Origin: Kiritimatiellia bacterium
Lineage (GTDB): Bacteria > Verrucomicrobiota > Kiritimatiellia > RFP12 > UBA1067
Direction: 5' to 3'
Assembly: GCA_017450695.1 (NCBI GenBank)
Contig: JAFSTA010000277.1
Location: 1 to 32,803, forward strand
Length of the DNA stretch: 32,803 bases
A program made the position numbers and the translations under genes. This document shows positions 1-32,803 of this stretch, in pieces; position 1 is the stretch's first letter, and each line of letters begins with the position of its first letter. The notes under the pieces were generated by a model. It was not told the DNA's origin, did no database searches, and worked only from the letters and a program-made list of their open reading frames with translations.

Positions 1-203
1 CGATCCCCCGCACATACGTTACGACAGAAAACGGATTCACCCAAATGGGGAAAGTCTGAACAATTCCAAAGCGCCATGATTCACCACGGGATATACGGAA
101 CTTACGGAATCGCCGTTCCAAGAAACCGATGTTTTCCCGTGTATTCCGTGGTTTCCGTGTTTTTTCAAAGTGTCCAACAGCGGAATTTAGGTTGAATTAT
201 ACA

Positions 204-233
204 GATGCGCCCAATCGGGGAAGGGGGCGCATC
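204..233. repeat. Perfect 9-bp hairpin
   Basis: Arms GATGCGCCC (204-212) and GGGCGCATC (225-233) pair perfectly around a 12-nt loop. There is no T-tract on either side, so it is not a classical intrinsic terminator. It is the first of three closely spaced hairpins in this gene-free stretch. Confidence 0.6.
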
Positions 234-273
234 CGTGAATTGTGCAACTGGAAATACGTATCAGTTTTGGAGG

Positions 274-291
274 AGCGACACCCTTGTCGCT
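274..291 (+). terminator. Hairpin followed by TTT, possible terminator
   Basis: Arms AGCGACA (274-280) and TGTCGCT (285-291) pair around CCCT and are followed by three more T residues on the plus strand. The shape fits a weak intrinsic terminator for a plus-strand transcript, but no plus-strand gene is visible upstream in the window. It may instead belong to the hairpin repeat family described for 309-328. Confidence 0.35.
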
Positions 292-308
292 TTTCAAACA
301 AGAAAATG

Positions 309-328
309 AAGCGGCAAGAGTGCCGCTT
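309..328. repeat. Palindromic hairpin repeat, GCGGCA-N4-TGCCGC family
   Basis: Arms AAGCGGCA and TGCCGCTT pair perfectly around the loop AGAG. The core GCGGCA-N4-TGCCGC is the same as in the hairpins at 14655-14674, 19673-19696 and 23970-23989, and close to that at 32569-32597. The outer arm bases differ from those copies but still pair with each other. Confidence 0.6.
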
Positions 329-564
329 CCCTGATCCGGACGTCGAAAAAACGTTGATGCGTGCATGATTCCCGGTCGCACCCGTGGAAGGTTGAATCGC
401 GTTGTTTTTTCAGGTTAGCCCCGCGCCGTCCAGCTCGGAACTCGGAACTTATCGGCAAGCGTTATCTTTTGCTTGGTAACAACTTCAACAACAGCTCAAC
501 AACATGGTGATGGCCGTCGCGCAACTGTGCGCCGGGGCTTATCCGGATCGCGGTTGCGCGCCGT

Positions 565-610
565 CCATTCTGAAGTTGTTTCATGTTGTCTGTGTTGTTT
601 CTTCAATCCC
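565..610 (+). repeat. 46-nt dispersed repeat, copy 1
   Basis: This stretch, beginning CCATTCTGAAGTTGTTTCA and ending AATCCC, matches 1821-1866 at 42 of 46 positions by hand alignment. The two copies are direct repeats flanking the phosphoesterase gene. No coding role is apparent. Confidence 0.75.
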
Positions 611-693
611 GATCCTAATCAGGTAACAGGTTTTGCAATGCGGATGCGACGGGCACGTCCCCCATTCTCTGCGTGAGAAACGGCGAAGACAAC

Positions 694-1671
694 TTAGAAC
701 TCAGAACTGGCGGCGACAGCCGCCCTCTGCGGCAGCTGGAAGGTACAGGTCTGGCCGTTGTTTTCGGCCACGTGGACGTCCCAATCTGCGGGACGTTCCT
801 GCGTGGGCACCGGCTTCGGATAGTAGAAATCGATTTGTCGCAGGGTCACGGTGGCCGCTTGCGGCGAGAGACGGAAGAGGCTGTATCCGATGTCCCCCCA
901 GTGGCTGGTCGAAGGCAGACCCAGCGTACGAAAGACGCGTTTGTATTTCCATCCCTGCTCCATCCAGAGCCGTTTCCATTGGTGGTTGTGTCCGTGGATG
1001 TACCCGGCTGCCATCGGGGAATCGAAGAGAAGTTTCTCGATCTTGAGTTCCTGTACGGGATGGTGCGCACCGACGAAGACCGGTTTGCGGTAGGCGCGCA
1101 GCGTTTCCGTAAGCCATGCGCGTTGTTCCTCGTTCAATTCACCCGGCGTGATCCATTTGTTTTTATCGACTCCCTGTTGCAGAGAATCGAGAAGAATCAG
1201 GTCGGCATGGGGAGTCTCGACAATGGAGACGATTCGTCCAGGAACTTTTGTGGATTTCGCAAAGTCCGGGAAGACTTCGAGGAACTCCTCGCGTCGGTCG
1301 TGGTTTCCCATTCCGATGGTGAGCTTGACGCCGGCATCGGTTAACGGCTTGACCAGTTGCGCGGCATACCGGTAATCCTCCGGGAGTCCGAAATGGTAGG
1401 CGAAATCCCCGAAGAGGACGGCTTGCGCGGGAAGGGGATTCAGGCGCAGAACTTCCGCGATGAACGACCGCAGGTTGCGGCTTTGGTCGTGCGATTTTGT
1501 CGGGGAACAATGCGTGTCCGAGAAAAGCACGACGAGGTTCGGGTCATAATCCGAAGGGGAACGCGTGAAGAGTTTCGGTTCTGCGGAGGCTCCTTCTTGC
1601 GCGAGTCCTCGACGCGACGCGAGAAACGACGCAAACAATCCAGATAAAAACATTCTCCTGTTACACTTCAT
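694..1671 (-). CDS. Tat-exported calcineurin-like metallophosphoesterase
   Basis: This 325-residue protein should hydrolyse a phosphoester outside the cytoplasm; its substrate cannot be told. The metallophosphoesterase metal-binding blocks are all present: SDTH (D52, H54), FGD (88-89), GNHD (122-125), GAHHP near 202 and GHNH near 230. The N-terminus NRRMFLSGLFASFLA has the twin-arginine pattern followed by a hydrophobic stretch, and a likely cleavage site near GLAQ, so folded export by Tat is likely. The ATG at 1671 is chosen over the upstream in-frame start at 1704 because GGAGAAG sits seven bases before it and the signal peptide begins there. It is a single gene with its own promoter. Its last residues SSEF and the TAA stop are written in the intergenic word AGTTCTGAGTTC (complement of 697-708), which also follows rnr. 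Confidence 0.9.
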   Translation of the reverse strand: MKCNRRMFLSGLFASFLASRRGLAQEGASAEPKLFTRSPSDYDPNLVVLFSDTHCSPTKSHDQSRNLRSFIAEVLRLNPLPAQAVLFGDFAYHFGLPEDYRYAAQLVKPLTDAGVKLTIGMGNHDRREEFLEVFPDFAKSTKVPGRIVSIVETPHADLILLDSLQQGVDKNKWITPGELNEEQRAWLTETLRAYRKPVFVGAHHPVQELKIEKLLFDSPMAAGYIHGHNHQWKRLWMEQGWKYKRVFRTLGLPSTSHWGDIGYSLFRLSPQAATVTLRQIDFYYPKPVPTQERPADWDVHVAENNGQTCTFQLPQRAAVAASSEF

Positions 1672-1724
1672 ACTTACTTCTCCACAGATGTTTTCACTCA
1701 CCATGCAAACGCAAACAACGCGTT

Positions 1725-1754
1725 AGTCTAGCCTTTTCCTGTTCTGGAAGTCAA
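1725..1754 (-). promoter_or_regulatory. Sigma-70-type promoter of the phosphoesterase gene
   Basis: On the minus strand TTGACT (1754-1749) and TAGACT (1730-1725) are separated by 18 nt. They lie about 55 nt ahead of the chosen start codon. The match to the TTGACA/TATAAT consensus is good and the direction fits. Confidence 0.6.
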
Positions 1755-1820
1755 GCGGCGAAAGTCACTCTTTGCAAATGGACAACAACGGGGACACCGG
1801 ATAGACAACGTGCGAGCGGC

Positions 1821-1866
1821 CCATTCTGAAGTTGTTTCAAGTTGTCTGTGTTGTTTTCCCAATCCC
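1821..1866 (+). repeat. 46-nt dispersed repeat, copy 2
   Basis: This is the direct repeat of 565-610, differing at four positions by hand alignment, three of them clustered near the 3' end. Together the copies bracket the phosphoesterase gene and its promoter. Confidence 0.75.
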
Positions 1867-1875
1867 CTCATGAAG

Positions 1876-1914
1876 GGTAAGGTGGTTGAGCGGTAAGGTG
1901 GTTGAGTGGTAAGT
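1876..1914 (+). repeat. 16-nt tandem repeat
   Basis: The unit GGTAAGGTGGTTGAGC (1876-1891) is repeated once with a single change at its last base (1892-1907), then partly again as GGTAAGT (1908-1914). It belongs with the low-complexity tandem words found elsewhere in the intergenic DNA of this window. Confidence 0.75.
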
Positions 1915-2013
1915 CCGCCGCCTGGTCGCGCTTCGTTGCGTCCGCCATGCGTATCCGGCTTGCCCTGCCGAACACGGCCACCACCCCGAAGCGAAAAGCT
2001 GAAAAATGCTTGC

Positions 2014-2043
2014 TTGACTGGAAAGCGGGAAATAGGGGATAAT
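2014..2043 (+). promoter_or_regulatory. Promoter of the ribH-nusB-rnr operon
   Basis: TTGACT (2014-2019) and GATAAT (2038-2043) are separated by 18 nt, about 30 nt ahead of the ribH start. A strong ribosome binding site, AAGGAGG, follows near 2061. Confidence 0.7.
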
Positions 2044-2072
2044 AAACACGCCCTTTCGATAAGGAGGAAACA

Positions 2073-2534
2073 ATGAATGAATTGGCAGGTAAGCTGGACG
2101 CGAAAGGAATGAAGTTCGCGTTGGTGGTTTCGCGTTTCAATAGCTTTTTTACGGAACAGTTGTTGAAAGGTTCGCAGGATTGTTTTGTGCGTCATGGCGG
2201 TGATGAAAATGACTTGACGCTGATCCGCGTTCCGGGCGCCAATGATATTCCGACCGTAGTCCTAAAGTTGGCGGCATCCAAGCGTTACGATGCGATTCTC
2301 GCGATGGGGGCCGTCATCCAGGGCGCGACCCCCCATGCTGATCTCATCGAGAATACCGTGGCACGTGCGCTTTCGCAGATTTCTCTTGCGCATTCCATTC
2401 CCGTGATCAACAGCATCATCGCGGCGGAGAATCTGGAGCAGGTTATCGAACGCGCTGGAAGCAAGATGGGCAACAAGGGGTGGGACGGCGTGATGGCCGC
2501 GATTGAGTTGGTGGCTGTCCTGCGTCAGATCTGA
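2073..2534 (+). CDS. ribH: 6,7-dimethyl-8-ribityllumazine synthase
   Basis: RibH condenses 5-amino-6-ribitylamino-uracil with 3,4-dihydroxy-2-butanone 4-phosphate in the penultimate step of riboflavin synthesis; it acts in the cytoplasm, usually as a large oligomer. The 153-residue length is typical. Visible family blocks are VVSRFN (18-23), VPGANDIP (53-60), GATPH with the catalytic histidine H88, and ERAGSKMGNKGWD (126-138) with the phosphate-binding arginine R127. The usual F-E of the VPG-x-F-E-I-P block is N-D here, a small departure. The start is set by an AAGGAGG site eight bases upstream. It is first in an operon with nusB, a neighbour seen in many bacteria, and no other riboflavin genes are in the window. 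Confidence 0.95.
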   Translation: MNELAGKLDAKGMKFALVVSRFNSFFTEQLLKGSQDCFVRHGGDENDLTLIRVPGANDIPTVVLKLAASKRYDAILAMGAVIQGATPHADLIENTVARALSQISLAHSIPVINSIIAAENLEQVIERAGSKMGNKGWDGVMAAIELVAVLRQI

Positions 2535-2542
2535 GGGTGTGC

Positions 2543-3091
2543 ATGAAGAGTGTTATCACGCGACGTCAGGCCAGGGAGTGTGCCCTGCAACTGTTGTTTG
2601 AACTGGACTTGAATCCGGGACTGGATGTGGAAGAGGCGATTCTGCGCTTCTGGCGGCAACAGTACCTGGTGTCCAGGCACTGGGAGAAAAGCGAGAACGA
2701 CCTTTTGGCGATGGGGAAACCGAACAAGCCGCTTGAAGAGCAGGTCGTTTCCTCCAAGATGCGCGTGTTTACCGAAACCCGCGTGCGCGGTGTGCTGGAA
2801 CATCTGCAGGAGATCGACACGGCCCTGGAAACCTATACCTCGAACTGGGAGGTCTATCGACTGGGGACTGTCGAGCGGAATGTGCTTCGTTTGGCCTATT
2901 ATGAATTGGCGTATTGTCCAGATGTGCCGCCGCCTGTCGTGTTGAACGAGGCGATTGACCTTGCCAAGTATTTCAGCAATACAGAGGCGGGGCGTTTCGT
3001 GAACGGGGTTCTCGACAAACTGCGCATCGAGTTGCAGAAAAAACAGAGTGCTGAACAAGCCGCCACTACAACAACCACTCAATCCGTATGA
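2543..3091 (+). CDS. nusB: Transcription antitermination factor NusB
   Basis: NusB binds boxA RNA with S10 (NusE) and supports rRNA antitermination. The 182-residue protein opens with the helical TRRQARECALQLLFELD block typical of the family and ends with the conserved VLNEAIDLAKYFSNTEAGR and FVNGVLDKL blocks (about 135-160). It is longer than the common 140-160 residues because of an insertion around residues 40-75 and a threonine-rich tail. The ATG at 2543 is preferred to the in-frame GTG at 2537 because TGAGG, overlapping the ribH stop, is then correctly spaced. The end overlaps rnr by four bases, implying translational coupling. Confidence 0.93.
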   Translation: MKSVITRRQARECALQLLFELDLNPGLDVEEAILRFWRQQYLVSRHWEKSENDLLAMGKPNKPLEEQVVSSKMRVFTETRVRGVLEHLQEIDTALETYTSNWEVYRLGTVERNVLRLAYYELAYCPDVPPPVVLNEAIDLAKYFSNTEAGRFVNGVLDKLRIELQKKQSAEQAATTTTTQSV

Positions 3092-5253
3092 AGATTCTCG
3101 ACGAAGAAAAGATGTCGGTGCAATACCTGTTCGAATCGGAACCGAATTGTGCTTGGACTGAAAAAGAGATCGTGACCACGCTGGGACTGCGCGGCAAGCA
3201 GATTGCGCGGCTTCGCGCTACGTTGCGTCAGCTGGTGCTCGACGGCCAGATCGTCCCGATCCGCAACGGCAAGGCCTATTCGCTCGCCAAGCAGATGGAT
3301 TTGGTGACGGGCCCGATCCGCATGGCGAGGAATGGTGCGGGTACGGTCGTGGATCGCGAGTCCGGCAAGACAATCTGGATCGAGTCGCCCGATGTCGGCG
3401 TGGCGCTTCACGGCGACATCGTTACGATCCGTCTCTACATGCGCCACGGAGAGCCGCACGGGAAAGTGATCGATATCGTCAAGCGTTGCGAGCATGACAT
3501 TGTGGGGACTTTCCACAGCACGGGTAAATTCTTCTATGTCGTCCCTTTGAATCCGGTTTACCACAAGGATTTCTATGTACCCGCCGCCAACGGAGCGAGG
3601 GAAGGGGATCGCGTGGTCGTCCGGTTCACGGGATGGGCGGATCAGCATGTCTCTCCCGAGGGCGAGGTCGTCGATGTGATCGGTCCGGCCGATAAACCGT
3701 CCCTTGATACGCGGGTCGTGATGAAGCAGTTCGATCTGCCGGAAGAATTCCCGCCCAGTGTGATTGAAGAGGCGGAGCAGGTTAGTTCTCGCCTGAAGAA
3801 TCCCGGAAAGCGTCTGGACTTGCGTGATAAGTATATCCTGACGGTCGATCCCGCAACCGCTCGCGATTTCGACGATGCGATCTCATTCGAGGTCAACGAG
3901 AAGGGACAGCGCGTTCTCGGCGTCCATATCGCCGACGTCAGTTTCTTCGTTCGTCCCGACTCGACGCTCGATAAGGAGGCGTATGAGCGCGGCACCAGCG
4001 TCTATCTGGTTGACCGTGTGATTCCTATGCTGCCGGAACAACTTTCCAACGGAGTCTGTTCGTTGCGTCCGGATGAGGATCGCTTGGCGTTTTCCGCGTT
4101 TATGACTTTCGACGAGAAAGGGCGCATGGTTGCCCGTTCCTTTGCCCGTTCCATCATCCGTTCCAAGCTCCGCCTCAACTACGAGGAGGCGTTCGCCGTG
4201 CTGAAGGGGAAACCGTTGCCGAAAGGGGCGCCGGAAATCCCGGATGAGGCGGCAACTCTGATTCGCGATTGCTGGAAACTCGCCAGCCAATTGCGCAAGG
4301 CTCGTTTTGCGAACGGTGCGCTGGATCTGGAGGTTCCGGAAGTGGAAGTGGTACTGGACTCGGAGAGTCGCATGACCGGTCTGCTCTGCCGTCCCTACGA
4401 CGAGTCCCACCAGATGATCGAGGAGTGCATGGTGGCGGCGAATGAGGCGGTCGCAACGGAACTTTGGTCGCGGGGAATCAAGATCCTGACGCGACTCCAC
4501 GAAGCTCCCGATCCTGACAAGCTGGAGGAACTCCAGGTGCAACTCTCCTTGCTCGGTTTCCATCCCGGAAATCTGGAGCATCCGAAGAACCTTGCGCGTT
4601 TCCTGCAATCGACGATGGGGCATCCGCTGCAGTATCACGCCCACACCTTGATTCTGCGCAGTATGAAGCGTGCGGTCTATTCGTCTGAGACAATTGGCCA
4701 CTTCGGACTGGCGAAATCGTTCTACGCGCATTTCACCTCGCCGATTCGCCGTTACCCAGACCTGGTTCTCCATCGCCAGCTGGCGTCTTTCCTGAACAAG
4801 AAAGGCGGGAAGATGCCGCCTTCCTATTTGAAAGCCGCAGCATTGCAGGCAACGGAACGGGAACAGGTTGCCGACGATGCGTCGCGCCAGCTGATCGAAA
4901 TCAAGAAGTTCCGTTTCCTCCAGCAGCAGCTGGATGACCGCAACCCGATTGTCTATGACGCCGCCGTTGCCAAGTGTACGAACTATGGCGTCTTTGTCGA
5001 TATTCCGGCATTGGCGATGGGCGGTATGGTGCATATTTCCCGTCTTTCCAACCAGTTTGTCCGCTTTAACCCCTCTACCGAGACGCTGAGTGCCGGACAA
5101 ACCATCTACCGTGTCGGCACGAAAATGAAGGTGATCGTGTCATCGGTTGACTTCGATAACCGCCGCGCCGATTTCGTGCCGGTTGCGGACGATTCCGATA
5201 CGCGGAAATCCGCGAAAAAGAAGCGCGGATCGAGGAAGCGGAAGGGCGGCTGA
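3088..5253 (+). CDS. rnr: Ribonuclease R, 3'-5' exoribonuclease
   Basis: RNase R degrades structured RNA processively from the 3' end. The 721-residue protein has an N-terminal winged-helix region (about 1-75), cold-shock-like OB domains (about 75-235), the RNB catalytic domain with DPATARDFDDA (254-264) supplying the metal-binding aspartates, the HFTSPIRRYPDL block near 547-558, a C-terminal S1 domain (about 619-703) and a lysine/arginine-rich tail, all in the family order. It starts inside the end of nusB through an ATGA overlap. With nusB it makes an RNA-metabolism pair downstream of ribH. The basic tail is common in RNase R and is thought to help RNA unwinding. Confidence 0.95.
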   Translation: MKILDEEKMSVQYLFESEPNCAWTEKEIVTTLGLRGKQIARLRATLRQLVLDGQIVPIRNGKAYSLAKQMDLVTGPIRMARNGAGTVVDRESGKTIWIESPDVGVALHGDIVTIRLYMRHGEPHGKVIDIVKRCEHDIVGTFHSTGKFFYVVPLNPVYHKDFYVPAANGAREGDRVVVRFTGWADQHVSPEGEVVDVIGPADKPSLDTRVVMKQFDLPEEFPPSVIEEAEQVSSRLKNPGKRLDLRDKYILTVDPATARDFDDAISFEVNEKGQRVLGVHIADVSFFVRPDSTLDKEAYERGTSVYLVDRVIPMLPEQLSNGVCSLRPDEDRLAFSAFMTFDEKGRMVARSFARSIIRSKLRLNYEEAFAVLKGKPLPKGAPEIPDEAATLIRDCWKLASQLRKARFANGALDLEVPEVEVVLDSESRMTGLLCRPYDESHQMIEECMVAANEAVATELWSRGIKILTRLHEAPDPDKLEELQVQLSLLGFHPGNLEHPKNLARFLQSTMGHPLQYHAHTLILRSMKRAVYSSETIGHFGLAKSFYAHFTSPIRRYPDLVLHRQLASFLNKKGGKMPPSYLKAAALQATEREQVADDASRQLIEIKKFRFLQQQLDDRNPIVYDAAVAKCTNYGVFVDIPALAMGGMVHISRLSNQFVRFNPSTETLSAGQTIYRVGTKMKVIVSSVDFDNRRADFVPVADDSDTRKSAKKKRGSRKRKGG

Positions 5254-5267
5254 CACCGCTTGTTTTT
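5236..5267 (+). terminator. Possible terminator overlapping the rnr stop codon
   Basis: AAGCGG (5236-5241) can pair with CCGCTT (5256-5261), followed by G and five T residues. The loop is long (14 nt) and contains the stop codon, so this is only a plausible end of the ribH-nusB-rnr transcript. Confidence 0.35.
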
Positions 5268-5268
5268 G

Positions 5269-5280
5269 AGTTCTGAGTTC
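5269..5280 (+). repeat. Short 3'-end word AGTTCTGAGTTC
   Basis: The 12-mer AGTTCTGAGTTC lies 16 bases after the rnr stop. The same 12-mer, in the same orientation relative to its gene, covers the end of the phosphoesterase gene at 697-708 on the other strand. Looser relatives occur near 437-450. Confidence 0.6.
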
Positions 5281-5377
5281 AAGCCCGTTGCAATCGGGGA
5301 AGCGGTACGCTAGTCGCTCTGCAGCCACCATTTCCTCGTTTGGTCTCTGCGTGAGATCCCAAACGGGGAATCTAGGT

Positions 5378-5773
5378 TTAGGTTTTAGTTTGTTTCGTTG
5401 TTTTCAACCGCTCGGCAAGATGTTTCGCAAGCTGCCTTTCGATCCATGCCATGATCAGGTTGACGATCTTTTCGCGTTGCAGGTTGGAGAGCACGATTCC
5501 TTTTTGGACCTTCCACCATTTGTTGAGACATCCGCGGCAACACGTTGCGGTCGCGTGCTGCGCCTTGAAGACAGGATGTCCGCGATACGGGGTTTGTTTC
5601 CCGTCTTTCGGCGGATTTGCCATCGCCAATCGTTCCGAGACGATTTTCTCCGCGAATGCCCGAATCTTCTCCAATCCGCTTCGTTCAATGCAAGCCAGAT
5701 CCGATTCGTCCAGTCTAAACCGGCTCCGGAACTTCGAACGCGACAATCTCTCGAATCCTTCTTCGATCGTCAT
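5378..5773 (-). CDS. DUF4186 family protein
   Basis: The 131-residue protein matches the DUF4186 family as I remember it. It has the family's strongly conserved centre GKQTPYRGHPVF (58-69) and HATATCCRGCL (73-83) with cysteines 78, 79 and 82, which could bind metal, and a C-terminal VNLIMAWIERQL helix. It is short, soluble and has no signal peptide. Function is unknown for the family. It lies 56 nt after the stop of the giant secreted protein on the same strand and could be read from the same transcript, though no functional link is evident. The start ATG has only a weak upstream GGATGAG. Confidence 0.85.
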   Translation of the reverse strand: MTIEEGFERLSRSKFRSRFRLDESDLACIERSGLEKIRAFAEKIVSERLAMANPPKDGKQTPYRGHPVFKAQHATATCCRGCLNKWWKVQKGIVLSNLQREKIVNLIMAWIERQLAKHLAERLKTTKQTKT

Positions 5774-5829
5774 CGGTTCTCATCCATTTGACAACTCCTG
5801 GGTTTCCTGCTTCGTCACAAAACTTATGG

Positions 5830-8800
5830 TTAGCGGATGAGGATAATGGTTCCTCCGTACGTGAGCCTGAAGGTCAGGGTTCCGTCTTGCGCAATCAAAA
5901 CGGCGTCGATAGGTGTATTTGCCGGAAGTCCTGTGTTGACGACGGAACATTTGACATTCGTCCGCGAGGCGCTGCCCGTGTACTGGGCGAGCGTGGTGGA
6001 GTAGGGGACGGAAACGGGATTGTTGGCATCCCTTCCGAGATCCACGATGAGGTTGTTGTCCAGCGCAAGATTGCCTGTCACGGCAAGGCGGTTGTTGCCA
6101 TTTGCCGTGGATTTAATAACGAAGGTCATGCCGGATGGCAGCTCAAGATCCGCTTGTACCGCCAGTTGCGCGGGCGCCGTGTTCGTCGATGCGTCCAGCC
6201 GTCCGGTCACGCGCAACGTCCCGTTGGAGGCAAGACCGGGACCCGTGAAGTCACCGACAACCGTTGTTCCACCGTTCAAGTCATAGGTTGCACCTTGCGC
6301 AAGGAAGAGCGCGTTGGTCACGCCGAGGAAGCCCTTGAGCGTGCCACCCTCTACGCGAACCGGTCCGCGGTAGGTGGAGTTCATCGCAGTGATGTTCAAT
6401 GTGTTTGTTCCGAGTTTGGTCAGACCGCCGTCATTCTCCTCGCCGGCAAGGAGTGCCTGGGAGATCGTGTAGTCGAAGTTCCTCGTGTCGATACAGGCAC
6501 CTCCTGCCATGACTTTGGCGGCAGTCAAGTTGTTCAGCTGGTTGTTGTTTTTCGGGATCAAGGTCGAACCGTTGAAATGGAGTTCCCGAACCGGTCCCGA
6601 ATTTCCTCCGAAAATTCGGGTGGCGGACACGGTGCCGCCATTCAGAATCAAGGTGCCGCTTCCGTTACGCCCGATTTCAACCGTGTCGAAGTCGCAAGTT
6701 CCGCCGTTGATCGTGACGGTTCCTACGCTCCCCGCGTACTCACCGATAACCAGCGGGCAGGTGAGGGTGCCGCTGTTGACCGTGACATACGGGTGGGCGT
6801 TGTATCCCGATAGCCAGTAGCTCGTATTGAGTCCGAGGCTGACCGTGCCGAGTTCGGCATGTCCACCGTCAATGATCAGACCGGAACGTGCGCCTTGCGG
6901 TGCCGTGGTGGTCGTGCCGTTGTTCCAGCCGATGCCGCACGTGTTGAGGGAAATCAACCTGCCGCGTTTGAGAACCAGCGTACCTTCCGTTTCCGTTCCC
7001 GATTCCGTTGTGTTCAAACCGATCAGGAGGCGTCCTGACTTGACGCGCAGGGTTGTATTGTCGTTTGCAAGATTCAACTCCAGAATGCCGTCGGCAACAT
7101 TGACTGCGTCAAATCCGTTGGTCGGTGTCGCGTCTGGAGAAAACACCACCCTTTTGACCGTGGAGAGGTCTGCTGAATGGCTCGCCAGGATGTTGGTTTT
7201 CGATCCGGTCTGGGTAAGGGTAAGTTTGCCCGGTCCGGTCTTGATTAACGCCCCGCGATTCTCTACGGTCGCCAGGTTGATCGTGGCATTTCCGTCGGTC
7301 TGGATGACCACGGACTGCCCCTTGGCGTTTGGCGTGTAGAACTGGAACGGGGGAAGCAGCGAGACATCCTCACCGGTGATGTGAAACGTCCCTAGCTCCA
7401 TCTTCAGCGAGGTGGAGGAGTTGAAGGCATCGGCGGAAGCGATTTCCAAGGTGCCGCCGCCCCGGATTGTCGTTGTACCGGTGTAGGTGTTGTTCCCAGT
7501 CAGGGAGATCGTGCCCGCGCCGACTTTCTGCAAGTCGCCCGTGCCGGAGATGGTTCCCGAAAGGGTTTTCCTCGTACCCTGCGGCGCGGTCAAGGCGTTG
7601 TTTCCTGTCAACTCAATCGGAGCGGCTGTATCTGCCGTGAAGCGAAGTGTCCCGTTTCTTCCCATCAGCCTGAGTGCAAAACCGTTCGCCTGAACCGTAC
7701 CGAGATCCAGCGAGGTGCCGCCACCCAGATAAAGTTCGGCTGGCGTGTTCAACGTGAGCGGCGCTGTGATGGCATGGCTTCCGGTTTCGGTCGAAATCAC
7801 GGCCGGATCGGTTCCGGTTAGCGTAAGTCCCGAGCCATCGAGCGTGTAGCTGGAGGCATTGTTGAAATAGAGTCCGCTGCTGCTTTCACCCGCCGTGTGA
7901 ACGGTTCGCGCGGCGGTAATCGCATCGTCGAAACGTACCGCGTCGCCCGCGTTGGGCGCGATGGTCCAGTTGGCGGCTGTTGCCCAGTTCCCGTCCGCAT
8001 CAACATTCCACACGGAAACGCCCGCGCCGCCGTTGGCGATGGTGAGCGTCACCCATCCGTCAGCCGCCGCGAAAACATACGATTTACCGGCGACGGGCGC
8101 GATGACCGAGAGTCCGCTCACATCCGGCGCAGTCCCCGTGTAGTTGATCAGGCGGTACGTGCCGTTGACGGAAACGGTGTCCTCGGAGTCGTCGCGGCGC
8201 AAACGGATTTTCGCTCCGTTCTCGAAGACGGGCGTACCCGTGACGGCTACTGTGTCGTTTCCTCCGCCCGAGACGCAGAGGCTCAGGATTCCGTTTGCGC
8301 GGAGGGTGAGGGACTGGACGGAAAGGGAACGTTGCGAAGCGGTTGAAGATGCCGCCTGAAGGGAAACTTCAGAATCTGCCAAGATTTCCAATCCCGTTCC
8401 CGGTAACGAGGTTTCCGCCGTGATACGAAGGAGACCTGCCGCCGCGACCGCCGGACCGTTCCAGTCGTTACCCGTGGAGGCGAGCGTGAGCGTGTTGGTT
8501 CCCGTCTTGCGGAATCCGCCGTCCGGCGAGGCTGCGGAGGTCAACGCTTTCGCGAGCGTCCAACTGGAGACGTCGGCACGGAAGACCGCGCCGTCCCCCA
8601 ACACATCGATGCGCGTGAGACTACTCACCGTGTTGTTGCCCGTCAGCTCCAGTTCGCCACCGTTGCAACGCACAATGCCCTGTCCGGTCAGCGTCGAGTT
8701 ATTTCCGGAACAGAAGAGTTTCGGAGTCCGGAAAAGACCGCCGTTCAGTTCGAGCGTGGCGACACCGCCGGATGCTTTTCCAAGCATCGTCTGCGTGGCG

Positions 8801-11289
8801 ATAGTGACCGTGCCACCGTTCATCGTGAAGAAAGGCTGTGCGTTAAAGCCGGCCAGTCCCACCTCGTTGTCGCCCAGGATCAGCTGCAGTCCGCACTGTA
8901 CCTCGCCGTCGTTCACCGTCATGCGGGAATGGAGCGGCGTGGGCGCACTGGTCTCCGTGCCGTTATTGTAGCCGATGATGATCGAACCGTCCACACTCAG
9001 GTAGCCGCCGTTGACGATCAGTTCACCCTCTGTCTCGTGATCGTCGGAGGTGTAGGCGCCGATCACGATGCGCCCGTTGGGCATCAGGTTGGTCTGTCCT
9101 GCGGTTCCCAGGGCGATCGCGCCGTCTGCCACGCAGAACCCATAGATCACGGGCGAATCCCCGTTTTCGGGGAAGTCCAGACGATGCCACGGAGGATGGT
9201 ACGATTTGTCGAGGATCTGGGTTCCGATACCCGCGAGGGTCAGTGTGCCATGCCCCCGTTTCAAGATCGTGCCGCTCATGCAGTCCACGATTCCCGTGAT
9301 CGTGATGTCCTCGTCGGTGTCGAAGATCGTCGCTTTGGTATTCGCGTCGTCTTTCCCGACTCCGCCCGCCGCGATGGTGATGGGATTGGAGAGGGTGACC
9401 GGAGCTGTTCCGGTATAGCGCAGGGTACCAGGACCGAGCGTGTAGGCGCCCGTCCCCAGTTCCGCGGCGGAATCAAACGACAGCATTCCGCGATTGAGGA
9501 TTGTCTCGCCCGCGTTTGCGCCACGCACGCCCTGGAGCGAGATGATGCCGCCTTCTTCCCCGGAGTTGAGCACCAGTTTGCCGTTGCCGGAAATCGCGCC
9601 ACTGACGGTGATCGTTCCGCTCGTCGGGGCAAGGAGCATCCCGCCCCCCAGCAATTCGAGAGGCGACGAGAGTGACAGCGCGGAGGAGTCTCCGCATAAC
9701 CGGATGGTCGAATCCTGGCCGGTCGCCGTGCCCAGCGTGATCGCGTTCCCCGTGATGGCATAAGGCCCGGACCCCGTGAAGGAAAGGGATTCGAAGGTTA
9801 GCGGGGAAAGATCGTTGGCGATGGAAACGGAGGTCTCGTTTGTGACAAAGACAGCGGAACTAGAACCGTTGGGGATGGCGGAATCCCAGTTGGGTGCAGC
9901 GTTCCAGTTACCTTGCGCCGGACCGATCCAGTAGGCCGATTGGATGGTAGTGATCAGGTACAACGGGATGGCGGACCACTCGCCTTTGTTGACGCTGCTA
10001 CTCGTTTGGGTGACGGCATTCACGACAGGGGTAGTCCCTTCGTCGAGTTTCCAGTAGCCAAGCAGACCGGTTTCGTTCCCGTTGAGCCGCTTGGCGTAAT
10101 TCTCCGAGATCTCCGAGTCCGTGCGGACGCATGACCAGGCGCGCACGTCGCTGACGGCGCCGTAGAACATGGAGCTTCCATTCTGAAATGAACCGATGGT
10201 CAGCGGTGTGTTGGCGGGGGCGATTGCATTGCGTCCCGTGATCCTTCCTGCGGGTACGCCGTTGGTGTAGAACTGCCAGATGCCGTCGCTCCCGTGCGTG
10301 ACGGCAATGTGCGTCCAGCGGTTGCGCGGGATTTTAGTGCCGGATTCCCGCCATGAGTCATTTCCGAGGAAGAGAGCCAGGTTGTCGTTCTTGACACCGA
10401 AGAGCATACGCCCCGGATTGCCGCCGAGATACTGCCCCAAGATATCGTATTCCGCGTTGGTGTACGGTCCTGCATACCAGCACCAGCATTCCAGCGTGAA
10501 ATCAACCGTTGTGATTGCGATGTCTGTCCGAATGCTGTTTTGCGTATCCTTGTTCAGGTAGAGGGCTGGTGGATCTTTGGCCGGGTTACCCAACGCGAGT
10601 TCCCCTGACTCCATCCAGATGGAGTTTTGCAAGGAGGAGTTGGATGACGAAACACGTTCAACTGTTGTTGCACCAGAACCCTCGTCGAGCGGCCAGTAAG
10701 CGAGCAGGTTGTTGTTTCCCGCATCGTTCACGATCGCGTTGGGCAACCGTTGCATGAAGTAACGCCGGATTTCTGCGTCGGTACGCACGTCTGACCAGAC
10801 GCGTATGTCGGAGACCATTCCCTTGAAAGAGTTTGAGAGGGAGGCGGCGTTGCCGAGTTGGATCGTCGTGTCCACAGGGATGATCGTGCCGTTGGTTACG
10901 GTCTTGACCGAACGCCCGTTCACATAGAATGTCCATTTGCCGTTGGCGTCACGCGATACGGCGAGATGCGACCATTTATTCAACGGGATAGAGGCGCCGG
11001 AACCGATGTTGCCACCTCCACCTCCGAAGAAGACTTGGAACTTGTCCTGCCAGAGTCCGACCGTGAAGCGTCCGTTCACGCCACTGGCGTACTGCGAGAA
11101 GAAGAGCTGTTCGGTGGCGTATCGTGTCGGATAGACCCAACCTTCGACCGTGAAGGAGGCCGTGGTGATCTTCTGCCCGGTCGTGATTCGCGCAGTGTTA
11201 TTTTGCGAGAAATCGATACTCGTTTCAGCTCGTGTGCCACACACTGAGAAGAGACACGCGACTAACCAAGCGAAGACGTACTTTTTCAT
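5830..11289 (-). CDS. Giant secreted LamG and autotransporter-type beta-strand-repeat protein
   Basis: The 1819-residue protein has a signal peptide (KKYVFAWLVACLFSVCGTRA, cleavage after about residue 21). Two LamG/concanavalin-like domains follow (about 24-190 and 235-410), each ending in an LLAYWPLDEG or LLGYWKLDEG block. The rest is a long beta-helical stretch with W-x(n)-GNW-x(n)-NW openings near 455 and 1095 and many GTNTLTLAS- or GTISLTGNNTYTG-type units of the autotransporter-associated beta-strand repeat. A segment of roughly 250 residues (about 715-970) is repeated at about 1390-1650, recognisable by GYNNGTETSAP versus GWNNGTTTTAP. No C-terminal autotransporter barrel and no PEP-CTERM-like anchor is seen, so how it stays at the surface is unclear. 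The ATG at 11289 is chosen for its AAGGAG site and signal peptide. It may act in adhesion or glycan binding. Confidence 0.88.
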   Translation of the reverse strand: MKKYVFAWLVACLFSVCGTRAETSIDFSQNNTARITTGQKITTASFTVEGWVYPTRYATEQLFFSQYASGVNGRFTVGLWQDKFQVFFGGGGGNIGSGASIPLNKWSHLAVSRDANGKWTFYVNGRSVKTVTNGTIIPVDTTIQLGNAASLSNSFKGMVSDIRVWSDVRTDAEIRRYFMQRLPNAIVNDAGNNNLLAYWPLDEGSGATTVERVSSSNSSLQNSIWMESGELALGNPAKDPPALYLNKDTQNSIRTDIAITTVDFTLECWCWYAGPYTNAEYDILGQYLGGNPGRMLFGVKNDNLALFLGNDSWRESGTKIPRNRWTHIAVTHGSDGIWQFYTNGVPAGRITGRNAIAPANTPLTIGSFQNGSSMFYGAVSDVRAWSCVRTDSEISENYAKRLNGNETGLLGYWKLDEGTTPVVNAVTQTSSSVNKGEWSAIPLYLITTIQSAYWIGPAQGNWNAAPNWDSAIPNGSSSAVFVTNETSVSIANDLSPLTFESLSFTGSGPYAITGNAITLGTATGQDSTIRLCGDSSALSLSSPLELLGGGMLLAPTSGTITVSGAISGNGKLVLNSGEEGGIISLQGVRGANAGETILNRGMLSFDSAAELGTGAYTLGPGTLRYTGTAPVTLSNPITIAAGGVGKDDANTKATIFDTDEDITITGIVDCMSGTILKRGHGTLTLAGIGTQILDKSYHPPWHRLDFPENGDSPVIYGFCVADGAIALGTAGQTNLMPNGRIVIGAYTSDDHETEGELIVNGGYLSVDGSIIIGYNNGTETSAPTPLHSRMTVNDGEVQCGLQLILGDNEVGLAGFNAQPFFTMNGGTVTIATQTMLGKASGGVATLELNGGLFRTPKLFCSGNNSTLTGQGIVRCNGGELELTGNNTVSSLTRIDVLGDGAVFRADVSSWTLAKALTSAASPDGGFRKTGTNTLTLASTGNDWNGPAVAAAGLLRITAETSLPGTGLEILADSEVSLQAASSTASQRSLSVQSLTLRANGILSLCVSGGGNDTVAVTGTPVFENGAKIRLRRDDSEDTVSVNGTYRLINYTGTAPDVSGLSVIAPVAGKSYVFAAADGWVTLTIANGGAGVSVWNVDADGNWATAANWTIAPNAGDAVRFDDAITAARTVHTAGESSSGLYFNNASSYTLDGSGLTLTGTDPAVISTETGSHAITAPLTLNTPAELYLGGGTSLDLGTVQANGFALRLMGRNGTLRFTADTAAPIELTGNNALTAPQGTRKTLSGTISGTGDLQKVGAGTISLTGNNTYTGTTTIRGGGTLEIASADAFNSSTSLKMELGTFHITGEDVSLLPPFQFYTPNAKGQSVVIQTDGNATINLATVENRGALIKTGPGKLTLTQTGSKTNILASHSADLSTVKRVVFSPDATPTNGFDAVNVADGILELNLANDNTTLRVKSGRLLIGLNTTESGTETEGTLVLKRGRLISLNTCGIGWNNGTTTTAPQGARSGLIIDGGHAELGTVSLGLNTSYWLSGYNAHPYVTVNSGTLTCPLVIGEYAGSVGTVTINGGTCDFDTVEIGRNGSGTLILNGGTVSATRIFGGNSGPVRELHFNGSTLIPKNNNQLNNLTAAKVMAGGACIDTRNFDYTISQALLAGEENDGGLTKLGTNTLNITAMNSTYRGPVRVEGGTLKGFLGVTNALFLAQGATYDLNGGTTVVGDFTGPGLASNGTLRVTGRLDASTNTAPAQLAVQADLELPSGMTFVIKSTANGNNRLAVTGNLALDNNLIVDLGRDANNPVSVPYSTTLAQYTGSASRTNVKCSVVNTGLPANTPIDAVLIAQDGTLTFRLTYGGTIILIR

Positions 11290-11363
11290 TTTCGACTCCT
11301 TTGAAAGCGACATACCGGTTACCTCTCGATGAGAGGGATGTGAACATCATGTTTCTGCGACAA

Positions 11364-11393
11364 ATTTTACCCATTTGTTCCGGCAACTGTCAA
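11364..11393 (-). promoter_or_regulatory. Promoter of the giant secreted protein gene
   Basis: On the minus strand a perfect TTGACA (11393-11388) is followed after 18 nt by TAAAAT (11369-11364). The predicted transcript would have a leader of about 70 nt containing the CCTCTC/GAGAGG hairpin. Confidence 0.7.
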
Positions 11394-11472
11394 ACCATAA
11401 GTTTGTGAAGAAGTTTGTGAGGAGGATTGGTCGCAATCCCACCACACGCATAAAAATTTGGCAGATCTCAGG

Positions 11473-11501
11473 TTGGCACAGAAACTTGAATGTGTTACAA
11501 T
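11473..11501 (+). promoter_or_regulatory. Promoter of the lipoprotein gene
   Basis: TTGGCA (11473-11478) and TACAAT (11496-11501) are separated by 17 nt. Transcription from here gives a leader of about 120 nt before the chosen ATG at 11627. Confidence 0.65.
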
Positions 11502-11626
11502 CACCTTTTTGAAACGGCGATTGGTTGATCCTGCCATGCCGACAACACGGATTGAAGTTCGATGTCGATATGGGGGGCGTTCTTGTGCTCTTCGTCGCCC
11601 CAATTTTGCGTGATTGGAGAATGGTC

Positions 11627-12124
11627 ATGAAAATCGCAACAGTTCTCGTGCTTCTTTCAAGTTTCATCGTGGGCGGGTGTATTCTTCCTGTCCCTGTTTA
11701 TTACATGCACGGACCGGAGGTCACGGGTACTGTCATTGATGACAGAACGGGGCAACCGATCGAAGGGGCCCACATCTTGATTCGTTCCTTTGCGGAAAAC
11801 TGTGCGGATCGTACGGCGACCACGGCGGCTAACGGTTCGTTCCGTGTTCCTGAAAGCGGGGATATTCATTTCGGGTTCTGGATTGCACCGCCTACAGCCG
11901 GCACCTTGATTCCTTGTGATTTATTATCTGATGGCGTTGGTATTACTCGTCATTGGTATTATGTTTCCATTGAGAAGATAGGGTATAAGTGGGGGATTTT
12001 CAGAGTTCCCGGCCGTGCAGACAGCGAGGTTGTTTATACACCGCCTCTGCCGACGGACGGTATCTACCGTCTCCGCCCGTTGTCGGACACGGAACGCGTC
12101 TTGGATGATGGCATGTCACGATAA
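11627..12124 (+). CDS. Lipoprotein with a carboxypeptidase-regulatory-like domain
   Basis: The 165-residue protein begins with a lipoprotein signal, MKIATVLVLLSSFIVGGC, with the lipid-modified cysteine at position 18. It then has a beta-sandwich of the carboxypeptidase-regulatory-like type, shown by VTGTVIDDRTGQPIEGAHI and later ANGSFRVPES. Such domains are found on many surface lipoproteins and are thought to be structural. ATG 11627 is chosen over ATG 11621 and over the longer frame because GGAG at 11616-11619 gives seven-base spacing. It stands divergently from the giant secreted protein. The lgt gene in this window encodes the enzyme that would lipidate it. No specific function can be named. 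Confidence 0.75.
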   Translation: MKIATVLVLLSSFIVGGCILPVPVYYMHGPEVTGTVIDDRTGQPIEGAHILIRSFAENCADRTATTAANGSFRVPESGDIHFGFWIAPPTAGTLIPCDLLSDGVGITRHWYYVSIEKIGYKWGIFRVPGRADSEVVYTPPLPTDGIYRLRPLSDTERVLDDGMSR

Positions 12125-12159
12125 ACTGCCGTACGATCATGGATGCCCGAAACCCGTTC

Positions 12160-12188
12160 TTGCATGACGGGCGTTCCTGCGCTACAAT
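12160..12188 (+). promoter_or_regulatory. Promoter of the zinc-ribbon/thiH/SpoU operon
   Basis: TTGCAT (12160-12165) and TACAAT (12183-12188) are separated by exactly 17 nt. Transcription should begin at about 12194-12197, at or next to the GTG proposed as the start codon of the first gene. The spacer contains GGGCGTTCCTGCG (12169-12181), a 13-mer also found at 32628-32640. Confidence 0.6.
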
Positions 12189-12196
12189 TTCACCTT

Positions 12197-12559
12197 GTGA
12201 ACACGAGAGAAATTCATTGTACCGCTTGCGGAAAGAATGCCATGGTTCGTCCCGAACCGATCTATGACGGATTTCGGAAATCAGGCGAGGCGTTTGTCTG
12301 CATGTCGTGCGGACATCGCTATCCTTCGGAGGCCGAGACGCCTTTCCTGGAGAAGAGGGCGAAACCGTCGGTTTTTTCGGAGGCGGATAAACCGGTGATC
12401 CCCGACATCTTCGCCCATGAGGAACGGCATCATTGCTGCCTCTATTGCAAACACTATGTCACGTCTCCGTTTGACCAGCGTTGCGGTCTGACCAACCGGA
12501 AGACGGAGGCGATCAATCTGTGCGTACGGTTTGAGGAGCCGCCCGAGAAGCAAGTATGA
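12197..12559 (+). CDS. Small protein with two cysteine-rich zinc-ribbon-like regions
   Basis: I do not recognise a named family. The sequence has CTAC and CMSC pairs in its N-terminal half, and CCLYC with two later single cysteines (FDQRC and INLC) in its C-terminal half, which suggests two metal-binding knuckles. The start is uncertain: an in-frame ATG at 12143 has no ribosome binding site and would be upstream of the apparent promoter; the next ATG at 12242 would delete the first CxxC. GTG 12197 keeps all cysteines and coincides with the expected transcription start, giving a possibly leaderless message of 120 codons. It overlaps thiH by four bases (ATGA), so the two are co-translated. It may be an accessory or regulatory protein. 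Confidence 0.6.
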   Translation: MNTREIHCTACGKNAMVRPEPIYDGFRKSGEAFVCMSCGHRYPSEAETPFLEKRAKPSVFSEADKPVIPDIFAHEERHHCCLYCKHYVTSPFDQRCGLTNRKTEAINLCVRFEEPPEKQV

Positions 12560-13698
12560 ATGTGAACGAGATGAAGTTTATCGACGTGTTGCGGGAATGG
12601 CCCTCCGCCCGTGTGCAGGGGCTGATCCGTTCCGCTACCGCGTCGGATGTGGAGACGGCGTTGGCGGCATCCGCGGACAAGGGCTGCTACGATCCAGAGC
12701 ATCTGGCCGCGCTTCTTTCCCCGGCTGCCGAACCGATGCTGGAGTCGATGGCTCAGCTCTCCGCGCATTGGACGCGCCAGCGTTTCGGGCGCGCGATCGA
12801 TTTCTTCGCGCCGCTGTATTGCTCGAACATTTGCTGCAACGGGTGCCGGTACTGCGGGTTCAATACTTCGATTCAGGGAACCGTGCGTTGCGCATTGACG
12901 GTGGATCAGGCGGAAACGGAAGCCCTGTGCTTGGCGCAAAAGGGATTCGGCCATATTCTCCTGGTAGGAGGGGAAGACTGGAAGAACACGCCGCCAGCCT
13001 ACTATGCGGAGTTGACGCGTCGCATCCGTTCCCGTTTCGCTTCCGTGAACATCGAGATCTATGCGGTCTCGCTCGACGAGTACAGGATGCTTCACGAGGC
13101 GGGGGTCGATGGCATGACCATGTTTCAGGAGACGTACAATCCAGAGGTGTATAAGCGGTATCATCCCTATGGCCCCAAGTCGAACTTTGAGAATCGGATT
13201 GACGCCTTTGAGCGCGCCTCGCGGGCAGGGATGGAGTTCATCGGATTGGGGGCGTTGCTGGGAATCAACGACTGGCGCGAGGAGGGGTTCTATCTCGGCT
13301 TGCATGCGGATTACCTGCAACGGCGGTATTGGCGGGATTCCGTCGCGATTTCCTTCCCGCGTATGCGTCATGCGAAGGGCGGAACGCCGCCGGAGTTCCC
13401 GGTCTCCGACGCGAACCTCGTTCAGCTGATGTGCGCGTTGCGTTGCGAGTTCCCCGATGTCACCATGACGCTTTCCACACGCGAGCTTCCGGGATTCCGC
13501 GAGGAGCTGGTCAAGCTCGCCGTGACAAAGATTTCCGCCGAGTCGAAAACCAATCCCGGCGGGTATTCCCACGAGAATGACGACACGCCACAGTTTGAGA
13601 TCGCCGATGCGCGGACGTTGCCCGAGGTGGCGGCAGCCTTGCGCACGCTGGACTTTGATCCCGTGATGAAAAACTGGGACGCCTCGCTGGTCAGTTGA
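12556..13698 (+). CDS. thiH: 2-iminoacetate synthase-like radical SAM enzyme
   Basis: The 380-residue protein is of the ThiH family, which cleaves tyrosine to 2-iminoacetate and p-cresol for the thiazole ring of thiamine. The radical SAM cluster motif is C93-x3-C97-x2-C100 within YCSNICCNGCRYCGF. Further family blocks are GFGHILLVGGEDW, MFQETYNPEVY, GLGALLGINDWREEG and the C-terminal NPGGY and DDTPQFEI. No thiG, thiS, thiF or thiC is adjacent and no TPP riboswitch is seen, so its pathway context is not shown here; a related radical SAM activity cannot be excluded. It overlaps the zinc-ribbon gene upstream and is followed 20 nt later by the SpoU gene. Confidence 0.88.
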   Translation: MNVNEMKFIDVLREWPSARVQGLIRSATASDVETALAASADKGCYDPEHLAALLSPAAEPMLESMAQLSAHWTRQRFGRAIDFFAPLYCSNICCNGCRYCGFNTSIQGTVRCALTVDQAETEALCLAQKGFGHILLVGGEDWKNTPPAYYAELTRRIRSRFASVNIEIYAVSLDEYRMLHEAGVDGMTMFQETYNPEVYKRYHPYGPKSNFENRIDAFERASRAGMEFIGLGALLGINDWREEGFYLGLHADYLQRRYWRDSVAISFPRMRHAKGGTPPEFPVSDANLVQLMCALRCEFPDVTMTLSTRELPGFREELVKLAVTKISAESKTNPGGYSHENDDTPQFEIADARTLPEVAAALRTLDFDPVMKNWDASLVS

Positions 13699-13718
13699 CC
13701 GTTCCCGCAGGAGACGCG

Positions 13719-14552
13719 ATGACGAAAGAACAGGTGTGGAAACAGGCGTGGGAACGGGTTCGGGCAATCGACGCCGCACTGGAGTCCGGGCGCGACGTTT
13801 CCCGTGAGCTGACGGCGGTGGCAACTTGGTTTCGTGAACAGCGCGATCAACCGCGCCTCGTCTCGCTGGCGAATCTGCTGACGTCGCCGTTGACCCGGCG
13901 GCAACTCTGGTGTGTGCTGGTCCCCCTGGAACGCGAGATCGCTCGCCTGAAAATCACGGACGTGGAAATCCTGGAGGGGGATCGTCCCGCTCCTGTTGCC
14001 GACGCCTCATCCCGCATGGCGGTTACCGTGGTTCTCGATTCGATCCGTTCCGCATTCAACGTGGGCGGAATCTTTCGGACGGCGGAGTGCTTCGGTGTGG
14101 AGCGTCTGGTGTTGTGCGGATACACGGCGACTCCGGAAGATCCGGCAATCGTCCGATCCGCTCTGGGTACCGAACGCCTGGTGGAATGGCAAGCCGAGGC
14201 GGATATCCAAACCGCGATTTCCCGTTTGCGGGAAACGGGGATTGCCTGCTATGCGCTGGAAACGGTTTCGGGCGCGGAGGAGATCGGGCGCGTGCAGTGG
14301 CGGTTTCCGCTGGCTCTGGTTGTAGGGAACGAGCGTTTCGGAATCACGCACTCCGTGTTGTCGCTCTGCGATGGAATCGTGCGGATTCCCCTGTACGGTT
14401 GCAAGAACTCGCTCAATGTCGTCACCTCCTTCGCCATCGCTGCACACACCCTCCGTCGCGCGTGGGGGGCGGGCGCTTTGCGCCAGCGGGGGCGGCTAAC
14501 GCCGCCAGCTGAGAGGCTGAGAAGCGGGGAAGCTGAGAGGCTGAGAAGCTGA
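13719..14552 (+). CDS. SpoU (TrmH) family RNA 2'-O-ribose methyltransferase
   Basis: The 277-residue protein should transfer a methyl group from SAM to a ribose 2'-OH of tRNA or rRNA. The three SpoU motifs are clear: SAFNVGGIFRTAE (111-123), LALVVGNERFGI (198-209) and IPLYGCKNSLNVVTSFAIA (223-241), which form the trefoil-knot SAM site. The N-terminal 95 residues are a helical extension. ATG 13719 has GGAG seven bases upstream. The target nucleotide cannot be inferred. The family fold ends at about residue 250; the remaining tail, including the doubled ERLRS, is encoded by intergenic hairpins and tandem GAGAGGCTGAG words (14472-14552), and the stop codon itself is one of those repeats. The tail is probably a late addition. 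Confidence 0.9.
   Translation: MTKEQVWKQAWERVRAIDAALESGRDVSRELTAVATWFREQRDQPRLVSLANLLTSPLTRRQLWCVLVPLEREIARLKITDVEILEGDRPAPVADASSRMAVTVVLDSIRSAFNVGGIFRTAECFGVERLVLCGYTATPEDPAIVRSALGTERLVEWQAEADIQTAISRLRETGIACYALETVSGAEEIGRVQWRFPLALVVGNERFGITHSVLSLCDGIVRIPLYGCKNSLNVVTSFAIAAHTLRRAWGAGALRQRGRLTPPAERLRSGEAERLRS
14472..14506. repeat. Two short hairpins within the 3' end of the SpoU gene
   Basis: GGCGC-TTT-GCGCC (14472-14484) and GGCGGC-TAAC-GCCGCC (14491-14506) are perfect hairpins inside the last codons of the SpoU gene. They lead into the tandem repeat at 14507-14546 and the hairpin array at 14561-14622. Confidence 0.6.
14507..14546 (+). repeat. Tandem repeat of AGCTGAGAGGCTGAG words
   Basis: The 15-mer AGCTGAGAGGCTGAG occurs at 14507-14521 and 14531-14545, with a partial third copy AGCTGAGAGGC just after. 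A third perfect copy lies 15.7 kb away at 30272-30286. The array overlaps the end of the SpoU gene and carries its TGA stop at 14550-14552. Confidence 0.75.
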
Positions 14553-14560
14553 GAGGCAGG

Positions 14561-14622
14561 TAAGTGGCGGCTGCGCCGCCTAAGTGGCCCTGCGGGCCTA
14601 AGTGGGGCTGGAGCCCCTAAGT
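14561..14622 (+). repeat. Tandem array of covarying hairpins separated by TAAGT
   Basis: Three successive units each consist of TAAGT and a perfect hairpin: GGCGGC-TGC-GCCGCC (14566-14580), GGCCC-TGC-GGGCC (14586-14598) and GGGGC-TGGA-GCCCC (14604-14617). A fourth TAAGT follows at 14618-14622. The spacer is constant and the stem sequence differs from unit to unit, yet each stem is perfectly self-complementary. It lies between the convergent SpoU and uvrB genes. Confidence 0.75.
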
Positions 14623-14654
14623 GGACTTGGCGAGAGGCGTGGCCGCGTTCGGTT

Positions 14655-14674
14655 GTGCGGCATATTTGCCGCAC
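14655..14674 (-). repeat. Hairpin repeat, GCGGCA-N4-TGCCGC family, downstream of uvrB
   Basis: The arms GTGCGGCA and TGCCGCAC pair perfectly around four bases. In uvrB orientation it begins 18 nt after the stop and is preceded by GGCTCGTCTTG. An 18-nt stretch GTTCGGTTGTGCGGCATA (14647-14664) is identical to 19667-19684. No T-tract follows, so this is not a standard terminator, although the position fits a 3'-end role. Confidence 0.7.
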
Positions 14675-14691
14675 CCCAAGACGAGCCCCCG

Positions 14692-16746
14692 TTATCCCCG
14701 CCGTTTCTTCTTCATGCGCGGGTAGGGGGTAGGGCGCTTGGCGTCGCTTGCAGCGGGGGCGGATGGGGCGTCGAGCAGTGCTTTGAGCTGCTTGATTTCG
14801 TCGCGGAGCATGGCCGCGCGCTCGAATTCCAATTCCTGCGCGGCTTCAAGCATTTCCTTCTCCAGGTCCGCGATTGTGCGGTGGATGTCGTACGCCTCGT
14901 GCGACTCGGCGGCGACCATCTTTTCCTCCACCTGGATCGCGTCCAGATCCAGCGCGTCCTTCTCGTTCAGGGAACGTTTCACGCTCTGCGGTGTGATGTG
15001 GTGTTCGAGGTTGAACGCGAGTTGTTTTTCGCGCCGGTGCGCCGTGATCTCGATCATCTGCTTCATCGCGTCCGTCTCGTGGTCGGCATAGAGGATGACG
15101 CGTCCCTTGACATGGCGGGCGGCGCGTCCCGCCGTCTGCATCAGCGAGGTGGTCGATCGCAGGAAGCCCTCCTTGTCTGCGTCCAGCACGGCGACCAGCG
15201 CGACCTCGGGCAGATCCAGCCCTTCGCGCAGCAGGTTGATGCCGATCAGGCAATCGAAGTCCCCCTTGCGCAGACGCGCGAGGATATCGACACGGTCGAA
15301 CGCCTTGATGTCGCTGTGCAGGTATTCCACACGGATTCCCGTTTCGTGGAGATACGCCGTCAGGTCTTCCGCGGAACGCTTTGTCAGGGTCGTGACCAGT
15401 ACCCGCTCCTTCTTTTCGGCGCAGGCGCGGATCTCCTCCATCAGGTCGTCGATCTGGTTTTTGAGCGGACGGACTTCCACCGGCGGATCGAGCAGTCCTG
15501 TCGGGCGGATCACCTGTTCCGTCGTCAGTTCGCTGACTTGTTTCTCGAAGACGCCGGGGGTCGCGCTGGTAAAGACGATGGGACCGACCTTCTCCATAAA
15601 CTCGTCAAAGGTGAGCGGGCGATTGTCCTTTGCCGACGGGAGGCGGAACCCGTTATCCACCAAGGTCGTCTTGCGCGCGCGGTCGCCGTTGAACATGGCG
15701 CGGAGTTGCGGAATGCTCACGTGCGACTCGTCGATGAACGTGACGAAATCATCGGGGAAATAATCCAGCAGACAGGCGGGCGGACTCCCTTCCGGACGCC
15801 CTTCCAGCGGGCGCGAATAGTTCTCGATCCCGTTGCAGTAACCGAGTTGCTGCAGCATTTCGAGGTCGAACTCCGTCCGCTGGCGAAGGCGTTGCGCCTC
15901 CAGCAGTTTGCCCTTGCTCTCGAAGAACGCCAGCCGCTCAGACAATTCCGATTCGATCCGCTGGATGGCGGCGGCCATGCGGTCTTGCGGCATCACGAAA
16001 GGTTTCGCGGGGGAGAAGACAACTTGCTCCATCGTCTTCGAGGTGCGCCCCGTCACCGTTTCGAGACGGCGGATCGAATCCACCTCATCCCCGAAGAACT
16101 CGATCCGGTAGCCGTTGGTCTCATACGCGGGGATCACATCGACCGTATCCCCGCGTACCCGAAAGGTGCCCGGCTTCAGCTCGTAATCGTTGCGGGAGAA
16201 CTGGATTTCGATGAGGCGCTGCAGGAGGGCATCGCGGCCGAACTCCTCGCCCTGCTTCACGATCACCAGCATGTTTCGGAAGTCCTGCGGTTCACCCAGG
16301 CCGTAGATGCACGAGACGCTGGCGACGACAATGACGTCGCGGCGGCTGACCAACGCGTCGATCGCGCCGAGACGGTAGCGTTCGATTTCCTCGTTGATGG
16401 AAGCGTCCTTCTCGATGTAGGTGTCGGTCTGGGGAATGTACGCCTCCGGCTGGTAGTAGTCGTAATAGCTGATGAAGTACTCGACCGCGTTCTCGGGGAA
16501 GAAGGTTTTGAACTCGGCGAAGAGTTGCGCGGCGAGGGTCTTGTTGTGCGAGATGACGAGCGTCGGGCGGTTCACCTGCTGGATCACGTTCGCCATGGTG
16601 AAGGTCTTTCCGGAGCCGGTGACGCCTTCCAGAATCAGCCGGTCTTTCCCCGAACGCAATCCGCCAACCAGGTCGCGAATCGCTTCTGGCTGATCGCCCG
16701 TCGGGCTAAAATCGGATTTCAGCTGGAAAAGGGAATCAGCGGACAT
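14692..16746 (-). CDS. uvrB: Excinuclease ABC subunit B
   Basis: UvrB is the damage-verifying helicase-like subunit of nucleotide excision repair. The 684-residue length is typical. It has the Walker A motif GVTGSGKT (41-48), the damage-probing beta-hairpin region YYDYYQPEAYIPQTDTYIEK (94-113), the DESHVSIPQL Walker B block, helicase motifs including the AGRAAR block, and a C-terminal UVR domain ending with EFERAAMLRDEIKQLKALL that contacts UvrC. The start overlaps the end of lgt by eleven bases, so it is the last gene of the tpiA-lpxK-lgt-uvrB operon. The other uvr genes are not in the window. Confidence 0.96.
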   Translation of the reverse strand: MSADSLFQLKSDFSPTGDQPEAIRDLVGGLRSGKDRLILEGVTGSGKTFTMANVIQQVNRPTLVISHNKTLAAQLFAEFKTFFPENAVEYFISYYDYYQPEAYIPQTDTYIEKDASINEEIERYRLGAIDALVSRRDVIVVASVSCIYGLGEPQDFRNMLVIVKQGEEFGRDALLQRLIEIQFSRNDYELKPGTFRVRGDTVDVIPAYETNGYRIEFFGDEVDSIRRLETVTGRTSKTMEQVVFSPAKPFVMPQDRMAAAIQRIESELSERLAFFESKGKLLEAQRLRQRTEFDLEMLQQLGYCNGIENYSRPLEGRPEGSPPACLLDYFPDDFVTFIDESHVSIPQLRAMFNGDRARKTTLVDNGFRLPSAKDNRPLTFDEFMEKVGPIVFTSATPGVFEKQVSELTTEQVIRPTGLLDPPVEVRPLKNQIDDLMEEIRACAEKKERVLVTTLTKRSAEDLTAYLHETGIRVEYLHSDIKAFDRVDILARLRKGDFDCLIGINLLREGLDLPEVALVAVLDADKEGFLRSTTSLMQTAGRAARHVKGRVILYADHETDAMKQMIEITAHRREKQLAFNLEHHITPQSVKRSLNEKDALDLDAIQVEEKMVAAESHEAYDIHRTIADLEKEMLEAAQELEFERAAMLRDEIKQLKALLDAPSAPAASDAKRPTPYPRMKKKRRG

Positions 16747-17551
16747 ACGGTTCCTGACGCATACGGGAAACGAGGAAAAGGATCACCGCGCCCAACAGGA
16801 AGAGACCGATGCTGATGGCCTGTCCGATCGAGAACGGTCCGACGGGAAGTCTCGGGTCGCCGCGCAGGTATTCCATGAAGAACCGGATCACCGAATAGCC
16901 GCACAGGTACATCCCCGTGAGGACCCCGCGCCTGGCGCAACAGCGCGGATAGAGCGTGAACAGAACCGCGAACAAAAGGAGGTTCGCCGCCGCCTCGATC
17001 AGTTGCGTCGGCAGCACGGGAAGGGAACTGGTGGCCTGCATGGAGAGGAGTCCCGCCTTGACCTGCTCGGCCCAAGCCGGCGAGCGCGCGGGAAAACAGA
17101 CGCCCCAAACCCCATCTGTCCGGAATCCAAAACAGCAACCGTGCAGGAAGCATCCGACACGGCCGAACGCGTGTCCGATCGGAAGGACGGCCAGAAGCAG
17201 GTCCGTGATCCCAAAGACTTTTCGCTTGGTCACGCAAGAGAAAAGGAAGATTACGAGAGCCGCGCCGATGAAACCGCCGTAGAACATCAACCCGCCTTGA
17301 TCCAGTCGGAATACATTCATCGGATATTCTTGGAACTCGACCGTCCAATGTTCCAGCACGTAGGCGATGCGCGCGCCGAGGATGGAGCCGACCATGATCC
17401 AGGTGATCAGCGGGGAAAGGAAATCCGGATCATCCCCGTTCTTTCGGCAGAGGCGACCCGCAAGCGTCCACGCGAGCAGGAAGCCGGTGGCCATGCACAC
17501 GCCGTAGGAATAGATGCTGATGGGACCGATATGAAACAGTTCTGAGATCAT
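16736..17551 (-). CDS. lgt: Prolipoprotein diacylglyceryl transferase
   Basis: Lgt transfers a diacylglyceryl group from phosphatidylglycerol to the lipobox cysteine of prolipoproteins in the inner membrane. The 271-residue protein is hydrophobic with about seven membrane segments. The family signature appears as GHAFGRVGCFLHGCCFG (126-142), containing the essential arginine R131, and the GGLMFYGGFIGA block at 86-97. The histidine of the E. coli HGG motif is tyrosine here, a form I recall from other deep-branching Gram-negatives. It overlaps lpxK by four bases and uvrB by eleven. The lipoprotein at 11627-12124 is one probable substrate. Confidence 0.95.
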   Translation of the reverse strand: MISELFHIGPISIYSYGVCMATGFLLAWTLAGRLCRKNGDDPDFLSPLITWIMVGSILGARIAYVLEHWTVEFQEYPMNVFRLDQGGLMFYGGFIGAALVIFLFSCVTKRKVFGITDLLLAVLPIGHAFGRVGCFLHGCCFGFRTDGVWGVCFPARSPAWAEQVKAGLLSMQATSSLPVLPTQLIEAAANLLLFAVLFTLYPRCCARRGVLTGMYLCGYSVIRFFMEYLRGDPRLPVGPFSIGQAISIGLFLLGAVILFLVSRMRQEPYVR

Positions 17552-18768
17552 GGTTCCGATTCCTGTCGTGATTTCTTGCCGAAGCAGATGTGTTCCACCG
17601 CCTCGTGGAAGTTTTCCGCGCCTTTCAAAATCCGGATATCCACGCGGAGGTAGAAGACGGGGATCGGCGTCGTTTCGAGGCGCGGGAAACGCACGGCGTC
17701 CTTTTCCGTGGTGATCAGCGCCTCCGCGTGAAGATCCGCCGACTTGTTCAGGGCGTCGATGATCTCCTGCGCGGCGTACCGGTGGTGGTCCGCGTAGCGT
17801 TCGCAGTAGATGACGTGGGCGCCCATCGTGCGCAGCGAGTTCTCAAAGCTCTGCGGAACCGCGATACCGGAGAGGGTGGTCACATTGCGGCCCTTCAGCC
17901 AATCCAGGGGCAACTCCTCGCGGGAATAGACATTGCGGAGAAAGCGCGGCTGGTGGCAGCATTCGATGACCTCGGCGCGCGGATTCAACTCCCGCAGTTG
18001 CGTGCGCAACTCCTCCGAGTTCCCGTCCGACTTGGTGATGAAAAGAAAGTCCGCGCGCTTGATGTTCTGGATCGGTTCGCGCAAGACGCCGCGCGGCAGC
18101 AGGTAGGTGTTCCCGAAAGGGTTCTGCTTATCGACCAGCGTGATCTCATGGTGATGCTGCAACTTCAGGTACTGGAAACCGTCATCCAGAATCAGCGTGT
18201 CGCAGTGAAAATGCTTGACCGCGTAACGCCCGCTCTTGACGCGGTTCTTATCGACCAGCACCACGACACCCGGCAGGTTGCTCGCCAGCATGTACGGTTC
18301 GTCGCCGCCCATCTCGCTGTCCAGCAACAGGCGTTTCCCGTCGCTCACGATGCGCGGCGGTTCGATCGTCTCGCGGAACATCCGCTGGTACCAAGGCGCC
18401 TCTTTCTTGCGGTAGCCGCGACTCAAGATCGCCACCTTACGCCCCGACTTTTGCAACTCGCGCGCGAAGATTTCCACGACCGGCGTTTTGCCCGTTCCTC
18501 CCGCCGTGATGTTCCCCACGCTGATGATCTGGCATCCGAGCGGGAAGCGGCGGCAGATGCCGACGCGGTACAGGAATAAGCGTGTCGCCACGACGGCGCG
18601 GAAGAGGTAGGAAAAACATTTGAGCGTGAAGAGAAGCAACCGGACAGGCCACGGATGCCCTTGGTCGGCACCCGGCTGCTGAATAATACGGACGAGGTAA
18701 TGCTCGATCCGCTCGATTCGCCTGACCTTTGCTTTCTTCACGCCCGGTCTCGAACGGGACGGCGGCAA
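17548..18768 (-). CDS. lpxK: Tetraacyldisaccharide 4'-kinase
   Basis: LpxK phosphorylates the 4' position of the lipid A precursor, using ATP at the inner membrane, so the cell should make lipid A. The 406-residue protein has a membrane-associated N-terminus (about 40-68), the P-loop [11 protein letters not shown] (85-95), the downstream SRGY block, DDGFQYLKL with the conserved D-D-G-F-Q-H-like motif, and [10 protein letters not shown] near the end. Its start is not certain: TTG 18768 gives the longest protein and GTG 18741 is an alternative; neither has a strong ribosome binding site, as expected for coupling to tpiA, whose stop is 26 nt upstream. The gene overlaps lgt by four bases. Confidence 0.93.
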
Positions 18769-18794
18769 CTGGTCCGCCGTCCCGACGACAGTCC

Positions 18795-19550
18795 TTAGAT
18801 GCCGGCCTTGACGATGGCGGCGAAGGAATCGGCCTTGAGCGCGGCGCCGCCGATCAGACCGCCGTCGATATCCGGCTGGTCCATCAACTCCTTCGCGTTC
18901 TCGGGCTTCATGCTGCCGCCGTACTGGATGCGGACGGAGGCGGCCACTTCTGCGTTGGCGATTTCCGCGAGCAGGTTACGGATCAGCGCGTGTACCTCCT
19001 GCGCTTCTTTCGGCGTGGCGGTCTTGCCCGTGCCGATCGCCCAGACCGGCTCGTAGGCGATGACGATCTTCGCCAGTTCCTCCGGGGAGAGGTCCGCGAA
19101 TCCTTGCTTCACCTGCTTCTCAATCACGGCGGGCATCTGCCCGGCCTCGCGCTCCTCCAGCTTCTCGCCGACGCAGACGATCGGTTTCAGTCCGGCCTTC
19201 AACGCGGCCTTCAGGCGTTTGTTGACCGTGTCATCCGTCTCGCCGAAATACTGGCGGCGTTCGCTGTGCCCGATGATGACATACTCGACGCCGAGATCCT
19301 TCAGCATCCCCGCCGAAATCTCACCCGTGAAAGCGCCGGACTCCGCCCAGGCTACATTCTGAGCGCCCAAGGCGACATTCGATCCCTTCACGGCTGCCGC
19401 CGCGTCCTTCAGATCCGTGAACGGCGGGCAAACCACCACTTCCACGCCCTGAACATCCTTCACCTGATCTTTGATTCCGTCAATCAAAGCGGCGGCCTCG
19501 GAGGGCAGCTTGTTCATTTTCCAGTTACCAGCAACAATCTTCGTGCGCAT
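18795..19550 (-). CDS. tpiA: Triosephosphate isomerase
   Basis: TpiA interconverts dihydroxyacetone phosphate and glyceraldehyde 3-phosphate in glycolysis. The 251-residue length is typical. The catalytic residues are visible: N9 and K11 in AGNWKMN, H95 in VIIGHSERR and E167 in AYEPVWAIGTGKTAT (loop 6), with the phosphate-binding GGSMKPENA near the end. The ATG at 19550 is preceded by GAGGAG. It is the first gene of an operon running into lpxK, lgt and uvrB, with a readable promoter upstream. Confidence 0.97.
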   Translation of the reverse strand: MRTKIVAGNWKMNKLPSEAAALIDGIKDQVKDVQGVEVVVCPPFTDLKDAAAAVKGSNVALGAQNVAWAESGAFTGEISAGMLKDLGVEYVIIGHSERRQYFGETDDTVNKRLKAALKAGLKPIVCVGEKLEEREAGQMPAVIEKQVKQGFADLSPEELAKIVIAYEPVWAIGTGKTATPKEAQEVHALIRNLLAEIANAEVAASVRIQYGGSMKPENAKELMDQPDIDGGLIGGAALKADSFAAIVKAGI

Positions 19551-19615
19551 TCTTCGTGTACTCCTCGATTGGCGACGGTCACCGCGACCGTCCCCGTGTT
19601 CAAAAAGAAGAGACT

Positions 19616-19644
19616 ATTATGCCTTCTCACAAGCCGGAAATCAA
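19616..19644 (-). promoter_or_regulatory. Promoter of the tpiA-lpxK-lgt-uvrB operon
   Basis: On the minus strand TTGATT (19644-19639) and CATAAT (19621-19616) are separated by 17 nt, about 65 nt ahead of the tpiA start. Confidence 0.55.
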
Positions 19645-19672
19645 GCTTGATGTGGGGCGGTGGCGTGTTCGG

Positions 19673-19696
19673 TTGTGCGGCATACATGCCGCACAA
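19673..19696 (-). repeat. Hairpin repeat, GCGGCA-N4-TGCCGC family, downstream of the GH78-like gene
   Basis: Arms TTGTGCGGCA and TGCCGCACAA form a perfect 10-bp stem with a four-base loop. It shares 18 identical bases with the copy downstream of uvrB. On the minus strand it is preceded by GGCTCGCGTGTCTTG and by the tandem words at 19711-19763, making a composite element after the stop of the GH78-like gene and before the tpiA promoter. Confidence 0.7.
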
Positions 19697-19710
19697 CAAG
19701 ACACGCGAGC

Positions 19711-19763
19711 CTACCAGCCACCAGCTACCCGCTACCAGCCACTAGCCACTAGCTACCCGCTAC
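19711..19763 (-). repeat. Tandem words related to TAGCGGGTAGCTGGTGGCT
   Basis: On the minus strand, directly after the TGA at 19764, the sequence is a run of short related words such as TAGCGGGTAGC, TAGTGGC and TGGTGGC. The 18-mer AGCCACCAGCTACCCGCT (plus strand, 19716-19733) is identical to 24044-24061, which also follows a minus-strand stop codon. Confidence 0.7.
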
Positions 19764-22172
19764 TCACAGCGAGATGGCTTGTTTGCCGGGATGGAGCGTG
19801 ATGGTTTTGCCTTTCCAGAGGAAGGAACCGTTCAGCCCCTGTGGCAGGATCACGGTACCGTTCACCTGGTCGTCGCGGAAGGTCAGGTCTTGCTCGATCA
19901 GGCCGTTCGGATGCGGTGTCTTCGTCTGGATGTGGCGCAGCCCGCCCGGTTGCGGCGCGATCCGGACCGTGCGGAAGAACGGGGCGGCGGGGCGCACACC
20001 GGCGAAGTTCGCGTGAAGCTGGAAGAGGGGGTGGGAACCCCAGGCGTGGCAGTCGCTACGCGCGTTGCCCGGGGATTCCAGCGGCGTCTTCAGGTCGTCC
20101 TTGACATACCCGCGCCAGAGATCGAAGCGGCTCAGCGTCAGGTCGGTGCGCCCGATTTTCGCGTATGCCTCGAAGAGGTAGTGGCTGAAATAGACGGTAC
20201 ACCGTTCTAGGTCTTTCGCTTCGAGCAGGTTCTTCTTCGTCGATTCCAGACGGTCACCCGAAACGAGATCGAGGAGGATCGCGAGGCTCTGGACGTGTTC
20301 GCTGAATTTGTCTTTCGCCAGGGTGTCGGCGAGCATTCCACGTTTCTCGTCCCAGAATGTGCGCAGGATCTCCGCCGCCACGCGCTTGGCGCGCTTCTCA
20401 TACACGACCGCCATGTCGGGTTCGTCCATCGCCCGCTCGATTTCCGCGGCGTCGCGCAGGGCGTAGAGGTAGAAGAGGTTGTTGATGCAGTTGAGCTTGT
20501 CGCCGTCGGGCGAGATTCCCGTGTTCCAGCTCGTCCAGTCCATGAAGTTCCAGCCGGGCAGGTTCTCCAGCAATCCGTCGGCGTTCTCGTAGAGCCGCGC
20601 GCCTTCCATCGTGTGCTGGAGGCCGGGAATCCGGTGGCGCAGCCAGTCGCGGTTGTTCCGCCACATCGCGTAGTCGTGCAGCATCAACGGCCAGATCAAC
20701 GTGTAGGTCCAGGATTCCTGCGTTCCCCGCGTCGGGAAGTTCATTCCCACGCGCCCGTCCTCGCGGCGCGAGTAGTCGAAGAGGTCGATGTCGTGGCGCA
20801 CCAGACGGTCATCGCCGAAGAGCGCATACTGGATCAGAAGCTGAATGCGCGTGTCACCGGGATACATCTGCTGTTCGTAGTAGGGGCAGTCGAACCCCAT
20901 CTCGTGCGAGCACATCTGCATTCCCCGGCGGCAGATCTTGAGGATGCCGTCCAGCGAGGCGTCGTCGCTGGCGAAGGTCTCTTCGAACGGGGTCGGGTAG
21001 TGGACTTCGTGCAGGGCAATGCCGGCGCAGGTCAACGGCTCGTTCGCCGTTTCGACCAGCAGCCGCACCCAGCGTCCGCACCGCCACCACGAGATGGCGA
21101 AGACATCCTCCTTGCCGTCGCAGGTGATCGAGTCGTATAGCCCCTTGAAATGCTTCCCCGCGAAGGTGTTCCGGTCGCCCTTGATCTCCTTGTCGCCGTA
21201 GAGCGATTCCGCCCAGCCCCACGTGACTTTCGCGCCCGCGCCACCCGAAAGGCGCAGTTCCGGATAGGCGCAGTAATAGTCCTGCAGATCCCACAGGACG
21301 GTCAGCTTGGTGTTGGCGGGAATCGTGACAGGCTTGTTCCCGCGCAACAGCTGTGTCCACTCCGCGCAGGCGGCGTGGGATGCGTCGGCAGCCTGGAACG
21401 TGTAGTTGTCCTGGACGGTCGAAACGGCGGCGCGGATGACGCCGGGGCGGCAGGTCGCCTCCATCTGGTCGGGCAAGGGAGAGGGGAAGAGCATCCACCC
21501 GTTCTTTCTCGCACCGTATTTGTTCACCGTGATCGGGGTGCGCACGACTTTCGGGGCGATGAAATCGGATTGCGGGGGTTCCGCGAAGTACGGAGACGTT
21601 CCCGTCATGTTCATCGACTGCCCGGTTCCGAATGCGATCCGCTTCCATTCGGGCGAGTGTAGCCGTGCCATTTTCCACGGCGCCTTGCCCGTGGTCAACT
21701 GCGCGTCGTAACTTCCCTCGGCCTTGAGGATGAAGCCGCCGAACTCATGCCAGGAGAGCTGGGCGAGAGGGGCGTTGTCACCCGTGCGCGAAACGACGAC
21801 ATCCAGCCGGTGCTCGCCCGCGTCCAGCGTGAGGTCGTAGGTCTGGTAGAGCCACCGGTGGACAGTTCCGCGGTGCGGGCCACGTGCGATCTGCTTACCG
21901 TCGAGACGCAGCACGAAACGTTCATCCGCGCTCAGGTGGATACGGCAGGGGGATCCGTCGCTCGTGAACGACTTGCGGAAAAGCAGGAAGACATTCTCCT
22001 TGGGCAGGTCTTTGTCCCAGAGCCAGGCGGCGCTGTCGATCTCCTGCACCGGACGCACATTCACATTGCCCATCGCATACCGTTCCGGCAGAATGACGCG
22101 CGTAGCGGATGTCGCCGCAAACATCGAGGCGGCGGTCAGGGAAACGAGTGCGGATAACATCAGGTGGTTCAT
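19764..22172 (-). CDS. Secreted alpha-L-rhamnosidase-like (GH78-type) protein
   Basis: The 802-residue protein probably hydrolyses rhamnosides or related sugars outside the cytoplasm. It has a signal peptide (about 1-20, ending MFAATSA), N-terminal beta-sandwich carbohydrate-binding regions and a C-terminal six-hairpin toroid catalytic domain. The block DCPYYEQQMYPGDTR (428-442) carries the aspartate/glutamate pattern D428, E433, D440 expected of the GH78 site, and RSDCHAWGSHP near 704-714 is typical of one GH78-like clade. The classical second catalytic glutamate region is not obvious, so activity may differ. ATG 22172 is chosen by its AAAGGAA site and signal peptide; the open frame runs far upstream but there only shadows nadA. 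It follows nadA by 23 nt and may be co-transcribed. Confidence 0.8.
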   Translation of the reverse strand: MNHLMLSALVSLTAASMFAATSATRVILPERYAMGNVNVRPVQEIDSAAWLWDKDLPKENVFLLFRKSFTSDGSPCRIHLSADERFVLRLDGKQIARGPHRGTVHRWLYQTYDLTLDAGEHRLDVVVSRTGDNAPLAQLSWHEFGGFILKAEGSYDAQLTTGKAPWKMARLHSPEWKRIAFGTGQSMNMTGTSPYFAEPPQSDFIAPKVVRTPITVNKYGARKNGWMLFPSPLPDQMEATCRPGVIRAAVSTVQDNYTFQAADASHAACAEWTQLLRGNKPVTIPANTKLTVLWDLQDYYCAYPELRLSGGAGAKVTWGWAESLYGDKEIKGDRNTFAGKHFKGLYDSITCDGKEDVFAISWWRCGRWVRLLVETANEPLTCAGIALHEVHYPTPFEETFASDDASLDGILKICRRGMQMCSHEMGFDCPYYEQQMYPGDTRIQLLIQYALFGDDRLVRHDIDLFDYSRREDGRVGMNFPTRGTQESWTYTLIWPLMLHDYAMWRNNRDWLRHRIPGLQHTMEGARLYENADGLLENLPGWNFMDWTSWNTGISPDGDKLNCINNLFYLYALRDAAEIERAMDEPDMAVVYEKRAKRVAAEILRTFWDEKRGMLADTLAKDKFSEHVQSLAILLDLVSGDRLESTKKNLLEAKDLERCTVYFSHYLFEAYAKIGRTDLTLSRFDLWRGYVKDDLKTPLESPGNARSDCHAWGSHPLFQLHANFAGVRPAAPFFRTVRIAPQPGGLRHIQTKTPHPNGLIEQDLTFRDDQVNGTVILPQGLNGSFLWKGKTITLHPGKQAISL

Positions 22173-22195
22173 AATCAGTTCCTTTCGTTGAGAGG

Positions 22196-23098
22196 TTAGC
22201 GGATGGCCAGCATGGCTTCGACGGCGCGGCGCGCACGGGAGGCGACCGGCTCTTCGACCCGGACTGGCGTTTGCAGGTCGCGCAGCGACCACAGCACCTT
22301 TTCCAGCGTGGTTTTCTTCATGTTCGGGCAGATCGCGTTTTCCTGCAGGACGAAGAACTCCTTGCCGGGATTCTCCTGACGCAGTCGGTAGAGGATCCCG
22401 AGTTCCGTACCGACGATGAACTGTTTCGTGGCCGATTCCTTCGCGTAGCGGCACATCCCGCCCGTGGAGAGTACCTGGTCGGCGGCGTCGCGGATCGGTT
22501 GGGCGCATTCGGGATGCACCAGGACCTCCGCGCCCGGATGTTCGGCTCGCGCCTTTTCGATGGCCGCCGTCGTCAACTTCGCGTGCGTGGGGCAGTAACC
22601 CGGCCAGAGAATGAACTTGCGGCCGAGATGATCCGCCGTGAATCCGCCGAGATGCTGGTCGGGAACGAAGATGATCTCCGTTTCGGGCGGGAGCGAGCGG
22701 GCAACCTTGTCGGCGTTCGCGGAAGTTACGCAGAGGTCGCTTTCCGCCTTCACTTCGGCGGTGCTGTTGACATAGCAGAGGACCTTCGCACCGGGATGTT
22801 GCGCCTTGAGCGCCCGAAGCTGTTCGCCGGTGATCATGTCGGCCATCGGGCAACCCGCCTGGGGATCGGGGATCAGGACGGTCTTGTCCGGGTTCAGGAT
22901 CGCCGCCGTCTCCGCCATGAAATACACGCCGCAAAAGACGATGACGCGCCTGTCGATCTCGGTTGCCCGGCGCGCCAGTTCGAGCGAGTCGCCCGTGAAA
23001 TCAGCGATCGCCTGCACCTCGGCAAGCTGGTAATTGTGCGCGAGGATAATCGCGTCGCGTTCTTCCTTTAGCTTTCGGATCTCTTCCTGCAGTGTCAT
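22196..23098 (-). CDS. nadA: Quinolinate synthase
   Basis: NadA condenses iminoaspartate with dihydroxyacetone phosphate to quinolinate in de novo NAD synthesis, using a [4Fe-4S] cluster. The three cluster cysteines expected of the family are C83 (PQAGCPMADM), C169 (WPGYCPTH) and C257 (ENAICPNM). The substrate-binding HNYQ (21-24) and VHPEC (195-199) blocks are also present. The length of 300 residues is typical of the short form. AAGGAG lies eight bases before the ATG. nadB and nadC are not adjacent. The next gene downstream is the secreted GH78-like protein, with no evident metabolic link. Confidence 0.96.
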   Translation of the reverse strand: MTLQEEIRKLKEERDAIILAHNYQLAEVQAIADFTGDSLELARRATEIDRRVIVFCGVYFMAETAAILNPDKTVLIPDPQAGCPMADMITGEQLRALKAQHPGAKVLCYVNSTAEVKAESDLCVTSANADKVARSLPPETEIIFVPDQHLGGFTADHLGRKFILWPGYCPTHAKLTTAAIEKARAEHPGAEVLVHPECAQPIRDAADQVLSTGGMCRYAKESATKQFIVGTELGILYRLRQENPGKEFFVLQENAICPNMKKTTLEKVLWSLRDLQTPVRVEEPVASRARRAVEAMLAIR

Positions 23099-23121
23099 GG
23101 TTTTCTCCTTTCGGAAAAAAT

Positions 23122-23150
23122 ATCATAGCAGAAAAATCGGATTGTGAACA
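23122..23150 (-). promoter_or_regulatory. nadA: Promoter of nadA
   Basis: On the minus strand TGTTCA (23150-23145) and TATGAT (23127-23122) are separated by 17 nt. The -35 hexamer overlaps that of the divergent membrane-protein promoter (23142-23147). Confidence 0.5.
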
Positions 23151-23170
23151 GTCCAAGATTGGGGTATGAT
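23142..23170 (+). promoter_or_regulatory. Promoter of the membrane-protein gene
   Basis: TTGTGA (23142-23147) and TATGAT (23165-23170) are separated by 17 nt; GGAGG and the ATG follow within 30 nt. The -35 element is shared with the divergent nadA promoter. Confidence 0.6.
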
Positions 23171-23191
23171 AAGCGCGTTTGGAGGTTGACG

Positions 23192-23950
23192 ATGAATTTT
23201 CTCAAGTCGAAACGGTCGTGGATGGCGGCGCCCATCCTTTGGTTCTGCACGCTCTGTCTGCTGGTCGCGATCTGGGCGTTCTCGCCCTGTACCGAGGAGT
23301 GGGTCAAGGCGTATATCGACGACGACGGGCGTTCGTTCGTGGAGGTGGTGACGATCGGTTTCTTCGTATTGGAGTTTTTCTGCATCTGGCTCATTCCGCC
23401 GATGGAGCCGAGCAAGCGGCGTTTCTTCTGGCAGCTCGATTTCAGCCTCATCACCTGGATCGCGGTCTGCCGGGAACTCGACTGGCACAAGGCGTGGATC
23501 AACATGGAAAAGATCAGCCAGATTCCGGGCGCGTCGCACGGTACCCCGTTCAAGATGCGCTTCCTGACCAACTCCGCGAACCCGCTGGCGGATCGTCTGA
23601 TCGTGCTGCTCTGCTTCGTGGTGGTGATCGCGGTCTGCGGCGGCACCCTGCTGTACTTCATTCGTCGTCTGGTCAAGGGTCTGTTCAAGCTCCATCCCGT
23701 TTGCTGGACAATCGGTTTCCTCGGCGGCGTCACGATCCTGATCCAGGTGTTCGACCGTATGCCCTCCATCCTGAACAAGAAGTTCCATTATGTGATGGAT
23801 CCGTCGATGAGCGCGTTGTTCAACATCCTGGAGGAGGGACAGGAACTGCTCCTGCCGCTCTTCGTGATTCTCGCCTTGACCCAGGCCTATTTCATCTACG
23901 CGGAAAAGCCCGGCGACGAAGAAACCCTCGCGCAGTACCGTGCGCTGTAG
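23192..23950 (+). CDS. Polytopic membrane protein with RELDWHK motif
   Basis: The 252-residue protein is an inner-membrane protein of unknown function. Likely membrane segments are at about 11-30, 52-69, 82-93, 135-157, 171-187 and 219-236. Charged motifs near the membrane are RELDWHK (94-100), directly after the third segment, and LEEGQELL (213-220) before the last. I recall uncharacterised membrane proteins with a similar RE-[ML]-D-[FW]-HK motif and a late EE-x-x-E motif, which suggests an enzyme or metal/lipid-binding function, but this is not established. ATG 23192 has GGAGG seven bases upstream and is chosen over an in-frame start at 23144. It is monocistronic and shares its promoter region with nadA. 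Confidence 0.75.
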   Translation: MNFLKSKRSWMAAPILWFCTLCLLVAIWAFSPCTEEWVKAYIDDDGRSFVEVVTIGFFVLEFFCIWLIPPMEPSKRRFFWQLDFSLITWIAVCRELDWHKAWINMEKISQIPGASHGTPFKMRFLTNSANPLADRLIVLLCFVVVIAVCGGTLLYFIRRLVKGLFKLHPVCWTIGFLGGVTILIQVFDRMPSILNKKFHYVMDPSMSALFNILEEGQELLLPLFVILALTQAYFIYAEKPGDEETLAQYRAL

Positions 23951-23969
23951 GGCGGGTACGGAGGGCGGT

Positions 23970-23989
23970 GTGCGGCATTCCTGCCGCAC
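23970..23989 (-). repeat. Hairpin repeat, GCGGCA-N4-TGCCGC family, downstream of the DUF4838 gene
   Basis: Arms GTGCGGCA and TGCCGCAC are perfect with a four-base loop. It sits between convergent genes: 20 nt after the membrane-protein stop and 81 nt after the DUF4838 stop on the other strand. On the minus strand it is preceded by GGCTGTCTTGTCCTGTG and the tandem words at 24001-24069, the same composite arrangement as at 19673-19763. Confidence 0.7.
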
Positions 23990-24000
23990 CACAGGACAAG

Positions 24001-24069
24001 ACAGCCGGGCTACCCCGCCACCACCTATCCGCTACCCGCTAATAGCCACCAGCTACCCGCTGCCCCAGC
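24001..24069 (-). repeat. Tandem words related to TAGCGGGTAGCTGGTGGC
   Basis: Starting directly after the TAG of the DUF4838 gene, the minus strand runs through GCTGGGGCAGCGGG, TAGCTGGTGGC and TAGCGGGTAGCGGATAG-type words. Positions 24044-24061 are identical to 19716-19733. Confidence 0.7.
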
Positions 24070-26370
24070 CTATTCCTCGACGCGCTCGATCCGGATGCAG
24101 TCCAGATAGACGCCGTTGTGGGCGAGCGAGTGGTCGGTCTGTTTCTTGTCAAACATGCCGGGACCAAACCAGAAGTGGTGGCCGGGAGACGGGCGCAGGG
24201 TCGAGATGGTGTACCACTGGTAGCCGTCCTTCACGTCCGCGATCTGGGGGGCATAGCCAGAAGCGGCATCGCGGTTGTTCAGGTAGTCATACACGCCCGA
24301 CCAGAACGCCTGTCCTTTCCCGTTCTCTTTTTTGTCCACGCGCACCCGTGCGCTGATCCGGTACTTCGCGCCGGGATCGTAGGCGATGGACGACAGGTCG
24401 GCCATCACGCACCATTCGTAATGGGAGGGGAAGAGCTTGTACGCCCAGCCGTCGCCAGCCTGCGGCTCCTGAATCCGGTCGCCGTATTGACCGGGCTTGT
24501 AGAGTTTCAGCTTTTCCTCCTCGATGACTGCCGAGTCTGCCGCTTTCGGAACTGGGATTCCACCATCGACGAGTTCGTGCCAGTCCTTCTTGCGCTTTTC
24601 TGAAATCGATGCGCTCTCCGACAGGCGGATGCCGCCCGCAAAGGCATCCAGTTCAATCAGGCGTTTGGCGAGGTCACGTGACCGTTGGAGTTTTTCCAGA
24701 ATCGGCGCGGGGTTCCGCGCAACCCACGCGACGGGGCGGCTGTTGCGTTTCCGCATGAACTGCGCGTACAGGACGGGGAAACGTCCGATGCGCACATTGC
24801 GTTGGATGACCTCCGGTTCTCCCTTGACCGCTTGATCCGCAAGATCCCACAGCAGGTTGGCGCGTTCGTAGAACTCATCCGGGATTACCTTGTTGGCCAC
24901 ATCGACGAAACAACCGAGCGGATGTTTCGCCGGATCGCGGTAGAATGAATGGAGCGCGTCGAAGTAGAGGCGCACGTACGGTGCGCCCTTGCCGTAGAAG
25001 CCGGAGAAGAAGTCCTGCAGCAGCTCCTCCTGCGGCAGTTCGGTGTTCCACATCCACTTGGCCTGGAGCCAAGCCTTGAGTTCGGCGAATTCGGCGTGCT
25101 GCCCCTGGTACGCGCCCTCTTCGTAGATGTAGTTCACTTGATTTTCACGGAAGAAACGCAGGTTGTCCTGAAGCCCCAGGACATTCGGGAACGGGGCGGT
25201 GTAATGGGAGAAGTCCGTGCAGTAGTCCCAGATATAGACCTGCTTGCAGATCGCGCCCCAGCCCTTGATATCGTCCAGGAACTTGATGTTTTCCTTGTAG
25301 GAGCTCTTGGGAATCGCATGGGAGAAGTCGCACTCGATGGTGCAGAGGCACGGCATCACGTTCGCGCGCGGCTTGATATGCTTCGGCGGCTTGCGCGTGT
25401 ACTGGTAGGCGAGCGTCTCGACGATCACGTTCGGGAATTCCTTCTCGACGGCCTCGGCGATCTGGTTGATGAAGGCGATCATCGTGCCGGAATGCGACTC
25501 TTCGCGGTCGTCGATCTCCTTGCACTTCGGGCACTCGCAGTAGTTGTACCAGTCGTTTTGGCTGATGCCGTAGAACGCCGCGCCGGGATCCTTGCGGATG
25601 CGCTCCAGTACGTTGGAGGTGACGATACGCAGGACGTCGGGATTCGTCAGGCAGAGCTGGGTACGTTCCTTTTGGCGTTTCCCCTTGATTTCGCTGAAGT
25701 ATTCGGGATGAGAGTCAAAATACTTTTCGGGGGGACAGAGCAGGTCGAACGTGTGGCAGGAATGAAGTCCGCCGCCATAACGGTAGGGCGTACCGCCGTG
25801 CTTCGCTTCGAAGGTCATCCACTCGCCTCCGTTGACGCGGTTGCGGCAGGCGAAATCGGGATTCTTGATCATGTCCGTCCAGAACGGCTCGCGCATCAAA
25901 AAAGCCGGTTTCTGCGTCTCGTTCAGTCCATTCGGCACCGTGAAAGTCTCGATGGCGGGGATCTTCTCGCACCAGCTGGAGTACCAGCGGCAACCGCCGT
26001 ATTTTTCCAGCAGTTCATAGACGCCGTACAGGATTCCGCTGTCGCTTCCCGCTTCCACGAGCAGCTTGTCCCCTTGGACGGAGAGACGGAAGACATCTCG
26101 CGTCATCCCCTGTTTTCCGTTTTGGAGAACGATGGACGACTTTCCCTCGACCGCCTGGCTGGAAATCGGAAGTTCGACGCCGGTCATTCGCTTGGTGAAC
26201 CGTTGCAATTCCTTCGCGGCGTAGGATTCCGCCTCGGAGGGTTTTTGCGGGATGACGATTCCACAACCGGCGGGTTTCCCGCGTTGCGCGATTGTCCATC
26301 CGTTTGCTTGTATCACGGTGAAAAGAAAAAGGCCGGCTCCGCAGACGCTTCCCCAAATACGTTTCTTCAT
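24070..26370 (-). CDS. Secreted DUF4838 (GH20-like) protein
   Basis: The 766-residue protein has a signal peptide (about 1-23, ending IQANG). A GH20-type N-terminal domain follows (about 30-130, with AAKELQRFTKRMTG and GILYGVYELLEKYGGCRW), then a DUF4838 domain containing SQNDWYNYCECPKCKEID (near 270-287) and ETLAYQYTRKPPKHI (near 315-330). The C-terminus (about 620-766) resembles a carbohydrate-binding beta-sandwich. DUF4838 proteins are abundant in Lentisphaerota and related phyla and are presumed glycoside hydrolases; the activity here is not known. The ATG at 26370 is set by AGGAGG seven bases upstream; the longer frame has no ribosome binding site. It is divergent from the 1077-residue secreted protein, probably as a shared glycan-use locus. 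Confidence 0.85.
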   Translation of the reverse strand: MKKRIWGSVCGAGLFLFTVIQANGWTIAQRGKPAGCGIVIPQKPSEAESYAAKELQRFTKRMTGVELPISSQAVEGKSSIVLQNGKQGMTRDVFRLSVQGDKLLVEAGSDSGILYGVYELLEKYGGCRWYSSWCEKIPAIETFTVPNGLNETQKPAFLMREPFWTDMIKNPDFACRNRVNGGEWMTFEAKHGGTPYRYGGGLHSCHTFDLLCPPEKYFDSHPEYFSEIKGKRQKERTQLCLTNPDVLRIVTSNVLERIRKDPGAAFYGISQNDWYNYCECPKCKEIDDREESHSGTMIAFINQIAEAVEKEFPNVIVETLAYQYTRKPPKHIKPRANVMPCLCTIECDFSHAIPKSSYKENIKFLDDIKGWGAICKQVYIWDYCTDFSHYTAPFPNVLGLQDNLRFFRENQVNYIYEEGAYQGQHAEFAELKAWLQAKWMWNTELPQEELLQDFFSGFYGKGAPYVRLYFDALHSFYRDPAKHPLGCFVDVANKVIPDEFYERANLLWDLADQAVKGEPEVIQRNVRIGRFPVLYAQFMRKRNSRPVAWVARNPAPILEKLQRSRDLAKRLIELDAFAGGIRLSESASISEKRKKDWHELVDGGIPVPKAADSAVIEEEKLKLYKPGQYGDRIQEPQAGDGWAYKLFPSHYEWCVMADLSSIAYDPGAKYRISARVRVDKKENGKGQAFWSGVYDYLNNRDAASGYAPQIADVKDGYQWYTISTLRPSPGHHFWFGPGMFDKKQTDHSLAHNGVYLDCIRIERVEE

Positions 26371-26407
26371 GTTTGTCCTCCTGAAAGTGAAAACCGATTC
26401 TCCCGGC

Positions 26408-26439
26408 GGGACTGCGTCTCTGAAAAGGAGACACAGCCC
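26408..26439 (-). promoter_or_regulatory. Hairpin in the 5' leader of the DUF4838 gene
   Basis: On the minus strand GGGCTGTGTCTC (26439-26428) pairs with GAGACGCAGTCCC (26420-26408) with one bulge and a G-T pair. It lies in the leader between the promoter and the AGGAGG site. It may affect mRNA stability or translation; no known riboswitch is recognised. Confidence 0.45.
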
Positions 26440-26454
26440 GCGCAAGACACGAAG

Positions 26455-26483
26455 ATTCTACCATTTCCGACGCGGATTCACAA
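26455..26483 (-). promoter_or_regulatory. Promoter of the DUF4838 gene
   Basis: On the minus strand TTGTGA (26483-26478) and TAGAAT (26460-26455) are separated by 17 nt, about 85 nt before the start codon. Confidence 0.6.
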
Positions 26484-26558
26484 GGAGCTTTGAAATCGGA
26501 ATATCGCTGCGCATATCGTCTGTCGCGTGTCGCTTGTCCGCCGTTTCATTTCCTCACG

Positions 26559-26587
26559 CAAAAAACGGTCGCGCTTCGTCGCGACCG
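26559..26587 (-). terminator. Intrinsic terminator facing the DUF4838 gene
   Basis: CGGTCGCG and CGCGACCG (26566-26573 and 26580-26587) form a perfect 8-bp GC-rich stem with a six-base loop. On the minus strand it is followed by six T residues with no intervening base beyond the stem. It would stop leftward transcription before it reaches the DUF4838 promoter. No leftward gene lies immediately upstream, so it may block antisense or read-through transcripts. Confidence 0.6.
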
Positions 26588-26777
26588 CATTGATTACCAC
26601 GCTGAACCACCCAACTTAAACCACAGACCAACGCGGACGCGCCACGCTTACGCTTGCGCGTTTCCAATCCTAGGCGAGCGTGAGCGACGCCTGTCTGTGA
26701 ACGTCCGTGGTTATCTGAACCCAGCGATCTAGAATTTCAAACTCGGAACCGCGCCCCCAGCCGCCTTTGCTTTCTTG

Positions 26778-26806
26778 TTTACAGAGGTGTTCGCGTGGGA
26801 TATACT
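26778..26806 (+). promoter_or_regulatory. Promoter of the 1077-residue secreted protein
   Basis: TTTACA (26778-26783) and TATACT (26801-26806) are separated by 17 nt. The start codon with its GGAGGG site follows about 40 nt later. Confidence 0.7.
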
Positions 26807-26850
26807 ACTTTTCGTATTTGTTACTGGCCGTTGTGTTGGGAGGGATTACG

Positions 26851-29800
26851 ATGAACAGAGTGGTTGTTGCGGTCTTGCTGGCCGGGTTCGTGGTTTCCGT
26901 GAATGCCGCTGAGGGGAATCAGGGACCGTATGCCTGGGCTTCCGGGTGTCGTCCGTCCGGACCGAGCGTGACATGGGATTTCACGCAGGGATGTCCGGCG
27001 GGGTGTCACTTGCGTCAGTACGCGGCGCTCGATGCGCGCGGGTTGAGGACTTCGCAGATTACGAATGTCGCTGTGGCGGCAGGATGTTCGGTTTCCCGCT
27101 ACAAGATGCCGGAGGCATTCTTGGTCGAGGCGTCTTTCCTCGCTGGGCTTGAGTGGCAGGACGAGCTGTCGAAAAGGAAAGTGGAGCACCACCGCAATGT
27201 CTTGTTGGACACGTTGTATGTGACCTACGGTGCGAAAGGCTACAACAAGGGCGTCCAGATCGCGTTGGAATCTGCCGGTGACAAGTGGACGCCGTGGATC
27301 TGGATCGGGTTTGGGGAGGTGACCCATTCCGTGAAGGGGCCGGAACTTCAGCTGCAAACGGGGCAGGAGGCGAAGCTATCGTGTTTCTTCGATGCGGCGG
27401 GGCGCGTCGTTTGGCGGTTTAACGATGTGGTCGAGGAAACCGAACTCCCGTGTCCCGGCGCGGCCGCCGAATCGAAATTCGGGTTGGTGTTGGGGGACAG
27501 GTACGGTTCCAACTTCTCGGCGTTCAACGGGATGATTCGGTCGATCTCCGTGACTCCCTGCGAGCGTGAGCGCCTTTCGTTGTTCGCTTCGGGTCGCAAA
27601 GCGTTCGAGCGCGGGGAGAAGGACGCAAAACTGGCCTTTTCCTTGCGGAACCTCTATGACAAAACCCTCAGGGGACTGAAGATGGAGGTCGTGCAGGATG
27701 GCGGCACAAGTCCAACCGCTGTGCCGCTTCCCGAGTCTTTGGACAGCGGTCGTGAGATCGAGTTCGATGTACCGGTTTCGACCCGCCTGACTCCCGGATG
27801 GAAGAAGCTCTCGGTCACAATCTGGAACGATGAGGTGCGCCTGACTAAGACCGTTCAGTATGGAATCGGCCCGCGTTTTGCGGAGCGGATGCCCGCGTTG
27901 ATCTGGCTTTACAGCGGACCGATGGAGGCGGTGACCGGTCTCGGCTTCACGCACGCGCTCGCGCATTTCGGGTTGCCGAAACCGGATGCCGATCCCGGAT
28001 ATCGCGCAGGGGCTTTGAAACTGTTGGATCGCGCCCTCGTCGCGGGATTGCGCTATCTGAAAGGGCAGGGGATTGTGTTGCCTGAAAATGCGGATCGCGA
28101 GAAATACTATCGCCATGACCGGAACGGGAAACCGATCTCGGCGAAGACGATCCCGCTGGAGGTTGCGAATCCGGAAGTTGTGGACTACGCGAGGCGCGTG
28201 GCGCGTGCGAACCGGGAGGCGCTGGGTGATCACCCGTCCTTCGCGGGCGTGTTGCCGTGTTCGGAGCTGCGCGACTATTCCACGCCCTCCTTCCATACGG
28301 AGCATCTGCAGTACCAGAAAGAGACGGGGCGTGAGGTTCCGCCCGAAATCAACGGGAAGACGCTCAAAATTCAGAAGGCGAAGGAACTGTACCCCGACGG
28401 CGTGGTTCCCGAAGATTCGCCGATTCTGGCGTACTATCGTTGGTTCTGGGGCGGGGGAGACGGATGGCCCGGTTACACGGGGGCGATTGCGGAGGAATAC
28501 CGTCCGCTGAAACGAGGTTTTTCGTTCTGGGATCCCGCCGTTCGCTGTCCGCCCTGCTGGGGATCGGGAGGGAATGTCGATGTGTTGAACCAGTGGGTGT
28601 ATGCCGTTCCGGAACCGATGAGCGTGGCGGGCCCGGTGGAGGAAATGTTCGCGATGGCCGCCGGACGTCCTGGGCAGGAGGTAATGATCATGACGCAGTT
28701 GATCTGTTACCGCAGTCAGATCGCGCCGAGCAATGTGACTGTTCGTCCGGTTCCACAATGGGTGGTGCGGCGTCCCCACGCCGCTTTCCCGTCGATCCCG
28801 CCCGACTCGCTGCAGGAGGCCACGTGGTCGATGATCGCGAAGCCTGTCAAGGGCATCATGTATCACGGCTGGGGTTGCGTGTACGAGACGGGAAGTTCAA
28901 CGGGGTATGTCTATACGAACGAGGAGACGACACGCCGGCTGCGGACGCTGTTGCAGGATGTGGTTGCGCCGCTTGGTCCGACCTTGTTGCGTCTGCCTCG
29001 CGAGGAATCCCCCGTCGCGGTTCTGGAGAGTTTCACGACGGCGGTGATGGGCGGCGCCGCGACGTGGGGATGGCGCGCCCCTGCGGTCACCTTCCTGCAA
29101 CGCGCAAGACTCGATCCGCGCGTGGTGTACGAGCAAACCCTCGAACGGGATGGATTCGGCAAGACAAAGGTTCTCTACGCCCCCATGTGCGAATTCCTGA
29201 CCCCCTCGATCATCGAGAAGATTCGCTCCTTCCAGAAGAACGGCGGCATCTTGGTCGCGGATCAGAAACTTGTCTCCACTCTTCGCGCCGACATCCTGAT
29301 CCCGGAGCCAGAGTTCAAGCGTCCTCCGGCGTTGGATTCAACCGAAGGGGTGGAGGAGTCTGACACCGTAAAGGTCAATACGCAGGCGCGCGAAGTGACG
29401 CGCGCGTCCAAAGAAAAGATGCTCGCCGACGCGACCGAACTCCGGTCGAAACTGGCGGAACGGTACATGCCCCAAACCGACAGCGACAGTGGCGAGTTGA
29501 TCGTCTTCAACCGCAACTGGCAGGGAATCGACTACGTGTTCGCGATCAACGACAAACGTACATTCGGCGAGTATGTCGGGCAGTGGGGTATGACGATGGA
29601 GCAGGGACTGCCCTACCAAGGTACAGTCACGCTGAAGGATCCCGAACGGAAAGTCAAGGCGGTGTATGAACTGTCGCGTGGTGGCAAGCTCGAATTTGTG
29701 CGTACCGCAGACGATACGATCCGCGTTCCGTTGCAGTTTGAGACGAACGACGGCAGGTTCTTGCTCTTCTCCCCGCAGGAAATCGCGAAGCTCGATGTCC

Positions 29801-30084
29801 GGACGTCGGTAACCCAATCCACTGAATCGGATGGATCGTGTCTGGTCACGATGCGCGTGCAGGACGCGGACGGAAAGGCGATCCACGCCTTGCTTCCCGT
29901 CGAGATTCGACTGTTTGATTCAGCCGGACGCGAAATTGACGGTGGCGGCTACTTCTGCGCGGAAGGCGGCAGCTGCAAGATCGAGTTCCTGTCAAACGCC
30001 GACGATGCCCCCGGCAACTATTCCCTCTTCTGTCGCGACCGTGCGAGCGGCCAGACGGTTCGCCAAACCATCCGCATCCGTTGA
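26851..30084 (+). CDS. Large secreted protein, putative glycoside hydrolase with GH42-like trimerisation-type domain
   Basis: The 1077-residue protein has a signal peptide (MNRVVVAVLLAGFVVSVNA, cleavage near residue 19-20). The N-terminal part (about 25-230) looks like a LamG-type beta-sandwich. A central segment (about 350-640) rich in aromatic and acidic residues (ALIWLYSGPMEAVTG, YYRWFWGGGDGWPG, SFWDPAVRCPPCWGSGG) could be a (beta/alpha)8 barrel. Around 770-805 VLYAPMCEFLTPSIIEKIRSF followed by GGILVADQKL resembles the trimerisation domain of GH42-type beta-galactosidases. The C-terminus is beta-rich. I cannot name the family or the catalytic residues. ATG 26851 is supported by GGAGGG, the signal peptide and the promoter position. 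It is divergent from the DUF4838 gene. Confidence 0.75.
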   Translation: MNRVVVAVLLAGFVVSVNAAEGNQGPYAWASGCRPSGPSVTWDFTQGCPAGCHLRQYAALDARGLRTSQITNVAVAAGCSVSRYKMPEAFLVEASFLAGLEWQDELSKRKVEHHRNVLLDTLYVTYGAKGYNKGVQIALESAGDKWTPWIWIGFGEVTHSVKGPELQLQTGQEAKLSCFFDAAGRVVWRFNDVVEETELPCPGAAAESKFGLVLGDRYGSNFSAFNGMIRSISVTPCERERLSLFASGRKAFERGEKDAKLAFSLRNLYDKTLRGLKMEVVQDGGTSPTAVPLPESLDSGREIEFDVPVSTRLTPGWKKLSVTIWNDEVRLTKTVQYGIGPRFAERMPALIWLYSGPMEAVTGLGFTHALAHFGLPKPDADPGYRAGALKLLDRALVAGLRYLKGQGIVLPENADREKYYRHDRNGKPISAKTIPLEVANPEVVDYARRVARANREALGDHPSFAGVLPCSELRDYSTPSFHTEHLQYQKETGREVPPEINGKTLKIQKAKELYPDGVVPEDSPILAYYRWFWGGGDGWPGYTGAIAEEYRPLKRGFSFWDPAVRCPPCWGSGGNVDVLNQWVYAVPEPMSVAGPVEEMFAMAAGRPGQEVMIMTQLICYRSQIAPSNVTVRPVPQWVVRRPHAAFPSIPPDSLQEATWSMIAKPVKGIMYHGWGCVYETGSSTGYVYTNEETTRRLRTLLQDVVAPLGPTLLRLPREESPVAVLESFTTAVMGGAATWGWRAPAVTFLQRARLDPRVVYEQTLERDGFGKTKVLYAPMCEFLTPSIIEKIRSFQKNGGILVADQKLVSTLRADILIPEPEFKRPPALDSTEGVEESDTVKVNTQAREVTRASKEKMLADATELRSKLAERYMPQTDSDSGELIVFNRNWQGIDYVFAINDKRTFGEYVGQWGMTMEQGLPYQGTVTLKDPERKVKAVYELSRGGKLEFVRTADDTIRVPLQFETNDGRFLLFSPQEIAKLDVRTSVTQSTESDGSCLVTMRVQDADGKAIHALLPVEIRLFDSAGREIDGGGYFCAEGGSCKIEFLSNADDAPGNYSLFCRDRASGQTVRQTIRIR

Positions 30085-30172
30085 GTGTGTCGGCCATGTG
30101 GGCGTATGGCGTGAAGCGCATCTTTCGCGAGGACAGGGATCCGAGAGTTAGGTTCTAAGTCCTGAGCGGTAG

Positions 30173-30206
30173 TCGATTGCATTCGATCGCTATCGATTGC
30201 TTTCGA
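30173..30206. repeat. Period-20 tandem repeat of TCGATTGC-TTCGA
   Basis: TCGATTGCATTCGA (30173-30186) and TCGATTGCTTTCGA (30193-30206) differ at one base and are spaced 20 bases apart. Each unit is bounded by inverted TCGA tetramers. Confidence 0.6.
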
Positions 30207-30271
30207 CGATGATTCAAGCGAGTTAGCTCCCGTTCACGGTCACGCGGGAATGCTCCGAGCCGCTTTTCTCC

Positions 30272-30286
30272 AGCTGAGAGGCTGAG
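30272..30286 (+). repeat. Distant copy of AGCTGAGAGGCTGAG
   Basis: This 15-mer is identical to both copies in the array at 14507-14546. It is followed by the related TGGCTGAGAAGTGG. Confidence 0.7.
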
Positions 30287-30438
30287 TGGCTGAGAAGTGG
30301 CACTGGGACTCGTCTCATGTCTCGCGTCTCGCTTCCAGCATGTCGCGTGTCTTTTTCCTTACGCAGCGAACGGGACGCGCCCCGTCGTCGTATCCGTTAT
30401 AGAGTAGAACGTGGAGTTTGTGCGTTTCTTACGGCGCA

Positions 30439-30457
30439 AACGGGCTGGCAGCCCGTT
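30439..30457. repeat. Perfect 8-bp hairpin
   Basis: AACGGGCT and AGCCCGTT pair around GGC. The style, with a short loop and perfect GC-rich arms, matches the other intergenic hairpins in the window. It lies about 110 nt from the end of the methyltransferase gene. Confidence 0.6.
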
Positions 30458-30567
30458 CTGCAGCAATCCGCCCGCAATGGCGGGATGAACAGCTTCACGT
30501 TGTACTGCTTCCACTGCGTCGCCGCCGTGGGCCATGTTCCGTCGTCCGACGAACCGAAAGGTTCCGC

Positions 30568-31671
30568 TCACTTTTTAAGTAAAAATAAATACTCTTGATT
30601 CTGGACATCACTATTGATCCACTCATTCGTCCATCGCATATCAGCCATGACATTTTTCTTGTAGTCGATTGCCTTCATAGTCTCTATTGTACCATTAGAA
30701 GAAAGCGAATCCATCAATTCTTGCTTAGTCGCCCGACCGCCAGAACTATATGACAATAATACATAATCGGACTGAACTTCGCGTATCAAACGATCGATTG
30801 CATCAATCGCAATGTAACGTCCCTGAGCGTCCTTTCGATATTCTTCAAATAAAGATGAGCAACATTCATCTCGTGAGTCTTCTCTGCGACCAGCTTTACC
30901 GAACAACCGTGGCCTATCATTAAGAACCACGGTTTTCCACAGATGATAATAGGCGCCATATCTCACGCGGCTTGGCGGCATCTTCTCATTGTTTGATCCA
31001 TACGGGGGATCAAAATAAGCAGCGTCAAACGATCTTCCTTGGATCGCATTAAATATATCCATCCGCAAGACCGTATGCGCTAATTGATCTGTCTCGAATC
31101 GCCTTGGAAGACGCAAGTTCATTTTATTAAATGAACGCGGAGACCAATTATTCAAATAAGCCGCATAATGTCCCAATGTACTATCAACGGAATCCAGGGC
31201 AAAGATTAAACTCGACAAAACGACACACTTGTCCTCCCAGTCCAGAGACAATTCGTCTATGCGGTTTCTAATGGCATCGAGTCGTTCAGTATTATGGCGC
31301 TGAAAGGGCTTTTTAACTTCATTAACACCACCTCCATAATTTTCGGTAAACCACCCGCAGACACCTGGTAGAGCATTCAACTCTTGGAGTATCTTTTCGT
31401 AGAAAGCATTTTCCTTGCTTGACTTTAAGTAACATGTAGCAAATACCTGAGACCATTCCGAAATGTCATTAGCCGTGACGGACATCCCTATCTGAGCAAA
31501 TGCCTGGGACACGCGTGTCGTGCCGGAAAAGCCGTCCAAGACCGTGCGAAATCCTTTGTGTCCAATTATATCAAGGATATACGGAATGAGTTTTAACTTT
31601 GATCCCGCATACTTGATACCCTCTGTACGAGGCGTTGGAATCTCGCTCTCTAATTTAAACTCCTCAAACAT
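30568..31671 (-). CDS. Adenine-specific DNA methyltransferase (D12 class), modification subunit
   Basis: The 367-residue protein should methylate adenine N6 in a specific DNA site and protect it from the partner nuclease. The motif order is that of the Dam-like D12 class: KYAGSK (20-25, motif X, SAM binding), DGFSGTTRV (46-54, motif I) and DPPY (221-224, motif IV catalytic). The block RYGAYYHLWKTVVLNDRP and GKAGRREDSRD follow. The recognition site cannot be inferred. The start is ATG 31671, sharing one base with the stop of the nuclease gene (TGATG); GTG 31674 is an alternative. The gene is visibly richer in A and T than the rest of the window, which suggests transfer together with its partner. 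Confidence 0.88.
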   Translation of the reverse strand: MFEEFKLESEIPTPRTEGIKYAGSKLKLIPYILDIIGHKGFRTVLDGFSGTTRVSQAFAQIGMSVTANDISEWSQVFATCYLKSSKENAFYEKILQELNALPGVCGWFTENYGGGVNEVKKPFQRHNTERLDAIRNRIDELSLDWEDKCVVLSSLIFALDSVDSTLGHYAAYLNNWSPRSFNKMNLRLPRRFETDQLAHTVLRMDIFNAIQGRSFDAAYFDPPYGSNNEKMPPSRVRYGAYYHLWKTVVLNDRPRLFGKAGRREDSRDECCSSLFEEYRKDAQGRYIAIDAIDRLIREVQSDYVLLSYSSGGRATKQELMDSLSSNGTIETMKAIDYKKNVMADMRWTNEWINSDVQNQEYLFLLKK

Positions 31672-32549
31672 CACATGACTTTCAATGAGTCAATTCCTTC
31701 CTGCAAGATATCACAGGATAGCTGATGCGCCTTCACAGTACTGTTCAAGGCCAATGAAAACAATTTCACTAACACTAGATTGTGAGAATAGTCAATCCAA
31801 CCATTTGTCAAACTTACAAAAAAATCTTTGGCGTTCTCCGTATGAGTCCAAAATCCACGCTGCAGAGCATTGGCAGCCTTACCACCATACCGCACCTCAC
31901 AAAGATAACGGTTGTCATGCGTAAGAAATATGAAAACTGGATGTGAACGCCCCTTGCCAACAACAACTGTGCCTTTTTCGTCGTCAAAGCGTTGACCAGC
32001 ATCGACAAAAAGGATTTTCGACGTTTCTCTAACAACTCGTTGGTAATCAAAAAGAACTATATTACACTGTTTCTGAACTTCCCGATAGATAAGTGGCAAA
32101 ACATTAAGATGTTCAAGCTTCTGAAAAGGTTGCGACGAGAATATAGTGGACAACTGTCGCGTCTTTACAATCTGCTTTCCGACATTCAAAAGCAGAGGAA
32201 AGAGTTCTCCATCCTTATCAGTTGACAACTGTAATGGACCATCTCCATAGGCTTTCAAACTAATCGGGATTTTTCTTAAAGTTCGTTCGTGTGTGACTAA
32301 AATATCTTCTTCGTGTTCCTTTGCTCTAAACAAATCTTTACCTACATGCTCACTCTTGTAATTATACATGAACTGATTAATAAACTCAGAAATTGCAATC
32401 TCCGCTAAATCACCATGCGTCTTGTTGCCAATGATCCGCATAGTAAACACATTTGAAAGCGTATTCACTATCGCCTTATGATTTTTGCTCGCTAGAAGCA
32501 TAAAATTATAGCAAAAATCTTGAAAAGCATTTGAATTATTGTCATTCAT
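31671..32549 (-). CDS. Putative type II restriction endonuclease
   Basis: No family was recognised by sequence, but the position directly before and coupled to a DNA methyltransferase makes a restriction nuclease the best reading. Residues 40-105 offer a candidate PD-(D/E)xK-type site: GDLAE (46-50), EEDILV (80-85) and the SLKAYG lysine at 99. The 292-residue length is normal for type II enzymes. No helicase, methylation or membrane region is seen. ATG 32549 is used; it has only a weak upstream GTGGA, and an in-frame GTG at 32570 is an alternative. One line of the gene (32281-32340) is 21 of 60 G+C, against 32 of 60 in the flanking gene end (32641-32700). It precedes the methyltransferase and no controller gene is present. 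Confidence 0.6.
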   Translation of the reverse strand: MNDNNSNAFQDFCYNFMLLASKNHKAIVNTLSNVFTMRIIGNKTHGDLAEIAISEFINQFMYNYKSEHVGKDLFRAKEHEEDILVTHERTLRKIPISLKAYGDGPLQLSTDKDGELFPLLLNVGKQIVKTRQLSTIFSSQPFQKLEHLNVLPLIYREVQKQCNIVLFDYQRVVRETSKILFVDAGQRFDDEKGTVVVGKGRSHPVFIFLTHDNRYLCEVRYGGKAANALQRGFWTHTENAKDFFVSLTNGWIDYSHNLVLVKLFSLALNSTVKAHQLSCDILQEGIDSLKVM

Positions 32550-32568
32550 ATACAATCCACAAGTTAAC

Positions 32569-32597
32569 ACCTGTGACGGCAGGATGCCGCCACAGGT
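32569..32597. repeat. Thirteen-bp hairpin with TTTT, at the right edge of the module
   Basis: ACCTGTGACGGCA (32569-32581) and TGCCGCCACAGGT (32585-32597) pair with one mismatch around GGA, followed by T residues on the plus strand. The core CGGCA-N3-TGCCG is a variant of the hairpin family at 309-328 and elsewhere. On the minus strand it lies 48 nt after the stop of the partial gene, so it may end that transcript and it directly precedes the nuclease gene. Confidence 0.6.
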
Positions 32598-32603
32598 TTT
32601 GGG

Positions 32604-32636
32604 GGAACACCCGCCACATGATTGAGCGGGCGTTCC
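32604..32636. repeat. Hairpin GGAACACCCGC / GCGGGCGTTCC downstream of the partial gene
   Basis: Arms 32604-32614 and 32626-32636 pair with a single A-C or G-T position around an 11-nt loop. The right arm and following bases, GGGCGTTCCTGCG, recur at 12169-12181 next to a similar imperfect hairpin. It starts nine bases after the stop of the partial gene on the minus strand. Confidence 0.5.
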
Positions 32637-32644
32637 TGCGAATT

Positions 32645-32803
32645 TTACAGCGTGGGGAGGGAGGCAAGCTCGGTGAGGAGCTTGTAGTTCTCCTTGAAGC
32701 CGGCCTCGGCCCTCTCGAGCATCGCCTTGGCCTGTTCGGGGCCGGCGATCTTCACGAGCTGGCGGAAGCGGTTCTCGCCGAGTTCCTTCGAGACCGCGTT
32801 CGC
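32645..32803 (-). CDS. C-terminal end of a gene, resembling pyruvate:ferredoxin oxidoreductase
   Basis: Only the last 52 codons and TAA lie in the window; the 5' part is beyond the edge. The translation, with NRFRQLVKIAGPEQAKAMLE and FKENYKLLTELASLPTL, has the pattern of the extreme C-terminus of NifJ-type pyruvate:ferredoxin (flavodoxin) oxidoreductases, where a helical tail with F-x-x-L, an A-x-x-L and a terminal K-x-x-Y segment is usual. This rests on memory of the family pattern, not on alignment. If right, it indicates anaerobic pyruvate metabolism. Base composition returns to that of the main chromosome here, unlike the neighbouring module. Confidence 0.45.
   Translation of the reverse strand, partial: ANAVSKELGENRFRQLVKIAGPEQAKAMLERAEAGFKENYKLLTELASLPTL

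Follow-up and report, generated by a model that had tools for sequence, protein, structure and literature searches.

TAAGT-tagged hairpin arrays in Kiritimatiellae: a probable REP- and RPE-like family of palindromic repeats

Our analysis shows that the hairpin array in the window, by which we mean the whole analysed stretch of 32,803 nucleotides from a Kiritimatiellia bacterium (contig C191 of a 5.03-Mb, 287-contig assembly, here G000), is one copy of a dispersed palindromic element, about 80-95 bp long, that is non-coding and made up of several hairpins. We consider it likely that this element belongs to a family of TAAGT-tagged, REP- and RPE-like palindromic repeats of Kiritimatiellae, whose whole units move as modules and which spread at the DNA level. 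Across genomes the 5-bp stems vary widely; tag, loop and pairing persist.

Direct reading of the sequence confirmed the first-pass annotation in that TAAGT plus a hairpin occurs three times at 14561-14622, every stem being perfect, and is followed by a fourth TAAGT. The element extends beyond these coordinates and also comprises a leader at 14507-14560 and a decayed inverted unit reaching to about 14639. Its parts are the following.

14507..14560, plus strand: leader, a degenerate (A/G)GCTGAGA octamer repeat, purine-rich on the plus strand (Tandem Repeats Finder)
14561..14565, plus strand: TAAGT tag or spacer 1 (sequence)
14566..14580, plus strand: hairpin A, GGCGGC-TGC-GCCGCC, perfect 6-bp stem, equal to the family consensus (45 aligned copies)
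14581..14585, plus strand: TAAGT tag or spacer 2 (sequence)
14586..14598, plus strand: hairpin B, GGCCC-TGC-GGGCC, perfect 5-bp stem, equal to the family consensus (aligned copies)
14599..14603, plus strand: tag or spacer 3, TAAGT in the window and TAAAT in most copies (aligned copies)
14604..14617, plus strand: hairpin C, GGGGC-TGGA-GCCCC, perfect 5-bp stem (aligned copies)
14618..14622, plus strand: TAAGT tag or spacer 4 (right-flank consensus)
14625..14639, minus strand: decayed inverted unit ACTTG-GCGAGAGGCG (right-flank consensus, 45 copies)

The downstream end of the leader (consensus about ..AGAAGCGGGGAGGCAGA) stands before most element copies, as read from the left-flank consensus of 45 copies. 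The loop of hairpin C, TGGA in the window, is TGGC or TGGT in most 14-nt copies. Tag 4 forms the left half of a TAAGT-TG-ACTTA turn-around, the window version of which reads TAAGT-GG-ACTTG, and the inverted unit behind it is ACTTA-GCCGC-GAA-GCGGC in better preserved copies. The array is placed between the gene of a SpoU-type RNA methylase (ORF 13695-14552; PF00588) and an ORF on the minus strand (14692-16746) which we take, by homology, to be uvrB; the window copy is flanked by two convergent gene ends. The 3' end of the SpoU-type ORF enters the octamer leader, so that the final codons and the stop come from the repeat. Between the array and uvrB, at 14655-14674, lies a separate hairpin with a perfect 8-bp stem, GTGCGGCA-TATT-TGCCGCAC, which has no T run. 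Further downstream, at 19708-19763, the window contains a CTACCAGCCACCAGC-type tandem repeat whose period is 7 nt; G000 has several simple repeat families, of which this is one.

In G000 we could align at least 45 copies of a single composite element. Their consensus has a purine-rich leader, continues as TAAGT-A-TAAGT-B-TAAAT-C-TAAGT and often goes on to TG-ACTTA plus a fourth hairpin in inverted orientation, GCCGC.GAA.GCGGC. Hairpins A, B and C are distinct from one another, identically so in every copy; the tag is TAAGT or TAAAT in all 45 aligned copies except one starting TCAGT, and the left flanks of the copies turn unrelated within about 20 bp. What makes the stems of the window unlike one another is that each is a fixed part of its own within the element; they are not a duplicated unit that covaried, and in this respect the covarying stems of the first-pass annotation are not supported. 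Compensated double changes are few in the 45-copy family (hairpin A, one against 15 single changes; hairpin B, five against nine). Changes within the family are mostly ordinary decay, with some compensation in hairpin B that may reflect some selection or correction of pairing. Other element types with other stems are also present in G000, and arrays occur in both orientations.

Within the class, 13-nt units occur in ten of 346 genomes, namely G000, G001, five of genus g13, one of genus g6 and two of family f4. G001, of the same genus as the window's genome, has many; two further members of that genus, G002 and G003, have no 13-nt units. Other genomes have their own stem sets. The refuting conditions set in the first-pass annotation had a mixed outcome: the units did prove to be abundant in the rest of the genome, but G001, the nearest relative, holds no array at all at the orthologous site. 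The genes (UvrB 97% identical) and the octamer leader repeat are kept there. For nine G000 array positions both flanks were found in the fetched G001 stretches, and any array was present in G001 at one of the nine, in a non-random sample for which the G001 stretches had been picked as containing arrays. MITEs are marked by terminal inverted repeats and a target-site duplication. The ends of the present element are inverted (TAAGT ... ACTTA), but no exact empty site or target-site duplication is definable in the orthologous comparison of G000 and G001 because intergenic sequence turns over completely. Intergenic pairs of these sister species (L057/L212, L270/L223 and others) are almost wholly different mosaics of short repeat families, among them AATGAAAAATGAAGAATG, ACGCTTAACCGGC, GATAGCTGTCGATTGC and CGACATGCGACATG, between flanking genes that are about 80-90% identical. 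Arrays stand outside ORFs of at least 150 aa in 86 of 96 cases in G000, the ten exceptions depending on mechanical ORF calls, and in 72 of 72 cases in G001. In genus g13, 21 of 23 arrays lie inside such ORFs. Array and interval censuses cover the fetched stretches, and genome-wide counts come from pattern searches.

The first-pass annotation knew no named element with this organisation, yet REP and RPE repeats, which join a short tag to a short palindrome, are close (PMC3733652, PMC8266576, PMC2229807). Repeats tagged GTAG and CGTC are known across bacteria, including the verrucomicrobium Opitutus terrae; they show alternative complementary stem residues, and copies may be grouped or lie in frame within genes (PMC3733652). 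With REP and BIME repeats the present family shares a short palindrome that has a short, fixed tag at its foot, a high copy number, a mostly intergenic position and sub-families with alternative complementary stem residues; the repeats are in some cases grouped and in some cases intragenic (PMC3733652). One studied REPtron has perfect 5-bp palindromes close to its tag (PMC8266576). The high-copy, dispersed and mainly extragenic character of REPs is seen here in the intergenic proportions given above and in 128 genome-wide matches. In contrast to the GTAG class, the tag here is TAAGT or TAAAT, and TAAGT is also all that separates the units in tight head-to-tail runs, which reach 8 or more units; moreover, the family has neither a G-T pairing excess nor a bias to unidirectional or convergent gaps, and no RAYT locus bracketed by TAAGT repeats was seen.

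RPE is the type case of coding palindromes (PMC2229807), being found between genes and in frame inside functional protein genes (PMC2229807, PMC3733652). In-frame copies of the present family occur in g13 and in G071 and G107 (NspC, FGGY kinase, a PFL-like enzyme and others), the window's genome lying outside that evidence. RPEs are 105-146 bp long, with long stem-loops, terminal inverted repeats and in some cases CGTC, whereas the family described here has many separate small hairpins per insert, no CGTC tag, another sequence and another lineage. It works like REP and RPE but has the tag of neither, and is therefore filed as a variant, a member of neither. PARCEL elements are likewise tandem palindromic repeats in reading frames with a patchy distribution across taxa (PMC2996958), but their repeat is of 75 nt and 25 residues, against 18 nt and 6 residues here, and in the window's genome the repeats are non-coding. 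In CRISPR arrays identical repeats alternate with varied spacers; here a constant short spacer alternates with varied palindromes. Mitochondrial double-hairpin elements and nematomorph coding palindromes are also mobile or dynamic hairpin DNA in which perfect pairing is kept while the sequence changes (PMC6649704). They are organellar, and are not known to have a TAAGT tag or regular 18-nt arrays. Matches in Schaalia and Pauljensenia (L040-L045) proved to be unrelated 20-nt tandem repeats without hairpins, of the TAAGTGGTGCGGGCAATGCC type and with inverted flanks on either side. The open-licence papers searched held none that joins Kiritimatiellae with such repeats, and the TAAGT-hairpin family is apparently undescribed.

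The elements would spread as selfish or neutral DNA, like REP and RPE, through a DNA-level process that would act on the tag and the hairpin shape and not on the stem sequence. The moving might be done by a single-strand nuclease of the Y1/HUH type, which is the most speculative step and a guess. Transposases of this type take single strands with a tag and a hairpin as substrate and cut them at CT or CA steps (PMC8266576), which makes them the obvious candidates; at every unit boundary the stem-closing C meets the T of TAAGT in a CT dinucleotide. That these repeats are REPs in the strict sense, which a RAYT (TnpA-REP) transposase of the same genomes would spread, we regard as possible but doubtful. 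A tag with a short perfect palindrome, the high copy number and the intergenic position would fit, and REP substrates are known to include perfect 5-bp palindromes close to a tag (PMC8266576). Carrier genomes do have Y1_Tnp genes, and one Y1_Tnp ORF of G001 (C262; L217 7735-8892) stops about 50 bp short of a two-way TAAGT array; G001 has dozens of arrays, however, so a single gene near one of them could be chance, and the G000 Y1_Tnp ORF has no array within the fetched 8.6 kb. The tag is TAAGT and not GTAG, and Y1_Tnp (PF01797) is present in 25 of 25 genomes tested, equally in those without arrays, which speaks against a specific RAYT link.

Movement of whole units is suggested by how the arrays change. 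Where several genomes or paralogs have arrays at one gene site, most of the difference between the arrays consists of entire 18-nt units that have been gained, lost or swapped. The EIE site, for example, reads GCGCC/GGCCC/GCTGC/GCCCC, GCGCC/GCCCC/GCTGC/GGTCC or GCCCC/GCTGC/GCGCC, and a long alternating GCCCC / GCCGC run in G107 stands at a place where G071 has one or two units. (A further palindrome, ATCTTCGGGCGAAACTAGTTTCGCCCGAAGAT, adjoins the in-gene array at the EIE site, in L099 near 12010-12036 and in L098 near 7780-7799.) On the small number of sites compared, a unit moving intact would give a simpler account of stems that vary and yet pair exactly than compensatory point mutation does. 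Arrays would then grow, shrink and exchange by whole tag-plus-hairpin units, each of which would stay self-complementary because it moves intact.

That self-complementarity is kept while stems differ, as the first-pass annotation had supposed, holds across genomes. Stem cells are Watson-Crick in 81% of cases in 140 distinct 13-nt intervals from four genome groups, unselected for pairing; the value falls to 52% (sd 1.4%, maximum 57%) when one arm is shuffled and to 34-39% when the partner arm is slid, the shuffle being a guide and not a probability, as the 140 intervals share descent in unknown ways. Among the 13-nt units there are 22 different perfect 5-bp stems, with loops that are mostly TTC, TGC or TAC. 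Perfect pairing with varied stems could also arise without any function or selection if a replication error, template switching, copied one stem arm onto the other, so that stems would drift and stay perfect. This process is documented to create and maintain hairpins (PMC8794818) and is proposed for coding palindromes (PMC6649704), and the few compensated changes in hairpin B noted above would suit it. We nevertheless think it an unlikely account, since it leaves the invariant tag, the at least 45 near-identical dispersed composites and the 18-nt whole-unit swaps unexplained, and single mismatches outnumber compensated changes in the aligned family. A more elaborate version of modular movement, also unlikely, is a hairpin cassette system in which a single-strand nuclease would recognise TAAGT plus any short hairpin, cut the CT at unit boundaries and rejoin units from a genomic pool, building arrays with freely differing, always perfect stems between genes and in frame within them.

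An RNA-level function appears improbable. The hairpins would in that case be terminators, 3'-end stabilisers or processing signals, with selection on RNA pairing keeping the stems; the position of the window copy between two convergent gene ends, the C-TTC-G loops of many relatives, which resemble stable RNA tetraloops, and a minus-strand fold better than shuffles (z -2.7) speak for it. Folding of the plus strand gives no improvement over shuffles (z -1.24). Selection on RNA pairing should leave more G-U wobbles than A-C mismatches on the transcribed strand, and this excess is absent: G-T to A-C mismatches stand at 23:21 in G000 and 24:20 in G001 overall, and G-U to A-C at 9:7 and 14:11 on the presumed transcript. 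There is no sense-strand bias in co-directional gaps (sense to antisense 17:15 in G000, 23:15 in G001) and no bias towards convergent genes (convergent to divergent 17:23 in G000, 13:9 in G001). At the window copy neither a terminator nor a promoter was detected, with no site of a G+C-rich hairpin followed by a T run in 14400-14800 and no promoter consensus, and a known RNA family was dismissed on finding no Rfam match in the window at gathering scores. The transcript-processing role put forward in the first-pass annotation thus lacks the G-U excess on either strand, the preference for 3' ends or the sense strand, and the terminator. A DNA-level repeat, probably selfish or neutral, is most likely, because there is no G-U excess, no orientation bias and no terminator.

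In some relatives, arrays inside enzyme genes appear to be translated as extra amino acids. The in-gene arrays of related genomes are in frame and proceed in 18-nt (6-codon) steps; 128 of 129 units of the g13 in-ORF arrays have a length divisible by 3, against 113 of 265 intergenic G000 units. The coding strand runs CTA AGT ... and then CTT AGN ..., and translates into LSGASP-LSGPSG..., LSREAT-LRGEAP-LRPEGP... and the like, the frame remaining open without stops for up to 17 tags. Host genes encode carboxynorspermidine decarboxylase (NspC), an FGGY sugar kinase, PFL-like glycyl-radical enzymes and a large protein with an FGE-sulfatase domain. In NspC and the FGGY kinase the insert sits in a loop of variable length among relatives, where array-less relatives carry nothing or a different simple repeat and the best PDB matches (9eaf, 5vm1) are without insert. 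An array occupies the FGGY site in G036 and G065 (g13) as well as in G071 and G107 of another family; in others the site is empty. The NspC genes of G067 and G041 (L283, L284) have other low-complexity inserts at the array loop (STPQRLNVSTPQHPNA..., KGERGKVKGEG...). By sequence, the NspC loop looks to be a repeat-tolerant site for several repeat families, and the arrays are probably translated as a flexible loop insert. Bypassing by the ribosome or removal from the RNA, as opposed to translation, is very unlikely: bypassed in-gene hairpin inserts do exist in yeast mitochondria (Magnusiomyces capitatus, cited in PMC6649704), but bypassing needs neither an open frame nor units divisible by 3.

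Chance hairpins in GC-rich DNA, which the short stems might suggest, can be practically dismissed on controls at or near zero: the 5.03-Mb genome contains TAAGT-GG-N5-G-N5-CC-TAAGT-GG 47 times and the reversed pattern 0 times, and TAAGTGG-N3..14-CCTAAGTGG 128 times against 0, while perfect hairpins make up 214 of 400 TAAGT/TAAAT-delimited intervals (9-20 nt; 911 kb of array-bearing stretches), one-mismatch hairpins 73 of the 400, and control tags yield perfect hairpins in 3 of 99 (reversed tag) and 0 of 14 intervals. On this point the first-pass annotation was right. Fully paired matches of the 13-nt pattern numbered 20/24, 50/85, 86/92 and 10/10 in four Kiritimatiellae sets. Viral contigs gave 46 matches of the bare pattern in 45 contigs, none of them fully paired, and a phage origin was discarded accordingly.

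REP and RPE repeats are usually sorted by their tag, GTAG or CGTC; TAAGT would be a third tag, in a family that belongs to a poorly studied class of gut bacteria. Stems that vary widely under a persistent tag, loop and pairing separate recognition of the tag from the stem sequence, and the mechanism of mobilisation can thereby be put to the test. Because the family lies between genes in one genus and in frame within enzymes in another, it also allows a natural comparison that bears on the adaptation of selfish palindromes to coding sequence.
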